In this document: positions 1 to 64,000 of the stretch, one piece after another | Layout: each line of letters starts with the position of its first letter | How positions within the stretch are numbered: the first letter of the stretch is position 1 | Assembly: GCF_002754315.1 (NCBI RefSeq) | Contig: NZ_PEFE01000001.1 | Coordinates: 620,001-684,000, forward strand | Direction of reading: 5' to 3' | Origin: Flavobacterium sp. 11 | GTDB lineage: Bacteria > Bacteroidota > Bacteroidia > Flavobacteriales > Flavobacteriaceae | Length of the DNA: 64,000 bases | Position numbers and translations under genes: made by a program | The notes under the pieces: model-generated | Database searches by the model: none | The model's input: only the letters and a program-made list of their open reading frames with translations | What the model was told of the DNA's origin: nothing

Positions 1-2
1 TG

Positions 3-1298
3 TCCAACAAAGAAGTTTATGTAAGAGATTCATACGTATGTTCTGATCCAAATTACAGATTAAATATTCGCGTAATCACAGAAACTCCTTGGGCAAATTT
101 ATTTTGTTACAATATGTTTTTGAGACCAGAAATGGACGAATTATCAAACTTCGACCCAGAATGGACTTTACTTTGCGTGCCTAGCTTTATGGCAGATCCT
201 GTTATAGACGGAACTCGTCAAAGCAATTTTGCAATTCTTGACTTTACTCGAAAAGTAGTTTTGATAGGCGGAACCGGTTACACAGGTGAAATGAAAAAAG
301 GGATTTTCTCTGCATTGAATTTCATTTTACCAGTTTTCAAAAACACATTACCAATGCACTGTAGTGCCAATGTTGGAAAAGACGGAGATACTGCTATTTT
401 CTTTGGATTATCAGGAACCGGAAAAACAACTTTATCTGCGGATCCAAACAGAAAATTAATTGGTGATGATGAGCATGGCTGGACTAATGAAAATACAGTT
501 TTCAACTTTGAAGGTGGTTGTTATGCAAAAGTCATCAACCTTTCTGAAGAAAACGAACCCGATATTTTTAGAGCTATAAAAAAAGGAGCAATCCTAGAAA
601 ATGTAGTCCTAAATAAAGACACTAATGAAGTTGATTTTGAAGATATTTCAATCACACAAAACACCAGAGTAAGCTATCCTATTTATCATATTGATAACAT
701 TCAGCCTGGCTCTATTGGGAAAAATCCAAAGAATATATTTTTCTTAACTGCCGATTCATTCGGAATATTGCCTCCAATCTCTAAACTTACTCCGGGGCAG
801 GCTGCATACCACTTTATTTCTGGTTACACGGCAAAAGTTGCAGGAACAGAAGCTGGAATTACAGAACCTCAGCCTAATTTTTCGGCTTGTTTTGGCGCAC
901 CATTTATGCCTTTGCACCCAACAAAATATGCTGAAATGTTGAGTAAAAAAATGAAAGATGCCAATGTAAAAGTTTGGTTAATCAATACGGGTTGGACAGG
1001 CGGTCCTTACGGAATAGGAAGCAGAATGAAATTAAAATACACACGTGCTATGATTACCGCTGCATTAAACGGAGAATTAGACGATGTGGCTTACGAAAAT
1101 CACAAAGTATTTGGAATTGCAAAACCGCAAACCTGTCCAAATGTTCCTAGTGAAATATTAAATCCAAGAAATACCTGGGAAAATCCTAAACTATACGATA
1201 AAAAAGCGGTGGAATTAGCTCAAAAGTTCAAAGCTAACTTCGCCAAATTCGAAGAATTTGCCAACGCCGAAATTATGGCAGGAGCACCATTAGCTTAA
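3..1298 (+). CDS. pckA: Phosphoenolpyruvate carboxykinase (ATP), 5' end missing
   Basis: ATP-dependent PEP carboxykinase, which converts oxaloacetate and ATP to PEP, CO2 and ADP in the cytoplasm at the gluconeogenic branch point. The frame is open from base 3, so the gene starts upstream of the window. About 431 residues are present against roughly 535 for the family, so about 100 N-terminal residues are off the edge. The P-loop GLSGTGKTTLS and the following acidic kinase-2 segment IGDDEHGW are intact, as is the C-terminal region with NTGWTGGPYG. A hairpin terminator follows 22 bp after the stop, so this is the end of its transcript. Identification is secure; the ATP-type (not GTP-type) assignment rests on the P-loop form. 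Confidence 0.97.
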   Translation, partial: SNKEVYVRDSYVCSDPNYRLNIRVITETPWANLFCYNMFLRPEMDELSNFDPEWTLLCVPSFMADPVIDGTRQSNFAILDFTRKVVLIGGTGYTGEMKKGIFSALNFILPVFKNTLPMHCSANVGKDGDTAIFFGLSGTGKTTLSADPNRKLIGDDEHGWTNENTVFNFEGGCYAKVINLSEENEPDIFRAIKKGAILENVVLNKDTNEVDFEDISITQNTRVSYPIYHIDNIQPGSIGKNPKNIFFLTADSFGILPPISKLTPGQAAYHFISGYTAKVAGTEAGITEPQPNFSACFGAPFMPLHPTKYAEMLSKKMKDANVKVWLINTGWTGGPYGIGSRMKLKYTRAMITAALNGELDDVAYENHKVFGIAKPQTCPNVPSEILNPRNTWENPKLYDKKAVELAQKFKANFAKFEEFANAEIMAGAPLA

Positions 1299-1320
1299 GT
1301 TAATATTAATTCAAAACCAA

Positions 1321-1353
1321 TAGAGCCGTTCGTAAAGAGCGGCTCTATTTTTA
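1321..1353 (+). terminator. Intrinsic terminator of pckA
   Basis: A 10-bp stem (AGAGCCGTTC pairing with GAGCGGCTCT, one G-T pair) with a 5-base loop is followed by a run of T residues. It lies just after the pckA stop codon. Confidence 0.85.
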
Positions 1354-1453
1354 TATATAAAAATCGTTAATTAAAAACATATCAACTATTTATACCAATA
1401 TTCATTTTTTGGCGTTAAATTTGCAACCATCAATCAATCAAAAAAAATCAATC

Positions 1454-2554
1454 ATGTTAAAACAATTTTTCATCCTTTGTTCCGGAGCTGACAAAGACCT
1501 TCTTGAAGGCTGTTCCGAAGGCGAACAAACCAAATACGTCGGTATTGGCGCCACTGTTTTCTTCACCGCCGTCATGGCTTTTCTTGCCAGTTCTTATGCA
1601 CTATTTACCGTTTTTGACAGTATATATCCCGCAATCGCTTTTGGTATCGTTTGGAGTTTACTTATTTTTAATTTGGACCGTTTTATTGTTTCCACTATTC
1701 GAAAAAGAGACCAGTTTGGAAGTGAATTTCTGCAGGCAACTCCTCGAATTATTTTAGCGATAATCATTGCAATAGTGATTTCAAAACCATTGGAAATTAA
1801 AATTTTCGAAAAGGAAATTAATACCGTTTTATTAAAAGAGAAAAATGCCATGGCTTTGAATAACAAAAAGGAAGTGGCGAATTATTTCAAGTCCGATTTA
1901 GACAAAAACAAAGCTGAAATAGCAGGTTTGAAATCGGAAATTACCAAGAAAGAAAAAGAAGTCAATACACTTTATGAAACGTATATCACAGAGGCCGAAG
2001 GAACTGCAGGAACCAAAAAATTAGGTAAAGGGCCGGTTTTTAAAGAAAAAATTGCCAAACATGATTTGGCCAAAAAAGAATTGGACACCTTACAAAAAAC
2101 CAACTTGGCTAAAATTGCTGAAATGGAGAAAAACACTAAAACGCTGCAAACCGATTTAGACAAGAAAGTTACCGAAACACAGCCTATTATTGATGGATTT
2201 GACGGTTTAATGGCACGAATCAACGCCTTGGATAAATTACCTTGGCTTCCTTCGTTTTTTATTATGCTCTTGTTTTTAGCCATTGAAACTTCTCCAATTA
2301 TTGCCAAATTACTTTCTCCAAAAGGTGAATACGATTATAAATTAGAAGATTTAGAAACAGCGTTAAAAGCAACAATCGAACAAGACAAATACCAACGCAC
2401 GTTGTTAGTAAAAACAAGTGCAACGATGCACGATAAAGTCTACGGAGATATTGCTGATGATAAGAAATTATATGATTTGCAACGAAAAAATGCTACTGAT
2501 TTATTAGAATTACAATCCAATAATTTTGTAGAAAAGCAGAAAAGAACTTTATAA
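1454..2554 (+). CDS. DUF4407 family membrane protein
   Basis: Integral membrane protein of the DUF4407 family; function unknown. With the ATG at 1454 it has 366 residues: three or four hydrophobic helices in the first 115 residues, a long Lys/Glu-rich predicted coiled coil (about 125-260), one further hydrophobic helix around the segment LPWLPSFFIMLLFL, and a charged cytoplasmic tail. An upstream in-frame TTG (1409) is less likely as start because the sequence around 1416-1423 (TAAATTTG) looks like a promoter -7 box. The gene stands alone between two terminators. No catalytic motif is visible. Confidence 0.85.
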   Translation: MLKQFFILCSGADKDLLEGCSEGEQTKYVGIGATVFFTAVMAFLASSYALFTVFDSIYPAIAFGIVWSLLIFNLDRFIVSTIRKRDQFGSEFLQATPRIILAIIIAIVISKPLEIKIFEKEINTVLLKEKNAMALNNKKEVANYFKSDLDKNKAEIAGLKSEITKKEKEVNTLYETYITEAEGTAGTKKLGKGPVFKEKIAKHDLAKKELDTLQKTNLAKIAEMEKNTKTLQTDLDKKVTETQPIIDGFDGLMARINALDKLPWLPSFFIMLLFLAIETSPIIAKLLSPKGEYDYKLEDLETALKATIEQDKYQRTLLVKTSATMHDKVYGDIADDKKLYDLQRKNATDLLELQSNNFVEKQKRTL

Positions 2555-2564
2555 TAAAAACAAC

Positions 2565-2597
2565 AAAACCCGACACTTAAGAGTTGTCGGGTTTTTT
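2565..2597. terminator. Bidirectional terminator
   Basis: An 11-bp perfect stem (AAAACCCGACA with TGTCGGGTTTT) has T residues after it on both strands. It separates the convergent DUF4407 gene and the PH/SHOCT gene. Confidence 0.9.
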
Positions 2598-2625
2598 ATT
2601 ATTCATTCTTTGATTCTTTTCTAAA

Positions 2626-3336
2626 CTACATATAACTTAAAATTTCTTTTTTGAAAGCATCATATTCGCCTTGTAAAATCAATCCGTTATCCAATAATTT
2701 TTTATAATTCTGTAGTTTTTCAAAAAGTTCGTCTTGTGATAAATCATTTAAAGATTTGTCTTTTGGACTTGTTGAAACGGCTTCGAATTCCTGATTTTCA
2801 GCAGAGAAATTTGGTTGTGAAATCGGCATTATTTCAGCAAAACTAGTCACCTCTTCCGTTTCCATTTCTTCGATAATTTCCACTTCTTCCATTGGAGCAG
2901 CCAGAACTTCATCCATCATGGTTGCGTTTAATACAGAACCAACTTTCAGTATATCCAATTGTTCTTTGGCATACGTAAAAATCTTTCTAGCTTGGATTTT
3001 AGGAATATAATCAATCGAAACTTCCATATTTGTTCTGGTTGTAAAAGAAAACTCTGAACCCAAGATATTTTCTTTCACAAAAGTGCCTTCAATCTCATCC
3101 CATGTGTAATCAATAAAATTCATTGAAAGTCCCAGATTTTTGGGCTGACAAATGATAATTCTTTTATTGGTCATCACAATACTATCCGGCAAAACGGTAA
3201 TCGCTGGTTTTTTTTGAACAGCAATATATCCGATTTCTTCATTTTTCATCAATAAATCACTCAATTTTGAAGCGATTTTTTCAATAGCTTTTGGGTCTTG
3301 TTCTTCGTTTAAAAACTTCTTAAATTGTTCTTTCAT
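2626..3336 (-). CDS. Bacterial PH-like / SHOCT domain protein
   Basis: Soluble 236-residue protein without a signal peptide. The N-terminal half (about 30-135) has the layout of bacterial PH-like domains seen in phage-shock and vacuolar-sorting-like small proteins (segments VMTNKRIIICQPK and YTWDEIEGTFVKE). A linker rich in acidic residues follows (about 140-195). The last 35 residues match the SHOCT oligomerisation motif, a short helical pair ending in LILQGEYDAFKKEIL. The function is not known; PH plus SHOCT proteins are usually cytoplasmic scaffolds. The ATG at 3336 is preceded by a possible -7 element (rc TACTTTTG at 3394-3401). Confidence 0.75.
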   Translation of the reverse strand: MKEQFKKFLNEEQDPKAIEKIASKLSDLLMKNEEIGYIAVQKKPAITVLPDSIVMTNKRIIICQPKNLGLSMNFIDYTWDEIEGTFVKENILGSEFSFTTRTNMEVSIDYIPKIQARKIFTYAKEQLDILKVGSVLNATMMDEVLAAPMEEVEIIEEMETEEVTSFAEIMPISQPNFSAENQEFEAVSTSPKDKSLNDLSQDELFEKLQNYKKLLDNGLILQGEYDAFKKEILSYM

Positions 3337-3405
3337 ATGATATGCTGAATTTATTTCAGTATGTGTTTGTAATTTTTATTCTGAATTCTTTCGCAAAAGT
3401 AATGC

Positions 3406-3777
3406 CTAATTTTCTAATTCTTGAATTTCACTTTGCAATTTCTTTGTTAAACTTTTGAAAACCAATTCATAGGAATGATCAATCAACTCCTTGACAAGCA
3501 CATCTTGAACTGACGCATTTATCGCAATTGTATTCCAATGGGTTTTACTCATATGAAAACCCGGCTGAATGTCATCGTATTCAGCGCGTAATTCCTGGGC
3601 GTGCTCCGGATCACATTTTAAATTGACTGACGGCTGTCCTTTTTCCCATTGACTTAAAGACGATAATGCAAACATTTTACCCCCCACTTTAAATACCAAT
3701 GTATCTTCATCAAAAGGAAAATGTTCCGTCACTCCTTTTTTAGACAAGCAATATTCGTAATATGTTTCTAAGTTCAT
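3406..3777 (-). CDS. MmcQ/YjbR family DNA-binding protein
   Basis: Small cytoplasmic protein (123 residues) of the MmcQ/YjbR family, whose members have a CyaY-like fold; the cellular role is unclear. The family signature is seen in the N-terminal LSKKGVTEHFPFDEDTLVFK, then VGGKMFAL, the strand VNLKCDPE and the C-terminal helix around LIDHSYELV. Its ATG directly abuts the TAA stop of the upstream cyclase gene, so the two are co-transcribed and probably translationally coupled. Confidence 0.88.
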   Translation of the reverse strand: MNLETYYEYCLSKKGVTEHFPFDEDTLVFKVGGKMFALSSLSQWEKGQPSVNLKCDPEHAQELRAEYDDIQPGFHMSKTHWNTIAINASVQDVLVKELIDHSYELVFKSLTKKLQSEIQELEN

Positions 3778-4554
3778 TTATGAAATTATTTTTTCATCAT
3801 TTAAAATAGCATACAAAACCGGTTTACTGGGACTCGCATCATTCTCAAAAGATGCGATTTGTAAATTCAGCAAATAATTGCCGTCTTTCACTTTGTCAGA
3901 AACAAAAATCATTTCCGTAATCGTACAATCCAATCGTGCATCAGTATTCAGATTGTTAACATCTTTTACATTCCAAAACGCTTTGTGTGCCAATAATTTT
4001 CCATCATCTTTTTCTTTATCGACACTTGGCAAATCAATCAATAAATGTTTAATACCGCTTTCGCGAATGAAACGCGCAGCATCTTCCTCCAGAAAAGGCG
4101 GGTTCGTATTGGAATATTTTAAAGATTTTTTTATTTTAAAATTCGGAAGCGTTCTAATAATTATGGCTTCAGGAGTTTTTCCGCTCAAACCGTTTTCAAT
4201 CTGATTTTTTGTTATTACCAAATCTTCTCCTTGTATTTCCGGCACAACCGAAATCAATTCTGCCAAAAAGAAAAACTGTTTCAACGACTGATTAATGCTG
4301 TAAAACTCTCGTGTAATATGCCCCAGACATTCGGTGTGCGTTCCATGTCCGTGTGGATTGAAGAAAATATTATTAAAATTAGTAGAAGATTTTCCCTCAG
4401 AAACTTTACCTATCCAATCCCCAAAAACAACGGGTTCAATTACTGGTTTGTCAATATACCAAGCAATTGGATTCTCGTCTGTATTTGTCAACGGAATCGA
4501 AATATCAATGGGTTTTGATAGGTTAACTTCGAAATTGTTGATTTTTGCTTTCAT
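3778..4554 (-). CDS. Cyclase family protein (kynurenine formamidase-like)
   Basis: Metal-dependent hydrolase of the cyclase family (PF04199), 258 residues, full length. The family metal motif HxGTHxExxxH appears as HGHGTHTECLGH near residue 90, and the N-terminal PIDISIPL is also typical. Substrates in this family include N-formylkynurenine and polyketide intermediates; the real substrate is not evident because no tryptophan catabolism genes are nearby. It is the first gene of a two-gene unit with the MmcQ-like gene. A partial second copy of its 5' end lies just upstream (4609-4671). Confidence 0.85.
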   Translation of the reverse strand: MKAKINNFEVNLSKPIDISIPLTNTDENPIAWYIDKPVIEPVVFGDWIGKVSEGKSSTNFNNIFFNPHGHGTHTECLGHITREFYSINQSLKQFFFLAELISVVPEIQGEDLVITKNQIENGLSGKTPEAIIIRTLPNFKIKKSLKYSNTNPPFLEEDAARFIRESGIKHLLIDLPSVDKEKDDGKLLAHKAFWNVKDVNNLNTDARLDCTITEMIFVSDKVKDGNYLLNLQIASFENDASPSKPVLYAILNDEKIIS

Positions 4555-4735
4555 AGTTTTTTTACCGCAAAGGTCGCAAAGGTTTACGCAAGGCTCGCAA
4601 AGTCAAATTTAAAGATTAATTTCCACGCCTTTTGACAAATAGACGACGAAATTGTTGATTTTTACTTTCATATTTTTTTTACTGCAAATGACGCAAAGAT
4701 TTGCGTAAGGCTCACAAAGTCATGATTAAAGATTA
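4515..4735. repeat. 117-bp tandem duplication covering the cyclase 5' end
   Basis: Bases about 4515-4618 and 4632-4735 are diverged copies at a fixed offset of 117 bp. Each copy contains the first codons of the cyclase gene followed by a GCAAAG-rich block (ACCGCAAAGGTCGCAAAG in copy one, ACTGCAAATGACGCAAAG in copy two) and a shared AAAGATTA. Anchor matches such as GAAATTGTTGATTTTT at 4531 and 4648 fix the register. Confidence 0.8.
4609..4671 (-). pseudogene. Vestigial 5' fragment of the cyclase gene
   Basis: A 20-codon open frame (ATG at 4671, TAA at 4609) encodes MKVKINNFVVYLSKGVEINL, which aligns with the first 20 residues of the downstream cyclase (MKAKINNFEVNLSKPIDISI). It is best read as the duplicated start of that gene, cut off by a stop. 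Confidence 0.7.
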
Positions 4736-5152
4736 TTTACAATTCGTTTTATTCCATCTTTTATCAAAACAACATTAAAATTTATAAGTAAACCTAGCTT
4801 ACAATCAGTCAATTTCAGATACGTTAATAATTGAGCAAAATGAATATCATTTAAAGCATCCACCGATTTTATTTCTAAAATCAATTTATCCTCAACAATA
4901 ATGTCAATTCGGTAACCAATCTCTAATTTTACTTCTTCATATACCAAAGGCAAGGATTTTTGTTTTACAACATTCAAACCCAATTTCTTTAGTTCATAAT
5001 ATAGACATTCTTCATAGGCGCTCTCTAATAATCCCGGTCCAAGTCCCTTATGGACTCTCAAAGCACAATCAAATACAATTCTTGATAATTCATTTTCAGT
5101 CATACTAATAAATCTTTGTGAACTTTGCGTAAACCTTTGCGAACCTTGCGGT
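4681..5152. repeat. Inverted GCAAAG-rich repeats flanking the GxxExxY gene
   Basis: A 39-bp core at 4564-4602 recurs at 4681-4719 and, in inverted orientation, at 5114-5152. By hand the 4564 and 5114 copies agree at 34 of 39 positions. The inner pair lies 6 bp from the stop and 10 bp from the start of the GxxExxY gene and so encloses it tightly. Confidence 0.8.
4726..5103 (-). CDS. GxxExxY protein
   Basis: 125-residue protein of the GxxExxY family (PDDEXK_3 fold). The name-giving motif is present as GLLESAY, followed by YEECLYYEL, and the PD-(D/E)XK-like core is DIIVEDKLILEIKSV with an upstream Glu. It is related to restriction-like nucleases, but no activity is established for the family. 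Such genes are common in Bacteroidota and are often embedded in GCAAAG-type repeats, as here, which suggests a mobile cassette. It stands between the cyclase unit and hemW, both on the same strand. Confidence 0.9.
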   Translation of the reverse strand: MTENELSRIVFDCALRVHKGLGPGLLESAYEECLYYELKKLGLNVVKQKSLPLVYEEVKLEIGYRIDIIVEDKLILEIKSVDALNDIHFAQLLTYLKLTDCKLGLLINFNVVLIKDGIKRIVNNL

Positions 5153-5159
5153 TAAATAA

Positions 5160-6293
5160 TTATTCCAAATTTAAATAAAATAAATCTGATGCAATTCCAT
5201 CTGTCAAAAACTTTCCTTTCGGTGTTGATTTCAAGATATTGTTTTCGATAAAAACTAAATCATCATTAAGAAACTTCTGTACTTGTTTATTTAGATAGTC
5301 CAAATATTCATCCCCAAATTCCGTTTTTATTCTATCCAAAGAAACGCCCCAAATCGTTCGCAAACCCGTCATAACATATTCGTTATATCGGTCAGCTGTC
5401 GAAAGAATTTCTATTTCATTGGGCAATTTGTCTTCTTTAATAGATTTTAAATAAAGAGAATTATTCGATACATTCCAACTTCTTGAAACGCCATCATAAC
5501 TATGTGCCGAAGGACCAATTCCAATGTATTTTTTCCCCAACCAATACGCTGAATTGTTCTTGGAAAAATAATTTTCCTTCCCAAAATTCGACAATTCATA
5601 ATGGATAAATCCATTTGCTTCAAGCGTTTCTACCAAAATAGCAAAATGCTCTTGGGCAACTTCATCCTTAGGAGCCGCAATTTTTCCGGTTTGTATCAGT
5701 TTATTCAAAGCGGTTTTTGGTTCCACAGTTAACGCATAACTCGAAATATGCGGAATCCCAAAGGACAATGCTGTTTCAATGTTTTGTTTCCATTTTTCGT
5801 TACTCATTCTCGGAATTCCATAAATCAAATCGAGGGAAATATTGTCAAAATATTTGGTAGCTTCTTCCAAACATTTTTTGGCTTCCGCCGAATTATGAGC
5901 GCGGTTCATCAATTGTAAATCTTCTTCAAAGAAAGACTGAATCCCAATGCTTAATCGGTTGATTTTACTTTTAGACAATTCAATTATTCGTTCGCTTGAC
6001 AAATCATCAGGATTGGCTTCCAGTGTGATTTCGGGATTTTCAATCACAGAATAATTGCTATAAACTGCAGCAATCAAAAAATTAATTTCTTCAGAAGTTA
6101 AAACACTTGGCGTACCTCCACCAAAATAAATGGTTTCGACATCTTCATTCTCAAACTCACTTTTACGCATTTGAATTTCTTTGGCAATAGCCAAAACCAT
6201 TTCTTCTTTCTTCTTCATCGAAGTCGAAAAATGGAAATCGCAGTAATGACACGCCTGCTTGCAAAAAGGGATATGAATATAGATTCCTGACAT
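5160..6293 (-). CDS. hemW: Radical SAM heme chaperone HemW
   Basis: Radical SAM protein of 377 residues, formerly annotated as an oxygen-independent coproporphyrinogen oxidase and now regarded as a haem chaperone. The 4Fe-4S ligands are Cys11, Cys15 and Cys18 in PFCKQACHYCDFHF. The residue after CD is Phe and there is no fourth Cys, which fits HemW rather than HemN. The SAM-binding YFGGGTPS motif and the C-terminal HemN_C region are present. The ATG at 6293 gives the standard length. Confidence 0.92.
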   Translation of the reverse strand: MSGIYIHIPFCKQACHYCDFHFSTSMKKKEEMVLAIAKEIQMRKSEFENEDVETIYFGGGTPSVLTSEEINFLIAAVYSNYSVIENPEITLEANPDDLSSERIIELSKSKINRLSIGIQSFFEEDLQLMNRAHNSAEAKKCLEEATKYFDNISLDLIYGIPRMSNEKWKQNIETALSFGIPHISSYALTVEPKTALNKLIQTGKIAAPKDEVAQEHFAILVETLEANGFIHYELSNFGKENYFSKNNSAYWLGKKYIGIGPSAHSYDGVSRSWNVSNNSLYLKSIKEDKLPNEIEILSTADRYNEYVMTGLRTIWGVSLDRIKTEFGDEYLDYLNKQVQKFLNDDLVFIENNILKSTPKGKFLTDGIASDLFYLNLE

Positions 6294-6357
6294 AATTAGT
6301 GGTCAGTAATCAGTGATGAGCGGTCAGTTCTACAAACTGAATACTGATAACCGACTA

Positions 6358-6912
6358 CTATTTTTTAACTCGTTCTTCGTTTTGTTTTACAAAAGCATCC
6401 CAACCCGTATAGCTTTTAGCGCCAACCACTTTTCCGGAATTGAAAAAATGACAAACTGCAGCTGCCAATCCATCGGTACTGTCAAGATTTTTAGGCAATT
6501 CTTTCAGTCCTAAAAGTTGTTGAAGCATTTTGGCAACTTGCTCTTTACTGGCGTTTCCGTTTCCGGTAATCGCCATTTTTATTTTCTTAGGCTCATATTC
6601 AGTTATAGGAATATCTCTTGAAAGTCCCGCTGCCATTGCTACACCTTGCGCACGTCCCAACTTTAGCATCGATTGTACGTTTTTACCAAAGAAAGGCGCT
6701 TCAATTGCAATTTCATCTGGATTGTGTGTATCAATCAACTCAATCGTGCGTTCAAAAATGATTTTCAGCTTTTGATAATGATTGTCGTATTTGGACAATT
6801 GCAGTTCATTCAATTGCAAAAACTCCATTTTTTTATTGACAATTTTTATCAATCCAAAACCCATAATCGTAGTTCCCGGGTCAATTCCTAATATGATGCG
6901 TTCGTTTGCCAA
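6358..6912 (-). CDS. ruvC: Crossover junction endodeoxyribonuclease RuvC
   Basis: Holliday junction resolvase, 184 residues, acting with RuvAB to resolve recombination intermediates. The catalytic acidic residues are visible: Asp11 in LGIDPGTT, Glu71 in IAIEAPFF, and Asp144/Asp147 in the C-terminal DSTDGLAAA segment. The start is a TTG (6912), since no ATG or GTG precedes LGIDPG in frame before a stop. It is divergent from the flippase-like gene, with only 23 bp between starts. Confidence 0.95.
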   Translation of the reverse strand: MANERIILGIDPGTTIMGFGLIKIVNKKMEFLQLNELQLSKYDNHYQKLKIIFERTIELIDTHNPDEIAIEAPFFGKNVQSMLKLGRAQGVAMAAGLSRDIPITEYEPKKIKMAITGNGNASKEQVAKMLQQLLGLKELPKNLDSTDGLAAAVCHFFNSGKVVGAKSYTGWDAFVKQNEERVKK

Positions 6913-6935
6913 TTTTAATTTGTTATTTTGCAGTA

Positions 6936-7880
6936 ATGATTACAATTCCACACAAAACTAAGCAATTCCTCGTACTTCTAATCAAACTTTTGATTGTGGG
7001 TGGCGCGTTTTATTTTATTTACAATCAATTGGCCAATAACGACAAACTGGATTGGCAAAAATTCATTGTTTTATTCCAGAAAAACCAATCCATTGGCGGA
7101 ATCGCGTTTATTTTGTTATTGAGTGTTTTGAATCGGTTTTTTGAAATATTGAAATGGCAAAACTTAGTCGAGTTTATCCATAAAATATCTTTGGGCGAAG
7201 CAACAAAACAAGTTCTTGGTGCATTAACCGCGGGACTTTTTACGCCAAACGGCGTGGGCGAATATGCCGGAAAAGCATTGTTTTTTGATAAATCAAACAC
7301 TAAAAAAGTGATTTTCTTGAATCTGATTTGCAACGGAATCCAAATGATATTGACTGTTATTTTTGGAATTTTCGGGTTGTTGTATTTCAATGCACAATAC
7401 AATGTAATTACTACGAAAACCGTTATGATTCTGTTTGGCATTTGTTTTTTGGCATTTGGAATCTTGTTTTCTTTGAAAAAAATAAACATTAAGGGCTATT
7501 CTATCGAAAAACTGATTCATAAGATTAACGAAATCCCAAAACCTATTCATCAAAAAAATATCTTTTTAGGCATTTGTCGTTTTCTGGTTTTTTCGCACCA
7601 ATATTACTTTTTGTTCCTGGCTTTTGATGTTGACTTACCTTATTTAATAGCCATTGCCACGATTACAAGCGTTTATTTCCTAGCTTCCTCTTTGCCTACA
7701 TTTCAGTTTTTGGACTTTGCAGTAAAAGGAAGTGTGGCTGTATATTTCTTCGGAATTCTTGGCGTAAACGAATGGATAGTAATTTTTATAACCACACTTA
7801 TGTGGTTTCTGAATGTAGTTCTGCCGGTAATAATTGGCAGTTATTATGTTTTGAATTTTAAAACTAAAAATCCAATATGA
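6936..7880 (+). CDS. Lysylphosphatidylglycerol synthase TM-region family membrane protein
   Basis: Polytopic inner-membrane protein of about 314 residues with some eight hydrophobic segments, in the flippase-like LPG synthase TM-region family (PF03706/UPF0104). The family segment GLFTPNGVGEYAGKA is present around residue 105. An in-frame TTG at 6906 would extend it by ten residues into ruvC; the ATG at 6936 is preferred. It overlaps the following glycosyltransferase gene by 4 bp (ATGA), so the pair is probably coupled and may build or move a lipid-linked saccharide; this is inference. Confidence 0.8.
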   Translation: MITIPHKTKQFLVLLIKLLIVGGAFYFIYNQLANNDKLDWQKFIVLFQKNQSIGGIAFILLLSVLNRFFEILKWQNLVEFIHKISLGEATKQVLGALTAGLFTPNGVGEYAGKALFFDKSNTKKVIFLNLICNGIQMILTVIFGIFGLLYFNAQYNVITTKTVMILFGICFLAFGILFSLKKINIKGYSIEKLIHKINEIPKPIHQKNIFLGICRFLVFSHQYYFLFLAFDVDLPYLIAIATITSVYFLASSLPTFQFLDFAVKGSVAVYFFGILGVNEWIVIFITTLMWFLNVVLPVIIGSYYVLNFKTKNPI

Positions 7881-8974
7881 TTTTTGTTTTGTACTTCGTT
7901 ATAGTCCTCTATTGCGTTGCGATTGCCTTCTTGATTTATGGTTTCACCAAAGTAAATGCTATAGATTATATTGGCTTAACGCCAAAAACAAAATTCTCGA
8001 TTATTGTTCCTTTCCGGAATGAAGCCGAAAATTTACCCATTCTATTGGAGAGTTTGTCGAAATTGAATTATCCGATGGAATTGTTCGAAGTGATTTTGGT
8101 CGATGATTTTTCTGAAGAAGCGTTTAAAATTCCAAGCTTAAAATTTAAAGTTTCGGTTATAAATAACGTCAGAGTTACGAATTCGCCCAAAAAAGATGCG
8201 ATTGTAACCGCAATGCAAATTGTAAATACAGACTGGATTATCACCACCGATGCCGATTGTGTAGTCAATGAAAACTGGTTATTGACATTGGATAATTACA
8301 TTCAGCTTCATGATGTTGCTATGATTACCGGAGCGGTAACGTATAATTGTGGTAATTCGTTTTTGCATCATTTCCAGCAATTGGATTTGGCGAGTTTACA
8401 AGGCGCAACCATTGGTAGTTTTGGCATTGATAAAGGATTTATGTGCAATGGCGCCAACTTTGCGTATACCAAATCCTTTTTTCAAGAACTGAATGGTTTC
8501 AATGGAAACGATGCAATTGCCAGTGGCGATGATGTTTTCCTGCTGCAAAAAGCGATTGCCAAATCCCCTGAAAAAGTGCATTATCTAAAATCTCAAAATA
8601 CGATTGTCACTACTAAACCTCTGAATGACTTGAAATCGTTGTTTTACCAACGCGTTCGTTGGGCATCCAAAACAAGTTCGTATCAAAGTACTTTCGGAAA
8701 AGGATTGGGACTATTAGTATTTGCGGGAAATCTGAGTTGGCTTTTCGTTCTTGGTTTTTGGGTCTTCGGTTTAACTGCTTTTCAGAATGTCTTTTTATTA
8801 TTTACTTTGAAGTTTTCAGTTGATACCGTTTTGATTTACAAATCCAATGAATTTTTAACCAAAACCAAAATACAGTATTTGATTTTGGGCAGTTTATTCT
8901 ATCCTTTTTTTAGTGTGAGCGTAGCTTTGTATTCTTTGTTTGGAAAATATGAATGGAAAGGCAGAAAATTTTAA
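7877..8974 (+). CDS. Glycosyltransferase family 2, membrane anchored
   Basis: GT2-type glycosyltransferase of 365 residues: one N-terminal transmembrane helix, a GT-A domain beginning FSIIVPFRNEAENLP, the nucleotide-sugar/metal DxD motif as TDADC (about residue 122), acceptor-site acidic residues in ASGDDVFLLQK, and the QxxRW processivity-type motif as QRVRWASK. Two or three C-terminal membrane helices follow. It overlaps the upstream flippase-like gene by 4 bp. Donor and acceptor sugars cannot be read from the sequence. Confidence 0.88.
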   Translation: MIFVLYFVIVLYCVAIAFLIYGFTKVNAIDYIGLTPKTKFSIIVPFRNEAENLPILLESLSKLNYPMELFEVILVDDFSEEAFKIPSLKFKVSVINNVRVTNSPKKDAIVTAMQIVNTDWIITTDADCVVNENWLLTLDNYIQLHDVAMITGAVTYNCGNSFLHHFQQLDLASLQGATIGSFGIDKGFMCNGANFAYTKSFFQELNGFNGNDAIASGDDVFLLQKAIAKSPEKVHYLKSQNTIVTTKPLNDLKSLFYQRVRWASKTSSYQSTFGKGLGLLVFAGNLSWLFVLGFWVFGLTAFQNVFLLFTLKFSVDTVLIYKSNEFLTKTKIQYLILGSLFYPFFSVSVALYSLFGKYEWKGRKF

Positions 8975-8982
8975 CTTACACT

Positions 8983-9072
8983 AATGCCCTAGCCCAGATG
9001 GAAACGGCATCCTTTTTCTTTTTTCCTTTAAAAAAGAAAAAGATACAGTGAACAGCTGGAAGCAGCTCCAGA
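8983..9072 (+). repeat. Dispersed structured repeat, copy 1
   Basis: Begins AATGCCCTAGCCC, contains GGCATCC, a 13-bp perfect hairpin (arms 9012-9024 and 9030-9042, loop of 5) and ends with ATACAG, GAACAGC, GGAAGCAGCTCC blocks. The same block order recurs at 13643-13730 (minus) and 49445-49547 (plus). It lies between convergent genes. Confidence 0.8.
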
Positions 9073-9076
9073 AAAA

Positions 9077-9553
9077 CTACTCTACTTTTAGAATAACCGG
9101 AAGTATAAATTGGGTTTTTACGGGAATTCCGCGTTTTATGGCGGGGTTAATTTTTGGGAAATCAACCAAACGTGCTTTAAGAATACTGTCAATTTTGATT
9201 TTGTCGTAGGCAACCGAATCTTTTGGAAATTGAGGCTCGAATTGGATGGTCGCATTTGGAAAAACAGTAACCTTTACTTCAATCGTATCCAGTTCAGGAT
9301 AGAGAATCGAGAGGGTGTCAACGCTCAATTTCTCTTGAATCAGCAACGTTAAAACTTCAAAAAAACACTGTTGACGCTGTTTTTTATCTTCTATTTTTTC
9401 GCAATCCACTACCGATGGGTATTCATCGACTTCTTTCCAGTTGATTGATTTCAGTTCCTTTTGCAACAATTCCTTTTCCGATGGAATTTGCTTGTCAAAG
9501 TATTGACAGGAATTAAAAAATATAAATACTAAAAAGAGGTAATACTGCTTCAA
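9077..9553 (-). CDS. Putative lipoprotein with TonB-C-like C-terminus
   Basis: Exported protein with no firm family. Starting at the TTG at 9553 gives MKQYYLFLVFIFFNSC, a textbook lipoprotein signal with the lipid-accepting Cys at residue 16; the longer frame to another TTG at 9595 would add 14 residues and spoil the signal. The mature part is about 140 residues. Its end (VDFPKINPAIKRGIPVKTQF and a final ILPVILKVE strand) resembles the C-terminal domain of TonB-like proteins, a tentative reading. It follows the next gene directly and is probably co-transcribed with it. Confidence 0.6.
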   Translation of the reverse strand: MKQYYLFLVFIFFNSCQYFDKQIPSEKELLQKELKSINWKEVDEYPSVVDCEKIEDKKQRQQCFFEVLTLLIQEKLSVDTLSILYPELDTIEVKVTVFPNATIQFEPQFPKDSVAYDKIKIDSILKARLVDFPKINPAIKRGIPVKTQFILPVILKVE

Positions 9554-9595
9554 GGTTTTGTTTTTGAATTGGACTAATATTCTATAAAAATACAA

Positions 9596-9985
9596 TTATT
9601 TTTTTGGAGAGGCTTTCGAAAGCAAATAATCTTCATAGTTTTCAGCAAACCATTTCTTTTTGTTTTCGGCGGCGACTTCTTTTTGATCCGGATACAAAGC
9701 TGCCAATCTATCTGAAAAAATAGCAATCTGAATCGTATATTTATAAAATTCCTCTTTTGTCAATACTAAATTTGGATTTGATTTTTTATCGGAAAACTCA
9801 AAAAAAAGTCTGTCAAACTCTTTCATCGAAAAATTTAATACTTTTACTCTATTCTCGTTGTAAATAGCCTCCTTTAAAATCATATCGTTGCTTTTTACAA
9901 TTTTTTCCTGAGCATTTACGGCACAAAAAGAAAAAGTAAAAAAGAAGATAATCGAAAATGAAACTATTAATTTAATATCTTTCAT
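9596..9985 (-). CDS. Small exported protein of unknown function
   Basis: 129-residue protein with a clear Sec signal (MKDIKLIVSFSIIFFFTFSF, cleavage probably after VNAQ). The mature part is mainly helical and charged, with no cysteine and no recognised motif. It is the first gene of a two-gene unit with the putative lipoprotein downstream. I do not recognise the family. Confidence 0.65.
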   Translation of the reverse strand: MKDIKLIVSFSIIFFFTFSFCAVNAQEKIVKSNDMILKEAIYNENRVKVLNFSMKEFDRLFFEFSDKKSNPNLVLTKEEFYKYTIQIAIFSDRLAALYPDQKEVAAENKKKWFAENYEDYLLSKASPKK

Positions 9986-10036
9986 AAGCTGGTTAGGTGT
10001 TGCTTTTGTGTTTTCAAAATTACTAAAAATAAATTT

Positions 10037-10537
10037 ATGGATGTACTGCTTTTGGTTCTTGGTTTCATGTGTGTTATTTTGGGCATTTTTGGTAGTTTTT
10101 TACCCGTTTTACCCGGACCCAGCATCAGTTGGGTTGGGTTGGCATTACTTTATTTTACGAATGCTGTTCCGGCAAATTATTGGATTTTAGGAATTGCATT
10201 GTTAGTCACTGTTATCATATCGGTTTTAGATTACGTGATTCCGGCTAAAGGAACCAAGAGATTTGGCGGAAGCTCTTATGGCGTCTGGGGAACTAACCTC
10301 GGTCTGATTATTGGAATCCTTGCTCCTATCCCTTTTGGGTTCATTATCGGTCCTTTTGTTGGCGCGCTAATAGGAGAACTTATTTATGATTTTAAAGACC
10401 ACAATCGGGCTTTGAAAGCAGCCGCAGGTTCCTTTATAGGTTTTCTGGCTTCCAGCTTTATGAAATTTGTGGTTTGCGTAATGTATTTAGGATTGTTTGT
10501 ATGGACTGTTTGGCACTATAAATCGGAATTGTTCTAA
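10037..10537 (+). CDS. DUF456 family membrane protein
   Basis: 166-residue membrane protein of the DUF456 family. Four to five hydrophobic segments are seen, with the family pattern GSFLPVLPGP near residue 22, the polar turn VIPAKGTKRFGGSSYG and a glycine-rich helix GFIIGPFVGALIGEL. Function unknown. The ATG at 10037 fits the first hydrophobic helix directly. It is divergent from the exported-protein gene at 9985 and is followed by the tRNA-Asp/GIY-YIG cluster. Confidence 0.85.
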   Translation: MDVLLLVLGFMCVILGIFGSFLPVLPGPSISWVGLALLYFTNAVPANYWILGIALLVTVIISVLDYVIPAKGTKRFGGSSYGVWGTNLGLIIGILAPIPFGFIIGPFVGALIGELIYDFKDHNRALKAAAGSFIGFLASSFMKFVVCVMYLGLFVWTVWHYKSELF

Positions 10538-10570
10538 TGTACCATTAGTTTTAAGAATTCTTTTTAAAAG

Positions 10571-10602
10571 AAAAAGCTTTTCAGTTATGAAAAGCTTCTT
10601 AT
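10571..10602 (-). terminator. Terminator after tRNA fragment 1
   Basis: Hairpin with arms AAGCTTTTC and GAAAAGCTT and an A-rich left side that becomes a T-run on the minus strand. It ends the last module of the tRNA/GIY-YIG cluster. Confidence 0.7.
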
Positions 10603-10604
10603 TA

Positions 10605-10688
10605 CTGGTCTCGTTTTTAGAACGAGAGGACTCGAACCCGTCTCGTCCCAAAAGACGAGATGACAGGCATGCGTTCTATTCAACTTGA
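10605..10688 (-). pseudogene. tRNA-Asp-derived 3' fragment, module 1
   Basis: On the minus strand it carries the tRNA-Asp D-arm remnant, anticodon-arm 5' half CATGCCTGTCA and T-loop GGGTTCGAGTCC. The 3' side of the anticodon stem is replaced by a 7-bp hairpin (TCTCGTC/GACGAGA), and a second 7-bp hairpin (TCTCGTT/AACGAGA) sits where the acceptor should be. The 5' acceptor half is absent because the GIY-YIG gene takes its place. Confidence 0.75.
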
Positions 10689-10924
10689 AAACTCGTTAAT
10701 AATCTTTCTATCGAAGCAACATTAAGCTTTTTCAATCGTAATTCTTCTTTTAATACTTCTGTTTTAGTTTCAAATTCTTTGAAATACACCAAAACCCATG
10801 GACTTTTTCCAGAAGTGTATCGGCTTAAATCATTATTGTGTTCAAAAATACGCTTACCAAGATCTTGTGTAAATCCTTTGTAAAATAATCCTTGATGATT
10901 TTTTATGATGTAAACAAAACACAT
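10676..10924 (-). CDS. GIY-YIG nuclease family protein, copy 1
   Basis: 82-residue single-domain protein of the GIY-YIG (UPF0213/YhbQ-like) family. The motif appears as VYI (residues 4-6) and YKG (15-17), with Arg and His in GKRIFEHN and a Glu-rich helix after. It differs from copy 2 at only three residues by my comparison. The stop codon and the last codons lie inside the D-arm of a truncated tRNA-Asp, so the reading frame runs into tRNA-derived DNA. Whether it still cuts DNA is unknown. Confidence 0.88.
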   Translation of the reverse strand: MCFVYIIKNHQGLFYKGFTQDLGKRIFEHNNDLSRYTSGKSPWVLVYFKEFETKTEVLKEELRLKKLNVASIERLLTSFQVE

Positions 10925-10952
10925 ATCGATTGCTATTTGAATTTTACAAAAA

Positions 10953-10985
10953 CAAAAAAAGCTTTTCTATTACGAAAAGCTTTTT
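10953..10985 (-). terminator. Terminator after tRNA fragment 2
   Basis: Stem AAAAAGCTTTTC with its complement around the loop TATTAC, followed on the minus strand by a T-run. Nearly the same hairpin follows tRNA-Asp 1 at 11340-11371. Confidence 0.75.
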
Positions 10986-10989
10986 GTTA

Positions 10990-11073
10990 CTGGTCTCGTT
11001 TTTAGAACGAGAGGACTCGAACCCGTCTCGTCCCAAAAGACGAGATGACAGGCATGCGTTCTATTCAACTTGA
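10990..11073 (-). pseudogene. tRNA-Asp-derived 3' fragment, module 2
   Basis: Practically the same as the fragment at 10605-10688, displaced by 385 bp, with the same two hairpins in place of the anticodon-stem 3' half and the acceptor. It overlaps the 3' end of GIY-YIG copy 2. Confidence 0.75.
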
Positions 11074-11309
11074 AAACTCGTTAATAATCTTTCTATCGAA
11101 GCAACATTAAGCTTTTTCAATCGCAATTCTTCTTTTAATGCTTCTGTTTTTGTTTCAAATTCTTTGAAATAAACCAAAACCCACGGACTTTTTCCAGAAG
11201 TGTATCGGCTTAAATCATTATTGTGTTCTAAAATACGCTTACCAAGATCTTGTGTAAATCCTTTGTAAAATAATCCTTGATGATTTTTTATGATGTAAAC
11301 AAAATACAT
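11061..11309 (-). CDS. GIY-YIG nuclease family protein, copy 2
   Basis: 82-residue GIY-YIG protein, a tandem duplicate of the gene at 10676-10924 with a 385-bp period that includes the tRNA fragment and terminator. It has the same VYI/YKG motif spacing and the same ending inside a tRNA D-arm. Differences from copy 1 are Tyr2 for Cys, Leu for Phe after GKRI, and Ala for Val in KTEALKEEL. It sits directly downstream (minus strand) of intact tRNA-Asp 1 and its terminator. Confidence 0.88.
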   Translation of the reverse strand: MYFVYIIKNHQGLFYKGFTQDLGKRILEHNNDLSRYTSGKSPWVLVYFKEFETKTEALKEELRLKKLNVASIERLLTSFQVE

Positions 11310-11339
11310 ATCGATTGCTATTTGAATTTTACAAAAACA

Positions 11340-11371
11340 AAAAAAGCTTTTCTATTACGAAAAGCTTTTTT
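11340..11371 (-). terminator. Terminator of tRNA-Asp 1
   Basis: AAAAAAGCTTTTCG hairpin with a minus-strand T-run, 6 bp past the encoded CCA end of tRNA-Asp 1. Confidence 0.8.
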
Positions 11372-11376
11372 ATTAC

Positions 11377-11453
11377 TGGCGGTCTGGACGGGACTCGAAC
11401 CCGCGACCCCATGCGTGACAGGCATGTATTCTAACCAACTGAACTACCAAACC
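11377..11453 (-). tRNA. tRNA-Asp (GTC), copy 1, CCA encoded
   Basis: A full cloverleaf can be folded by hand. The acceptor GGTTTGG pairs with CCAGACC (one G-T), discriminator G, and the CCA is encoded. The anticodon stem CATGC/GCATG holds the loop CTGTCAC with GTC at 34-36. The T arm GCGGG-TTCGAGT-CCCGT is perfect. A terminator follows. The spacer on its 5' side is shared with the two degenerate copies upstream. Confidence 0.96.
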
Positions 11454-11490
11454 AGTATTTTAATCTATAACATTCTAATTCTTAAACACA

Positions 11491-11565
11491 GTTCTTGAAT
11501 CGAACCCGTCTCGTCCTAAAGACGAGATGACAGGCATGTATTCTAACCAACTGAACTACCAAACC
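11491..11565 (-). pseudogene. tRNA-Asp-like sequence with inserted hairpin, A
   Basis: The 5' half (acceptor GGTTTGG, D arm, anticodon-arm 5' half with GTC) is identical to the intact gene. The 3' anticodon strand, variable loop and T stem are replaced by a 7-bp hairpin TCTCGTC/GACGAGA, and the 3' acceptor strand pairs at only about five of seven positions. No cloverleaf forms. It is offset 112 bp from tRNA-Asp 1. Confidence 0.75.
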
Positions 11566-11602
11566 AGTATTTTAATCTATACCATTCTAATTCTTAAACA
11601 CA

Positions 11603-11678
11603 GTTCTTGAATCGAACCCGTCTCGTCCCAAAAGACGAGATGACAGGCATGTATTCTAACCAACTGAACTACCAAACC
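11603..11678 (-). pseudogene. tRNA-Asp-like sequence with inserted hairpin, B
   Basis: Almost identical to copy A including the 47-bp spacer, displaced by 113 bp. It has one more base in the hairpin loop (TCTCGTC-TTTTGG-GACGAGA). The intact tRNA-Asp 1, A and B form a tandem array of near-equal units. Confidence 0.75.
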
Positions 11679-11694
11679 AGCTTCATTTTAAATC

Positions 11695-11726
11695 AAAAAA
11701 GCTATCCACAAAAGTGGAAAGCTTTT
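11695..11726 (-). terminator. Terminator-like hairpin
   Basis: Minus strand AAAAGCTTTCCAC-TTTT-GTGGATAGCTTTTTT forms a 13-bp stem with one mismatch and a T-run. It lies between the degenerate array and the region 11727-11802. Confidence 0.7.
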
Positions 11727-11802
11727 CATTGGTCTAACTACTAAACCCGCTACGAGTTACAAATTCGTAGCAAACAACACAACTAACTTTAGATACTTTA
11801 TA
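11727..11802. other. Degenerate hairpin segment, possible tRNA remnant
   Basis: Contains GGTCT, AACTAC and CCC blocks spaced as in the flanking tRNA remnants, followed by a 7-bp hairpin GCTACGA/TCGTAGC (11749-11755 with 11765-11771). It may be a further, strongly eroded tRNA-like unit; the evidence is weak. Confidence 0.35.
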
Positions 11803-11840
11803 GGGGCAAAAAAGCCTTTCTGTTACGAAAGGCTTTCCCC
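11803..11840 (-). terminator. Terminator of tRNA-Asp 2
   Basis: Perfect 10-bp stem AAAGCCTTTC/GAAAGGCTTT (11811-11820 with 11827-11836), extended by GGGG/CCCC outside, with a T-run on the minus strand directly after tRNA-Asp 2. Confidence 0.85.
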
Positions 11841-11847
11841 AATATTG

Positions 11848-11921
11848 CGGTCTGGACGGGACTCGAACCCGCGACCCCATGCGTGACAGGCATGTATTCT
11901 AACCAACTGAACTACCAAACC
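11848..11921 (-). tRNA. tRNA-Asp (GTC), copy 2
   Basis: 74-nt cloverleaf with the same sequence as copy 1 through the discriminator G, but followed by CAA, so CCA is not encoded here. Acceptor, D, anticodon (GTC) and T arms all pair. It has its own consensus promoter at 11940-11969 and a strong terminator at 11803-11840, so it is likely the main expressed copy. Confidence 0.96.
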
Positions 11922-11939
11922 TCTGCGTTATTGCGGTGG

Positions 11940-11969
11940 CAAAGATACAATAGATTTCCGTTTACACAA
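11940..11969 (-). promoter_or_regulatory. Bacteroidota-type promoter of tRNA-Asp 2
   Basis: Minus strand shows TTG (11967-11969), 19 bases, then TATCTTTG (11940-11947), an exact match to the TTG-N17-23-TAnnTTTG consensus known for Flavobacterium and Bacteroides. The -7 box ends 19 bp before the tRNA 5' end. Confidence 0.85.
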
Positions 11970-12007
11970 GCGTTTTTTGAAAAAATAATTGATAAATTTT
12001 AACCTTA

Positions 12008-12934
12008 TTATCCAAAGTTTTGTTTTTCAACCAAGTATGTCATTAAAATTTTTTCAAAACTTTCTCCAACACTTACCGGAATGTACTTTATTCGGTTTTG
12101 TGAGCAGGTCAAAGCGAGTTTCTTAAAGTAACTTTCTGTCTGTTTTTCGTATTCTTCTTTGACATTATCCGCAAAAACTGCTACTTCTTCTCCTGTTTCT
12201 ACATCAATAAACTTCCTTGGAGCATTATCAAAGTCAAAATTTAACTCTGTTTTGTTATCGACAACGTGAAACAAGACCACTTTATGCTTGTTGTGTTTCA
12301 AATGCTGCAAGGCATTAAACAGCGCTTCCTCATTTCCGGACTGAAACATATCCGTAAACAAGACAATCATCGAACGACGGTGAATCTTCTCGGCTATTTG
12401 ATGTAAAAATGTAATTGTATCAGTACTTTTTTTAGTCGCAGGTTTCTCTAAAAGCCCTTCAAGTGTATTTAAGATCATTCTATGATGGCGATCACTGCCT
12501 TTTTCAGGAGCATAGTACTCATATGTATCCGAAAACACACTTAGTCCCACAGCATCGCGTTGCTTCTTTAAAAGATTCATTAAAACCGCCGAGGCCAAAA
12601 CAGAAAAGCCAATCTTATTCTCAAAAAATTGCTGACCGCCTTTTAGTTTCGGATAATGCATTGAAGAGGAATTATCGATAATAAGATGACACCGCAAATT
12701 AGTTTCTTCCTCAAATCGTTTGGTGTATAAACGATCCGTTTTGGCAAACAATTTCCAATCAATGTGCTTGGTACTTTCGCCAACATTATAGACTTTATGC
12801 TCAGCAAATTCTGCCGAAAATCCATGAAACGGACTTTTATGCATTCCTGAAATAAAACCTTCCACAACCTGATTGGCCAGCAATTCAAGATGCTGAAAAC
12901 TGGAAATTTTCTCTATTTGCGATTCGATTTTCAT
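12008..12934 (-). CDS. DUF58 domain protein (MoxR-associated vWA-like)
   Basis: 308-residue soluble protein of the DUF58 family. The conserved DUF58 core appears as VGESTKHIDWKLFAKTDRLY, followed by a vWA-like MIDAS segment LIIDNSSSMHY (DxSxS) and a second acidic strand VLFTDMFQSG. Family members usually work beside a MoxR AAA ATPase in envelope or aerotolerance functions; no moxR gene is next to it in this window. It reads on the minus strand, divergently placed beyond the tRNA promoter. Confidence 0.88.
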   Translation of the reverse strand: MKIESQIEKISSFQHLELLANQVVEGFISGMHKSPFHGFSAEFAEHKVYNVGESTKHIDWKLFAKTDRLYTKRFEEETNLRCHLIIDNSSSMHYPKLKGGQQFFENKIGFSVLASAVLMNLLKKQRDAVGLSVFSDTYEYYAPEKGSDRHHRMILNTLEGLLEKPATKKSTDTITFLHQIAEKIHRRSMIVLFTDMFQSGNEEALFNALQHLKHNKHKVVLFHVVDNKTELNFDFDNAPRKFIDVETGEEVAVFADNVKEEYEKQTESYFKKLALTCSQNRIKYIPVSVGESFEKILMTYLVEKQNFG

Positions 12935-13086
12935 ATTCCAAATATATTAAAAGATTGAACGATTTAAAAATTTAAAGATTGAAAAGAAAATATAACCACC
13001 TTTGATTCTCTGATTTCAAAATCTTTTTTTAATCTGTTAATCTGCATTGTTTTTTATATGCCTGATTGAAACGCTGTAAATCCCAC

Positions 13087-13121
13087 AAAAAAAGGCTTGA
13101 CTTTCGCCAAACCTTTTTTTT
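13087..13121. terminator. Terminator of trxA
   Basis: Thirteen-base arms AAAAAAAGGCTTG and CAAACCTTTTTTT with one mismatch. T-runs occur on both strands; it lies downstream of trxA (minus). Confidence 0.75.
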
Positions 13122-13159
13122 GAATCTTTTCAGATTCTATATAAATCATAATCTACCGA

Positions 13160-13477
13160 TTACAACAAAGCGTCTAAACTATCAGCGTAAGTTTGTTTAG
13201 GAGCAACTCCTACTTGTTTCCCTACTACTTCTCCGTTATGAAAAACCAATACTGTTGGAATATTTCTCACTCCGTATTTTGCAGCAAATTCTTGGTTTGC
13301 ATCAACGTCTACTTTACCTACGACTACTTTACCATCGTATTCAGCACTTAATTCGTCAATGATTGGCCCTACCATTCTACAAGGTCCACACCATGCTGCC
13401 CAAAAATCCACCATTACCGGTTTGTCTGATTTCAAAACTACTTCTTCAAAAGTAGCATCTGTTATTGCTAATGCCAT
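13160..13477 (-). CDS. trxA: Thioredoxin
   Basis: 105-residue thioredoxin, the general cytoplasmic disulfide reductant. The active site is WCGPCR in the usual context VDFWAAWCGPCRMVGP (about residues 24-39), with the conserved cis-proline as NIPTVLVF and the buried Asp. No signal peptide, full length. It is a single-gene unit with a downstream terminator and a probable -7 box (rc TAAATTTG at 13532-13539). Confidence 0.97.
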   Translation of the reverse strand: MALAITDATFEEVVLKSDKPVMVDFWAAWCGPCRMVGPIIDELSAEYDGKVVVGKVDVDANQEFAAKYGVRNIPTVLVFHNGEVVGKQVGVAPKQTYADSLDALL

Positions 13478-13531
13478 ATTTATTTTTATTTAAGTTTATC
13501 GTTTGAATATTTTAAGTCTCAAACTCGGATA

Positions 13532-13559
13532 CAAATTTAGAAATTAAAAACTAATCAAA
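13532..13559 (-). promoter_or_regulatory. Possible trxA promoter
   Basis: Minus-strand TTTG (13556-13559), 16 bases, then TAAATTTG (13532-13539). The spacing is one base below the usual range, so this is a moderate match. Confidence 0.45.
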
Positions 13560-13642
13560 CGCCATTCATAAATTAGTTTTGACTATTAATATATCGTCAA
13601 TTCTTATCACTCCATTTCAACCCATTTAGGATTGCAATAATC

Positions 13643-13730
13643 AGGAGCTACTTCCCGCTGTACGCTGTATCTTTCCTTGTCTAAAGAAAACAAGGAAAGG
13701 ATGCCGCTTCCATCAGGGCTAAGGCATTCT
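13643..13730 (-). repeat. Dispersed structured repeat, copy 2
   Basis: Read on the minus strand it shows AATGCCTTAGCCCTGATGG, GGCATCC, a 10-bp hairpin (CTTTCCTTGT/ACAAGGAAAG), GATACAG and the GGAAGTAGCTCC tail. It is adjacent to the dnaE stop codon. Confidence 0.8.
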
Positions 13731-13733
13731 GCT

Positions 13734-16700
13734 CTAATTCAACTTAAAGTTAATCTGCATTTTTTCCAGTTCCACTAACAATTCATTCGAAATCTTGATT
13801 TTTAGTTTTCTGCTGGCCATGGTTAGTTTGGTCACCACTTTTATTTCTTCGACTTCTTCTACTTTTTCTTCAGTACTTGTTTCCGGAATTTCGAGAGTTT
13901 CCATTTCAGAATCTTCATTTTCATCGACAAAAGCTACTTCTTCATTTTCTATCTCAACAGGAGCAACAGCAACGAGTTTTTTTGTTTTCTCTAACTCCAT
14001 GATTTCAAAAGTCACTGTATTATCTCCTTTATTATCCTGAAAAAGATGGCTTAATCTATGAATAAAATCAGCTTCCAAATCTGCAATATTCAAAAGCACA
14101 ACTAATTTTCTAGCAAAGGTTTCTAACACATCCTGCAATTGTTTTACTTCTACAAATTGCAATCTTGGCTCCCCTTTTTTACCGGTATCACGGTCAGTCC
14201 AGCCTTCTTTTACCAACACTTTCATAAACGTAAAATTATTTTGAATAAAGAAATGACGAAACTTTAGATACTCCTCCCCAAAAATTCTAAACTCATAACT
14301 TTCGTCATAACCCTCCAGAGTAAACATACCCCAGCCTTTTCCATTTTTAGCTACACGGTGTTGCACATTATTGATAATTCCTCCAAATGCCAGGTTTTTA
14401 CTGACATGCAATTCCATATTTTTAAGTGCTTCCAGCTTGGCATTACAAAAATATTTCATTTCAAATTTGTAATCATCCAGCGGATGTCCCGAGATGTAAA
14501 TTCCAACAACCTCTTTTTCTTTTGCGAGTTTTTCCATTGTGCTCCAATCCTCGCAAGGTGGTACAATAGGTTCTGCAATTTGCACTTCGCTGGTATCTCC
14601 AAACAAACTTACTTGAGAGGAATTTTCATTCTCCTGAAACTTCGATCCATACCGAATCGCTTTTTCATAAAAAGTAATTCCATCACCATCATCATGAAAA
14701 TATTGCGCTCTCGTGGTTCCTAAAAACGAATCAAATCCTCCGGCCAAAGCCAGATTTTCCAATGCTTTTTTATTCGCCGCACGCAAATCAATACGTTTGG
14801 TCAAATCAAAAATCGATTTGTATTTTCCATCTTTTCTGTTTTCAACAATTGTTGCCACAGCTCCGGAACCAACTCCTTTTATCGCTCCCATTCCAAAACG
14901 TACCGCGTAATTATCATTTACGGTAAATTTATAAAACGACTCATTCACATCAGGTCCTAAAACTTGCAGTCCCATTCGCTTACATTCTTCCATAAAAAAC
15001 GAAACCTGCTTGATATCATTCATGTTATTCGAAAGCACCGCAGCCATATATTCCGCAGGATAATTCGCTTTCAAATAGGCCGTTTGGTACGCAATCCAAG
15101 CATAACAAGTCGAGTGCGATTTATTAAATGCATATTCAGCAAAAGCTTTCCAGTCATTCCAAATCTTCTCTAACTTGTCTTTGGCATGACCTTTTGCCAT
15201 CGCTTGCGAAATGAATTTTGGTTCCATTTTAGCCAAAACATCAATCATTTTTTTTCCCATCGCTTTACGCAAAACATCGGCATCCCCTTTCGAGAAATCC
15301 GCCAGTTTCTGGGACAAAAGCATTACCTGCTCTTGGTAAACGGTAATTCCGTAGGTATCTTTCAGCAATTCTTCGCAGTCATCCAAATCATATTCGATTG
15401 GCTCTTCCCCGTTTTTTCGTTTAATAAAACTCGGGATATAGGCAATCGGTCCTGGACGATACAAAGCATTCATGGCAATCAAATCCGGAAATACTGTCGG
15501 CTTCAATTCCTTCATGTATTTCTGCATTCCCGGACTCTCATACTGGAAAATACCTACTGTTTCTCCACGTTGGAAAAGTTCATACGTCTTCAAATCATCA
15601 ATTGGAAATTCATCGGGATTCAGGTCAATTCCTGTTCTATATTTTACTAATTTAACAGTATCTTTTATCAGGGTTAGGGTTTTCAAACCCAAGAAGTCCA
15701 TCTTCAACAAACCGGCACTTTCCACCACCGAGTTATCAAATTGAGTCACATACAAATCCGAATCTTTGGCGGTAGCCACAGGAACAAAATTGGTAATGTC
15801 GCTTGGCGTAATAATCACACCACAAGCGTGAATTCCCGTATTTCTCAGATTTCCTTCCAAAACTTTGGCTTGCTGAATTGTTTCTCCACCCAAATCACCT
15901 TCATTCGCAAGACCTATTAATTCCTTTATTTTATCATATTCTTCGGGACGAACCGCCTTCTTAATCAGATTTTCATCTTCATTCAAAAAGCGCGCTAAAT
16001 TCCACTTGGACGGCATCATTCCCGGAATCAATTTTGCAATTTTATCCGCTTCAAACAATGGTAAATCCAGTACACGAGCAGTATCACGAATCGCTGATTT
16101 TGTTGCCATTTTACCATAGGTGATAATCTGCGCCACCTGTTTCGAACCGTATTTCCGAATCACATAGTCCATTACACTGCTTCGCCCTTCATCATCAAAA
16201 TCGATATCAATATCGGGTAGTGACACACGATCCGGATTCAGGAAACGCTCAAAAAGCAGGTTGTACATCAACGGGTCAATATTGGTTATTTTCAAACAAT
16301 ACGCCACTACCGATCCTGCCGCAGAACCCCTTCCCGGCCCTACAGAAACTCCCATACTTCTCGCCTCGGCAATTAAATCCTGTACAATCAGGAAATAACC
16401 CGGATAACCGGAATTGGATATCGTCAACAATTCAAAATCCAATCGTTCTTGAATTTCTTCGGTAATTACAGGATATCGTCTTCGGGCTCCTTCAAAAGTA
16501 AGATGCCTCAAATACGCATTTTCTCCTCGTACACCACCGTCTTTTTCATCTTCAGGATCATTAAATTCTATTGGGATTTCAAATTTTGGAAGCAATACTT
16601 CACGAGCCAAATCGAAAATTTCAATTTTATCCACAATCTCCGAAAGATTCGAAATCGCTTCCGGTAAATCCGCAAAAAGCTGCTTCATTTCGTCTCCCGA

Positions 16701-18278
16701 CTTAAAATAATATTCCTGATTAGGCAATCCATAACGATAGCCACGACCACGACCTATTGGTGTTGTCTGCTTTTCGCCATCACGCACACAAAGCAAAATA
16801 TCATGTGCATTTGAATTTGCCTTGTCTATATAAAAGGTATTGTTTGTCGCAATAATCTTGACATCATGTTTTCTGGCTAATGAAATCAAAGACGCATTCA
16901 CCCGATTTTCATCTTCCTGATTGTGACGCATCACTTCAATGTAAAAATCTTCCTTGAACTCGTTTTTCCACCAAAGCAAGGCTTCTTCAGCTTGGTTTTC
17001 ACCAATATTTAAAATCTTATTTGGTATTTCGCCATAAAGATTTCCGGACAAAACAATAATATCTTCTTTGAATTCCTGAATGACTTTCCTGTCGATTCTG
17101 GGAACATAATAAAACCCTTCCGTATACGCGATGGAAGACATTTTAGCCAAATTATGATAGCCTTTTTTGGTCTTCGCCAAAAGTACTATTTGGTACCCAT
17201 TGTCCTTAACCGACTTGTTTTTATGGTCTTCACAAACAAAAAATTCACAACCTACTATTGGTTTCATCGGAACTTCGGTAGGCTCTTCACCATTTTCGAT
17301 TGCCGCTTTATTCTTGGCTTCAGCCGCTTTATTATGGTATAAAATATCACGGACAAAATGAAAAGCACCCATCAAATTCGCATGATCCGTCATAGCAACC
17401 GCAGGCATTTTTTGTTGTGCCGCCGCTTTTACCAATGCCGCAATGCTAATCGTAGATTGTAACACCGAAAACTGCGTATGATTGTGCAAATGCACAAAAG
17501 GCGCATCAATAAGCACCTTTTTATTCTCAGAAAGTTCTGCTCTTGAAACGGCTGGCGCTTGTTTTTCGCCAAACTGCTGACGGATTTTATCCGAAGCTTC
17601 CTTGAGATTGATATGTTTTAAACCAATGAGCTTAATCTCGCTTGGATTCTTACTTTGAAAGTCTTGAAAATAACTTGCTGGAACATCCAGTTCCTCTTTT
17701 GTAAAAACATCACGACGAATCAACTCCAAGAAACAACGCGTAGTTGCCTCGACATCGGCAGTAGCGTTGTGCGCTTCGCCGAAAGGTTTGTTAAAAAGAT
17801 ACGAGTGCAACTCCGTCAACGTAGGCAACTTGAATTTTCCTCCTCGACCACCCGGCAATTTCAATAAAGATGCGGTTACTTCTGTACAGGTATCTAAAAT
17901 AGGCATCGAACTCATTTGGCTATCAACACCCATTCTATAAAACTCACAACCCATAATATTGATGTCAAAACCTAAATTCTGACCTACAATAAATTTGGCT
18001 TTGCCTAAAGCAATATTGAATTTTTCCAAAACTTCTGCTAGCGAAATACCATCGGCTTCCGCCAATTCAGTCGAAATACCGTGGATTCGTTCCGCGTCAT
18101 ACGGAATATTAAAACCTTCGGGTTTTACCAAATAATCTTGATGCTCGATGAGTTTTCCCATATCATCGTGCAACTGCCAAGCGATTTGAATACAACGCGG
18201 CCAGTTATCCGTATCTGAAATTGGAGCGCCCCAACGCTTTGGTAATCCTGTAGTTTCGGTATCGAATATTAAGTACAT
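13734..18278 (-). CDS. dnaE: DNA polymerase III alpha subunit with N-terminal proofreading exonuclease
   Basis: Replicative polymerase of 1514 residues. It begins with a DnaQ-type DEDDh exonuclease domain (FDTETTG at residues 4-10, later HNATADVEAT; domain about 1-185), then the PHP domain (HLHNHTQFSVL from about 263), the C-family palm and fingers with the catalytic PDIDIDFDDEGR, the tandem HhH region and a C-terminal OB-type domain. The epsilon-like exonuclease is therefore fused in front of alpha. The start at 18278 (ATG, MYLIFDTETTG) is chosen over an upstream ATG at 18374 because the extension is unrelated to the family and spans a possible -7 box (rc TAAATTTG, 18329-18336). Confidence 0.95.
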   Translation of the reverse strand: MYLIFDTETTGLPKRWGAPISDTDNWPRCIQIAWQLHDDMGKLIEHQDYLVKPEGFNIPYDAERIHGISTELAEADGISLAEVLEKFNIALGKAKFIVGQNLGFDINIMGCEFYRMGVDSQMSSMPILDTCTEVTASLLKLPGGRGGKFKLPTLTELHSYLFNKPFGEAHNATADVEATTRCFLELIRRDVFTKEELDVPASYFQDFQSKNPSEIKLIGLKHINLKEASDKIRQQFGEKQAPAVSRAELSENKKVLIDAPFVHLHNHTQFSVLQSTISIAALVKAAAQQKMPAVAMTDHANLMGAFHFVRDILYHNKAAEAKNKAAIENGEEPTEVPMKPIVGCEFFVCEDHKNKSVKDNGYQIVLLAKTKKGYHNLAKMSSIAYTEGFYYVPRIDRKVIQEFKEDIIVLSGNLYGEIPNKILNIGENQAEEALLWWKNEFKEDFYIEVMRHNQEDENRVNASLISLARKHDVKIIATNNTFYIDKANSNAHDILLCVRDGEKQTTPIGRGRGYRYGLPNQEYYFKSGDEMKQLFADLPEAISNLSEIVDKIEIFDLAREVLLPKFEIPIEFNDPEDEKDGGVRGENAYLRHLTFEGARRRYPVITEEIQERLDFELLTISNSGYPGYFLIVQDLIAEARSMGVSVGPGRGSAAGSVVAYCLKITNIDPLMYNLLFERFLNPDRVSLPDIDIDFDDEGRSSVMDYVIRKYGSKQVAQIITYGKMATKSAIRDTARVLDLPLFEADKIAKLIPGMMPSKWNLARFLNEDENLIKKAVRPEEYDKIKELIGLANEGDLGGETIQQAKVLEGNLRNTGIHACGVIITPSDITNFVPVATAKDSDLYVTQFDNSVVESAGLLKMDFLGLKTLTLIKDTVKLVKYRTGIDLNPDEFPIDDLKTYELFQRGETVGIFQYESPGMQKYMKELKPTVFPDLIAMNALYRPGPIAYIPSFIKRKNGEEPIEYDLDDCEELLKDTYGITVYQEQVMLLSQKLADFSKGDADVLRKAMGKKMIDVLAKMEPKFISQAMAKGHAKDKLEKIWNDWKAFAEYAFNKSHSTCYAWIAYQTAYLKANYPAEYMAAVLSNNMNDIKQVSFFMEECKRMGLQVLGPDVNESFYKFTVNDNYAVRFGMGAIKGVGSGAVATIVENRKDGKYKSIFDLTKRIDLRAANKKALENLALAGGFDSFLGTTRAQYFHDDGDGITFYEKAIRYGSKFQENENSSQVSLFGDTSEVQIAEPIVPPCEDWSTMEKLAKEKEVVGIYISGHPLDDYKFEMKYFCNAKLEALKNMELHVSKNLAFGGIINNVQHRVAKNGKGWGMFTLEGYDESYEFRIFGEEYLKFRHFFIQNNFTFMKVLVKEGWTDRDTGKKGEPRLQFVEVKQLQDVLETFARKLVVLLNIADLEADFIHRLSHLFQDNKGDNTVTFEIMELEKTKKLVAVAPVEIENEEVAFVDENEDSEMETLEIPETSTEEKVEEVEEIKVVTKLTMASRKLKIKISNELLVELEKMQINFKLN

Positions 18279-18921
18279 ATCTGGATTTGAAGTGTTTGTG
18301 ATTTTAAAAAATCGCAAAAAATGAATTTCAAATTTAGTTTTTTTTAGGGTAGAATAGAAGTAAGTTATCAACAAAAAACAAATTTATTTTCCAGTACTAT
18401 TCTCCTATTAAAACTACAATCACTTTCAACAAATCAGCTTGATAGTATCTTGTTAAAAAGACAAAAAGAGTCCGTAATGATTTTTTGGATGTCGTAGTAT
18501 TTCATCAAAAAAAAATACTGAAATACAACTAAAAAATATGCCATTAACTAAGAAAATCACATCGAAAAACAGTCTCAATAAAAGTAAAATAGTTGATTTA
18601 AAATTAAAAAATAGTTGATTTTAGTTCCGTTTAATTAAATATTCATAAATATAATAGCTTTTTAAAAGCTTTTTTTATCGATTCTACAAATATAAAAAAC
18701 AGCAAGAAATTGATTTTTTATTGTATCTAAATAAAGAATCACACTTATAAAAAAGAAACCCAAAAGATAAAAATCAGTAAAGAAATTCACTAATACGATT
18801 TTGGGTATCGTATATAATGCAATATTAAAAAATAAAGACTTGATTCTTTTTTTAGTTTTGCTTTCATTGTTATCATCTTAGCCAACTTGGCTATAAAAAA
18901 ATACATTAAAAACATATTAAA
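18279..18921. other. Long non-coding leader between dnaE and leuC
   Basis: 643 bp, very AT-rich, between divergent dnaE and leuC. I see no credible gene and no Leu-rich leader peptide. It contains a -7-like TAAATTTG for dnaE (18329-18336, minus), a TAGTTTTG for leuC (18853-18860, plus) without a convincing -33 box, a short AGCTT/AAGCT hairpin followed by seven T (18656-18677), and an AGCCA/TGGCT hairpin 20 bp before leuC. Attenuation of the operon is possible but not shown. Confidence 0.5.
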
Positions 18922-20316
18922 ATGAGTACTACATTATTTGACAAAGTATGGGATTCGCACGTGGTGCGTAAAATTGAAGATGGACCAGACGTGTTTTTTA
19001 TTGACCGTCATTTCATCCATGAAGTTACTAGTCCTGTAGCTTTTTTAGGTTTAAAAGAAAGAGGAATTTCAGTATTATATCCAGAGCGCACTTTTGCTAC
19101 TGCGGATCACAACACCCCAACTATAAATCAACATTTACCGGTTCAAGATGCATTATCTGCCAATCAACTTAAGGCATTAGAAGATAACGCAGCTGAATAT
19201 GGTATTTCTCACTGGGGATTAGGTCACCAAAAAAATGGAATTGTACACGTAGTAGGTCCTGAAAACGGAATTACTTTACCTGGTGCGACTATTGTTTGTG
19301 GAGATTCCCATACTTCTACACATGGTGCTTTTGGTGCAATTGCTTTTGGTATTGGAACTTCTGAGGTTGAAATGGTGATGGCTACACAATGTATCATGCA
19401 ACCGAAACCAAAGAAAATGCGTATCAACGTAAATGGTGAGTTGAGTAAAGGTGTGGGTCCAAAAGACGTTGCACTTTATATTATTTCTCAATTAACTACT
19501 TCTGGAGGTACAGGATATTTTGCAGAATATGCAGGAGATGTTTTTGAAAACATGTCTATGGAAGGCCGTATGACGGTTTGTAACTTGAGTATCGAAATGG
19601 GTGCTCGTGGTGGTATGATTGCTCCTGACCAAAAAACATTTGATTTCCTTGAAGGAAGATTATACGCTCCAAAAGGAGAAGCTTGGACAAAAGCAGTTGA
19701 ATATTGGAAAACGTTAAAAACGGATGCTGATGCTATTTTTGATGCAGAATTAAACATCAATGCTGCAGATATTGAACCAATGATTACATATGGTACGAAC
19801 CCCGGAATGGGAATTGGTATCTCAAAAAATATTCCAAACGCCAACCAAGTAGAAGGTGGCGCCGAAACATATAAAAAATCTTTAGCCTACATGGGCTTTG
19901 AAGAAAATGACGTAATGATTGGGAAACCAATTGATTTTGTTTTCTTGGGAAGTTGTACCAATGGTAGAATTGAAGATTTCAGAGCTTTTACAGAAATTGT
20001 AAAAGGAAGAAAAAAAGCAGATAACGTTACCGCTTGGTTAGTTCCAGGTTCTCACGTAGTGGAAGCTCAAATTAAAGAAGAAGGATTATTAGACATTCTT
20101 ACTGAAGCTGGTTTTGTATTACGTCAGCCAGGTTGTTCGGCTTGTTTAGCGATGAACGATGATAAAGTTCCTGCCGGAAAATATGCAGTAAGTACTTCCA
20201 ACAGAAACTTCGAAGGTCGTCAAGGTCCCGGTTCAAGAACATTATTGGCAAGTCCAATTATGGCCGCTGCAGCAGCAGTTACCGGAAAACTAACAGATCC
20301 TAGAGATTTATTTTAA
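18922..20316 (+). CDS. leuC: 3-isopropylmalate dehydratase large subunit
   Basis: 464-residue aconitase-family protein that isomerises 2- to 3-isopropylmalate with LeuD; the same enzyme can process citramalate/methylmalate. The 4Fe-4S ligands are in [11 protein letters not shown] and the closely spaced CSAC pair (GCSACLAMN) near the C-terminus. The N-terminal family pattern [11 protein letters not shown] and the [13 protein letters not shown] segment are present. It is first in the leuC-leuD-cimA-leuB cluster, behind a long leader. Confidence 0.97.
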
Positions 20317-20512
20317 AAAATTTCAGAATGTAGATTAACAATTTTTGACCGGAGCTTCAGCGAATTGGCGTAGCATTTCAGATTTCGTTAAAATCGACAC
20401 AACATTCAGTTTAAATTATAGAATATAAAATAATATTAGTTAGCGCTTAAGATTACATTTTCCTCACGGTAAATCAAAAATCAGAAATCGTTAATCAAAA
20501 ATCAAAAATCAA

Positions 20513-21109
20513 ATGGCATACGATAAATTTAATATCCTTACCAGTAGTGCAGTGCCACTACCAATAGAAAATGTGGATACCGATCAAATCATCCCAGCAC
20601 GTTTCTTGAAAGCTACCAAACGTGAAGCTTTTGGAGACAACCTTTTTAGAGACTGGAGATACAACGGAGATGACACTCCAAAAGCAGATTTCGTATTGAA
20701 TGATGCGACTTACAGCGGGAAAATATTAGTTGGCGGAAAAAACTTTGGTTCGGGTTCTTCAAGAGAGCACGCAGCTTGGGCAGTTTACGATTATGGATTT
20801 CGCGCTGTAGTTTCAAGTTTCTTTGCTGATATCTTCAAAGGAAACTGCTTAAACATTGGTGTTTTACCGGTACAAGTGAGTCCGGAATTTGCCGAAACAA
20901 TCTTCAACGCTATTGAAGCTGATCCGAAAACAGAATTGGAAATCAATTTACAAGAACAAACTATTACTTTGTTAGCAACTGGCGCAAAAGAATCTTTTGA
21001 CATCAATGGATACAAAAAGAATAATATGTTGAATGGTTTTGATGATATTGACTATTTACAAAACATCAAAGAAGAGATTGTTGGGTTTGCCAATACACTT
21101 CCTTACTAA
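20513..21109 (+). CDS. leuD: 3-isopropylmalate dehydratase small subunit
   Basis: 198-residue swivel-domain partner of LeuC. The family motif NVDTDQIIPARFLK is at the N-terminus and the substrate-binding loop is GKNFGSGSSREHA. A 196-bp gap separates it from leuC, and its last 40 bases are an ATC-rich repeat (AAATCAGAAATCGTTAATC). It is in the same orientation as the other leu genes and is followed by a strong hairpin. Confidence 0.97.
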   Translation: MAYDKFNILTSSAVPLPIENVDTDQIIPARFLKATKREAFGDNLFRDWRYNGDDTPKADFVLNDATYSGKILVGGKNFGSGSSREHAAWAVYDYGFRAVVSSFFADIFKGNCLNIGVLPVQVSPEFAETIFNAIEADPKTELEINLQEQTITLLATGAKESFDINGYKKNNMLNGFDDIDYLQNIKEEIVGFANTLPY

Positions 21110-21121
21110 AAACAAACAATA

Positions 21122-21173
21122 AAAAGCAGTTATCTTACGCTCAATAGTATTGTTAAGCCAGATAACTGCTTTT
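21122..21173 (+). terminator. Hairpin between leuD and cimA
   Basis: Perfect 14-bp stem AAAAGCAGTTATCT/AGATAACTGCTTTT with a 24-base loop, followed by a short T-rich stretch. It could be a partial terminator or a processing site that separates leuCD from the downstream pair. Confidence 0.6.
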
Positions 21174-21245
21174 ACCTTTTTATAAAACGCAACAGCAAGA
21201 TTTCAAATCACTGAAGTCAAAACCACTTTTAGCATCAAATTTATA

Positions 21246-22772
21246 ATGAAAAAAAGAAAAATTGAAATAATGGATACGACACTCCGTGACGGGGAACAAA
21301 CCTCGGGAGTATCATTTTCTGCTGCAGAAAAACTAACCATTGCACAATTATTACTGGAAGAATTAAATATTGATAGAATCGAAATTGCTTCAGCACGCGT
21401 GAGCGAAGGAGAATTTCAGGGCGTAAAAGGAATTATGACTTGGGCTGATGAGAAAGAATATTCTAATAGAATAGAAGTTTTAACCTTTGTTGATGGCGGA
21501 CTTTCAATAGATTGGATGAAAAAAACTGGAGCTAAAGTCCAGAATTTACTAACCAAAGGATCTCTTAACCATTTAACACATCAGTTAAAGAAAACACCTG
21601 AACAGCATTTTGCCGAAATTGCGCAAACAATAGCATTAGCTCAAGAAAATAATATTGAGACCAATGTATATTTAGAAGACTGGAGTAACGGAATGCGTAA
21701 TTCACCTGAATATGTGTTTCAATATTTAGATTTTTTGACCAAACAACCCATCAAAAGAGTTTTATTACCAGACACTTTAGGCGTTTTAATCCCTTCTGAA
21801 ACTTTTGAATTTATTTCGAAAATTATAACAAGATACCCTGAAACTCATTTTGATTTTCACGCACACAACGACTACGATTTAAGCATCGCAAATGTAATGG
21901 AAGCAGTAAAAGCGGGCATTCAAGGACTCCATGTAACCGTAAACGGAATGGGAGAACGTGCTGGAAATGCTCCTCTTGAAAGTACTGTTGCCGTAATTAA
22001 TGACTTTTTACCGCAAATAGAAATCGGTGTAAAAGAATCTTCATTATACTCTGTGAGCAAATTAGTCGAGACTTTCACCGGATATAGAATTCCTGCCAAC
22101 AAACCTATCGTTGGTGACAATGTATTTACGCAAACGGCAGGTATTCATGCTGATGGCGACAATAAAAACAATTTATATTTTAATGATTTACTTCCGGAAC
22201 GTTTTGGAAGAAAACGAAAATACGCCTTAGGAAAAACATCCGGAAAAGCTAATATCGAAAAAAACCTTCAGGAATTAGGTTTAAAATTAAATCCCGAAGA
22301 CTTAAAATTAGTTACACAACGCATCATTGAATTGGGTGATAAAAAAGAGACCGTTACCAAAGAAGATTTACCCTATATCATTTCTGATGTTTTAGACAGC
22401 CAAACCTATCAAGAAAAAGTTGTTGTTGAATCATATGTACTGTCACATGCAAAAGGACTTCGCCCTTCGACCACTTTATGTTTAAAAATAGACGGAGAAG
22501 TAATTGAAGAGCATGCACAAGGTGACGGACAATTTGATGCTTTCATGAATGCATTGGCAAAAATATATAAAAGCAAAAATTTAGAATTGCCAAAATTGAT
22601 TGATTATGCAGTACGAATTCCACCAGGAAGTAGTTCTGATGCATTATGCGAAACCATAATTACCTGGACGAATAATGAAAAAGAATTCAAAACCAGAGGA
22701 CTGGATTCAGACCAAACAGTTGCCGCAATAATAGCAACCCAAAAAATGTTGAATGTTGTTGCTGCCCAATAA
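21246..22772 (+). CDS. cimA: Citramalate synthase-type acyltransferase (IPMS family)
   Basis: 508-residue member of the isopropylmalate/citramalate synthase family with the catalytic Arg14-Asp15 (TLRDGEQT), Glu144, metal motif HAHNDYD and a C-terminal allosteric regulatory domain. Compared from memory with the Leptospira interrogans (R)-citramalate synthase, the three pocket residues that select pyruvate are all kept: Leu79, Leu102 and Tyr142 (Leu81, Leu104, Tyr144 there), in the same contexts EVLTFVDG, NLLTKGSL and NVYLEDWSNG. I therefore infer citramalate synthesis from pyruvate and acetyl-CoA, feeding isoleucine through LeuCD and LeuB. Automatic annotation would probably say leuA, and a 2-isopropylmalate role remains possible. 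Confidence 0.8.
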   Translation: MKKRKIEIMDTTLRDGEQTSGVSFSAAEKLTIAQLLLEELNIDRIEIASARVSEGEFQGVKGIMTWADEKEYSNRIEVLTFVDGGLSIDWMKKTGAKVQNLLTKGSLNHLTHQLKKTPEQHFAEIAQTIALAQENNIETNVYLEDWSNGMRNSPEYVFQYLDFLTKQPIKRVLLPDTLGVLIPSETFEFISKIITRYPETHFDFHAHNDYDLSIANVMEAVKAGIQGLHVTVNGMGERAGNAPLESTVAVINDFLPQIEIGVKESSLYSVSKLVETFTGYRIPANKPIVGDNVFTQTAGIHADGDNKNNLYFNDLLPERFGRKRKYALGKTSGKANIEKNLQELGLKLNPEDLKLVTQRIIELGDKKETVTKEDLPYIISDVLDSQTYQEKVVVESYVLSHAKGLRPSTTLCLKIDGEVIEEHAQGDGQFDAFMNALAKIYKSKNLELPKLIDYAVRIPPGSSSDALCETIITWTNNEKEFKTRGLDSDQTVAAIIATQKMLNVVAAQ

Positions 22773-22805
22773 TAAATAGAAATACATTAATATAAAATAG
22801 ACCTA

Positions 22806-23867
22806 ATGAAATTTAACATAGCCCTTTTAGCCGGAGACGGAATTGGACCTGAAGTAATCAATGAAGCTGTAAAAGTTTCGGATGCTATTGCAAAAAAATT
22901 CAATCATGAAATCACTTGGACGCCAGCTCTTACAGGAGCTTGTGCTATTGATGCCGTTGGAGTTCCTTATCCTGACGAAACGCATGAAATTTGTATGAAA
23001 GCAGATGCTGTTTTGTTTGGAGCCATTGGACACCCAAAATACGACAATGACCCAAGTGCTCCTGTAAGACCAGAACAAGGTTTATTGTTAATGCGCAAAA
23101 AATTAGGCTTGTTTGCCAATGTGCGTCCAACATTTACATTCCCATCTTTGATTGACAATTCTCCGTTGAAAAGAGAACGTATCGAAGGAACTGATTTGGT
23201 TTTCTTGAGAGAACTTACCGGAGGAATTTATTTTGGAGAAAAAGGAAGAAGAGACGATGGCGAAACCGCTTTTGACAATTGCGTATACACAAGAGCAGAA
23301 GTACAACGTTTAGCTAAGAAAGGTTTTGAACTAGCGATGACACGTTCTAAAAAATTGTGTTGTGTGGACAAAGCCAATGTATTGGAAACTTCTCGTTTAT
23401 GGAGAGAAACTGTACAAGCCATGGAAAAGGATTATCCTGAAGTAACTGTAAGTTATGAATTCGTTGATGCTGTTGCCATGCGTTTGGTACAATGGCCGAA
23501 TTCGTATGACGTATTGATTACAGAAAACTTATTTGGTGATATTTTAACAGATGAAGCTTCGGTAATTTCTGGCTCTATGGGATTAATGCCGTCAGCATCA
23601 GTAGGAGAACATACATCGTTGTACGAACCTATTCATGGATCTTACCCACAAGCGACTGGTTTAAATATTGCAAATCCATTAGCGACAGTATTATCTGCAG
23701 CTATGATGTTTGAAGACGCTTTTGGATTAAAAGAAGAAGCAGAAGCGATCAGAGCTGTAGTTAACAGATCATTGGAACAAGGAATTGTAACAGAGGATTT
23801 AGCTTCTAAAGACTCAAAAGCATACAAAACAAGTGAAGTTGGTGACTGGTTGGTTGCTAACCTATAA
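22806..23867 (+). CDS. leuB: 3-isopropylmalate dehydrogenase
   Basis: 353-residue NAD-dependent beta-decarboxylating dehydrogenase. The N-terminus IALLAGDGIGPEV, the substrate Arg segment LLMRKKLGLFANVRP, the metal Asp residues in ENLFGDILTDEAS and the NAD site EPIHGSYPQATG are all present. In the same operon as the citramalate-type synthase it could oxidise both 3-isopropylmalate and erythro-3-methylmalate, as known for some LeuB enzymes. It is the last gene of the cluster, ended by a bidirectional terminator. Confidence 0.97.
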   Translation: MKFNIALLAGDGIGPEVINEAVKVSDAIAKKFNHEITWTPALTGACAIDAVGVPYPDETHEICMKADAVLFGAIGHPKYDNDPSAPVRPEQGLLLMRKKLGLFANVRPTFTFPSLIDNSPLKRERIEGTDLVFLRELTGGIYFGEKGRRDDGETAFDNCVYTRAEVQRLAKKGFELAMTRSKKLCCVDKANVLETSRLWRETVQAMEKDYPEVTVSYEFVDAVAMRLVQWPNSYDVLITENLFGDILTDEASVISGSMGLMPSASVGEHTSLYEPIHGSYPQATGLNIANPLATVLSAAMMFEDAFGLKEEAEAIRAVVNRSLEQGIVTEDLASKDSKAYKTSEVGDWLVANL

Positions 23868-23974
23868 ATTCTTAAAGTTTATTTGTTTAAAAATTGAGTA
23901 ATAGCTAAGATTACAACCTGAAAAACAACACTCATTTTAGCTTTTACTCAGCTTTAAACAGAATAATAAACAAC

Positions 23975-24007
23975 AAAAAAGGTGTCAATAAAATTGACAC
24001 CTTTTTT
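23975..24007. terminator. Bidirectional terminator after leuB
   Basis: Perfect 15-bp stem (AAAAAAGGTGTCAAT/ATTGACACCTTTTTT) with a 3-base loop and T-runs on both strands, between convergent leuB and the RRM gene. Confidence 0.95.
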
Positions 24008-24025
24008 TATAGCTAGAAAAAAATA

Positions 24026-24388
24026 TTAATATCCTCCTCTGTTTCCACCACCACGGTTATCTCCACCACGGCTGTTTCCACCACCATAACCACCGCGTGA
24101 ATCTCCACCACGACTGTTATTGTTAAAACTTCTTCTTTCACCTTCTGGTTTAGGCTCAGATTTGTTTACTACAATTGCACGTCCTTGAACAGTAGCACCG
24201 TTCAATTCATCAATTGCTTTTTGAGCTTCGTCATCATTTGGCATCTCAACAAAACCAAATCCTTTACTTCTTCCAGTAAATTTATCAGTAATAATTTTAA
24301 CTGAATCAACTGCTCCGTAAGCCTCGAAAGACTCTCTTAAATCTGCTTCCTCAATACTGAATGGAAGGCTTCCAACAAAAATATTCAT
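24026..24388 (-). CDS. RRM RNA-binding protein with Gly/Arg-rich tail
   Basis: 120-residue protein with one RNA recognition motif: RNP2 as IFVGSLPF (residues 3-10) and RNP1 as KGFGFVEM (about 43-50). The C-terminal 35 residues are a low-complexity RGG-type tail of repeated Gly, Arg, Asn and Asp. This resembles the cold-induced Rbp proteins of cyanobacteria and Bacteroidota, which bind RNA; the targets are unknown. A -7-like box (rc TACATTTG at 24412-24419) lies 24 bp upstream of the ATG. Confidence 0.93.
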   Translation of the reverse strand: MNIFVGSLPFSIEEADLRESFEAYGAVDSVKIITDKFTGRSKGFGFVEMPNDDEAQKAIDELNGATVQGRAIVVNKSEPKPEGERRSFNNNSRGGDSRGGYGGGNSRGGDNRGGGNRGGY

Positions 24389-24524
24389 ATGTACTTATTT
24401 AAATAATAGAACAAATGTACTCTAATTTTTTTCTAATCTACTATATATTAGCTTATTTATGTTTTTATTTTAATTTCAAAAAAAGGAAATGCTTTAGTAG
24501 TTTTAGAAAACCAACTCCTCTATA

Positions 24525-25010
24525 TTACTGAACAAGAGAACTAACTATAGGAACCTTATAAAAAACCCCATGTTGAAAATTCACAACCGGATTGGCTAAC
24601 GAGTTGCTATTTGTATTTTTAGCATTAAACTTAAAAGTACCGGTAATCGTTTTATTTACGGCATCATATTGAGTTATCACAATTTGCCCTTCTCCAATTC
24701 CAAAGCCTGTAGAAAAAGTAACCAACCCATTTGTAGCATCAGTGACTGTATAAATCGCTTTTTTGGACTCACTGGTTCCTAAAAAATAAATTTGGGCCGC
24801 GGTAGAAGTAGTTTTTAAGGATAACGTTTCATTTGCAGTAAAGGATTCTATAAGCAAAGATCCATCAGCAGCTAATGTTGCTTTAGATTGTACTCCTCTC
24901 CAAAACACATTATCCTTCATGCCTTGAAGCGAAGGATTATTAAAAGTAACATCTTCTTCACAAGAAATTAAAGAAAAAAGCACGACAATAAACAAAAAAT
25001 ATTTTTTCAT
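24525..25010 (-). CDS. DUF6252 family lipoprotein
   Basis: Outer-membrane-type lipoprotein of about 161 residues. The signal MKKYFLFIVVLFSLISC ends at the lipid-modified Cys, followed by acidic residues. The pattern NNPSLQGMKDNVFWRG near the N-terminus and ITGTFKFNAKN followed by FQHGVFYKVPI at the end are characteristic of DUF6252. Function unknown. The start at 25010 is preferred over an ATG three codons upstream because it begins the signal peptide directly. Confidence 0.82.
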   Translation of the reverse strand: MKKYFLFIVVLFSLISCEEDVTFNNPSLQGMKDNVFWRGVQSKATLAADGSLLIESFTANETLSLKTTSTAAQIYFLGTSESKKAIYTVTDATNGLVTFSTGFGIGEGQIVITQYDAVNKTITGTFKFNAKNTNSNSLANPVVNFQHGVFYKVPIVSSLVQ

Positions 25011-25130
25011 AAAATGCATCTTTTAGAGAAACAAAAGTATGACATTAGACCTTAAAAAAATAAAAATCCACTAAAAAATAAAAACATCGACATACCTAAA
25101 ACATTACTGTTCATTAAAATACCAATCGAA

Positions 25131-25161
25131 TTAGTATTTATCGATAAAAAATGTATCTTTG
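25131..25161 (+). promoter_or_regulatory. Probable rpsP promoter
   Basis: TATCTTTG at 25154-25161 is an exact -7 match; a near-consensus TTAG starts at 25131 with suitable spacing. It lies 49 bp before rpsP, leaving a leader containing TCGAGGTCGAGTACCTC. Confidence 0.6.
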
Positions 25162-25210
25162 CACCCTTAATTAATCGAGGTCGAGTACCTCAAAATTTAA
25201 TCACAAGATT

Positions 25211-25771
25211 ATGTCAGTAAAAATTAGATTACAAAGACACGGTAAAAAAGGAAAACCTTTTTACTGGGTTGTAGCAGCAGATGCTCGCTCAAAAAGAGAT
25301 GGTAAATACTTAGAAAAAATCGGTACTTACAATCCAAACACAAACCCAGCAACTATCGAGTTAAACCTTGATAGCGCAGTAAAATGGTTGCACAATGGTG
25401 CTCAACCAACTGATACTGCAAAAGCAATTCTTTCTTACAAAGGAGCTTTATTGAAACATCACCTTGATGGTGGTATCCGTAAAGGAGCTTTAACTCAAGA
25501 ACAAGCTGATGCAAAATTAGCTACTTGGTTAGAAGCTAAATCTGGAAAAGTTGATGCTAAAAAAGAAGGTTTGACAAAAGCACAAGCTGATGTTAAAGCT
25601 AAAGCTTTCAAAGCAGAACAAGATGTTAATGCTAAACGTTTAGCTGCAGCTGCTCAAGCAGAAGCTGACGCTATCGCTGCTGCAACTCCAGCTGTTGAAG
25701 AAGAAGTTGCTGAAGTTGAAGCTGAAGAAGCTCCAGCTGCAGAAGAAAATAACGAAACAACTGAAGCATAA
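25211..25771 (+). CDS. rpsP: 30S ribosomal protein S16 with long acidic C-terminal extension
   Basis: Ribosomal protein S16, a small-subunit assembly protein. The conserved core is residues 1 to about 90 (VKIRLQRHGKKGKPFYWVV at the start). The rest, to residue 186, is an extension of Ala/Lys-rich then Ala/Glu-rich sequence ending PAAEENNETTEA. Ordinary S16 proteins have 80-100 residues; long extensions occur in Bacteroidota. It precedes rimM by 15 bp, the usual ribosome-maturation pairing. Confidence 0.96.
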   Translation: MSVKIRLQRHGKKGKPFYWVVAADARSKRDGKYLEKIGTYNPNTNPATIELNLDSAVKWLHNGAQPTDTAKAILSYKGALLKHHLDGGIRKGALTQEQADAKLATWLEAKSGKVDAKKEGLTKAQADVKAKAFKAEQDVNAKRLAAAAQAEADAIAAATPAVEEEVAEVEAEEAPAAEENNETTEA

Positions 25772-25786
25772 TTTTAGAAGGCGAAG

Positions 25787-26311
25787 ATGCGTAAAGAAGA
25801 TTGTTTCTACTTAGGTAAAATCGCTAAAAAATTTAGTTTCAAAGGGGAAGTTCTTGCCTATTTAGACACAGACGAACCTGAGTTATACGAAAACTTGGAA
25901 TCAGTGTTTGTTGAATGCAACAAACACTTGGTTCCTTTTTTTATTGAAAGCAGTTCACTGCACAAAAACGACTTCCTTAGAATTCGTTTTGAAGATATGA
26001 ATACAGAAGAAGATGCCGATGCTGTCATAGGCAACGACTTATATCTTCCCTTAAATATGTTGCCAAAACTTACTGGCAATAAATTCTACTTCCATGAAGT
26101 AATTGGTTTTGAAGTTGAAGATAAACGCCTTGGCATTGTTGGAAAAATTGAATCCATAAATGACACTACTGCTCAGCCATTATTTGAAGTCTTAAACGGC
26201 GATGTAGAAATTCTTATTCCTATGATTGACCATTTTCTTGTAAAAATTGACAGGGAAAACAAAAAAGTTATCATGGATCTACCGGAAGGACTTATTGAAA
26301 TGTATCTTTAG
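25787..26311 (+). CDS. rimM: Ribosome maturation factor RimM
   Basis: 174-residue RimM, which helps assemble the 30S head around S19. The N-terminal RimM domain starts FYLGKIAKKFSFKGEVLAYL, and the C-terminal PRC-barrel part includes EVIGFEVEDKRLGIVGKI and ILIPMIDHFLVKIDRENK. It is co-transcribed with rpsP (15-bp gap). The intergenic DNA after it is rich in TTCGGTTA and ATC repeats. Confidence 0.95.
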   Translation: MRKEDCFYLGKIAKKFSFKGEVLAYLDTDEPELYENLESVFVECNKHLVPFFIESSSLHKNDFLRIRFEDMNTEEDADAVIGNDLYLPLNMLPKLTGNKFYFHEVIGFEVEDKRLGIVGKIESINDTTAQPLFEVLNGDVEILIPMIDHFLVKIDRENKKVIMDLPEGLIEMYL

Positions 26312-26430
26312 AAAAGTTAATTCGGTTATTTGTTTATTCGGTTAATCGAAAAAATCGTTACTCTAAAACCAAAGTATTCAGTTGCTAAAATCTGAAATCA
26401 AAAATCGTTAATCCTCAATCTGAAATCATC

Positions 26431-27138
26431 ATGTTTTCATTCAAGCAATTCTCCATCCAACAAGACCGTTGCGCCATGAAAATTGGAACTGATGGTGTTT
26501 TACTTGGTGCTTGGACACCCATTGAAAACAATCCATTTAGTATTTTAGACATTGGAGCTGGAACAGGCGTAATCGCTTTAATGCTTGCGCAAAGAAGTAA
26601 CGCGGAACAAATTGACGCTTTGGAAATCGACGAAGAAGCCTACGAACAATCCGTAGATAATTTTGAAAACTCTCCATGGAGTGATCGTTTATTTTGTTTT
26701 CATGCCGGTTTGGATGAATTTGTAGAAGAACCAGAAGACGAATACGACTTAATTGTTTCCAATCCTCCATTCTATACTGACGATTACAAATCTGAAAATG
26801 AACAACGCGATTTAGCACGTTTTGCAGATGCAATGCCTTTTGAAGATTTAATCGAAGCGGCCGCTTTACTACTTTCTGAAAACGGTGTTTTCTCCGTCAT
26901 AATTCCCTTTAAAGAAGAAGAAAACTTCTTGGCTTTAGCCGCAGCATACGAATTATATCCTTTGAAAATCACTCGTGTAAAAGGAACTCCAACTACCGAA
27001 ATCAAGCGCAGTTTATTGGCTTTTAGCCGAAATGAAAATGCCATCATTACTCCTGGTGAATTGATTATCGAAACTTCAAGACACCAATACACAACAGAAT
27101 ATATTCAACTGACAAAGGATTTTTATTTGAAAATGTAA
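26431..27138 (+). CDS. trmN6: tRNA1(Val) (adenine(37)-N6)-methyltransferase
   Basis: 235-residue SAM-dependent methyltransferase of the TrmN6/YfiC type, which methylates A37 of tRNA-Val. The SAM-binding motif is ILDIGAGTGVIALMLAQR and the N6-adenine motif NPPFY is in VSNPPFYTDDY. The family N-terminus FSFKQFSIQQDRCAMKIGTD is present. It lies 119 bp after rimM behind an ATC-rich spacer, so co-expression with rpsP-rimM is possible. Confidence 0.93.
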   Translation: MFSFKQFSIQQDRCAMKIGTDGVLLGAWTPIENNPFSILDIGAGTGVIALMLAQRSNAEQIDALEIDEEAYEQSVDNFENSPWSDRLFCFHAGLDEFVEEPEDEYDLIVSNPPFYTDDYKSENEQRDLARFADAMPFEDLIEAAALLLSENGVFSVIIPFKEEENFLALAAAYELYPLKITRVKGTPTTEIKRSLLAFSRNENAIITPGELIIETSRHQYTTEYIQLTKDFYLKM

Positions 27139-27241
27139 TGTACATTTTGAATTCAAATTCTTTTTTTCTTATCACAATTTCTTCCTTTTCCAAATATTAA
27201 AAAAGCGATATAAAGTTTTCAGGAATATTTTTTTAATTATA

Positions 27242-28540
27242 CTACATATGTTTCTGTATCAATGTTTCAATTTCCGGACTTGATGGTCTTGGAGCATCAA
27301 CACTGATGATTTTCCCATTTTTCCCAAACAACACAAAACGCGGAATAGTACCTACATTTATTTGTTTTAACAATTCGTCTTTATCTGATTTTACAAGTAG
27401 AAAACTATTCTCTATATTAAGAATATCATCGTATTCAGCCATTGCTTTTTGCCAAGCGGTGTTACTTTTATCAATTGACAGAAATACAAAACCTACATTT
27501 GGGTATTTTTGCATCAGCTTTTTTTCACTCGGAAATTCTTCGCGACAAGGCATACACCAGGATGCCCAAAAATCGACTAAAACTAATTTACCTAAATGCT
27601 TTTTTATAATATTTTGCAAAAATACGGGGGCTGCTTTTGGCTGTAAATCTTTGTTTATAGCATCTAGAAATGCTTGGTTTTTGCAATTTTCTCTAAATAA
27701 ATCAACTGTTTTTTTAGTAACAACTATTTGTACTTCTCGATTATTTAAGGCACTATCAATATTAGAATACAGTAAGTAGTCTATAATTTTTTGATTTGAA
27801 AAGTTTTTAGATACAAATTCCATCTTAGTATATAAATCATTTTTCAAACCTAATTTATTCATTGATTTTACAACATAATTATCTAGTAGGACTTTATATT
27901 CCTCACTTTTTAACAACTCATCAGCTTCACTAAAACTTTTTTCTATTGCTGAAAAAGTTGACGGATTTATAACTTTGTTTTCTAATTCATTGTATTTAAT
28001 CATACACCAATACATTAAAGTAAAATATTGATAAAACTCTTTTGAAACTTTGTCGTTTTTATAATTAATTTCTAATAATTCCTGCTCTTTACGATATTCA
28101 TGATCAAAATATTTTGGCATATTTGACAATAGCCGAATTTGCTTGAGTCCATTATAATCTGAAATGTTTTCACTTTTTCCATATTTTTCGAAACACTCAT
28201 TTATAAATTCAGATTCTGATTTTCGATATTTATTGAAATTACAATAATAACGTATTAATCCTTTCTCATTTATATCGAATTCTATGGTCTCATTTGGCGC
28301 TGCAAAAATTAACGTATTTCGAAAGACCTGATTGCACAGCAATACTGTGGGATAATCTATTTTCATTTTTAAAATCCTATTATTGCTATTAACAACCATA
28401 GGAGTCCTTAACATTTCTATTGACTGACAAGTTAATACAATATTATCCTCACTATCACCAATGTAATTAATAGTGATCTTTTGTGAAAACGAAAGCGTTG
28501 AAATTAAAAACAATACTATAATTTTTTTAATTGTAGTCAT
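27242..28540 (-). CDS. TlpA-like thiol-disulfide oxidoreductase
   Basis: Exported 432-residue protein. A Sec signal (MTTIKKIIVLFLISTLSFS) precedes an unclassified region of about 280 residues without cysteine-rich motifs. A C-terminal thioredoxin-fold domain (about 310-430) has the active site FWASWCMPCREEFP and cis-Pro GTIPRFVLF. This layout is common for Bacteroidota TlpA-like proteins that keep periplasmic cysteines reduced. It stands alone, with no cytochrome-maturation gene beside it. Confidence 0.87.
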   Translation of the reverse strand: MTTIKKIIVLFLISTLSFSQKITINYIGDSEDNIVLTCQSIEMLRTPMVVNSNNRILKMKIDYPTVLLCNQVFRNTLIFAAPNETIEFDINEKGLIRYYCNFNKYRKSESEFINECFEKYGKSENISDYNGLKQIRLLSNMPKYFDHEYRKEQELLEINYKNDKVSKEFYQYFTLMYWCMIKYNELENKVINPSTFSAIEKSFSEADELLKSEEYKVLLDNYVVKSMNKLGLKNDLYTKMEFVSKNFSNQKIIDYLLYSNIDSALNNREVQIVVTKKTVDLFRENCKNQAFLDAINKDLQPKAAPVFLQNIIKKHLGKLVLVDFWASWCMPCREEFPSEKKLMQKYPNVGFVFLSIDKSNTAWQKAMAEYDDILNIENSFLLVKSDKDELLKQINVGTIPRFVLFGKNGKIISVDAPRPSSPEIETLIQKHM

Positions 28541-28934
28541 AGTAAATCATTTTTTACGTTAAGAAACTCTAATAAATTAAGCAGTAAGGCTGTTTTGATT
28601 GTAATTTATTTATTACAAAATCGAATATAGGAATATTTAAATCAAAACCCGTAAATAATCTCTATAACTCTTATGTATTATAAAGATTGGCAGTATAAAT
28701 AGTTTATTTTAAAAAAATGTATCCTTTTTATTCTATTCCTGAAAACAGAAATCTTTCGAACTACAACAATTTCCTAAGAATTAATTCAACTGCGTCAAAA
28801 ATAGTATTAGATTTAACAAGGCATTACTAAAAAAGAAACGATCTTTTTTAATAATTTTAAAAAAATATAACATTTGTTAATGCTTTTGTTATATTTCTTT
28901 ATGTAAATTTGCATCACATAAAAATTACCTAACC
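28541..28934. other. Non-coding region between TlpA-like and acyl-CoA dehydrogenase genes
   Basis: 394 bp, AT-rich, with no credible gene. TAAATTTG at 28904-28911 is a good -7 match for the acyl-CoA dehydrogenase, but the nearest TTTG lies 15 bases upstream, shorter than usual. Nothing else is recognised. Confidence 0.5.
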
Positions 28935-30113
28935 ATGAGACCAGACTTATTTCAAGCTCCAGATTACTATAACTTAGACGATTTACTAACAGAAGAACAC
29001 AAATTAGTACGTGATTCAGCTCGTGCATGGGTAAAACGTGAAGTATCTCCTATTATAGAAGAATATGCTCAAAAAGCAGAATTTCCAAAACAAATCATTA
29101 AAGGTTTAGGTGAAATTGGTGGTTTTGGACCTTACATTCCGGAAGAATATGGTGGTGCAGGTTTAGACCAGATTTCATACGGTTTAATTATGCAAGAAAT
29201 TGAACGCGGTGATTCTGGTGTTCGTTCCACTTCATCTGTACAATCTTCTTTAGTAATGTATCCAATTTGGAAATATGGGAATGAAGAACAACGCCAAAAA
29301 TACTTGCCTAAGTTAGCAACGGGTGAATACATGGGATGTTTTGGATTAACGGAACCTAATTACGGTTCAGATCCAGGAAGCATGATTACCAACTTTAAAG
29401 ACATGGGCGATCATTATCTATTGAATGGTGCCAAAATGTGGATTTCAAATGCACCATTTGCTGATATTGCAATTGTTTGGGCAAAAAATGAAGAAGGAAG
29501 GATTCACGGTTTAATCGTAGAACGTGGAATGGAAGGTTTTTCTACTCCAGAAACACACAACAAATGGTCTCTTCGTGCTTCATCAACCGGAGAGTTAATT
29601 TTTGATAATGTCAAAGTACCAAAAGAAAATTTATTGCCAAATAAATCTGGATTAGGAGCGCCACTTGGCTGTCTTGATTCAGCGCGTTACGGAATTGCCT
29701 GGGGCGCTATTGGTGCTGCTATGGACTGTTACGATACGGCACTACGTTACGCAAAAGAAAGAATCCAGTTTGACAAACCTATTGCAGGAACTCAATTACA
29801 ACAAAAGAAATTAGCCGAAATGATTACTGAAATCACCAAAGCACAATTATTGACTTGGAGATTAGGTGTTTTAAGAAATGAAGGAAGAGCAACAACAGCT
29901 CAAATCTCAATGGCAAAAAGAAATAATGTGGATATGGCAATCCATATTGCTCGTGAAGCAAGACAAATGCTAGGCGGAATGGGAATTACAGGAGAGTATT
30001 CTATCATGCGACACATGATGAATCTTGAATCTGTGATTACTTATGAAGGAACCCATGACATTCATTTGTTAATTACCGGAATGGATATCACTGGAATTCC
30101 GGCTTTTAAATAG
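28935..30113 (+). CDS. Acyl-CoA dehydrogenase, glutaryl-CoA dehydrogenase type
   Basis: 392-residue FAD-dependent acyl-CoA dehydrogenase. Family signatures include CFGLTEPNYGSDPGSM (flavin/substrate segment), KMWISNAPFADIAIVWA and the C-terminal MGGMGITGEYSIMRHMMN. The catalytic Glu lies in the segment SVITYEGTHDIHLL. The N-terminus (DYYNLDDLLTEEHKLVRDSA) and the conserved Arg region resemble glutaryl-CoA dehydrogenase more than short- or medium-chain enzymes. Lysine/tryptophan catabolism is plausible but not proved. The gene ends in its own terminator. Confidence 0.88.
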   Translation: MRPDLFQAPDYYNLDDLLTEEHKLVRDSARAWVKREVSPIIEEYAQKAEFPKQIIKGLGEIGGFGPYIPEEYGGAGLDQISYGLIMQEIERGDSGVRSTSSVQSSLVMYPIWKYGNEEQRQKYLPKLATGEYMGCFGLTEPNYGSDPGSMITNFKDMGDHYLLNGAKMWISNAPFADIAIVWAKNEEGRIHGLIVERGMEGFSTPETHNKWSLRASSTGELIFDNVKVPKENLLPNKSGLGAPLGCLDSARYGIAWGAIGAAMDCYDTALRYAKERIQFDKPIAGTQLQQKKLAEMITEITKAQLLTWRLGVLRNEGRATTAQISMAKRNNVDMAIHIAREARQMLGGMGITGEYSIMRHMMNLESVITYEGTHDIHLLITGMDITGIPAFK

Positions 30114-30150
30114 TAATAAACAACTATTAAAGTATTTATAAAATTGATAG

Positions 30151-30182
30151 AAAAAGCTTCTTGGAAACGAGAAGCTTTTTTA
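30151..30182 (+). terminator. Terminator of acyl-CoA dehydrogenase
   Basis: An 11-bp stem AAAAAGCTTCT/AGAAGCTTTTT with an 8-base loop, followed by T residues. Confidence 0.9.
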
Positions 30183-30204
30183 TATTTACATAAAAATACC
30201 ACTT

Positions 30205-30987
30205 ATGAATATTGAAACAATCAACAATAGCATTCAGCCCCAAAAAGAACTATTGTTACAACATTCTTTATATAAAAAAGTAAAAACAATTGAGGACTTA
30301 CAATGTTTTCTAGAAAATCACGTGTATGCAGTTTGGGATTTCATGTCTTTATTAAAAGCATTACAATCTAAATTAACGTGTACAACAACTCCTTGGTTCG
30401 CCACTGAAAATCCTGAAACCAGATATTTGATAAACGAAATAGTCCTTGCCGAAGAATCAGATTTGACAATTGACGGTCGTCGCCAAAGTCATTATGAAAT
30501 GTATATTGAAGCGATGGAAGCCTGTGGAGCAAATACTTCTGGAATCGAACATTTTTTATCCGAAGTAAATTCGCTTAAAAACATATTTGTTGCCATCAAA
30601 AAAAGCAATTTACATCCTAACATTAAAGCCTTTTTAGACTTTACTTTCAGAGTTATTGACGAAGGGAAATCTCATGAAATTGCGGCTGCTTTTACCTTTG
30701 GAAGAGAAGATTTAATCCCAAGTATGTTTACCGCTATTTTGAAAAATTTTCAAGAAAATTTTCCGCAAACTGATTTGAGCAAACTCATTTATTATTTCGA
30801 AAGACATATCGAGTTAGATGCTGATGATCACGGTCCAATGGCAATGAAAATGATAACAGAACTTTGTGGAACGGATGCTCAAAAATGGTCTGATGTAGAA
30901 GAAATTTCCATTTTAGCCTTAGAGAAACGCATCGGACTTTGGGATGCTATCGAAGAAACAATTATGATGAATGTTGAATTGGCATAA
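30205..30987 (+). CDS. DUF3050 domain protein
   Basis: 260-residue, mainly helical soluble protein of the DUF3050 family, distantly similar in layout to haem-oxygenase-like folds. Family segments include FLENHVYAVWDFMSLLKALQ (about 33-52), LINEIVLAEESD and the late ERHIELDADDHGPMA with several His and acidic residues that could bind metal. Function unknown. It reads in the same direction as the SGNH lipoprotein gene. Confidence 0.85.
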   Translation: MNIETINNSIQPQKELLLQHSLYKKVKTIEDLQCFLENHVYAVWDFMSLLKALQSKLTCTTTPWFATENPETRYLINEIVLAEESDLTIDGRRQSHYEMYIEAMEACGANTSGIEHFLSEVNSLKNIFVAIKKSNLHPNIKAFLDFTFRVIDEGKSHEIAAAFTFGREDLIPSMFTAILKNFQENFPQTDLSKLIYYFERHIELDADDHGPMAMKMITELCGTDAQKWSDVEEISILALEKRIGLWDAIEETIMMNVELA

Positions 30988-31050
30988 AACCAATACTTTC
31001 AAATAAACGTAACTATTATTTAGAAATGAATTATATCAAATTTCAAAATA

Positions 31051-31788
31051 ATGAAAAAACAATTCCAAGTAATAGTTGCGTTCTTTTCACTGCTTTTTAT
31101 CGTGAGTTGCAGCACTGAAAGTCCAATTCCCGAAACAACTCCCACACCAGTAATTACAGCTCCACAAACACAGGCCAAATCCTATAATTATTTAGCTATT
31201 GGAGACAGTTACACCATTGGACAGAGTGTTTGTGAAACGTGCAGATTCCCCGCACAATTATCAAAAAGCTTAGGCAATTTAAATTCGAACAATACCTATT
31301 CTTTAAAAATTATTGCACAAACCGGTTGGACTACCACCAACTTAATTTCGGCTATAAATACTCAGAATCCAACTTCTAATTATGATTTAGTCACACTGCT
31401 TATAGGTGTAAACAATCAATATCAAAACAAGCCTTTTTCGTTATATGAAAAAGAATTTCCTGAATTAGTAAACAAGGCTATTGCTCTTGCAAAAGGGGAT
31501 AAAACGAATGTAATTGTAGTTTCTATTCCAGATTATGCTTATACTCCTTTTAGTCAAGCATCAGGAAATCAAACAACAATTTCTACAGCAATAGATCAGT
31601 ATAATACTTTTGCAAAAAAATACTGCGATGACAATACGATACTATTTATAAATATAACTGACATCACCAGACAAGGTTTGACCAATAAAAATCTAGTAGC
31701 TCAAGACGGATTACATCCTTCGGAATTAGCGTATTCTTTATTTGTAGAACGAATTTTACCAAAAGCGACTACTATTTTGCAAAACTAA
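31051..31788 (+). CDS. SGNH/GDSL hydrolase lipoprotein
   Basis: 245-residue exported esterase-like protein. The signal ends in a lipobox (LFIVSCS), then a Thr/Pro-rich linker. The GDSL motif is YLAIGDSYTIG with the nucleophilic Ser; block III is LVTLLIGVNNQY and the catalytic Asp-x-x-His is in VAQDGLHPSELAY. The substrate may be an acetylated polysaccharide or an ester; not determinable. It is terminated by a bidirectional hairpin. Confidence 0.9.
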   Translation: MKKQFQVIVAFFSLLFIVSCSTESPIPETTPTPVITAPQTQAKSYNYLAIGDSYTIGQSVCETCRFPAQLSKSLGNLNSNNTYSLKIIAQTGWTTTNLISAINTQNPTSNYDLVTLLIGVNNQYQNKPFSLYEKEFPELVNKAIALAKGDKTNVIVVSIPDYAYTPFSQASGNQTTISTAIDQYNTFAKKYCDDNTILFINITDITRQGLTNKNLVAQDGLHPSELAYSLFVERILPKATTILQN

Positions 31789-31826
31789 AAAATGCATCTT
31801 GTTTTAGAAACGAGATGCATTTTTTT
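31787..31826. terminator. Bidirectional terminator
   Basis: Long stem AAAAAATGCATCT/AGATGCATTTTTT extended by GTTT/AAAC, T-runs on both strands, between the convergent SGNH and ferredoxin genes. Confidence 0.92.
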
Positions 31827-32143
31827 TAATTTTCCGGAGCCAGCTCCAGTTCTAATCCTTCGAGGCTTTCGGTGATTGGTATTTGACAGCCCAAACGACT
31901 GTTTGATTTTACGTAAAATGCTTCTGAAAGCATCGCTTCTTCATCATCGCCCATTTCCGGTAAAGGCACATCATTAAGAACATAACATTGACAAGAAGCA
32001 CACATGGCCATTCCGCCACAAGTTCCTTCTACAGGAAGCTCATAAGCTTTACATAATTCCATGATGTTCATGGCCATATCCGTAGGAGCCTGTAATTCAT
32101 GTACTACTCCTTCTCTATCTTTAATTTTTATTAATACATCCAT
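31826..32143 (-). CDS. 2Fe-2S ferredoxin
   Basis: 105-residue plant/adrenodoxin-type ferredoxin. The four cluster ligands are Cys42, Cys48, Cys51 and Cys86 in the pattern C-x5-C-x2-C...C (GTCGGMAMCASCQC and RLGCQIPI). The acidic loop EMGDDEEAML is typical of the Isc-type/adrenodoxin group. It shares strand and neighbourhood with a NifU-domain gene and mrp, suggesting an Fe-S assembly or electron-transfer role. Confidence 0.93.
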   Translation of the reverse strand: MDVLIKIKDREGVVHELQAPTDMAMNIMELCKAYELPVEGTCGGMAMCASCQCYVLNDVPLPEMGDDEEAMLSEAFYVKSNSRLGCQIPITESLEGLELELAPEN

Positions 32144-32205
32144 TTTTTTAAATTTGGAATTGGTTTGTTAATCAATTGTATACTTTTGGAATGGGAATTG
32201 TTTGT

Positions 32206-32316
32206 GCGTGAGGGATAATAGCCAGCTACCGAAGTAGCGCGGATAGCCCGACGCTTTTAAGAAAAGAGGCAACTACCCATTATATCGAGTAGCCTTTTTT
32301 CTTAAAAGGGTCACGC
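32206..32316. repeat. Structured intergenic repeat (GCGTGA...TCACGC)
   Basis: A 111-bp element closed by GCGTGA (32206-32211) and TCACGC (32311-32316). Inside are a GCTAC-CGAA-GTAGC hairpin (32225-32238), the block GCGGATAGCCCGACG and a 12-bp stem (32254-32265 with 32297-32308) capped by CTAC/GTAG. I recall this architecture from many Bacteroidota intergenic repeats. Confidence 0.75.
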
Positions 32317-32325
32317 CCAAAAATA

Positions 32326-32565
32326 TTATAGAATATTTACAACAGTTTCTATTTGTGGTGCAAACTTTTTGATGGTGGTTTCCACGCCGGCTCTCAATGT
32401 CATTTGGTTTACACTGCAACTGGTGCATGCTCCTTCGAGACGTACTTTTACATGTTTGTCGTCTTCGATAGAAATCAGTGTGATATCACCGCCGTCAGAA
32501 TTCAAAAAGGGTCTGATTTCTTCGAGTGCTTTTTGAACTTCTACTAATAATTCTTCTGTTGTCAT
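32326..32565 (-). CDS. NifU C-terminal domain protein
   Basis: 79-residue protein consisting only of the NifU C-terminal (NfuA-like) domain, an Fe-S cluster scaffold or carrier. The cluster-binding CxxC is CTSCSV (about residues 47-52), and the family pattern ALEEIRPFLNSDGGDI is at the N-terminus. It follows mrp on the same strand and precedes the ferredoxin, with the structured repeat between. Confidence 0.94.
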   Translation of the reverse strand: MTTEELLVEVQKALEEIRPFLNSDGGDITLISIEDDKHVKVRLEGACTSCSVNQMTLRAGVETTIKKFAPQIETVVNIL

Positions 32566-32633
32566 TTTCTTTATTTAAAGATTGAAAGATTAGAAAATTG
32601 AAAGATTAAAAATCATTTCAACCATTCTAACTT

Positions 32634-33761
32634 CTATTTTTTTACTGCGGAACAACCGGCCATAGTTGTAATTTTAACAGCCTCAGTCGCAGGTAAACTT
32701 TCGTTTCTACTTACTACTTCCTGTACTACGTTTCTAGTGATTTCTTCGAAAACAGTTTCGATTACCGAACCTGTTTGCATCGCTGCCGGACGACCGTAAT
32801 CTCCTGCTTCACGAATAGATTGCACAATTGGCACTTCGCCAAGGAATGGTACGCCTAAGTCTTCTGAAAGATTTCTGGCACCTTCTTTTCCAAAGATATA
32901 GTATTTATTTTCAGGTAATTCTTCCGGTGTGAAGTACGCCATGTTTTCAATAATTCCTAAAACAGGAACATTTATTGCTTCAGACATGAACATTGAAACT
33001 CCTTTTTTAGCATCGGCCAAAGCTACTGCTTGTGGAGTACTTACTATTACAACACCCGTAATTGGCAATGATTGCACGATTGAAAGGTGAATATCTCCTG
33101 TTCCCGGTGGCAAATCGACTAACATGAAATCCAGTTCTCCCCAGTCTGCATCAAATATCATTTGGTTCAACGCTTTAGAAGCCATTGGTCCTCTCCAAAT
33201 TACCGCTTGACTTGGTGCCGTAAAAAATCCAATTGAAAGAATTTTCACTTCATAACTTTCAACCGGTTTCATTTTTGATTTCCCATCAACTGTTACAGAG
33301 ATTGGTTTTTCATTTTCTACGTCAAACATGATTGGCATGGATGGCCCGTAAATATCGGCATCCAGAATTCCTACCGAAAAACCCATTTTTGCTAATGATA
33401 CCGCTAAATTTGCAGTAACTGTAGATTTTCCTACTCCACCTTTACCAGACGCAACTCCGATAATATTTTTTATTCCTGGAATTGATTTTCCTTTGATTTC
33501 TGGTTTGTCCGGAACCTCAACTTTACTATTGATTTTGATTTTTGCCTCCGGAGATACTAATTCAAGAATTGTTTTTTTGATATCGTCTTCTGCACGTTTT
33601 TTAATGTGCATCGCCGGCGTGTGCAATACTAAATCCACTACAACCTCATCCCCAAAAGTAATCACATTTGCTATTGCACCACTTTCAACCATATTTTTCC
33701 CTTCTCCAGCTATAGTAATCGTTTCTAAAGCTTTAAGAATATCTTTTCTATCTAATTTCAT
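32634..33761 (-). CDS. apbC: Mrp/NBP35 family Fe-S carrier ATPase
   Basis: Cytoplasmic P-loop NTPase that delivers Fe-S clusters. An N-terminal MIP18/DUF59 domain (about 1-85, with ALETITIAGEGKNMV) is followed by the deviant Walker A GVASGKGGVGKST and the MinD-like core (DADIYGPSMP). The usual CxxC cluster ligands near position 240-250 are missing: the corresponding stretch is NMAYFTPEELPENKYYIF. I start at the ATG at 33761; an upstream ATG at 33788 would add nine residues. A -7 box (rc TATCTTTG, 33833-33840) lies upstream. Confidence 0.92.
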   Translation of the reverse strand: MKLDRKDILKALETITIAGEGKNMVESGAIANVITFGDEVVVDLVLHTPAMHIKKRAEDDIKKTILELVSPEAKIKINSKVEVPDKPEIKGKSIPGIKNIIGVASGKGGVGKSTVTANLAVSLAKMGFSVGILDADIYGPSMPIMFDVENEKPISVTVDGKSKMKPVESYEVKILSIGFFTAPSQAVIWRGPMASKALNQMIFDADWGELDFMLVDLPPGTGDIHLSIVQSLPITGVVIVSTPQAVALADAKKGVSMFMSEAINVPVLGIIENMAYFTPEELPENKYYIFGKEGARNLSEDLGVPFLGEVPIVQSIREAGDYGRPAAMQTGSVIETVFEEITRNVVQEVVSRNESLPATEAVKITTMAGCSAVKK

Positions 33762-33962
33762 TTTTAGTTTACTGTTTTCTATTGGCATTTTAGCGCCAGA
33801 ATATTATCTTTATTTAAACTGATTTCAGATTACAAAGATACTATGAAAAGTTCTTATTATAAAGAATTTGTATTGCATTTATTGATGAAGAAATTGAGGG
33901 CGATTATTCGAGAAAATATCGCTTTTGGACCACAACAAACCTGATGTATTCACTCTTACCGA

Positions 33963-34292
33963 TTACTCAATCCTAACTTCTGGTTGCCAGAAATGTTTTT
34001 CGAAATCCACAATTTGGTTATCAACAACTTCTATGCCTTCGTTTTCCAATAATTGCTGCATCAAATTGGTTCCGTCAAAATGAAGTTTACCCGTGAGCAA
34101 TCCTTTTCGATTGACCACGCGATGCGCTGGAACATCTTCAAGATTATGCGAAGCATTCATTGCCCAGCCCACCATTCGAGCAGAACGAGCGGTTCCTAAA
34201 GCTTTTGCAATAGCACCATAAGAAGTGACTTTTCCGTAAGGAATTTGTCTGGCGATGGCGTACACACGTTCAAAAAAGTTGTCGTTTGACAT
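33963..34292 (-). CDS. Alkyltransferase-like (MGMT family) DNA-binding protein
   Basis: 109-residue protein with the DNA-binding domain of O6-alkylguanine-DNA alkyltransferases (PYGKVTSYGAIAKALG, ARMVGWAMNA). The active-site PCHR is replaced by PAHR (VPAHRVVNRKG), so the alkyl-accepting Cys is absent. This is the defining feature of alkyltransferase-like proteins, which bind alkylated guanine and flag it for nucleotide excision repair. Role inferred from the family. Confidence 0.9.
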   Translation of the reverse strand: MSNDNFFERVYAIARQIPYGKVTSYGAIAKALGTARSARMVGWAMNASHNLEDVPAHRVVNRKGLLTGKLHFDGTNLMQQLLENEGIEVVDNQIVDFEKHFWQPEVRIE

Positions 34293-34335
34293 ATTTATAA
34301 AATCAGATAAAACGGTATTTTTATGCTGTTTAAAA

Positions 34336-34971
34336 CTACCTCAAATAATATCGAATAATATTAATCAAGGTGATTAAAGCTATCAATCCAGTTATACTTC
34401 CTATAATGGTATTCATGTTTTTCATCATATAATTCGTTTTATCTTCTATTTTCTGGAAGAAAGTGATATATAAATAAAAAACTAGAAAAGAACCCAATAC
34501 CACACCCGTTACAAAAATAAAAACATGTGAAATATCAAACACAAACAAATTATAAGAAGCTAAAGTGATACTTACAAAAACATAATATGGAATGGGGAAA
34601 AAATTAAGTGCAGAGAGTAGCATTCCAAGAAAAAAACGAGTAGAGGTGCTCTTCTTTTTGATTTTCCCTTTCTTCGCTTTTGGCTTTTTGGCAATCAGCA
34701 AGAAATAAATGGTTAATACTGAAAAGATAACAAATCCCACTTCTCGCAGTAAAACAATCACATCCGGTCTGCCTTCAATGTACCTGGCAAATAATATGGC
34801 CAGTGTCGCTTGGAAAAAAATTACAATTACCGCTCCTAAAACAAACCAATAAGCGCTTATCTTTCCTTCTCTCAGATTCACTTTGGCGGCTGTCATATTG
34901 ATTAATCCAGGAGGTGTAATCCCTACAAAAGCAGTAACAAAACCCAAAAACAAGGAAGTAATTAAATTCAT
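34336..34971 (-). CDS. LysE family transporter
   Basis: 211-residue membrane protein with six hydrophobic segments in the LysE/RhtB amino-acid exporter pattern. The first helix has GFVTAFVGITPPGLINM, the conserved N-terminal PxG region, and helix 4 has FLGMLLSALNFFPIPYY. The ATG at 34971 is chosen; a TTG two codons upstream is also possible. The exported substrate is unknown. It follows trmB by a short gap on the same strand. Confidence 0.83.
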   Translation of the reverse strand: MNLITSLFLGFVTAFVGITPPGLINMTAAKVNLREGKISAYWFVLGAVIVIFFQATLAILFARYIEGRPDVIVLLREVGFVIFSVLTIYFLLIAKKPKAKKGKIKKKSTSTRFFLGMLLSALNFFPIPYYVFVSITLASYNLFVFDISHVFIFVTGVVLGSFLVFYLYITFFQKIEDKTNYMMKNMNTIIGSITGLIALITLINIIRYYLR

Positions 34972-35001
34972 AGGCAAGATACGAGGATCAAAAAAGCAAA
35001 A

Positions 35002-35679
35002 TTATTCTTTAATTTTAAATCGAATATACGTAATTGCTTTGTTAATTTCCAAATATTGTTTTTCATAAAAAGTTTGAAATGCAGTCACTTCTTCCGGACT
35101 TCCCTCATTTACATACACATTATGATTGGCATATAAAACTTCATGTCCTTCACCGTGCAATAACCCAAGAGTGTATCCGTGCATGAACTCGCTGTCGGTT
35201 TTTAAGTTTACGACACCTTCTTTTTTAAGGATTTTTTTATACAATTGCAAAAACTCCGAATTGGTCATTCTGTGTTTTGTGCGTTTGTATTTGATTTGTG
35301 GATCCGGAAAAGTAATCCAGATTTCGTCCACTTCATTTTCGGCAAAAATGTGGTTGATTAATTCAATTTGAGTTCTGATGAAAGCCACATTATGCAATCC
35401 GGTTTCAACAGCAGTTTTGGCACCACGCCAGAAACGTGCTCCTTTGATATCGATTCCTACGAAATTTTTATTTGGATATCTTTCGGCAAGACCTACTGAA
35501 TATTCTCCTTTTCCACAGCCTAATTCCAGCACTAATGGATTATCGTTTTTGAAGAATTCCGAATTCCATTTGCCTTTAAGCGGAAACAAATCTCCTACTA
35601 CCTCTTCTCTCGTTGGTTGAAAAACGTTATTGAATGTTTCGTTTTCCTTGAACCTTTTTAATTTATTTTTGCTTCCCAC
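35002..35679 (-). CDS. trmB: tRNA (guanine(46)-N7)-methyltransferase
   Basis: SAM-dependent methyltransferase forming m7G46 in tRNA. Motif I is LVLELGCGKGEYSVGLA and the family block EIWITFPDPQIKYKRTKHRM holds the substrate residues; GSPEEVTAFQTFYE closes the protein. The start is a GTG at 35679 (VGSKNKLKRFKENETF, the normal N-terminus of Bacteroidota TrmB). A -7-like box (rc TAATTTTG, 35698-35705) lies 18 bp upstream, inside the longer ATG frame that begins at 35757. Confidence 0.93.
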   Translation of the reverse strand: MGSKNKLKRFKENETFNNVFQPTREEVVGDLFPLKGKWNSEFFKNDNPLVLELGCGKGEYSVGLAERYPNKNFVGIDIKGARFWRGAKTAVETGLHNVAFIRTQIELINHIFAENEVDEIWITFPDPQIKYKRTKHRMTNSEFLQLYKKILKKEGVVNLKTDSEFMHGYTLGLLHGEGHEVLYANHNVYVNEGSPEEVTAFQTFYEKQYLEINKAITYIRFKIKE

Positions 35680-35985
35680 TTTTTCAGAATATTTCGGCAA
35701 AATTAAGGAAATATATAAGACCGAATGGTTTGCCAGAGAAAAAATAAAGAAAATCATTCCGAAAATCTTCGCAATTATAAAATTATTTTTTCGGTTGCAT
35801 CGTATTTATAAGAAAGTCTTCCATAAACACAATTGTTTTTTCATCATTTTCTCAATTTTCCTGAAACAAATAAAATCAGAAAATTAACATAATACGCTAT
35901 AAATAAGCGATTTGAAAGCAAACACATTGTTAATTCACTTTACACCAAGAATATATTTCTTTACCTTTATATAAATAATTATGCC
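35680..35985. other. Non-coding region between trmB and the first L,D-transpeptidase
   Basis: 306 bp between divergent starts. Apart from the -7-like box for trmB and a weak TACCTTTA before the L,D-transpeptidase gene I see nothing; the short open frames here lack coding character. Confidence 0.5.
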
Positions 35986-37590
35986 ATGAGAAAATATGTT
36001 TTATCCATAGCAGTTATATTATTTGGCTTTTCGCTTGTCACTGTTTACCACAACAGAAATGAAAATCTGACGGCTAAGATGATTGCTTTTGCCCTGTATG
36101 TCTTTCAGGAATCTACTGATGACAAATCCATTGACAGCACTGCTGTTGTCCGTTTTTTCAAAAAATATCCCAATTTAAAAAAACACCAGTCGGACGTTGA
36201 TGCTTTGTACAAAAAACGAAATTACACTTCTATTTGGTTTGATAAAAAAGGGCTCATTGAGTTTGCCAATTTGTTATACTCCAAAGTAAATCAACTGGAG
36301 GAAGAAGGTTTAAAATCCCAAATTGCATACAAAGAAAAAATTGATGCTGTTTTTAATGATACTAATTCAGATGATTTACCCCAAATGGAAACAGAACTCA
36401 TGCTGTCTTCCATGTATGTTTTTTATGCTAAAAAAGTATATAAAGGAATTGATATTGAAAAAACAGATGAAATGGGATGGTTTTTACCCAGAAAGAATCT
36501 GTCCTATGAAAATCTTTTAGACTCTTTATTAGTTGATCCCAAATTATTAAGCAAGAATGAACAGCAACTGTTTGGACAATATTACAAACTGCGCGAAGTA
36601 TTAAAAAGATACCGCCAAATAGAGAAAAATGGCGAATGGAATCCCATAGTAATAGATTCATTGGAAAGAGTATTCAAACCAAAAGACAGCTCAAAAACCA
36701 TTGGACAAATAAGACAGCGACTTGCCGTTACGGGTGATTTAAAACTGGACTCTAAAAGTAATGTGTACGATACCGAATTAATGGCGGGCATATTGAATTA
36801 TAAAAAGCGAAATGGCTACAAAACAGATTATCTCATTGCATCCAAGCACATTCAACGCATGAATATCCCCATCGAGAAATACATTAAGACCATTATAGCA
36901 AATATGGAACGCTGCCGATGGATTGACCCAAAGCTCACAATAGCAGACGAACACATCATTATAAACATCCCTTCCTATAAACTCTTTTACAAAAAAGATG
37001 GCGTAAATATATTAGAATCAAAAATACTTGTAGGGAAAAACATGACCGAAACAGTTGTTCTCAGCAGCAACATAACCAAAATAGTATTCAGTCCTTATTG
37101 GAACATTCCCAAAAGCATCGTCGAAAATGAATTAAAAGACTTAATGACTTTGAACGAAGACTATATGACTATCCATAATATCGAATGGAACAATGGGAAT
37201 CCCAGACAAAAACCCGGTCCTAGAAACTCTTTGGGACTCGTTAAGTTTGTCTTTCCAAACTCGGATGATATTTATTTACACGATACACCGTCTAAAGATT
37301 TATTTCAATACGAATACCGAGCCTACAGTCACGGCTGCATTAACATTGAAAAAGCCAAAGAACTAGCGTTGTTGATTTTAAAAGACGATCCGGATTGGCC
37401 AATCGAACGCATCAATGAGGCCATGAAAGGCGAAAAAGAAACGCCTTACATCCTGAAAAAGAAAATTCCAATTCACATTGGTTATTTCACCGCTTGGGTA
37501 AACGATTCGGGAGAAATTAATTTTTACAACGACATTTATATAAGAGACGAACGTCTAGCAGAACTCCTTTTCTCCGATGATTCTAAATAA
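35986..37590 (+). CDS. L,D-transpeptidase (YcbB type), copy 1
   Basis: 534-residue exported murein enzyme that forms 3-3 cross-links in peptidoglycan. An N-terminal signal or anchor (VLSIAVILFGFSLVTVY) is followed by the YcbB scaffold region with the conserved IWFDKKGLIEF, a peptidoglycan-binding-like helical part (DTELMAGILNYKKRNGY), and the YkuD catalytic domain with HDTPSKDLF and the nucleophile in YSHGCINIEK. It is a paralogue of the gene at 40744-42324 with co-linear motifs. Confidence 0.92.
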   Translation: MRKYVLSIAVILFGFSLVTVYHNRNENLTAKMIAFALYVFQESTDDKSIDSTAVVRFFKKYPNLKKHQSDVDALYKKRNYTSIWFDKKGLIEFANLLYSKVNQLEEEGLKSQIAYKEKIDAVFNDTNSDDLPQMETELMLSSMYVFYAKKVYKGIDIEKTDEMGWFLPRKNLSYENLLDSLLVDPKLLSKNEQQLFGQYYKLREVLKRYRQIEKNGEWNPIVIDSLERVFKPKDSSKTIGQIRQRLAVTGDLKLDSKSNVYDTELMAGILNYKKRNGYKTDYLIASKHIQRMNIPIEKYIKTIIANMERCRWIDPKLTIADEHIIINIPSYKLFYKKDGVNILESKILVGKNMTETVVLSSNITKIVFSPYWNIPKSIVENELKDLMTLNEDYMTIHNIEWNNGNPRQKPGPRNSLGLVKFVFPNSDDIYLHDTPSKDLFQYEYRAYSHGCINIEKAKELALLILKDDPDWPIERINEAMKGEKETPYILKKKIPIHIGYFTAWVNDSGEINFYNDIYIRDERLAELLFSDDSK

Positions 37591-37851
37591 ATGTATTGTT
37601 TGGACTGCCTCGTTTTATCATCCTATTTTACTTCCAATGAAATAGACATCACAATTCACTTTTACTTCTATAAAGTGCCAATGTTGTAGTGCTTTAACAT
37701 TTATCGATTTCATCTACAAAACGATACAAATCAGTAAAACCAATGGTTAAAGTCTCTAGATTGAAAATAATTTAGTTTTAAGTATTTAATAATCAATTTA
37801 TTATAAAAACGTTTCTTTTTTTAATTACATTTATATTCTAAAATCCAACTT

Positions 37852-39897
37852 ATGAAACTAAAACCATACCCAATTAAAACACAACTCGTGTTGGTATCTT
37901 CCATTTTGTTGCTAGGTGCTTTTAACACTTCTGAAAAATCAGATCTGCTCCTTTCCGGGATTAACAAGGAAAACATGGACACATCTGCTAAACCAGGTGA
38001 TAATTTCGATGCCTATGTCAACGGAACCTGGAAAAAAAACACTAAAATACCAGATGACAAAGCCTCTTATGGTGCTGGCTATATGGTTTATGAAAAATCA
38101 CAAGAAGACGTAAAAGCCATTATTGAAGCTTCTTCCAAAGGTGATTTTGCAGCCGGTTCCGATGAACAAAAAATTGGGGACTTTTATGAAGCCTTCATGG
38201 ATACTAAAACGAGGGATCAAAAAGGAATTACACCCTTACTTCCGGAATACAAAAAAATTGATGCAATAAACAACTATACTGATCTGGCTGCTTATTTTGG
38301 ATATGCCAATAAATCCGGAAGCAACATTCCTTTTTCCGTTTCGGTAATGGAAGATTTAAAAGATCCAACCAAGTACATGCTTATTTCTTGGCAAGGTGGT
38401 TTAGGATTACCCGATAGAGAATATTACTCCCTTGAAGATGCCAAATCTAAAGAAATTCAAAAAAAATATGTAACCCATATCGAGAAGATGTTACAACTTG
38501 GTGGAATAGCCAATGCACCTGATTTATCTAAAAAAATCATGGCATTAGAAACTGTTTTGGCAGCCCAACACATGAAAAAAGAACAAACCCGTGACATTGT
38601 AAAACTGTACAACAAATATGCTATTAAAGATTTGAACCAACTTATGCCTGATTTTAATTGGGCCAGCATGTTACAGAATGCCGGAATCCTGAACCAACAA
38701 AACATCGTCGTAGCACAAGTTGATTACATCAAATCGCTCAACACAATCATAAAAACAACACCTTTAACCACTTGGAAAGCCTACCTGAAATGGAATGCCA
38801 TTCATGGGTCGGCAACATCATTGAACACCGCTTTAGACAATGAAAATTTTGACTTCTATGGCAAAACCCTTAACGGGATACAAGTAAAACAACCGTTATG
38901 GAGAAGAGGTGTTGACAGAGTAAACAACAGCCTTGGTGAAATCGTTGGAAAGGTTTATGTAAAAAAACACTTCTCTCCTGAAGCCAAAGAACAAGTAACA
39001 CTTTTGGTTAAAAATCTTCTTAAAGCGTACGGTGAAAGCATAAAAAATCTGGATTGGATGAGTCCGGAAACCAAAAAACAAGCCTTGGACAAACTCTCTA
39101 AATTCACTCCAAAAATTGGTTATCCTGACAAATGGAGAGATTATTCTACCTTGAAAGTCGTAAAAGGCGACTTGTACGGCAACCAACAAAAAGCCACCGC
39201 TTTTGAATACAACAGACAAATTAATAAATTAGGAAAACCTGTTGACAGAACCGAATGGGGAATGACTCCACAAACCGTAAACGCATATTACAATCCGCCA
39301 CTTAATGAAATCGTATTTCCTGCAGCCATACTACAGCCACCTTTCTTTGATGTAAAAGTGGAAGGTGCTGCAAACTATGGCGGAATTGGCGCGGTTATAG
39401 GGCATGAAATTGGTCATGGTTTTGATGATCAAGGAAGTACCTTTGATGGTGACGGAGTGCTGCGCAATTGGTGGACACCTGAAGATTTAACTGCTTTCAA
39501 ACAAAAAACAGGCGCATTAGTTGCGCAGTACAATGCTTTTAAAGTATTTCCAGATCTTAATGTGAATGGGGAATTTACCCAAGGGGAAAACATAGGCGAT
39601 TTAGGCGGATTATCCATTGCTATAAAAGCCTACAAAATGAGTCTGGAAGGAAAAGAATCGCCAGTTTTAGAAGGTTTCACCGGTGAACAACGCGTGTTAT
39701 TAAGCTGGGGACAATGTTGGCTAGATAATACTCGTGACGAAGCTTTGCGAAATCAAATCGCTACTGATCCACATTCGCCGGCAAAATTCAGAGTTAATGG
39801 TGTAGTGCGAAATATTCCTGAGTTTTATACCGCTTTCAACATACAACCTACCGATTCCTTGTATCTGGCTCCAGAGAAAAGAGTCAAAATCTGGTAA
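37852..39897 (+). CDS. M13 family zinc metallopeptidase (PepO/neprilysin-like)
   Basis: 681-residue exported gluzincin. A signal peptide (LVLVSSILLLGAFNTSE) precedes the M13 N-terminal domain. The zinc site is HEIGH in VIGHEIGHGFDDQG (about residue 520), with the third ligand Glu in GENIGDLGGL and the family substrate motif NAYYNPPLNEI. The ending LYLAPEKRVKIW is typical (VKIW). M13 enzymes cleave peptides in the periplasm or outside the cell. It sits between two L,D-transpeptidase genes but has its own terminator. Confidence 0.95.
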   Translation: MKLKPYPIKTQLVLVSSILLLGAFNTSEKSDLLLSGINKENMDTSAKPGDNFDAYVNGTWKKNTKIPDDKASYGAGYMVYEKSQEDVKAIIEASSKGDFAAGSDEQKIGDFYEAFMDTKTRDQKGITPLLPEYKKIDAINNYTDLAAYFGYANKSGSNIPFSVSVMEDLKDPTKYMLISWQGGLGLPDREYYSLEDAKSKEIQKKYVTHIEKMLQLGGIANAPDLSKKIMALETVLAAQHMKKEQTRDIVKLYNKYAIKDLNQLMPDFNWASMLQNAGILNQQNIVVAQVDYIKSLNTIIKTTPLTTWKAYLKWNAIHGSATSLNTALDNENFDFYGKTLNGIQVKQPLWRRGVDRVNNSLGEIVGKVYVKKHFSPEAKEQVTLLVKNLLKAYGESIKNLDWMSPETKKQALDKLSKFTPKIGYPDKWRDYSTLKVVKGDLYGNQQKATAFEYNRQINKLGKPVDRTEWGMTPQTVNAYYNPPLNEIVFPAAILQPPFFDVKVEGAANYGGIGAVIGHEIGHGFDDQGSTFDGDGVLRNWWTPEDLTAFKQKTGALVAQYNAFKVFPDLNVNGEFTQGENIGDLGGLSIAIKAYKMSLEGKESPVLEGFTGEQRVLLSWGQCWLDNTRDEALRNQIATDPHSPAKFRVNGVVRNIPEFYTAFNIQPTDSLYLAPEKRVKIW

Positions 39898-39917
39898 TTA
39901 TACGATGTATTCATAAT

Positions 39918-39950
39918 AAAAAACCTCTGCTAAAAAGCGGAGGTTTTTTT
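39918..39950. terminator. Terminator of the M13 peptidase gene
   Basis: Arms AAAAAACCTCTGC and GCGGAGGTTTTTT (one T-G pair), 6-base loop, T-run; effective on both strands for the convergent SnoaL-like gene. Confidence 0.9.
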
Positions 39951-39989
39951 ATGCAAAAAAAGCAATCCTACCAAAAATGCTAAACGGAT

Positions 39990-40502
39990 TTATTGTTTCG
40001 ATTTCAATGTTTTTATCATCGCATCTTCGATAGAAGCCTTAACTTTTATGACTTCACTCGAGTTGTCATTTGGAATCGTCATCGACAAAACGTAGTGCTT
40101 TATTTTCCACTCCCTGCCTATTTTTACCAAAACACCCGAGCCACGACAAATCTTCATTTGAGTATTCAACAATTCATCAAACCAAGCAGTTTTACCCGTT
40201 TTATCAAAATAAATGTGGCGGTCCAAAGCAGTAAAACTCCACGCTTTCCCTTTATCAAAATGCGGTTTTGCATACGCCTGAAAATCCTTTTTATTCCAAT
40301 TCTCGGTCGCATCGGTACCAATGAAAATAGCATCCTCTGTCATCAAACTAAAATAAGCATTATAATTAGCTTCTGATGCGGCTTTATGCCAAGCATCAAG
40401 TGTGGAATTGATGTTTGCTTTTTCTTTAGTATTGTCTTGATCTGCAGAAATAAAGGAGGAAAACAGCAAAATACTTAAAGAGAACAACATTATTTTTTTC
40501 AT
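39990..40502 (-). CDS. Exported SnoaL/DUF4440-like protein
   Basis: 170-residue protein with a Sec signal (MKKIMLFSLSILLFSSFISA) and a nuclear-transport-factor-2 fold of the SnoaL_3/DUF4440 type. Recognisable segments are LDAWHKAASEANYNAYFSLM, EDAIFIGTDATENWNKKDF and the final strands RGSGVLVKIGREWKIKHYVL. The pocket has no obvious catalytic residues. Function unknown. It is convergent with the M13 peptidase and divergent from the second L,D-transpeptidase. Confidence 0.82.
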   Translation of the reverse strand: MKKIMLFSLSILLFSSFISADQDNTKEKANINSTLDAWHKAASEANYNAYFSLMTEDAIFIGTDATENWNKKDFQAYAKPHFDKGKAWSFTALDRHIYFDKTGKTAWFDELLNTQMKICRGSGVLVKIGREWKIKHYVLSMTIPNDNSSEVIKVKASIEDAMIKTLKSKQ

Positions 40503-40743
40503 AATTTTTGGATTTTCAGAAATTTATTGGATAAAAAAATTTGGTTTAAAAATAAAATAAAAAAATTAAACAGCTAATTTACAGCTATTTAAATATCGTA
40601 AAAGATTGAATTTTACTCTAAAAGTAAAGATACTGTTTTAACCTTAAAAAACACAGCCCGTTCAGCACTGGTAGTACGATACGGGATTTGACGTATTTTT
40701 GTAATGCCTTAAAAGAATTCTTTTACCCGTTAAAATTCAACCT

Positions 40744-42324
40744 ATGAGAAAGTTATGTTCCCCAATACTGATTATTGCTTTTACAATGCTGTTGACTATT
40801 GTTTCCTGTAAAAAGAAAAATAATCCCGATTTCTCTAAGAATCAAACCAGTTTAAATACCGTTGAAATTGCTTTTGACAGCACACAGCTTACTACTTTTT
40901 TTGAAAAATATCCAAAACTGAAAAATTACCAAGCTGATGTAGAAAAATTATACCGCAAACATCAATTTCATTACATCTGGTTTGACAAAGACGGACTCAA
41001 TGAATTTGCAGGTTTGCTATACAACAAAGTCAATAATTTGAGTCAGGAAGGAATTGAAACTGAGATTCCGTACAAGGAAAAGCTAGATGATATTTATGAT
41101 AATCCGGAGGACAATCAAAAAGCAAGTATTGATACCGAGTTATTGAGCTCCGCACTGTACTTTTTTTACACGAAAAAAGTATACGATGGAATCAGCACTC
41201 AAAAATCAAAGGATTTAGGATGGTTTTTGCCTCGAAAAAGACAATCTTATGTCAATTATTTAGATTCATTGTTAATCAATCCTTCTTTAATCAACAAAGA
41301 AGAAAAAGGTGTATTGAAACAGTATTACCTGCTTAAAGATGTTTTGCAGGAATACCGCAAAATAGAAAAAAAGGGCGGATGGAAAGCCATCGCTATAGAC
41401 ACAACGGTCAAATCCTATAAACCCGGAGACAGTGCCGCAGCCATTGCACAAATCAGAACGCGCCTGTTTATCACGGATGATCTATCCCGAGATTCCAAAA
41501 GTGCCATTTATGATACCGAATTAGCCAAAGGAATTTTGAAATTCAAAAAGAGAAGTGGCAATCTCCTCAACAAAACGATTCTGCCGGAACATATCAAATA
41601 CATGAATGTATCCGTAGCAGAACGCATCAAAACCATCATGGTCAATATGGAACGTTGCCGATGGATTTCGAACGACATCACCAAATCCAAAGAATTAATT
41701 GTAGTCAATATTCCAGCCTATGAATTAACCTTTTTCAGAGATGGAAAACCCGAATTACGCTCCAAGGTTGTGGTGGGAAAAGCCATGCATAAAACCGTGA
41801 TTTTTAGTGCGCCAATGAAATATATCGTGTTCAGACCGTATTGGAATGTGCCGACCAGTATTTTAAAGAAAGAGATTCTTCCTGCTATTGAAAAAAATCC
41901 AAATTACCTCGCCGAGCACAACATGGAATGGAAAGACAGCAATGTAAGACAAAGACCCGGACCTGAAAATTCATTGGGATTAGTGAAATTTTTATTCCCC
42001 AATTCGAATGCGATTTATCTGCACGATACCCCATCCAAAAGTTTATTTGGGAAAGAAGACCGCGCTTTTAGCCACGGTTGTATTCGTGTAGCCAAGCCAA
42101 AAGAACTTGCCGCCATGATTATGAAAAATGACAAAAAATGGAATCCTGAAAAGATAGAAACCGCCATGAACAGCGGAGAGGAATATTGGTACACGCTTAA
42201 AAACAAAATTCCGGTCTATATAGGTTATTTCACCGCTTGGGTAGATGCGGACGGCGTAATTCATTTCTACGAAGATGTATATAAAAGGGATGAAACATTG
42301 GCAACCTTACTGTTTGATAAATAA
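40744..42324 (+). CDS. L,D-transpeptidase (YcbB type), copy 2, lipoprotein
   Basis: 526-residue paralogue of the enzyme at 35986. The signal ends in a lipobox (LLTIVSCKKK), so this copy is probably membrane-anchored by lipid, unlike copy 1. The scaffold segment is YIWFDKDGLNEFAG, and the YkuD site is HDTPSKSLFGKEDRAFSHGCIRVAK split by a few residues, with catalytic Cys in SHGCIR. TATTTTTG at 40694-40701 is a fair -7 box. The residue after HGCI is Arg here and Asn in copy 1; both occur in the family. Confidence 0.92.
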   Translation: MRKLCSPILIIAFTMLLTIVSCKKKNNPDFSKNQTSLNTVEIAFDSTQLTTFFEKYPKLKNYQADVEKLYRKHQFHYIWFDKDGLNEFAGLLYNKVNNLSQEGIETEIPYKEKLDDIYDNPEDNQKASIDTELLSSALYFFYTKKVYDGISTQKSKDLGWFLPRKRQSYVNYLDSLLINPSLINKEEKGVLKQYYLLKDVLQEYRKIEKKGGWKAIAIDTTVKSYKPGDSAAAIAQIRTRLFITDDLSRDSKSAIYDTELAKGILKFKKRSGNLLNKTILPEHIKYMNVSVAERIKTIMVNMERCRWISNDITKSKELIVVNIPAYELTFFRDGKPELRSKVVVGKAMHKTVIFSAPMKYIVFRPYWNVPTSILKKEILPAIEKNPNYLAEHNMEWKDSNVRQRPGPENSLGLVKFLFPNSNAIYLHDTPSKSLFGKEDRAFSHGCIRVAKPKELAAMIMKNDKKWNPEKIETAMNSGEEYWYTLKNKIPVYIGYFTAWVDADGVIHFYEDVYKRDETLATLLFDK

Positions 42325-42356
42325 AAGACTATCTGTTTCTCCAGAGAATAACTAAC

Positions 42357-42397
42357 AAAAAAATGACACTATCTTATTTAGACAGTGTCATTTTTTT
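42357..42397. terminator. Bidirectional terminator
   Basis: Arms AATGACACT/AGTGTCATT extended by TC/GA past one mismatch, T-runs on both strands, between the convergent L,D-transpeptidase and HPF-like genes. Confidence 0.9.
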
Positions 42398-42423
42398 ATT
42401 GGTATTTCCCAAAAGGCAACTAT

Positions 42424-42738
42424 TTAATACGCTTTCTGTTTTTCGAAAGCAGTGTCCAACACTTTTTTGATTTTGTCCAAGGCACCGTGAAAGGCTTTTT
42501 CGGTAGTATCGGCATGATTGGTAACCGCTACAGGCTGCATATTTACTGGACGGGCTTCGATAAGGCATCGTTTGTCGTTGATTCCAAATTTATCACTGTT
42601 CTCGTCTGCAAGATGCACTTCTAAACGGGTTACTTTATCTTCAAAACGCGCCAAAGCTGTTCCTAATTCCTCCGCTATATACGCTTTCAAACGTGCGTGT
42701 CCTTCTACATTGTTGTCTGTGTTGATTTGTACTGTCAT
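42424..42738 (-). CDS. HPF/RaiA family ribosome-associated protein
   Basis: 104-residue protein with the S30AE/HPF fold: VQINTDNNVEGHARLKAYI at the N-terminus, the strand VTRLEVHLADEN and the basic C-terminal helix ALDKIKKVLDTAFEKQ. Family members bind the ribosome in stationary phase and cause dormancy or block translation. It has the short form (no C-terminal dimerisation domain). A -7-like box (rc TAAATTTG, 42766-42773) lies upstream. Confidence 0.87.
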   Translation of the reverse strand: MTVQINTDNNVEGHARLKAYIAEELGTALARFEDKVTRLEVHLADENSDKFGINDKRCLIEARPVNMQPVAVTNHADTTEKAFHGALDKIKKVLDTAFEKQKAY

Positions 42739-43029
42739 GTTTTTATTTTTTTAATGTTCTATTCTCAAATTTACCGATTGCAGTATAAAAAACCGAACCA
42801 ATTAATAAAACATTGTGAAAATAAAAGGGCGAAATTGTGGATTTAAGGAAGGGAATGGATTACTAATGTCTAGCATAAATATGAAACGTTATTGAGATGT
42901 GATTCGATCCATGATAAAAGAATGTAAATTACTATTCAAAGTTAAGGACTTTCTATTAGATGCTGTTTGAAGGTAATTTTTCTAAACTGATTACAGCCAC
43001 AAATTTTAAACTAAATTATCTACCTTCTT

Positions 43030-44157
43030 TTATGTCAAATCAATTATATCATCTTGAAACACGTGTTTTCTATGATAATCTAAATAGCTTTCTCTATTTT
43101 CAGGAAATATTCTCATCTTATTTTTTGCCGTTGGGTTTATATTTAGTTTTTCCCAAGTGTAAGAACTTAGCTGAGTGCCACATATTAATTCTCCATTATC
43201 AGAAAATGTTATATAACCTTGGTCAAAAAGTCTATCGTAAGTTGGCGAAAGTGCAAGTCCATTGAGATAATCTAAGGCATGATCCTCTCTTTTTTCTTTA
43301 ATACAAATACTATAGGGTTTAATATGACTTGCAATTAAAAGTCTTTCATCTGTTATTTTAGAGAAAGGACATTGAGGCATATATTCAATCACTGCTCTTC
43401 TATATTTTTCCTGCCCAACTCTATATGATTTTTTAATCTCTTCAATTTCGACAGTGTCAGCTTGTATTTCATCAATTAGTTGCAAAGCACTTGGATGAAC
43501 AAAAGTCCTAAATTGATAATCTAGTAGAATTCTAAAATAAAAAATCGATTTGTTATTTTGTTCCGTTGGAGTAACAGGAAATAATTTTAATATTGAAAGA
43601 TAACTTATTTTAGGCAAAATTAATTCTCTCCAAAGCTTCCAAATTTTATCGTCTGACCTAATGTAACCTCTTTGTTGTTTTTGAGATAGGTTATCAGAAG
43701 CGTCATAAATTGAAAAGGGTATATGTTCGGTTTCTAGATTTTGAACTTCTTGGTATCTTTCATTGTAAAATGCACTTATATCGTTATGATAAATTTGTTC
43801 CTGTGTGTAATATTCCGCTTTGGCATCATCTAAATATTTCAGTAAGTTTGCTTTACTAAAAAAACAGGTATTATCTTGAATTACAGCTCCACTTGATCTT
43901 GCAGATTGTATTGTTTTACGTTTTTTTACCGCGTCAAAATGTTCTAAACCCCAAGTTGAATAATCAAAAAAATTTGATATTCTTTGTCCAAGTTTACCTT
44001 TATATGTTCCTACGTGTTTTTTAGATTCACCATTTCCGGCAAATTGCGCAAGTTTGTTTGATCTATGAATAAAGCTATCTTCCGCACGAAAATCTTGAAT
44101 GGAATCAATTATAAAATACTCTAAGTTATCGATCTTTATTTTTTGATATTCTGCCAT
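43030..44157 (-). CDS. HNH endonuclease, probable restriction enzyme of the defence operon
   Basis: 375-residue protein with two parts. Residues about 1-215 are homologous to the N-terminal domain of the DUF262 protein encoded upstream: shared DSF (27-29), NK (34-35), GxGExK (41-46), CF (98-99), YLD (108-110), and KLWRELILPKISYL (174-187). Residues about 248-365 form an HNH_2-type nuclease with Cys263, His278 in ASHIKP, Asn299 in YLNGLAL and the closing YDRLFDQGYITF. It is last in the operon with a C5 methyltransferase, so it is probably the cognate restriction nuclease. No homologue with a known recognition site is recognised. Confidence 0.85.
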   Translation of the reverse strand: MAEYQKIKIDNLEYFIIDSIQDFRAEDSFIHRSNKLAQFAGNGESKKHVGTYKGKLGQRISNFFDYSTWGLEHFDAVKKRKTIQSARSSGAVIQDNTCFFSKANLLKYLDDAKAEYYTQEQIYHNDISAFYNERYQEVQNLETEHIPFSIYDASDNLSQKQQRGYIRSDDKIWKLWRELILPKISYLSILKLFPVTPTEQNNKSIFYFRILLDYQFRTFVHPSALQLIDEIQADTVEIEEIKKSYRVGQEKYRRAVIEYMPQCPFSKITDERLLIASHIKPYSICIKEKREDHALDYLNGLALSPTYDRLFDQGYITFSDNGELICGTQLSSYTWEKLNINPTAKNKMRIFPENRESYLDYHRKHVFQDDIIDLT

Positions 44158-44171
44158 AATAACATTTTAGG

Positions 44172-45089
44172 TTATCTTAAACTTATTAATTGTTTTAGTG
44201 TAGAAAGAGCACTTTTTATATGTGTAGCCTGTTCAGTAGTCTGTCTATCTTTTAATGGTTTATCCTCCAAAGAAGCTAAATAAAATTTCTCCTCAATTTC
44301 TGTGAAATATAATCTTTTTGCAATTGGATCTCTCATTTTTAATTCCTTGACAGAAATAATTTTTTCTTTTTGAGGGGTGACATCTTTCAATAATGTCTCC
44401 GGGATATTTATACCTGATAATCTGCTGTTAATTACAGTTTCAAATCCATCAATTATTGAGTCTTGAACTTCTTTAGATATTTTATTAAATGCTTTATCAA
44501 ATTTCAAAGAAGATATTGGATCGCTTAATTTTCGTTTTAGTTTCTCTAAGTTTCCCACTTTAGAAATTTTTTCTTTTTCAATTACACTTTTTATATAATC
44601 TGTATTAGGGGCTGACCCGTATAAATTATCTATTATAAAAGATGTTTCTTTATCATTTGAATTAATCTCTAAGGAATCTTTAGCTAGATCAGAATGAAGA
44701 TTTAAACTGAACAAAATACCATTTGCTGTAGAAATGATTTTAATAAATAAAGCGTCTCTTTCAACTGAATCTAACTCAAAGTTAAAATCATTTCCCTCTT
44801 CTAATACGGACTCAACATCTATTTCACTATCTATCGGGTATTTTGTAAAAACACTAAATGAATAAGCTTTTATTTCTTTGTTATCTATTGATTCTAAACA
44901 ATCAGCTAAAGTAAAATTTTCAGCAAGCTTAATGCTATTTAATTGTGCCGTGGAAATTACACCATTAATTTCATTTGGATAATCGGCTTTTAATGTTTTA
45001 TATTCTATTACAGTTTTTTTTAATCCATTAATAATTTCTTCATTAGAAACTGTATTTGGAATAATGTCATTAAATAAAAATAGCTTCAT
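44172..45089 (-). CDS. Unrecognised 305-residue protein of the defence operon
   Basis: I do not recognise this family. It is soluble, acidic in the middle and Lys-rich afterwards, with no signal peptide, membrane helix or nuclease motif that I can see. The N-terminal third looks alpha/beta (MKLFLFNDIIPN; AYSFSVFTKYPIDSE), the second half helical (KVGNLEKLKRKLSDPISSL; TLKQLISLR at the end). Its ATG is separated from the stop of the ATPase gene by one base, so the two are surely co-translated. This arrangement suggests a partner or effector of the ATPase; that is inference. Confidence 0.75.
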   Translation of the reverse strand: MKLFLFNDIIPNTVSNEEIINGLKKTVIEYKTLKADYPNEINGVISTAQLNSIKLAENFTLADCLESIDNKEIKAYSFSVFTKYPIDSEIDVESVLEEGNDFNFELDSVERDALFIKIISTANGILFSLNLHSDLAKDSLEINSNDKETSFIIDNLYGSAPNTDYIKSVIEKEKISKVGNLEKLKRKLSDPISSLKFDKAFNKISKEVQDSIIDGFETVINSRLSGINIPETLLKDVTPQKEKIISVKELKMRDPIAKRLYFTEIEEKFYLASLEDKPLKDRQTTEQATHIKSALSTLKQLISLR

Positions 45090-45090
45090 A

Positions 45091-46092
45091 TTAAATCAGT
45101 TTGGAGTGATTTAATTCAAACTGGTCAAAAAAACCTAGAGGCCATTCATTTATACGACCATCATTGTCAATAAAAATAGTTGTTACATCTGTATTTCGAT
45201 TTTCGTCTAATTCAAACCAATGTATTAATGTTTTGTCAGCAAAATCATTCTCTTTTGCGAATAATCTAACCCCAGTAAAAACATGATCGCTATGAGTTTC
45301 TACAACTACTTGTGTACCTAATTTAGCACATAAACAAATTAATTTTGCAAGTTCAGTTTGACCTTTTGGATGTAAATGCGCTTCAGGGTTTTCAATAATG
45401 ACTAAATTGTTCTTTTCGAATGTTGAGACCAGTAAGGTTGTAATTACTGGTAATATATAGCTCAGCCCAAAACCAACATTAGTGGCTCTAAATCCGTCAT
45501 AAGTTGCATATGAAGAATCACTGATATCTATTACTTCATAATTAAAATCAACATTTGGGGAGATTACTTTTAACCAAGTGCGAATATTCTCTAATAAGGT
45601 GAAAGACGTAGCGTCAGGATGTTTAATTGATTCATCTAAAGAAACTGGATTTATTGAATCATAGTATCTGATACATTGTAATACATTTTCTCCATTCTTT
45701 CCAATCATATTTTTTGATCCTTCATCATTTGAAATTGGAATAGATAATTGCGGGCCAAATCTATTTGCTGATATATGCCAAACTCTTGGAAAAAGGTTTG
45801 CCTTGAATGTTTCTTTATTATTAGGAAATTCTATAGAATACTCGACATTATCAATTTCAATACTTAACTCAATTGATTCTTTAGAGTTTTTGTTTTTTAA
45901 ATCTGATTCTGTACCATGCCCATCTAATAATAGATTTTTCTCATTCTTAAATGCTTTATCAAGAATTAAGAGAGACTGAATTATAGAGCTTTTTCCACTA
46001 CTATTCAATCCTGTAAGAATAGTTAGATTTTCTAAATCCAATTCTCGGTATAAAAAAGATTTGAAAGCTTTTAAAGTAATATTGTTTATCAT
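45091..46092 (-). CDS. AAA family ATPase, DUF3696 type
   Basis: 333-residue ABC/OLD-like ATPase. Walker A is GLNSSGKSS (28-36), preceded by the typical LKAFKSFLYRELDLENLTIL. The signature and Walker B region reads FGLSYILPVI then LVIIENPEAHLHPKGQ, and the switch segment is VVVETHSDH. The C-terminus has the DUF3696 pattern GRINEWPLGFFDQFE. Such ATPases occur in several defence systems as sensors or regulators of an effector. It overlaps the DUF262 gene by 4 bp and is followed after 1 bp by the unknown gene. Confidence 0.9.
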   Translation of the reverse strand: MINNITLKAFKSFLYRELDLENLTILTGLNSSGKSSIIQSLLILDKAFKNEKNLLLDGHGTESDLKNKNSKESIELSIEIDNVEYSIEFPNNKETFKANLFPRVWHISANRFGPQLSIPISNDEGSKNMIGKNGENVLQCIRYYDSINPVSLDESIKHPDATSFTLLENIRTWLKVISPNVDFNYEVIDISDSSYATYDGFRATNVGFGLSYILPVITTLLVSTFEKNNLVIIENPEAHLHPKGQTELAKLICLCAKLGTQVVVETHSDHVFTGVRLFAKENDFADKTLIHWFELDENRNTDVTTIFIDNDGRINEWPLGFFDQFELNHSKLI

Positions 46093-47768
46093 ATACTGTA
46101 TTTGTTTAATAAATCGCTCATTTTAGTATATCTTTCGATTACGGAACTGTGTTTTAAGGCGTTTCTTGAAATAATTTCATCAAATTTATAATCTTTCAAA
46201 AAATTAGCTTTGTAATCATTAAGAAACTCCCTCTTATTACTTTTTAAATTTTCAAATCTCGCTTCCGAAATTTCAGAGAAGAGAACTCCCCAAACTTCAA
46301 ATAGTGTTTTATTAATAGGTGTTTTTCTTTTTCCGGAATAACTTTTTCTAAATGCATGTTCACCAAAGATATTGGATGAACGTTTCATACCTAGAGCAAA
46401 TTTGTTTTTAAGACTTTCTATTTTGTTTTCTTTCACTTCTAAAATTATATTCTCTGAAATTTTCATTACTTCTTTCGAATTTATTTCAGGCATGGAATTT
46501 ATTATTTTAAGTGTATCACTTAAAAATCCGTCCATATTCCCGTTTTTGGGATATAAAACATAATCGCGCAACATGAATGATAAAAGCCTTAAAATAAATT
46601 CTCTATCAAGCATCCTGTTTGCTTTTATTGAACTATTTGTAACTTTTAAAAACTCATCCATTGAAGCAAGCTCTTTTAATAGTTCAGTTGAAGGGCCACT
46701 ATATAATGCGTTGCGTATTTCTTGATCTGTTAAAGGAGCTCCTCCTCTGTTAACTCTTTTGAAGATATTTCTTTTAACTATTTCGGGTGTCCCAGGATTT
46801 ATAACTGTAAATGAAAATTCTGTTTCTAAAACTCTGTTTTCAATGTAAGTTGGTAAATCTTCAAATGTAAAATTATTGAATAGGTCACCCCAAAATTCTA
46901 ATTTTTGCAGTTTGAATTTTTTGTCGATTATATAATCTCTAATTGTTGAAAGCCTTTGCAAACCATCTACAACTGTGTAATTCCCTTTTTCATCTGCTGA
47001 AACATAAAACATTGGAAGCGGAATTTTAAGCATTAAAGATTCTATAAGTTGACACTTTTTATCCATCGTCCAAACATAATTTCTTTGAAAATCTGGATTT
47101 AGATTTATTGTACCTTGCTTTAAGCGCCTTAAGAGTGTATCCATCGTTATTTTTTTTGTATCAATGGATATTAAGTCGGGGTTAAATGGCTCAAATTCAG
47201 CATCATCAACTATAGTTTCTTCTTCTTCTTCAAGAATATCATCTACATAATCTGAAAATAAATAAAAATAATACTTGATTTCATTATTGTCTATACTTTT
47301 TACTTTTATTATTTCAAGATGTGAAATTACCGGAAGAGAAATCTCTCGAATTAATTTATATCCTTCCGAATTAGAATTAATATATACTCTTGGACCTTGT
47401 AAATTATTTTGATCTTTAATCTTAAAATCTATAATTTCATTTAACTGTAGAACCTTTGCATATTTGTCATCCCATAATATTTCAAACCTATCTTTTTCTC
47501 GATATGCTTGTGTAGGTTTAACGTGTTCTATTCTAATCTGATCTAAATATTGAATTAAATCTTCTTTTAATAAAAAACAGCTCGATTCAAATCCTCTTTC
47601 TCCAAAGAAATCTTCGAGTTTTTCTACATCTTGGCCTACATAAAGCTTTGCCTCTCCACTACCATCACCAATTTTATTTTGAGGCATTACGAACGAATCC
47701 GCAATATTGATATTTTCTAAAATTCCTAAAACTTCAAAATCTTTTTCTAATATTTCTATTCGATTCAT
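46089..47768 (-). CDS. DUF262 protein with HNH-shared N-terminal domain
   Basis: 559-residue protein. The N-terminal domain (about 1-175) is homologous to that of the HNH nuclease in the same operon (DSF 24-26, NK 31-32, GxGExK 36-41, CF 64-65, YLD 74-76, KLIREISLPVISHL 138-151). An acidic linker (about 176-190) leads to a DUF262/GmrS-like ParB-fold domain with NPDFQRNYVW (about 224-233) and VVDGLQRLSTI (about 267-277; the usual DGQQR is DGLQR), then NRGGAPLTDQEIRNALY. The C-terminal half is helical and I see no DUF1524-type HNH motif, so the nuclease part of GmrSD seems absent. It overlaps both neighbours by 4 bp. Confidence 0.88.
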   Translation of the reverse strand: MNRIEILEKDFEVLGILENINIADSFVMPQNKIGDGSGEAKLYVGQDVEKLEDFFGERGFESSCFLLKEDLIQYLDQIRIEHVKPTQAYREKDRFEILWDDKYAKVLQLNEIIDFKIKDQNNLQGPRVYINSNSEGYKLIREISLPVISHLEIIKVKSIDNNEIKYYFYLFSDYVDDILEEEEETIVDDAEFEPFNPDLISIDTKKITMDTLLRRLKQGTINLNPDFQRNYVWTMDKKCQLIESLMLKIPLPMFYVSADEKGNYTVVDGLQRLSTIRDYIIDKKFKLQKLEFWGDLFNNFTFEDLPTYIENRVLETEFSFTVINPGTPEIVKRNIFKRVNRGGAPLTDQEIRNALYSGPSTELLKELASMDEFLKVTNSSIKANRMLDREFILRLLSFMLRDYVLYPKNGNMDGFLSDTLKIINSMPEINSKEVMKISENIILEVKENKIESLKNKFALGMKRSSNIFGEHAFRKSYSGKRKTPINKTLFEVWGVLFSEISEARFENLKSNKREFLNDYKANFLKDYKFDEIISRNALKHSSVIERYTKMSDLLNKYSI

Positions 47769-49012
47769 TTATTTGCAAATTTAGTTATATCCATTTGTTT
47801 CATTAATGCAATAAATACATTTACCACAATACTGTTGCCAGCCTGTCTATACATTTGTGTATCACTTACTACTTGTTTGAAATCATCCTTAAACCCCATC
47901 AAACGCAAACATTCTTTTGGAGTTAATTTCCTGATTTTACCTTTGTTATGCGTCACATAATTATCAACTCCTGAGCGATGCATTTTATGCATCGATTGCA
48001 AAATTGGTCTTGCAATTTCTAAATCAGTACCTACAGTTGTTTTAAAAGTTTTAGTTCCCGTAGCTAAAACATATGCTTTCGTTTTTTCTGATAAATAATA
48101 TTTTTCTTCAACTTCATTTACATCAAATACAAAATCATTAAAATCACTTTCAGTTTCCTCAAATATAAAGTCACCATGCCAATTAAACTGCTGATTTGCT
48201 TTTTGACATATGGCTATTTCTCCATTAATTTGAGTATACCTTTTGTTTCTATTTTTAGTACTCGTTACAAATTTCACTCCCTTTTCTTTCAGATAATACT
48301 TACTGTCAATATAATCTTCTAAAAAATCTTGCATTTTGTATTCTAGATGAATGGGTTCAGGAAATTCAAATTCAGTTTCTATATCTTTAAAACCAATAAC
48401 AAATATTCTTTCTCTATGCTGCGGAATTCCAAAATTTTTAGAATTCAACAATTGATATTTAATTTTATAACCTAATTCTTTAAAAGTTTCTTTGATTACT
48501 TCAAAAGTATTTCCTTTATCGTGATTGATTAACCCTTTAACATTTTCAAAAATAAATACCTTTGGTTGGCTTTCCTTAACTACTCTTGCAAACTCATAAA
48601 ACAACGTACCTCTGGTATCTTCAAAACCTTTTCTTTTTCCTACCATAGAAAAAGATTGACAAGGACTTCCCCCAACTAATAAATCTATTTTCCCTTCATA
48701 CTTTGTACCATCAATTTTAGCTACATCTTCATACCAGCTATTTTCAGATACTTCATAATTAGCAAAATAACTTTGCTTAACATATTTATCATTATCGCAT
48801 GCAAATATTATTTCACTTTTTAAATCTAATCTTTCCAAAGCATGCTCAATAGAACCAATACCGCTAAACATAGTGGCTAATCGAATTTTAGCATTAGGAT
48901 TACTGAATTTTTTTTCTGTCCAATTTTCTAATTCATAGAAAACATTATACTGAGGTTCATTCACTTCGATTTCAACAATTTTATTTGTTTCTATATATTC
49001 TTTCTTTTTCAT
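47765..49012 (-). CDS. dcm: DNA (cytosine-5) methyltransferase
   Basis: 415-residue C5-MTase. Motif I is LATMFSGIGSIEHAL (from about 45), motif IV has the catalytic Cys118 in GGSPCQSFS, motif VI is ENVKG (156-160), motif VIII QHRERIFVIG (198-207) and motif X YRQAGNSIVVNV near the end. An N-terminal extension of about 43 residues precedes the fold. The target-recognition region between motifs VIII and IX gives no clue to the site. It overlaps the XRE gene and the DUF262 gene by 4 bp each and is the protective methylase of the system. Confidence 0.95.
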   Translation of the reverse strand: MKKKEYIETNKIVEIEVNEPQYNVFYELENWTEKKFSNPNAKIRLATMFSGIGSIEHALERLDLKSEIIFACDNDKYVKQSYFANYEVSENSWYEDVAKIDGTKYEGKIDLLVGGSPCQSFSMVGKRKGFEDTRGTLFYEFARVVKESQPKVFIFENVKGLINHDKGNTFEVIKETFKELGYKIKYQLLNSKNFGIPQHRERIFVIGFKDIETEFEFPEPIHLEYKMQDFLEDYIDSKYYLKEKGVKFVTSTKNRNKRYTQINGEIAICQKANQQFNWHGDFIFEETESDFNDFVFDVNEVEEKYYLSEKTKAYVLATGTKTFKTTVGTDLEIARPILQSMHKMHRSGVDNYVTHNKGKIRKLTPKECLRLMGFKDDFKQVVSDTQMYRQAGNSIVVNVFIALMKQMDITKFANK

Positions 49013-49230
49013 TTTTTAAATCTATTATCGTTGAAGAATGTTATAAAATCAGTTCCTAGCGCAATTATTATTTTATCTAAAATCTTAACCGTCACATTTC
49101 TTTTTCCAGTCTCTACCTTAGTCATATATGTTCTGTCGACTTCTGCTATATTTGCTAATGCTTCTTGCGACAAGTCTTTAGCTTTTCTTAATTCTCTAAT
49201 TCTATCGCCAATTTTGGTATTGATATCCAT
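49009..49230 (-). CDS. XRE family regulator (restriction controller type)
   Basis: 73-residue helix-turn-helix protein of the Cro/C1 type, similar in size and layout to C proteins of R-M systems: IGDRIRELRKAKDLSQEALA, then the recognition helix region VDRTYMTKVETGKRNVTV. The ATG at 49230 is chosen because a consensus promoter (49255-49285) overlaps the longer reading from 49257. It overlaps the methyltransferase gene by 4 bp. It probably times methylase before nuclease expression by acting at the inverted repeat over the -33 box. Confidence 0.9.
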   Translation of the reverse strand: MDINTKIGDRIRELRKAKDLSQEALANIAEVDRTYMTKVETGKRNVTVKILDKIIIALGTDFITFFNDNRFKK

Positions 49231-49254
49231 TAATTTTTTATTATTGAAGTGAAA

Positions 49255-49285
49255 CAAATCTATCCGAATGTTGCCTTTGGTGCAA
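49255..49285 (-). promoter_or_regulatory. Promoter of the defence operon
   Basis: Minus strand TTG (49283-49285), 20 bases, TAGATTTG (49255-49262), matching the Bacteroidota consensus. It fixes the XRE start downstream at 49230. Confidence 0.8.
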
Positions 49286-49286
49286 C
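49270..49286. promoter_or_regulatory. Candidate XRE operator
   Basis: Inverted repeat GTTGC-CTTTGGT-GCAAC (arms 49270-49274 and 49282-49286) overlapping the -33 box of the operon promoter, placed where a controller protein could repress or activate it. Confidence 0.5.
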
Positions 49287-49331
49287 GGTATAAGAGTCAC
49301 TTATTGCTATTGTTCATAAATTATTAAGCAC

Positions 49332-49364
49332 AAAAAAACGCTACTCTTTCGAATAGCGTTTTTT
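49332..49364. terminator. Terminator, twin of the one at 51902
   Basis: AAAAAACGCTA and TAGCGTTTTTT arms around a CTCTTTCGAA centre. The same sequence occurs at 51902-51934 on the other side of the peptidase gene. Confidence 0.85.
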
Positions 49365-49444
49365 GAACTTCTTATCAATTTGTGATGTGATTGCTTTGCC
49401 ACGTACCTCGCAACTCCTCGCAATGACTATCGTCTGGGGAATCG

Positions 49445-49547
49445 AATGCCCTAGCCCTGATAGTCCCGAAGTATCGGGAGACATCCTTTTCCTTCCGCCT
49501 TTTCGGCGGATATAAAGATTGTAACGGATAGCAGGAAAAAGCTTCTG
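49445..49547 (+). repeat. Dispersed structured repeat, copy 3
   Basis: Shows AATGCCCTAGCCCTGAT, then an extra TCCCGA-AGTA-TCGGGA hairpin, CATCC, a CCGCC/GGCGG hairpin, and the tail GGATAGCAGGAAAAAGCTTC. Block order matches copies at 8983 and 13643. Confidence 0.75.
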
Positions 49548-49614
49548 AAATATCCCGAAGTGTCGGTACAGAATAAATCCTGAAATATCCCGAAGTGTCG
49601 GTACAGAATGAATC
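49545..49614. repeat. Two 35-bp tandem repeats
   Basis: CTGAAATATCCCGAAGTGTC starts at 49545 and again at 49580, each followed by GGTACAGAAT and AAATC or GAATC. The CCCGAAGT core also occurs inside structured repeat copy 3. Confidence 0.8.
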
Positions 49615-49626
49615 CTGTTAGTCCAA

Positions 49627-51735
49627 CTATGGCAATAACACGACTCCCATGTTGAATAAGGTAAAGGCCTGAATATCGACATTTTCCTGAATGGTTGCCG
49701 CTACGGATTTTCCGGCGCCGTGTCCTGCATTGATGTCAATACGGATTAGGGTTGGGTTTGTTCCTGTTTGTTTTTCCTGTAATTCGGCAGCAAACTTGAA
49801 GCTGTGCGCCGGCACTACTCTATCATCGTGATCGCCCGTAGTGACCATCGTTGCCGGATATTGAATTCCTTTTTTTATGTTGTGTACGGGAGAATACCCT
49901 TTGATGTAGTTGAACATTTCCTTGCTGTCCTGCGCTGTTCCGTAATCATACGCCCAACCTGCTCCTGCGGTAAAGGTATGGTAGCGCAACATGTCCATCA
50001 CGCCCACCGCCGGCAAAGCGACTTTCATCAACTCCGGACGTTGCGTCATGGTAGCACCTACTAGCAATCCTCCGTTTGACCCACCACGAATGGCCAAGTA
50101 TTGTGAAGACGTGTATTTCTGAGCAATCAGATATTCTGCCGCTGCGATGAAATCATCAAATACATTTTGTTTTTGCATTTTGGTTCCCGCATCGTGCCAT
50201 TTTTTCCCATATTCGCCACCACCACGTAAATTTGGTACGGCATAAACGCCTCCGTTTTCCATCCAAACGGCATTGGCAATGCTGAAACTTGGTGTCAAAC
50301 TCACATTAAATCCTCCGTAACCATACAGCATCGTTGGATTTGTCCCATCAAGTTTTAATCCTTTTTTGTGGGTGATAATCATTGGGATTTTGGTTCCGTC
50401 TTTAGAAGTATAAAACACTTGTTTGGACTCGTATTGCTCGCTGTCGAAATCTACTTTTGGTTTTTGATACACCGCCGAAGTTCCTGTTTGTGGCTCAAAT
50501 GAAAACGTAGAACCCGGAGTAATGTAATTTGTAAACGAATAATACAATGTTTTCTCTTTTTTCTTTCCGCCAAAACCACCGGCAGTTCCTACGCCCGGCA
50601 ATTTAATTTCACGAACTAGTTTCCCAGAATAATCGTATTGTTTCACTACTGAAACGGCATCTTTCATATAATTAGCAAAGAAATACCCGCCTCCTGTTGA
50701 TGGAGACAACACATTTTCCGTCTCTGGAATGAAATCTTTCCAGTTTTCCGGTTTTGGATTATTAACATCAACGGTAACGATGCGTTTGTTGGGCGCATTC
50801 AAATCAGTTTCTATGAATAATTTTCCGCCTTCGTTTTCAATGATGTTGTTGTCGCTCTTGAAATTATCTACAATAGTTACAATAGGACTGTTCGGTTTTG
50901 TCAAATCTTTGATGTACAATTCGTTTCCGTACGTAGAATTGGATGCTGTGATAACCAAATAATGATCATCTTCGGTCACGCCACCGCCTACATAACGGCG
51001 TTTTTGGTCGGCACCAAAAATTACTTTATCATCCTTTTGTGCGGTTCCTAACTTGTGGAAATACAGTTTATGTTGGTCGGTTTTTGCCGATAATTCGCTT
51101 CCTTTTGGTTTGTCATAACTGGAATAGTAGAATCCTTCGTTTCCTTTCCAAGACACGCCACTGAATTTTACATCGACAATAGTGTCTTCAATAATTTTTT
51201 GGGAAATGGCATCCATGATAATGACTTTTCTCCAGTCGCTTCCTCCTTCTGAAATGGCATAGGCTACTTTAGAACCGTCTTTAGAGAAATCCAATCCGCC
51301 AAGCGAAGTGGTTCCGTCTTTAGAAAATGTATTGGGATCCAAGAACACTGTTTCAGTTCCTTTGGCGTCTTTTCTATACAACACCGATTGGTTTTGTAAA
51401 CCGTTATTTTTATAGTAATACGTGAAATTTCCTTCTTTGAAAGGCGCGCCTATTTTCTCATAATTCCACAATTTTTCCATTCTTGCTTTTAACGCATCAC
51501 GAAACGGAATTTGAGCCAAATAACCATAGGTCACTTCGTTTTGGGCTTTTACCCAAGCACCCGTTTCCGCAGATTTGTCGTCTTCGAGCCAACGGTACGG
51601 ATCAGGAAGTTTAGTATCAAAATACACATCAACGGTTTCCCCTTTACTTGTTGTGGGATAAATTACAGGTTTTTGGTTTTGGCCAAAAGTCGCCATTGCA
51701 GAAGATACAGCCATTATTAAAAAAGTTTTTTTCAT
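49627..51735 (-). CDS. Prolyl oligopeptidase family serine peptidase (S9A)
   Basis: Exported 702-residue prolyl oligopeptidase. The signal [19 protein letters not shown] precedes a seven-bladed propeller region (about 75-420) and the C-terminal hydrolase with the nucleophile in [14 protein letters not shown], the catalytic Asp in [15 protein letters not shown] and the His in [10 protein letters not shown]. It cleaves after proline in short peptides, in the periplasm given the signal. An upstream ATG at 51759 would add eight residues; 51735 begins the signal peptide. Confidence 0.94.
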
Positions 51736-51901
51736 ATGTTGGTATTTATTGTTTTTCATCGGTCCTATGTAATTTGCATAACATCATTGGTGTTTGCTAC
51801 CCAATTACCGTCATGCTCATTTCATTAGATTCTGTTTTAGGTTGTTACAAAAATAGGGAAATAGTTAGTGTTGTAAATAAGGAAAAGTCTTAAATAAAAC
51901 C

Positions 51902-51934
51902 AAAAAAAACGCTACTCTTTCGAATAGCGTTTTT
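51902..51934. terminator. Terminator between peptidase and TonB receptor genes
   Basis: AAAAAACGCTACTC stem and its complement TAGCGTTTTT, nearly identical to the hairpin at 49332-49364; ends the minus-strand TonB receptor unit. Confidence 0.85.
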
Positions 51935-51957
51935 GTTTTTTTGCTCAAGCAAATGAA

Positions 51958-54177
51958 TTACAAATTAAAATTCACACCCAAAACGATGTTTCTTCCAATG
52001 TTTGGAATACCATCCGTTTTTAGACGGGAAAGATGCGCAATGTATCTTTTATCAAATAAATTATTCCCGTTGATATTGACGTCAAAAGCAGTTTTACCCA
52101 GTTTTACAGTTCCGCCAAAACCTAAATTCACTAAGTTATACCCATTCGATTCTGTTTCAAATCCGCTTACATTTTTTTGATTGAAGGTACTGGAAACATT
52201 CAAAGTTGCAAAACCATCTTCCAACCAGTTTTTGATTTTGAATTCGGTTCTAATGGTATTGTTCCAATTGTTAGCAGGGATTAACGGCAAGTAATCTCTC
52301 CCGACGCTTCGGGATTGTTTCTCGCCAGTTACGGTTTCAAAACTCGTTTCAAAATGCAACCAATCCAATGGATGTGGGTGAAAATGCAGTCCGACTTCGC
52401 CTCCATATAATTTGGCGTTATTCTGAATATAATCGAAAACAGCATTCTCATCAATCACTTCTCCTGTTGGCGAAGTGTAGATATAATTGTTGATGTGATT
52501 GTAAAATCCGTTCACAAAAAACTCAAAATGATCTGTTTTGTATTCTAAATTTAAATCTGTCTGTACGTTTTGCTCGGTTTCTAAATCGCTGTTTCCTACT
52601 TCATAGCGATTTGTTCCTTCATGCACTCCATTAGAGGTTAATTCCGCAAGATTTGGCGCTCTAAATCCAGAAGCTACGTTCAAACGCAACGTTACATCAT
52701 CGGCAAGATTGGTTTTGTAACCCAACGATGCATTAAAACTGTCGTATGATTTATCGATTGCTTCAAAAGAACCTTCCTCACCTGCAATTCCTTGCGCTTC
52801 TGTAGTGATATTTCTATTATCGAAACGCAATCCGGCTTGCAACACATTAGAATTCCACTCATAATTTGCCGTTCCAAAAACACCAAAATCATTCGTAACA
52901 GCATCCGGAATTAGATATTCTTCTCCTGAATTTGTATTGGTTTGATACATTCCCTGAACGCCCACAATGGTTTCTATTTTTCCCATTTTTGGTAAATGGT
53001 ATTTTGCATTGTAATTGAAAGTCTTCAATTTCATGTGTAAAACCGCCACATTACTATCTTCAAACTCACTTCGATCATTGGCAACATAACCCAAATCAAC
53101 ATCTAGTTTTGATTTTTCGAAAAAGAAAACATTGTTTAAACTCAATAAATGATTGAAAACGCCTTGTTTTGGAAATCCAGTTTTCTTGCTCGTCGATTGG
53201 TCTGCTATGCCATCTTCCGGAATTCCTAAATCCAATTCATTGTAATTGTAACGCAATACACTTGAAAATTTAGCATTGCTGTAGCCAATTCCTGTTTTGA
53301 AATCGGTTTCATTGTAACGGGTATTTGTCACTCGGTCACCATCGGCAATTTTATAATCAGAATGTGTGTTGTAACTTCCACGAGCCATGAATTTCCAATT
53401 ATCTGTAGATGTTTTCAAACCCAAAGAAGAACTGCTTCCGGCGGTATTCGAGAAATATTTTTGACTGAAGTTCGCTTTAAATGTATTCGCATCAGCAAAT
53501 TTTTCGGGGTTAAAATACAAAACACCACCCAAAGCATCGGAGCCGTACAACAACGAAGCCGGTCCTTTGATAACCTCAACGCTTTCTATTCCTGAGTCGT
53601 TCAATCCCAAACCGTGTTCGTCACCAAACTGTTGATTTTCTATTCGAACACCTTGAGAATACACCAAAACACGATTGCCGCTCAAACCACGAATCACCGG
53701 TTTCCCGATAGATGTTCCGGTAGAAACCTGAGAAACTCCGGGAATAGTCGCCAATCCTTCAATCAAAGTGGCGGTTCCTTTTCGTTGCAAATTTTTGATG
53801 CTTTCGTGCTCCACTTTCATCACGTTTTGTGATTGTATTTTATTGAAAGCGGTAGAAACGATTACTTCATCCATTTCGAAAATTGCTTCTTCAAGAATAA
53901 CATCAAGTGAGTTTTCTTTTTGAAGACTGTTTATGGTTTTATTTTGGGTTGCAAATCCTACGAACGTAAAGCTGATTTTTAAGTTTCTATTTGGAAGATT
54001 GGAAAGTGTGTATTTTCCGTTTTCATCTGTAGTGGTTCCTTTATGCAATTCTGATGCATAGACTGAAACGCCTTTTAGGGGTTGGTTTTTTAAATCAGTT
54101 ACGGTTCCCGAAAGGGTATTTTGTGCTTGAAGCATCGCCGAAAACCCCAAAATTAGGGCTATGATAAATTTTTTCAT
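51958..54177 (-). CDS. TonB-dependent outer-membrane receptor
   Basis: 739-residue receptor. A signal peptide (about 1-18) is followed by a CarboxypepD_reg-like domain (about 20-105, GTVTDLKNQPLKGVSVYA), a plug domain (about 115-225, with GLSGNRVLVYSQGVRIENQQ and ASLLYGSDALGGV) and a 22-strand barrel ending GRNIVLGVNFNL. The form resembles receptors for metals or small siderophores; the substrate is not known. It lies downstream of a His/Cys-rich small exported protein on the same strand, which points to metal acquisition or handling; this is inference. Confidence 0.93.
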   Translation of the reverse strand: MKKFIIALILGFSAMLQAQNTLSGTVTDLKNQPLKGVSVYASELHKGTTTDENGKYTLSNLPNRNLKISFTFVGFATQNKTINSLQKENSLDVILEEAIFEMDEVIVSTAFNKIQSQNVMKVEHESIKNLQRKGTATLIEGLATIPGVSQVSTGTSIGKPVIRGLSGNRVLVYSQGVRIENQQFGDEHGLGLNDSGIESVEVIKGPASLLYGSDALGGVLYFNPEKFADANTFKANFSQKYFSNTAGSSSSLGLKTSTDNWKFMARGSYNTHSDYKIADGDRVTNTRYNETDFKTGIGYSNAKFSSVLRYNYNELDLGIPEDGIADQSTSKKTGFPKQGVFNHLLSLNNVFFFEKSKLDVDLGYVANDRSEFEDSNVAVLHMKLKTFNYNAKYHLPKMGKIETIVGVQGMYQTNTNSGEEYLIPDAVTNDFGVFGTANYEWNSNVLQAGLRFDNRNITTEAQGIAGEEGSFEAIDKSYDSFNASLGYKTNLADDVTLRLNVASGFRAPNLAELTSNGVHEGTNRYEVGNSDLETEQNVQTDLNLEYKTDHFEFFVNGFYNHINNYIYTSPTGEVIDENAVFDYIQNNAKLYGGEVGLHFHPHPLDWLHFETSFETVTGEKQSRSVGRDYLPLIPANNWNNTIRTEFKIKNWLEDGFATLNVSSTFNQKNVSGFETESNGYNLVNLGFGGTVKLGKTAFDVNINGNNLFDKRYIAHLSRLKTDGIPNIGRNIVLGVNFNL

Positions 54178-54323
54178 TGAAAATGATTGTAGTATTCCTG
54201 CTGCCAGCTTTCTCCAAAGGAGAGGGAGCCGAGACTGGAATTATTTAGTAAATAAAAAATATCCAACAAAATCAAATGAATGACGTTGCATGGAAAATAA
54301 ATTCAACAGAAGCTGAAATAAAT

Positions 54324-54677
54324 TCAGCTTAAACTATTTACTGGTGGTCCGCGATGGGAATACAAACTGCCGGAAAACGAAATAATAGTTTCCGTTGCAG
54401 TAAAAAAATAAGGGATTTCTTCAATACTGGAATACAATTGATAGGAGAAATCTTTTGGAGTTATGTAACTGCCTAAAGCAAATTCACAAACAAAACAGTG
54501 CTCTAATTTGTGGTGTTGGTGCGTTATCTCCGTACCGGTAACATTGTATTTATGGTGGCATTGCTTTTGGGAAAGCTGTTTTGCCAAATGCTCATACGTA
54601 TGCAATGACTGGAACAGCATTGAAAACAATACTGTAATAACCAGAGAAAGACTTAGTATGAGTTTATTCTTTTTCAT
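54324..54677 (-). CDS. Small His/Cys-rich exported protein
   Basis: 117-residue protein starting at the ATG at 54677 (MKKNKLILSLSLVITVLFS), with a signal or N-terminal helix. It has a possible metal-binding centre: QCHHKY, ITHQHHKLEHC and CFVCEF, then a final SHRGPP block. This layout (His/Cys cluster, ending in RGPP) recurs in small proteins next to TonB receptors in Bacteroidota, as I recall. Function not known. Upstream of the TonB receptor by 146 bp, same strand. Confidence 0.7.
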   Translation of the reverse strand: MKKNKLILSLSLVITVLFSMLFQSLHTYEHLAKQLSQKQCHHKYNVTGTEITHQHHKLEHCFVCEFALGSYITPKDFSYQLYSSIEEIPYFFTATETIISFSGSLYSHRGPPVNSLS

Positions 54678-54776
54678 TCGAGCCAAAGGTAACAAAAACA
54701 GGAAAAAAGAAAACCATTTGTCTCACAAAATATATTTTTGCGAAACAAATGGTTTCATTTTAAAATAAAATTTGAT

Positions 54777-55766
54777 TTATACCAATTTGGCTGCAATCAA
54801 ATATTCTGCTATTTGTATAGTGTTTGTCGCTGCTCCTTTTCTCAAGTTGTCTGCAACAATCCACATATTCAATGTGTTTTCCTGGCTTTCGTCACGACGA
54901 ATTCTACCTACAAAAACCTCATCTTTTCCTTGTGCATACATTGGCATTGGGTACGTATAAGTATCATTATTATCCTGAACCACCACGCCATCGGTATGAT
55001 GCAAAATGTTTCTCACTTCATTTACATCAAAATCATTCGAGAATTCTACGTTTACCGCTTCACTGTGTCCGCCTACAATTGGCACACGAACTGCAGTAGC
55101 TGTAACAGCAATTGTATTGTCACTTAAGATTTTTTTGGTTTCACGAACCAGTTTCATCTCTTCTTTAGTGTATCCATTCTCTTCGAAAGAATCACATTGT
55201 GGAATCGCATTTCTGTGAATTGGGTATTTGTACGCCATTTCACCTTGAACACCTGCGTATTCATTTTCCAATTGTTGTACTGCTTTTACACCTGTTCCAG
55301 TGATGGATTGGTAGGTAGAAACAATCACACGTTTGATGTTGTATTTTTTGTGCAAAGGAGCCAAAACCAATACCATTTGTATCGTAGAACAGTTAGGATT
55401 TGCAATGATTTTATCTGCTGCAGTCAATTCAGTTGCATTAATCTCCGGAACGATTAATTTTTTGGTTGGATCCATTCTCCAAGCCGATGAATTATCGATA
55501 ACAGTTGTTCCTGCTGCCGCAAATTTTGGAGCCCACTCCAATGATGTGTCGCCACCTGCAGAGAACAAAGCAATATCTGCTTTCATATCTACTGCCGTTT
55601 GCATCCCAACTACTTTATATTTTTTACCCTTGTATTCAATTTCTTTACCCACTGATCGCTCAGAAGCAACCGGAATTAATTCTGTTACAGGGAAATTTCT
55701 TTCTGCCAAAACTTTCAACATTACCTCGCCAACCATTCCGGTAGCGCCTACAACTGCTATTCTCAT
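54777..55766 (-). CDS. asd: Aspartate-semialdehyde dehydrogenase
   Basis: 329-residue NADP-dependent enzyme converting aspartyl phosphate to aspartate semialdehyde, the branch to lysine, diaminopimelate, threonine and methionine. The NADP loop is VVGATGMVGEVML, the catalytic Cys is in NPNCSTIQMV, and substrate Arg/His lie in the GGHSEAVNVEF region. Full length. It has a consensus promoter of its own (55803-55832). Confidence 0.97.
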   Translation of the reverse strand: MRIAVVGATGMVGEVMLKVLAERNFPVTELIPVASERSVGKEIEYKGKKYKVVGMQTAVDMKADIALFSAGGDTSLEWAPKFAAAGTTVIDNSSAWRMDPTKKLIVPEINATELTAADKIIANPNCSTIQMVLVLAPLHKKYNIKRVIVSTYQSITGTGVKAVQQLENEYAGVQGEMAYKYPIHRNAIPQCDSFEENGYTKEEMKLVRETKKILSDNTIAVTATAVRVPIVGGHSEAVNVEFSNDFDVNEVRNILHHTDGVVVQDNNDTYTYPMPMYAQGKDEVFVGRIRRDESQENTLNMWIVADNLRKGAATNTIQIAEYLIAAKLV

Positions 55767-55802
55767 CTTATATTTTTATTATTGAATATTAAATTTGAAA
55801 TA

Positions 55803-55832
55803 CAAAAGTAAGTAATATTGAAATCAAAACAA
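55803..55832 (-). promoter_or_regulatory. Promoter of asd
   Basis: Minus strand TTG (55830-55832), 19 bases, TACTTTTG (55803-55810), an exact fit to the Bacteroidota consensus, 37 bp before the start codon. Confidence 0.75.
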
Positions 55833-55966
55833 GGGTGTTAACAAAAAATAACAAAATGTTAAATTTATAACATTTGATTAAAAAACATGAAAAAAGATAG
55901 TAAAATTGTTTCGATTACTAATTTTTTTTTTGAATGGTAAATCTTGTGAAATAACGTTCTATATAA

Positions 55967-56044
55967 TTTTTGACCATTAAGAAATTAAGAAGATTAAGTT
56001 TTAAAGTGCTTCTCAATGTATCTTAATTTCTTAATGGTCAAAAA
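55967..56044. repeat. Perfect 24-bp inverted repeat, 30-base loop
   Basis: Left arm 55967-55990 begins TTTTTGACCATTAAGAAATT; right arm 56021-56044 is its exact complement. The loop is AGATTAAG...CAATGTA. Confidence 0.9.
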
Positions 56045-56071
56045 GCAGCTACTGTTTTAGACAAACTTTTA

Positions 56072-56102
56072 AAGAAAAACCGCCTCAATTACGAAGCGGT
56101 TT
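56072..56102 (-). terminator. Terminator of mscL
   Basis: AACCGC/GCGGTT stem extended by TC/GA past one mismatch; T-run on the minus strand. Confidence 0.75.
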
Positions 56103-56151
56103 AATCCTGAAATTAATTCAGGATAAATTAGAATATATAATGTAGCGGAAA

Positions 56152-56568
56152 TTATTTTTTCAATAAATCTCTAATCTGAGTCAATAATTCTTCTTGAGTT
56201 GGACCGGCTGGAGCAGCAGGGGCAACTTCTTCTTTCTTTTTAGCTTTTTCAGCAGCTCTTAAAACAACGAAAATAAAGAAAGCAATAATGATGAAATTAA
56301 TAATTGCCTGTACCAAGTTTCCGTATGTAATTACAGCGGCACCGGCAGTTTTAGCAGCAGCTAAATCTGCATAACTGTTTCCGTCCAGGGTTACGAATTT
56401 CTGGGTAAAATCAATTCCACCAGTTAATAAACCTACAATTGGCATAATAACATCATCAACGGCAGACCCAACAATTTTACCAAATGCGCCACCAATAACA
56501 ACAGCAGTTGCCAAACTTAAAACGTCTCCCTTCATTAAAGAAGCCTTAAAATCACTAAAGAATCCCAT
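56152..56568 (-). CDS. mscL: Large-conductance mechanosensitive channel
   Basis: 138-residue pentameric membrane channel that opens under osmotic downshock. The N-terminal amphipathic helix [20 protein letters not shown] leads to TM1 with [20 protein letters not shown] (pore glycines), a periplasmic loop, TM2 ([15 protein letters not shown]) and a C-terminal bundle helix ending [11 protein letters not shown]. Single gene with promoter region of about 90 bp and a terminator. Confidence 0.96.
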
Positions 56569-56656
56569 AATTTATTTTTTTAGGTTAAAAATATACTTGA
56601 ATAACGAATGTAATAAAAAAATTAACATAATTAACAGTCTTTTACACAATATTTTA

Positions 56657-59104
56657 TTACTCTCTATAAAAAACTCGTTTTACTCGTTGGGAAATACTGG
56701 TAAGGATCTCATAGGGTATTGTGTTTAATTTTTGTGCCATATACGTTACCGTTGGGCTTTCGCCAAAAATAATTACTTGATCTCCTTCTGCGCATTCAAT
56801 TTCAGTAACGTCAACCATCAGCATATCCATACAGATACTGCCAACAATGGTTGCTTTTGATTTTTTAATCGTTACAAAACCTACACTATTTCCCCAACTT
56901 CTGGAAATACCATCGGCATACCCAATAGGAATTGTGGCAATTTTTGTAGGTTTCTCGGCAATGAATCTCCTGCCATAACCAACGCTTTCGCCGGCAGCAA
57001 TACTTCTGATTTGTGAAATCACCGATTTGAGTGTTCCCACATTTTCAAGCTGTTTTTGTTCTTCAGCATCATTCGAAACTCCATAAAGACCAATTCCCAA
57101 ACGCGCCATATCGTATTGTGAATCCGGATAATTACTGATTCCGGAAGTATTCAAAATATGTAGCAACGGTTTTATTTGTAATTCTGACATCAATTTAGAC
57201 GATAATTTTTCGAATAAATCTATTTGTGAATGTGCAAAATCCTTGAATTCCAAGTCATCACTTGTGGCCATGTGTGACAAAATACTTTTTACTTTAACGG
57301 TTTGATTTCCTTTTAAAGTCGCTATCAAATCATCAATCGTATTGTTCTCAAAACCCAAACGATGCATTCCCGTGTCGAGCTTAATGTGTATCGGAAAATG
57401 GTTTAAATTCTTTTGTTCGGCAATTTTAAGGAACGCATGAAGTCCTTTTAAACTATAAATTTCAGGTTCCAATTGGTGTTGAATAATCGCAGAAAAACTG
57501 GTTGTTTCGGGATTTAAAACCATAATAGGCAAATGAATCCCTGCGCTTTTCAGCGAAATTCCCTCATCGGCGAAAGCCACACCCAGATAATCCACTTTGT
57601 GATGTTCCAGTAATTTGGCAATTTCAAAACCGCCATTTCCATATCCGAAAGCCTTCACCATCACCATAATTTTGACATTCGGCTTCAATTTTGATTTAAA
57701 GAAATTCAGGTTATGACTAATCGCATTCAGGTTGATTTCCAGAACAGTTTCATGAGTTTTCTCTTCTAACAAAGAGACAATTTCCTCAAATTGAAACGTT
57801 CTCGCTCCTTTGATTAGAATGGTTTCATTGGCAAAATTCAAATCATCAAATTTTGATATAAACTCGGCTGTATTTTTATACGTTATGCAATTGGCAAACT
57901 TTTTTTCAAATGCTGAAATGGTTTCTCCAATCCCGATAACGCGGTCAATTTTATTAGAAACAATCAACTGGGAAACTTTAGCATACAATTCGTCATTAGA
58001 CAAACCGCTTTGAAAAATATCCGAAAGAATCACCGTTTTCTTCTTGTATTGCTTTTGACTTTCGAGAAAATCCAACGCTATTTTCAACGACTGAAAATCG
58101 GAACTGTAACTGTCATCAATAATACTGCAGTTGTTGATTCCGTTCTTGACTTTCAAACGCATTTCTACCGGGTACAACAATTCCATTCTATTTTGAATGG
58201 TTTTTTCATCGTATTTAAAATACAATAAAACCATCAAACAGGAAATCGCATTTTCAACAGATGCTTTATCCTGAAAAGGAATTATCAATTCGAATGAATC
58301 TACTTTATATCGGTATTGAATGGTGGTGCTGTCGTTTTTTATCGCTGCATTATAGACAAAAACATCCGCTTCTTGTGAGTCAAAACTCCAAGTAAACACA
58401 TTTGTTTTTGGAAAAATAATGGCATCAACCATTTCGTTTTTTTGGTAAATAACCACTTCTGAATCTTCAAAAAGGGTAATTTTCTCTCTTATTTTATTCT
58501 CTAAACTTATAAAACCTTCATCATGTGCTGAACCAATACTGGTAAGAATCCCAATCGTTGGCTTGATTATTTTTTCCAGTTTTTCCATTTCAGAATGGGT
58601 AGAAATTCCGGCTTCAAAAATCCCCAGATTGTGTTGCTCATTGATTGCAATTACTGACAATGGAACACCAATTTGTGAGTTGTAACTCTTTGGGCTTCGA
58701 ATGATATTATAATCAGGACTCAATAAAAAATTAAGCCATTCCTTAACTATCGTTTTGCCGTTACTCCCAGTCAATCCGATAATAGGAAAATCAAAAAGAC
58801 CGCGATAGTTTGCCGCAAATTGTTGTAAAGCAGCCAGTGTATTGTCAACAACAAAGAAATTAGCTTTACCCTCACATTCTTCCGGAATATGGGTAACTAC
58901 AAAATTTTGAACGCCAGTTGCAATTAAATCTTTGATGTATTGATGCGCGTCATTATTGGCTCCGACCAATGCAAAAAACAAAGTCTGTGATCCGTTTTGC
59001 AAAGAACGACTGTCTATAGAAATGGTTTCTATTGCCAAATTAGTACTGTCACCAATAAATTTAGCAGGGATATTTTGAATACTTTTTAGGATTTTTTGGC
59101 TCAT
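56657..59104 (-). CDS. murF-alr: Bifunctional MurF / alanine racemase
   Basis: 815-residue fusion. Residues 1 to about 450 are a Mur ligase (ATP motif IGLTGSNGKTIVKEW around 107-121) that adds D-Ala-D-Ala to the UDP-MurNAc tripeptide. Residues about 455-815 are a PLP-dependent alanine racemase (PLP lysine in MVMVKAFGYGNGG, then ARLGIGLYGV and PIGYADGISRSWG). The fusion puts D-Ala supply beside its use; this arrangement is known in Bacteroidota. It is an intact single frame. Confidence 0.95.
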   Translation of the reverse strand: MSQKILKSIQNIPAKFIGDSTNLAIETISIDSRSLQNGSQTLFFALVGANNDAHQYIKDLIATGVQNFVVTHIPEECEGKANFFVVDNTLAALQQFAANYRGLFDFPIIGLTGSNGKTIVKEWLNFLLSPDYNIIRSPKSYNSQIGVPLSVIAINEQHNLGIFEAGISTHSEMEKLEKIIKPTIGILTSIGSAHDEGFISLENKIREKITLFEDSEVVIYQKNEMVDAIIFPKTNVFTWSFDSQEADVFVYNAAIKNDSTTIQYRYKVDSFELIIPFQDKASVENAISCLMVLLYFKYDEKTIQNRMELLYPVEMRLKVKNGINNCSIIDDSYSSDFQSLKIALDFLESQKQYKKKTVILSDIFQSGLSNDELYAKVSQLIVSNKIDRVIGIGETISAFEKKFANCITYKNTAEFISKFDDLNFANETILIKGARTFQFEEIVSLLEEKTHETVLEINLNAISHNLNFFKSKLKPNVKIMVMVKAFGYGNGGFEIAKLLEHHKVDYLGVAFADEGISLKSAGIHLPIMVLNPETTSFSAIIQHQLEPEIYSLKGLHAFLKIAEQKNLNHFPIHIKLDTGMHRLGFENNTIDDLIATLKGNQTVKVKSILSHMATSDDLEFKDFAHSQIDLFEKLSSKLMSELQIKPLLHILNTSGISNYPDSQYDMARLGIGLYGVSNDAEEQKQLENVGTLKSVISQIRSIAAGESVGYGRRFIAEKPTKIATIPIGYADGISRSWGNSVGFVTIKKSKATIVGSICMDMLMVDVTEIECAEGDQVIIFGESPTVTYMAQKLNTIPYEILTSISQRVKRVFYRE

Positions 59105-59328
59105 GGAATTAGAAAGAGATTGAAGTAGATTTCTGGTATAGAAATTATTCTTTTAATAGTTCGCTATTTGTAAAACTTTCTCAAAAATAACACTTCTTTT
59201 CAAAAAGAAGACTTAGATATACTATTATTATAACCAATTTCGTTTATTTAAGAAAAAGAAACAATAGCATTAGCTTTACTAATTTTAGCAGATTACTTAT
59301 ATTTGTTTTTAGATAAAAATCAGAAGTT

Positions 59329-59934
59329 TTGAAAAAAATCCTCCCATTGTTTTCCTATGTTTTCCATCCGATATTCATACCGGCAATGGCTACGTTGTTT
59401 TACCTTTATTTTAGCGGTGCTGATTTTGTGAGTCAAGAAAAATTATTTATTTTTTTTCAAGTTCTGGTGGTAACGGTAATTCTGCCTTCATTGGTTTTTT
59501 TATTATTACGCACAGCAGGAAATATAGATTCCATAATGCTTGCCGAAGTATCTCAACGCAAAATTCCATTAATACTTCACTGTTTTTTGCTTATTTTATT
59601 AGTAAAAAAAAGCATTACAATAGACCGATATCCTGAGTTACATTTTTTTCTTTTGGGTGCACTTTTGAGCACTATATTGGCGCTTATTCTTTTATTTCTC
59701 AATATAAAAGCCAGCCTTCACATGATAGCTATCAGTTCCTTAACGGTATTTATAATTGGATTAAGCTTACACCTTCAAATCCAAAACACATTTATAATTG
59801 CTTTCCTGATTCTACTCAATGGTTTTGTAGCTTCTTCGCGATTAGAAATGAAAGCACACACAAATAAAGAATTGATAATAGGTTTTATGCTGGGAGCTAT
59901 ACCTCAGTTGCTATTATTAGTCCTGTGGTTATAA
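59329..59934 (+). CDS. Polytopic membrane protein, function unknown
   Basis: 201-residue protein with five or six hydrophobic helices and few polar motifs. It starts at a TTG (59329) giving MKKILPLFSYVFHPIFIPAM; no ATG gives a comparable N-terminus. Weakly reminiscent of PAP2-like membrane proteins, but the phosphatase motifs (KxxxxxxRP, PSGH) are not found, so I do not assign that. Its stop overlaps the convergent PorT-family gene by 6 bp. Confidence 0.7.
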   Translation: MKKILPLFSYVFHPIFIPAMATLFYLYFSGADFVSQEKLFIFFQVLVVTVILPSLVFLLLRTAGNIDSIMLAEVSQRKIPLILHCFLLILLVKKSITIDRYPELHFFLLGALLSTILALILLFLNIKASLHMIAISSLTVFIIGLSLHLQIQNTFIIAFLILLNGFVASSRLEMKAHTNKELIIGFMLGAIPQLLLLVLWL

Positions 59935-60630
59935 AATGTAGAATATAATTCCAATATTCAATGATTTCATAGCAATAGATTCGTCATTTACTTTTGCAGA
60001 TTTAAACAACGAATTCAAACCGTAATACGCATATAAATTAATCGTATTGTAGCCTGATGAAATGTAAGCACCATACTGAAATTTATTAAAATCTTGATTT
60101 CCTGTCACTATCACTTTCCCATCAGCACTATTGAAAATAGATCTATCATAGAGCAAATAACTCATTTTAAATCCCCCATAAATTCTCCAAAATTTATGAC
60201 TTTCATAAGTAGAAGTTCTCCATCTGAACTCAATGGGAACATCAACCGAAAGCAAAGAAAATTTGTTTTTATCGTATGTAATATCTGAATCGATAATAGT
60301 ATATACAGGCGTTCCTGCAGACGAAGAAATGGCTAGATTCTGATTGTAATTATTATATGAAAAACCAATACCAGATGCTATGGCTACTGTTCTTTTTTTA
60401 TTAATAGGCATATCTCTCAGAAAACCTGCCGAAAGACCCGAAGAAAATTTACTTTGCGACACTCCGGATGGTTTATTCATCAAGGTGTTATATGTTATTG
60501 CAAAATAAAACTGATCCTCTCTATACAAGGAATCAACCTTTATTTCCGGAGCATTTTCAGTTGCTGTATTTTCTTGGGAAAAAACATTCAAAACCGATAA
60601 AAGAAGAAAACAACTAAGAAAAATTCGCAT
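59929..60630 (-). CDS. PorT-family outer-membrane beta-barrel protein
   Basis: 233-residue exported protein (signal MRIFLSCFLLLSVLNVFSQ) whose mature part is an eight-stranded-barrel pattern of alternating residues, ending in SLNIGIIFYIL. The strands FAITYNTLM, VAIASGIGFSYNNY and FWRIYGGFKMSYLL fit the PorT/outer membrane protein beta-barrel family. PorT itself is a type IX secretion component; no other T9SS gene lies in the window, so this paralogue may serve another role. It overlaps the convergent membrane-protein gene by 6 bp. Confidence 0.75.
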   Translation of the reverse strand: MRIFLSCFLLLSVLNVFSQENTATENAPEIKVDSLYREDQFYFAITYNTLMNKPSGVSQSKFSSGLSAGFLRDMPINKKRTVAIASGIGFSYNNYNQNLAISSSAGTPVYTIIDSDITYDKNKFSLLSVDVPIEFRWRTSTYESHKFWRIYGGFKMSYLLYDRSIFNSADGKVIVTGNQDFNKFQYGAYISSGYNTINLYAYYGLNSLFKSAKVNDESIAMKSLNIGIIFYIL

Positions 60631-60929
60631 ATTGTTTTAGATTTAAATTGCTCAATGGTTGCTTAAAACACATTTCAGGCTTCAATTCTCATTATAACGT
60701 TACAAATATACCATTTTGATGGTTTTCTTATAGATTATGACAACAAATAAACTTTCATAAAAATGAGTCGATACAAAACCTCAAAAAAATAATTAACATA
60801 TTGACTCCAACAAGTTTAATATTTTTCGAATAAATTGCTTGTTAAAAAATTAAAACCAATATTTTTACTTTAAAATATTTTTACAATTACTCAAAAACGT
60901 CTTCAAATCAGACTTAAAACAATACAACC
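60631..60929. other. Non-coding region before the gluconate operon
   Basis: 299 bp between divergent genes, AT-rich. No consensus -7 box and no hairpin of note could be found; the promoter of the gluconate genes must lie here, but I cannot place it. Confidence 0.4.
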
Positions 60930-61829
60930 ATGCAAATTGGAATTATAGGATTAGGGAAAATGGGCTTCAATCTTGCTCTTAACTTACAGCGAAATGGTTA
61001 CGACGTAGTAGCCCAAGATGTCAATACTGACTTTGTTACAAAAATTGGTCAGGAAGGAATTACAACGGCACATTCTGTTGAAGAGTTATGTCAAAAATTG
61101 AACCACCGAAAAGTGATTTGGCTGATGGTTCCTGCAGGAGAAATTGTAGATGGAGTGATCACTTCATTGGTTCCTTTTTTAGAAAAAAACGACATTATTA
61201 TTGACGGAGGAAACTCAAATTATAAAGATTCCAAGCGTCGTTATACTCAATTAAAGGAACTAGGAATTGACTTTTTGGACTGCGGGACTTCAGGTGGAAC
61301 ATCGGGAGCTTTGAATGGCGCTTGTACGATGATAGGCGGAGAACCAGCCGTATTTGACTATGTGGCACAAGTTTTCAAGGATATTTCTGTAGAAAACGGA
61401 CATCTTTATACTGGCGCAGCCGGAAGCGGACATTTCACAAAAATGGTACACAACGGAATCGAATACGGAATGATGCAATCTATTGCTGAAGGTTTCGAAG
61501 TTTTTGAGCATTCTGAATTTGACATTGATTTCGAAAAAACAGCCAAACTGTTCAATCACGGTTCTGTGGTGCGCAGTTGGTTAATGGAACTCACTGAAAA
61601 CGCCTTCTCAAAAGACCCAAAACTAGACAGCATCAAAGGAATTATGCATTCCTCCGGCGAAGGAAAATGGACATTGGAAACCGCTTTAGATTTGGGTGTT
61701 CCTACTCCAGTTATTGCGTTGTCGATAATGATGCGTTACCGTTCCCAAATGCAAGATACTTTCTCCGGAAAAGTGGTAGCGGCACTTCGCAATGAATTTG
61801 GCGGCCATGCTGTCGAAAAAAACGAATAA
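60930..61829 (+). CDS. gnd: 6-phosphogluconate dehydrogenase (short, YqeC-like)
   Basis: 299-residue decarboxylating dehydrogenase, the short form that usually prefers NAD. The Rossmann start is IGIIGLGKMGFNLALNLQRN, then DGGNSNYKDS for substrate phosphate binding, CGTSGGTSGALNGA and the catalytic Lys/Asn in HFTKMVHNGIEYGMMQ. It converts 6-phosphogluconate to ribulose 5-phosphate. It is first of three genes with a gluconate permease and gluconokinase, completing uptake, phosphorylation and oxidation. Confidence 0.94.
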   Translation: MQIGIIGLGKMGFNLALNLQRNGYDVVAQDVNTDFVTKIGQEGITTAHSVEELCQKLNHRKVIWLMVPAGEIVDGVITSLVPFLEKNDIIIDGGNSNYKDSKRRYTQLKELGIDFLDCGTSGGTSGALNGACTMIGGEPAVFDYVAQVFKDISVENGHLYTGAAGSGHFTKMVHNGIEYGMMQSIAEGFEVFEHSEFDIDFEKTAKLFNHGSVVRSWLMELTENAFSKDPKLDSIKGIMHSSGEGKWTLETALDLGVPTPVIALSIMMRYRSQMQDTFSGKVVAALRNEFGGHAVEKNE

Positions 61830-61886
61830 CTGATTACACAAACGAACCAATTCGAAGATAATTTTTAATTTTTCAAATTCAAGTAC

Positions 61887-63206
61887 ATGTCAATATTGAT
61901 CTTAATTACAAGTATCCTTTTATTACTTGTCTTGATATCCGCAATAAAACTCAATGCGTTCATCTCATTAATTATCGCTTCTTTCTTTGTGGGAATTGCC
62001 AAAGGCATGCTGTTTCCTGACATTCTAAATTCCCTACAGGAAGGAATTGGCAGTACTTTAGGTTCTTTGATTTTGATTATTGCACTTGGAGTTATATTGG
62101 GAAACATCCTTTCAGATAGTGGCGCGGCACAACGAATAAGTTCCGTGATGATTAAATCTGTTGGAATTAAACACATCAAATGGGCCATGTTACTTACGGG
62201 TTTTGCCGTGGGAATTTCGATGTTTTACAATGCCGGTTTTGTGATTTTGATTCCAATGGTTTTCGCTGTCGCAAAAAGCACAAAGCAGCCCATAATTTAT
62301 CTTGGAATTGCCATGGCATCTGCACTTTCGGTGACACACGGTTTTTTGCCGCCTCATCCGGGACCTACAGCCATTGCAGTGATTTTCAAAGCTGATATTG
62401 GCAAAACGCTGTTATTCGGATTGATAATTGCCATTCCAACTTTATTGATTGCGGGAATTGTGTTCCCGGAATTCATTAAGAAGATTGTCGCCAATCCACC
62501 CAAAGGATTATTCGAAAGTAAAACATTCGCTGAAAACGAAATGCCTTCTTTCATGATCAGTTTTATAACGGCTCTGATTCCTGTTATCTTAATGGCGATG
62601 GCAACCATAAGCGAATTAACCTTGCCTGAAGCATCTTCTTTACGTCACATTCTTGGATTTATTGGAAGTCCAACCACTTCCATGCTTCTTGCGGTATTGT
62701 TTGCAATTGTTTTTTTAGGCATTAATCGCGGTCGAAAAATGCAGGACATAATGGATAAATCCAGTTCGGCATTGAGTTCAGCAACTATGATTATTATGAT
62801 TATTGCGGCTGGCGGAGCTTTCAAACAAGTACTGATTGACAGTGGTATTGGTACTGATTTAGCTGTTTTTTTCGAAACCTCAACACTTTCTCCATTAGTA
62901 TTAGGCTGGCTTGTAGCAACTATTATCAGGATTGCTCTGGGTTCAGCAACTGTTGCGGGATTAACTGCGGCAGGGATTGTGCAACCTTTGGTGGTTAGTT
63001 CCGGGATAAGCCCAGAATTGATGGTATTATCAATTGGAGCCGGAAGTTTAATGTGTTCTCACGTGAATGATACGGGATTCTGGATGTTTAAAGAGTATTT
63101 CGGAATCAGTATTTCGGATACGTTTAAAACATGGACAGTCATGGAAACAATCATTGGAATAATGGGATTGATTGGTGTACTATTGCTTAATTTACTGGTA
63201 GGATAA
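61887..63206 (+). CDS. gntP: GntP family gluconate:H+ symporter
   Basis: 439-residue inner-membrane permease with about twelve hydrophobic segments. GntP-type features are GTLGSLILIIALGVILGNILSDSGAA, split here as two short stretches, the segment THGFLPPHPGPTAIA, and the late SATVAGLTAAGIVQPL and GSLMCSHVNDTGFW. It imports gluconate or a related sugar acid with protons. Gene order gnd-gntP-gntK supports gluconate as substrate. Confidence 0.93.
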   Translation: MSILILITSILLLLVLISAIKLNAFISLIIASFFVGIAKGMLFPDILNSLQEGIGSTLGSLILIIALGVILGNILSDSGAAQRISSVMIKSVGIKHIKWAMLLTGFAVGISMFYNAGFVILIPMVFAVAKSTKQPIIYLGIAMASALSVTHGFLPPHPGPTAIAVIFKADIGKTLLFGLIIAIPTLLIAGIVFPEFIKKIVANPPKGLFESKTFAENEMPSFMISFITALIPVILMAMATISELTLPEASSLRHILGFIGSPTTSMLLAVLFAIVFLGINRGRKMQDIMDKSSSALSSATMIIMIIAAGGAFKQVLIDSGIGTDLAVFFETSTLSPLVLGWLVATIIRIALGSATVAGLTAAGIVQPLVVSSGISPELMVLSIGAGSLMCSHVNDTGFWMFKEYFGISISDTFKTWTVMETIIGIMGLIGVLLLNLLVG

Positions 63207-63225
63207 CCCAAATTAAACTGAAAAA

Positions 63226-64000
63226 ATGGAGCAATTTTACATCGGAATAGATATTGGTACCACAGCAACAAAAGCCGTGTGTTTTGACATAACCGGAAAA
63301 GTGATTCGGGAATGCAACCAATTCTATCCAATGTATCACCCGAAAGCGGATTGGAGCATTCAAAAACCCGATGAAGTTCTAGCTGCAGTTTTAGGATGCA
63401 TCCAAGAAATTACAAACGGGATTCAGCCTCAATTCATCAGTTTTAGTTCGGCTATGCAAAGTATAATAGCAATCGACAGCAACGGAAAACCACTAACTGA
63501 TGCTATCATTTGGGCCGATAATAGAGCGCATTCATTAGCCGAAGTATTAAAAAATTCCGAACAGGGAAAAAATTTCTATCAAAAAACAGGAATTCCCATT
63601 CATACCTTTTCACCCATGACCAAAATTGCTTGGTTAAAGGAACACGATGCACCCAATTTTTCTAAAACGTATAAATTCATTAGCATCAAAGAATACATTT
63701 GGCATCATCTTACCGACGAATATGTAATTGATTCCTCGATGGCATCTGGAACTGGCTTAATGAACATTCATACCCTACAGTGGGAATCGGATATTTTAGA
63801 TTATTTAAAAATAGATGAATCCCAACTTTCCATTATTGTTGGTCCAACTCACAAAAACAAAGGACAATCTGATGGTTTTGATTATATTCTTGGTGGCGGT
63901 GACGGTGTATTGGCAAATTTAGGAACCGGAGCTATGGAAGCCGGCCGAATGGCATTATCTATTGGGACCAGTGGTGCGGTACGTTTACCAACTGAAAAAC
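63226..64000 (+). CDS. gntK: Gluconokinase (FGGY family), 3' end missing
   Basis: The ATG at 63226 opens MEQFYIGIDIGTTATKAV, the phosphate-1 motif of FGGY sugar kinases. About 258 residues are visible before the window ends, against about 500 for the family. Seen are FSSAMQSIIAID, DAIIWADNRAHS (the substrate region WxDxR), and the second-domain start LGGGDGVLANLGTGA. In this operon gluconate is the likely substrate; FGGY gluconokinases differ from the small GntK type. Truncated by the window edge. Confidence 0.9.
   Translation, partial: MEQFYIGIDIGTTATKAVCFDITGKVIRECNQFYPMYHPKADWSIQKPDEVLAAVLGCIQEITNGIQPQFISFSSAMQSIIAIDSNGKPLTDAIIWADNRAHSLAEVLKNSEQGKNFYQKTGIPIHTFSPMTKIAWLKEHDAPNFSKTYKFISIKEYIWHHLTDEYVIDSSMASGTGLMNIHTLQWESDILDYLKIDESQLSIIVGPTHKNKGQSDGFDYILGGGDGVLANLGTGAMEAGRMALSIGTSGAVRLPTEK

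Follow-up and report, generated by a model that had tools for sequence, protein, structure and literature searches.

The window analysed here is a stretch of 64,000 nt from Flavobacterium sp. 11, whose genome is a single contig of 3.76 Mb with 51 tRNAs. In the whole window, ARAGORN found two tRNAs, both tRNA-Asp(gtc). Directly downstream of the second one, two minus-strand units of 385 bp each contain a GIY-YIG gene and a partial copy (psi copy) of the adjoining intact tRNA-Asp (Table 1). The unit is repeated with a period of 385 nt, with 96% identity across 300 nt, and the ORFs match PF01541 with E values of 2.2e-14 (gene 1) and 1.5e-13 (gene 2). Each ORF stops inside a stretch resembling the tRNA-Asp D-arm, and this end is followed by the anticodon region, the start of the T-arm, and a hairpin with a T run. 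A preliminary description of this DNA had recognized the two 385-bp modules, each with a GIY-YIG gene, a tRNA-Asp part, and a terminator, the end of the frame in the D-arm, and the intact tRNA-Asp directly upstream, and was correct on all these points. It had also described the tRNA copies as truncated. They are indeed partial but not merely truncated, because perfect hairpins interrupt each psi copy; in the copies that belong to GIY-YIG genes, one is located right after the anticodon loop and a second in the acceptor region. These hairpins, as well as two GIY-less psi copies located upstream, extend that description. Genome-wide, the Asp hairpin together with its T-arm start is present in four copies, all of them in the window.

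Table 1. Features of the tRNA-Asp array, with positions counted from the first nucleotide of the window.
Feature	Position	Strand	Basis
tRNA-Asp(gtc) no. 1	11847..11921	-	ARAGORN; Rfam 66.4 bits
tRNA-like conserved stretch with variable hairpin	11727..11784	-	comparison with relatives
GIY-less psi tRNA-Asp copy A (5′ part, hairpin 11614-11641, T-arm start)	11609..11678	-	
GIY-less psi tRNA-Asp copy B (hairpin 11502-11528), 112 nt from copy A	11497..11565	-	
Intact tRNA-Asp(gtc) no. 2, directly upstream of unit 1	11377..11453	-	ARAGORN, Rfam
Terminator-like hairpin and T run, between tRNA no. 2 and GIY-YIG gene 1	11340..11371	-	inverted repeat
GIY-YIG gene 1, 82 aa; stop codon in psi D-arm	11061..11309	-	ORF, PF01541
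Unit 1 psi tRNA-Asp 3′ part (hairpins 11019-11046 and 10994-11012)	10990..11073	-	
Terminator-like hairpin separating units 1 and 2	10956..10985	-	inverted repeat
GIY-YIG gene 2, 82 aa	10676..10924	-	ORF, PF01541
Unit 2 psi tRNA-Asp 3′ part (hairpins 10634-10661 and 10609-10627)	10605..10688	-	
Final terminator-like hairpin, end of the array	10571..10600	-	direct and inverted repeats

In relatives, tRNA-Asp no. 1 is flanked by the same two neighbor genes. The conserved tRNA-like stretch is present in six relatives without a GIY-YIG gene there (loci L124, L130-L132, L150, and L152), was also read in L203, L205-L207, and L209, and serves as the target of a GIY-YIG unit in F. amnicola. The number of GIY-less psi tRNA-Asp copies in relatives varies from one to three. 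An Rfam scan of positions 9800-12200 up to an E value of 1 listed no intron, and the neighboring tRNA is uninterrupted; a group I intron carrying a GIY-YIG endonuclease was rejected on these grounds. Matches to HPnc0260, U4, and rimP in the same region were dismissed, as their scores are far below the gathering scores.

When relatives were compared for empty sites and copy number, the window locus was found to carry 0 to 3 GIY-YIG copies in near relatives, including one to three in separate assemblies of F. yafengii, F. limicola, F. psychrolimnae, and F. petrolei. Flavobacterium sp. 11 carries further units at tRNA-Val, tRNA-Phe, and tRNA-Ala, and each psi copy matches its own tRNA. The tRNA-Phe lacks a unit in all five relatives read, and the tRNA-Val lacks it in genomes G010 and G060. 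Where tRNA-Phe or tRNA-Val is empty in a relative, the sequence right of the array is either located elsewhere or unmatched; this lack of synteny on the right flank, which keeps the exact insertion boundaries from being placed, is a weak point of the homing interpretation. At the Asp locus, a loss in genome G007 and a gain in other genomes are equally possible, since two tRNA-Asp are found in other relatives.

A wider search bore out the link between small GIY-YIG genes and tRNAs. Among 185 such genes in the Bacteroidia loci examined (L014-L019, L052-L121, L153-L203, and L205-L207, with frames above 250 aa and one duplicate unit excluded), 69 have a same-strand tRNA at most 130 nt upstream and none has one on the opposite strand, in a sample biased by 20 source regions, mostly arrays, that were picked by eye. 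The 30 best class-wide loci, with one match judged per locus, are a fairer set, although profile A1 was itself built from tRNA-linked proteins; a same-strand tRNA lies within 200 nt upstream in 25 of them. With 51 tRNAs in 3.76 Mb, such a tRNA would be expected within 200 nt upstream in about 0.1% of cases, which excludes a chance association. Units are found at tRNAs of 13 clear anticodon kinds; Ser (L179) would be a 14th but is doubtful, as the psi copy there resembles tRNA-Pro. Candidate-phyla bacteria, Omnitrophota, and Ignavibacteriaceae have a mirrored form, in which the psi 5′ part and the GIY-YIG gene precede the intact tRNA. Arrays reach ten units. The preliminary description invoked repeated insertion of the element; tandem amplification is likelier, because units within arrays are near-identical and evenly spaced (350 x5, 457 x10).

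Ten residues are invariant in 16 class A proteins, including Y4, Y15, G17, R25, H29, and E61; the Y, Y, R, and E among the ten are known as the GIY-YIG active site. The domain search of the 82-aa protein returned the GIY-YIG domain only and no known recognition domain. By sequence profile, the nearest solved structures are 1zg2 and 1ywl (UPF0213), followed by SLX1 chains; to our knowledge, UPF0213 and SLX1 proteins are not homing enzymes. Both the single-domain composition and these nearest relatives speak against homing, and recognition by the GIY-YIG domain itself or by structure is possible. The single-sequence AlphaFold model had a mean pLDDT of 68, and no conclusion was drawn from it. Median dN/dS values of 0.09-0.20 (single pairs up to 0.73; usable pairs 54/66 for Val and 9/36 for Pro) show that the GIY-YIG genes of the units are under purifying selection. 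In a tree with one protein kept per locus, the Met proteins form one clade (nine rows, support 100/99), and tRNA labels change 26 times, compared to a mean of 51.8 for shuffled labels. Protein lineages thus largely follow tRNA identity, a pattern that is likewise compatible with long vertical descent.

GIY-YIG genes away from tRNAs, which the preliminary description regarded as evidence against its proposal, do exist, both as a separate group and as orphan units. The separate group, class B, comprises small GIY-YIG genes not linked to tRNAs (49 of 50 rows so labeled; the 50th, L085, groups with the Val type). Direct repeats between flanks were found in 24/46 class B cases; inverted repeats of at least 9 bp were found on both sides in 12/46 versus 1/50 control windows and on either side in 30/46 versus 17/50. 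The orphan Val-type units L015, L085, and L109 retain a psi tail and seem to be displaced. ARAGORN found neither a tRNA nor a tmRNA in L015, L002, L085, and L109, and a tmRNA at these units was thus rejected. L109 begins with the final 13 nt of tRNA-Val; because of this, we dropped ectopic jumps as an explanation and prefer a probable displacement of the orphans by an island. A phage or plasmid vehicle was rejected with the Val protein as query: since 0 of 50,697 phage records matched, the vehicle is missing, which counts against homing, and the two matching records in the plasmid collection, both from Neisseria and about 2.17 Mb long, are chromosome-sized.

The tails of the units were compared to the tRNAs next to them. 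In 68 distinct first units, the GIY-YIG ORF lies between an intact tRNA and a displaced copy of its end, and for 55/68 tails the resident tRNA is unbeaten by any other of 56 tRNA sequences. Tail and resident tRNA are closely alike; tRNAs are too conserved to reveal a foreign origin. A new perfect stem of at least 6 bp is present in 42/50 tails with a clear 3′ end (in L084, L113, L160, and L201, the chosen stem is not the insert) versus 10% of base-shuffled tails. The other 18/68 tails, including all six of the window-type Asp tails, were unscored, having no clear tRNA 3′ end (more than three mismatches in 14 nt). In 23 anticodon-arm tails, stem pairing survives changes on both sides in 158/161 cells, a share that leans high, as hairpin length was set per row for best pairing; the test covered 23/28 loci, three having no plain T-loop and L098 and L159 being omitted by hand. 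Stems with TCCG[CT] are found in 6/6 scored Met tails and 1/35 others. L084 was omitted from this count by hand (the script’s stem lies in the ORF), and L055 (no stem score) and L183 (not a first-unit row) lie outside it; all three tails read TCCGCC. The hairpin of Phe and Ala tails, TCCCGA-N3-8-TCGGGA, has 55 genome sites versus 1 for the reversed control, and 5 of the 55 are within tRNA units. Dispersal is thus REP-like for this hairpin but not for the Asp hairpin.

The psi copies differ in what they retain. The D-arm is absent from many and the 5′ acceptor strand from most; three Val copies score as tRNA (30.7 bits, positions 5-66). The hairpin wrecks the T-loop rather than the anticodon arm in Phe and in some Asn and Thr tails, and one hairpin was found in a terminator loop. 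In many tails, the hairpin lies within the psi copy, with tRNA sequence on both sides, and not at the gene junction; for this reason, we abandoned the idea that it marks the insertion junction. This placement also speaks against homing, as do three tRNA-linked GIY-YIG genes with no recognizable tail (L083, L170, and L176).

We see an even chance that these loci hold a free-standing nuclease element homing into tRNA genes, with an intact tRNA preserved; cleavage and mobility are what we infer from the arrangement. We give the same even odds to the view of the unit, with its GIY-YIG nuclease gene and partial target-tRNA copy, as a minimal selfish element. On a chromosome still unoccupied, the nuclease would cut the tRNA gene, or a cruciform formed by it, and repair templated by an occupied chromosome would copy the unit in, the tRNA sequences flanking the nuclease gene acting as homology arms. 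As part of the tRNA travels with the unit, one side would regain an intact tRNA, and the other would retain a displaced copy marked by the hairpin, which would shield that copy from recutting. Arrays would arise via recombination between the 300-460 bp repeats, as with phage SegB at tRNA-Tyr. Homing is favored by the same-strand intact tRNA beside the unit, by the far end, usually a hairpin-spoiled partial copy of that tRNA, by filled and empty sites and array-length differences among relatives, by selection, by the conserved active-site residues, by the stems maintained in the tails, by the tRNA-specific protein clades, and by precedents in phages and fungal mitochondria. Against homing, the nuclease should be able to cut the intact tRNA of its own genome just as it would an empty one. 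The preliminary proposal of a GIY-YIG element at a tRNA with the intact copy kept is strengthened by the 13 anticodon kinds, the empty sites, and the copy-number differences; its homing component, for a protein with no known recognition domain, goes further than the evidence.

Several other explanations account for parts of these data. A structure-specific GIY-YIG enzyme may mobilize REP-like hairpins and have tRNA genes (cloverleaf DNA) among its kinds of target, an alternative that we hold only tentatively; just as doubtful is that the psi-copy hairpin is what moves or is recognized. The dispersed TCCCGA hairpin, the repeats flanking class B genes, the hairpins placed in T-loops and in a terminator loop, and SLX1 among the nearest solved relatives favor such a role of the palindrome, whereas the undispersed Asp hairpin, the protein clades tracking tRNA identity, and the tRNA-linked genes without a tail speak against it. 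It is very improbable that the array is an assembly error or a passive tandem duplication of the tRNA region with no element: although contigs end in or beside units in several assemblies (L204, L159, L175, and L198), the window belongs to a single-contig genome, the separate assemblies of four species show the locus, and the GIY-YIG gene, which is under selection, does not belong to the tRNA repeat.

Known GIY-YIG enzymes cut DNA, which counts against an addictive toxin-antidote pair, where the protein would attack its cognate tRNA and the transcribed psi-tRNA would be a neutralizing decoy. Also against it, many psi copies have no D-arm, the 5′ acceptor strand is missing from most, the T-loop is the part destroyed in Phe and some Asn and Thr tails, and both tail-less genes and gene-less tails exist. 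A stem maintained by paired changes, tRNA-specific clades, purifying selection, and the tRNA-scoring Val tails would fit such a pair, as would a fusion of an SLX1-type GIY-YIG domain with a TrmH-like tRNA methyltransferase, noted in a 2006 superfamily survey that suggests a role in RNA metabolism (PMC1564403). Taken together, we find the toxin-antidote explanation unlikely. Still less probable is attachment-site debris, that is, copies of tRNA 3′ ends left by islands of tyrosine or serine recombinases, with the GIY-YIG gene as a passenger. Islands of this kind are marked by direct copies of the tRNA 3′ end. In Flavobacterium sp. 11, the last Val tail is followed by a gene for a serine recombinase (Pfam Resolvase, Recombinase), and in G007, a gene for a phage-type integrase comes after tRNA-Val. 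However, the units encode no recombinase, the hairpins lie inside the copy, units occur at many tRNAs with their own GIY-YIG clades and in a mirrored 5′ form, and L109 looks as if pushed off by an island.

If the homing interpretation is extended to several phyla, the loci may represent an unnamed class of home-and-rescue elements: a tRNA-colonizing GIY-YIG nuclease, a rebuilt tRNA, a displaced part marked by a REP-like palindrome, tRNA-specialized lineages, and 3′ and 5′ forms; we place this somewhat below an even chance. tRNA genes are among the best-conserved targets in genomes, and a nuclease living off them must avoid killing its host. The loci would be an apparent natural solution, in which a rescue part is carried and the other copy spoiled; it recurs at many tRNAs across several phyla and parallels, in nature, the engineered cleave-and-rescue drives. 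On this reading, many of the small GIY-YIG genes in Bacteroidota and in candidate-phyla bacteria would be accounted for, as would psi-tRNA fragments, breaks in assemblies at tRNA loci, and perhaps some of the dispersed palindromes. The units are short, testable systems for homing in bacteria. If the palindrome is the nuclease substrate, homing elements and REP palindromes would join as one GIY-YIG-driven mobility.

Among known systems, islands that target tRNAs carry a recombinase, which is absent here, the GIY-YIG gene being the one gene recognized in each window unit. UPF0213 and SLX1 proteins are the closest by sequence profile, SLX1 chains being longer (183-324 residues), and we know of no report of either at tRNA genes. 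REP/RAYT systems, in which dispersed short palindromes are linked to a small nuclease gene, are similar in this respect. RAYTs are Y1 tyrosine transposases, whereas the gene of the units is GIY-YIG and tRNA copies are present. SegB of T-even phages, as described in the sections consulted of PMC13096335 and PMC2988022, is a GIY-YIG homing endonuclease that stands free at tRNA genes and has been shown to promote the tandem amplification of a segment with tRNA-Tyr and SegB. The likeness is a GIY-YIG gene beside tRNA genes; SegB is phage-borne, unlike the Val protein with its lack of phage matches, and sits in a multi-tRNA region, and those sections make no mention of a hairpin-broken neighboring tRNA copy. 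In fungal mitochondria, according to the portions consulted of PMC3630166, mobile endonuclease ORFs form gene hybrids in atp6, atp9, cox2, and nad3 of Glomus sp., the atp9 case being GIY-YIG, and Allomyces atp6 is cited as a further case. There, as here, an endonuclease gene at a host gene brings a replacement 3′ part that keeps the host gene whole, and the native 3′ part is displaced downstream. As far as those portions go, the fungal ORFs are mostly LAGLIDADG and reside in mitochondrial protein genes, while the units described here combine an 82-aa GIY-YIG protein with bacterial tRNA genes and are distinguished by the hairpin that the displaced copy contains, by their arrangement in tandem arrays, and by the existence of a mirrored 5′ form.

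On the minus strand of the window locus, the 3′ side of an intact tRNA-Asp contains, in this order, a terminator-like hairpin, a GIY-YIG gene of 82 codons, a tRNA-Asp–derived tail, and a terminator; a second copy of the GIY-YIG module lies at +385 nt. Partial, hairpin-broken tRNA copies are referred to here as psi copies, the psi 3′ part behind a GIY-YIG gene as the tail, and gene plus tail as a unit. The stop codon of both window genes is located in the D-arm of the tail, which continues with the anticodon triplet, a perfect hairpin, the start of the T-arm, a second hairpin, and CCAG. The perfect hairpin, TCTCGTC...GACGAGA, replaces the 3′ anticodon strand. Two psi tRNA-Asp copies without a GIY-YIG gene, 112 nt apart and both containing this first hairpin, are found upstream of the array. 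Genome-wide, the hairpin joined to the T-arm start occurs in four copies, all at the window locus. Positions 11727-11784 hold a tRNA-like stretch, AGTTGTGTTGTTT-hairpin-GGTTTAGTAGTTAGACCAATG, whose hairpin varies by species. This stretch is kept downstream of tRNA-Asp in Flavobacterium even where any GIY-YIG gene is lacking and may represent either what is left of an old unit or the gene of a small RNA.

Features of the window and loci with the mirrored layout
Feature	Position or locus	Strand	Remark
Intact tRNA-Asp(gtc)	11453-11377	minus	heads GIY-YIG array
Further tRNA-Asp	11921-11847	minus	upstream of array
TCCCGA-type hairpin	49464-49479		pattern search
TCCCGA-type hairpin	52299-52314		pattern search
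Mirrored locus	L210		Bacteroidia MAG
Mirrored locus	L211		Omnitrophota
Mirrored locus	L212		Ignavibacteriaceae
Mirrored locus	L215		Moranbacteria
Mirrored locus	L216		Roizmanbacteria
Mirrored locus	L218		Vogelbacteria

Thirteen genes of the source genome match PF01541. Long frames (456-730 aa) contain three of them, another is small and has no tRNA, and the remaining nine are tRNA-type units: tRNA-Asp (the window), tRNA-Val(tac), and tRNA-Phe(gaa) have two each, tRNA-Ala(ggc) has one, and the last two are of the Val type but without an adjoining intact tRNA (orphans). Every tail is a copy of the adjoining tRNA's 3′ part. A hairpin substitutes for the anticodon arm in the Val and Ala tails; in the Phe tails, the T-loop and the terminator loop each contain one. 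In total, the genome encodes 51 tRNAs of 30 kinds, with a single tRNA-Ala(ggc) gene and two copies each of the Val, Phe, and Asp tRNAs. A search of the fetched downstream stretch for the 3′-terminal 20 nt of each tRNA recovered true tandem tRNAs and otherwise only the Val and Ala tails; the Phe and Asp tails, with their broken ends, were missed, and other broken copies are therefore possible in this genome. Behind the last Val tail lies a gene for a serine recombinase (L014:2192-3724).

Many small GIY-YIG genes are placed likewise beside tRNAs in 40 relatives, which also yielded a tRNA-Pro array of five units with a spacing of 350 and a row of six consecutive Pro-type units, one with stops, beside which no intact tRNA was found within the 4.8 kb fetched. 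A profile built from tRNA-linked GIY-YIG proteins (A1) matched at E 1e-8 or better in 262 of 395 Bacteroidia genomes. Among the best 30 loci, one per genome, a same-strand tRNA lies no more than 200 nt upstream in 25 and downstream in 1; a psi tail alone is present at L155 and L174, and L171 and L178 have neither tRNA nor psi tail. Ten units with a spacing of 457 stand at tRNA-Met in G181. Among the loci examined, a same-strand tRNA was located within 130 nt upstream of 69 of 185 small GIY-YIG genes, and an opposite-strand tRNA within that distance upstream of none. The rest are later array members, genes away from tRNAs (class B), and orphans, one of which (L109) opens with tRNA-Val 3′-end letters. 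The 68 distinct tRNA-linked cases comprise Val (21), Ala (9), Met (8), Asp (7), Pro (6), Asn (4), Arg (4, two anticodons), Phe (3), Leu (2), and one each of His, Ser, Lys, and Thr, the Ser case (L179) being doubtful because its psi copies resemble tRNA-Pro. The resident tRNA was unbeaten as tail match among 56 tRNA sequences in 55 of the 68. At L188 (Bacteroidia genome G147), two units stand before tRNA-Pro(ggg), and their psi copies retain the anticodon arm and have hairpins in the D-arm and T-loop. Since contigs end in or beside units at L204, L159, L175, and L198, draft assemblies may undercount units.

A protein search of named genomes returned 21 loci, 6 in Flavobacterium and 15 elsewhere. 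Six of the 15 have a mirrored layout, in which a psi 5′ part with hairpin is followed by the GIY-YIG gene and the intact tRNA; at L215 and L218, the identical hairpin recurs in a psi 3′ copy behind the intact tRNA. The tRNA is upstream in four others (L208, L213, L214, and L219), and five have none. From the genomes behind eight of these loci (G468-G475), 30 follow-up loci (L272-L301) were fetched. A same-strand tRNA lies within 200 nt downstream in 11 (stop codon to nearest tRNA, 2-63 nt), of which 5 (L273, L274, L277, L280, and L297) are seed loci again. The tRNA is upstream only in 4 of the 30 and absent in 15, and a tRNA 5′ part of at least 16 nt precedes the GIY-YIG gene in 7. These genomes of other phyla (about 0.6-3.9 Mb) have 2-12 A1 matches each; the 12 in G472 (0.8 Mb) and 11 in G475 (0.9 Mb) are a heavy load for small genomes.

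The window locus is bordered by what we take to be DUF58-like and DUF456-like genes. The DUF456-like protein is present in 45 of 61 genus genomes; 7 of 30 fetched DUF456-like loci, our own included, retain tRNA-Asp there, and only our own has a GIY-YIG gene. The nearest genome, G007 (DUF58-like protein 95% identical), has one tRNA-Asp and no GIY-YIG gene. Searching named genomes with the protein revealed further carriers at the Asp locus: compared with two GIY-YIG copies in the window, there is one each in F. limicola and F. psychrolimnae, three in F. yafengii, three (two broken) in F. petrolei, and, at the end of a contig, at least two in F. sinopsychrotolerans. The 112-bp psi copies number one to three across relatives' Asp loci. 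Several relatives hold two tRNA-Asp there, and gain and loss are thus not separable at this locus. A distant GIY-YIG gene of F. amnicola has in front of it the conserved psi-like stretch that lies downstream of tRNA-Asp; its tail is a copy of that stretch and has a hairpin. At tRNA-Phe, no unit was seen within the 420 nt inspected in the five relatives read (six searched). At tRNA-Val, G010 and G060 have no unit, G007 has an integrase gene instead (L230), and G044 has a unit start at a contig end. A unit is present at the other tRNA-Val of G010 (L078), which with the empty L226 makes a natural within-genome pair. The right flanks of the Val and Phe arrays match elsewhere in these relatives' genomes or nothing, so these sites reveal unit absence, not exact unit ends. 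Islands seem to push units off their tRNA (L014 and L230; L085, L109, and L015).

The Met, Phe, Ala, Asp, and Asn types each form a single clade in a tree built from 91 small GIY-YIG proteins. A 92/93 branch sets off the Asp clade together with 49 of the 50 rows labeled class B; the one exception, L085, is Val-type. In the class-wide tree of 78 tRNA-linked proteins, Met forms one clade of 9 (support 100/99), a clade of 23 (96/90) consists of 21 of the 23 Val proteins and 2 Arg, and six of eight Asp cluster together. A joint cluster (98/92) unites two of three Phe, four of five Asn, Thr, and one Arg; Ala, Leu, and Arg(tct) are scattered. The tRNA labels require 26 changes on this tree versus 51.8 in shuffles. 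With only 83-95 alignment columns, deep forks are unsure. Median dN/dS is 0.16 for Asp, 0.09 for Val, 0.09 for Met, 0.20 for Ala, and 0.14 for Pro, dS being near saturation in Val, Met, and Ala. Ten residues are invariant across 16 proteins. Among solved structures, UPF0213 and SLX1 proteins come closest, and the sole NCBIfam match, in 13 of the 16, is a group I intron endonuclease model; the one member examined in detail scores below the cut-off of this model.

Hairpins were scored in the 50 tails whose tRNA 3′ end is clear, the stems picked in L084, L113, L160, and L201 not being the insert. New perfect stems of at least 5, 6, and 7 bp were found in 46, 42, and 29 tails, respectively, versus shares of 0.36, 0.10, and 0.025 in base-shuffled tails. 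Stem types are mostly TCCCGA, TTCCGAT, TCCCGC, or TCCGYC; TCCG[CT] stems occur in 6/6 Met tails scored versus 1/35 other tails. In 23 anticodon-arm tails, outer pairs are standard in 158 of 161, and stem pairs 2, 3, 6, and 7 have both-sided changes. The hairpin site varies with lineage: the anticodon arm in Val, Ala, Arg, most Pro, and Lys; directly behind the anticodon loop in Met and window-type Asp; the T-loop in Phe, some Asn, Thr, and one Leu; and the acceptor strand in two Pro (L192 and L199). The TCCCGA-N3-8-TCGGGA hairpin is also dispersed, with 55 places in the whole source genome, 5 of them within tRNA units, versus 1 for the reversed pattern. One of the two window hairpins of this type lies inside a 739-aa frame (51958-54177).

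As read from the sequences, a unit is flanked by two copies of one tRNA, one intact and the other spoiled, and unit number varies among relatives. By analogy with homing endonucleases, the nuclease would cut the tRNA gene, and repair would then copy the unit into it. We give this selfish, homing interpretation about an even chance; the non-syntenic right flanks weaken it, and its difficulties are how a protein this small would recognize a target, why the intact tRNA would not be cut as well, and what the hairpin does. The recognition problem would be eased by a structure-specific enzyme that sees cloverleaf or hairpin DNA, an alternative that we consider rather unlikely. More doubtful still is that the GIY-YIG protein is a tRNA-nuclease toxin and the psi-tRNA its antidote, an idea made slightly more likely by the TrmH fusion noted in the accessible part of the 2006 superfamily survey (PMC1564403), where "tRNA" is used three times, for the methyltransferase fusion and references. 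None of the matches listed from the open literature deals with GIY-YIG genes that adjoin bacterial tRNA genes and broken copies of these tRNAs; subscription journals and preprints were outside this scope, and the result is hence no proof of novelty.

Class B loci (e.g., L018, L057, L074, and L087) are often flanked by longer dispersed palindrome copies such as GTCATTGCGAGGAACGAAGCAATC. Inverted repeats of at least 9 bp stand on both sides of 12 of 46 class B genes versus 1 of 50 control windows. Class B genes with their flanking palindromes resemble REP/RAYT, with the GIY-YIG protein as counterpart. As far as the accessible parts of the sources describe them, the layout of the tRNA-linked units resembles gene-hybrid elements of fungal mitochondria (PMC3630166), and the arrays have a parallel in the amplification by SegB at tRNA-Tyr (PMC13096335, PMC2988022).
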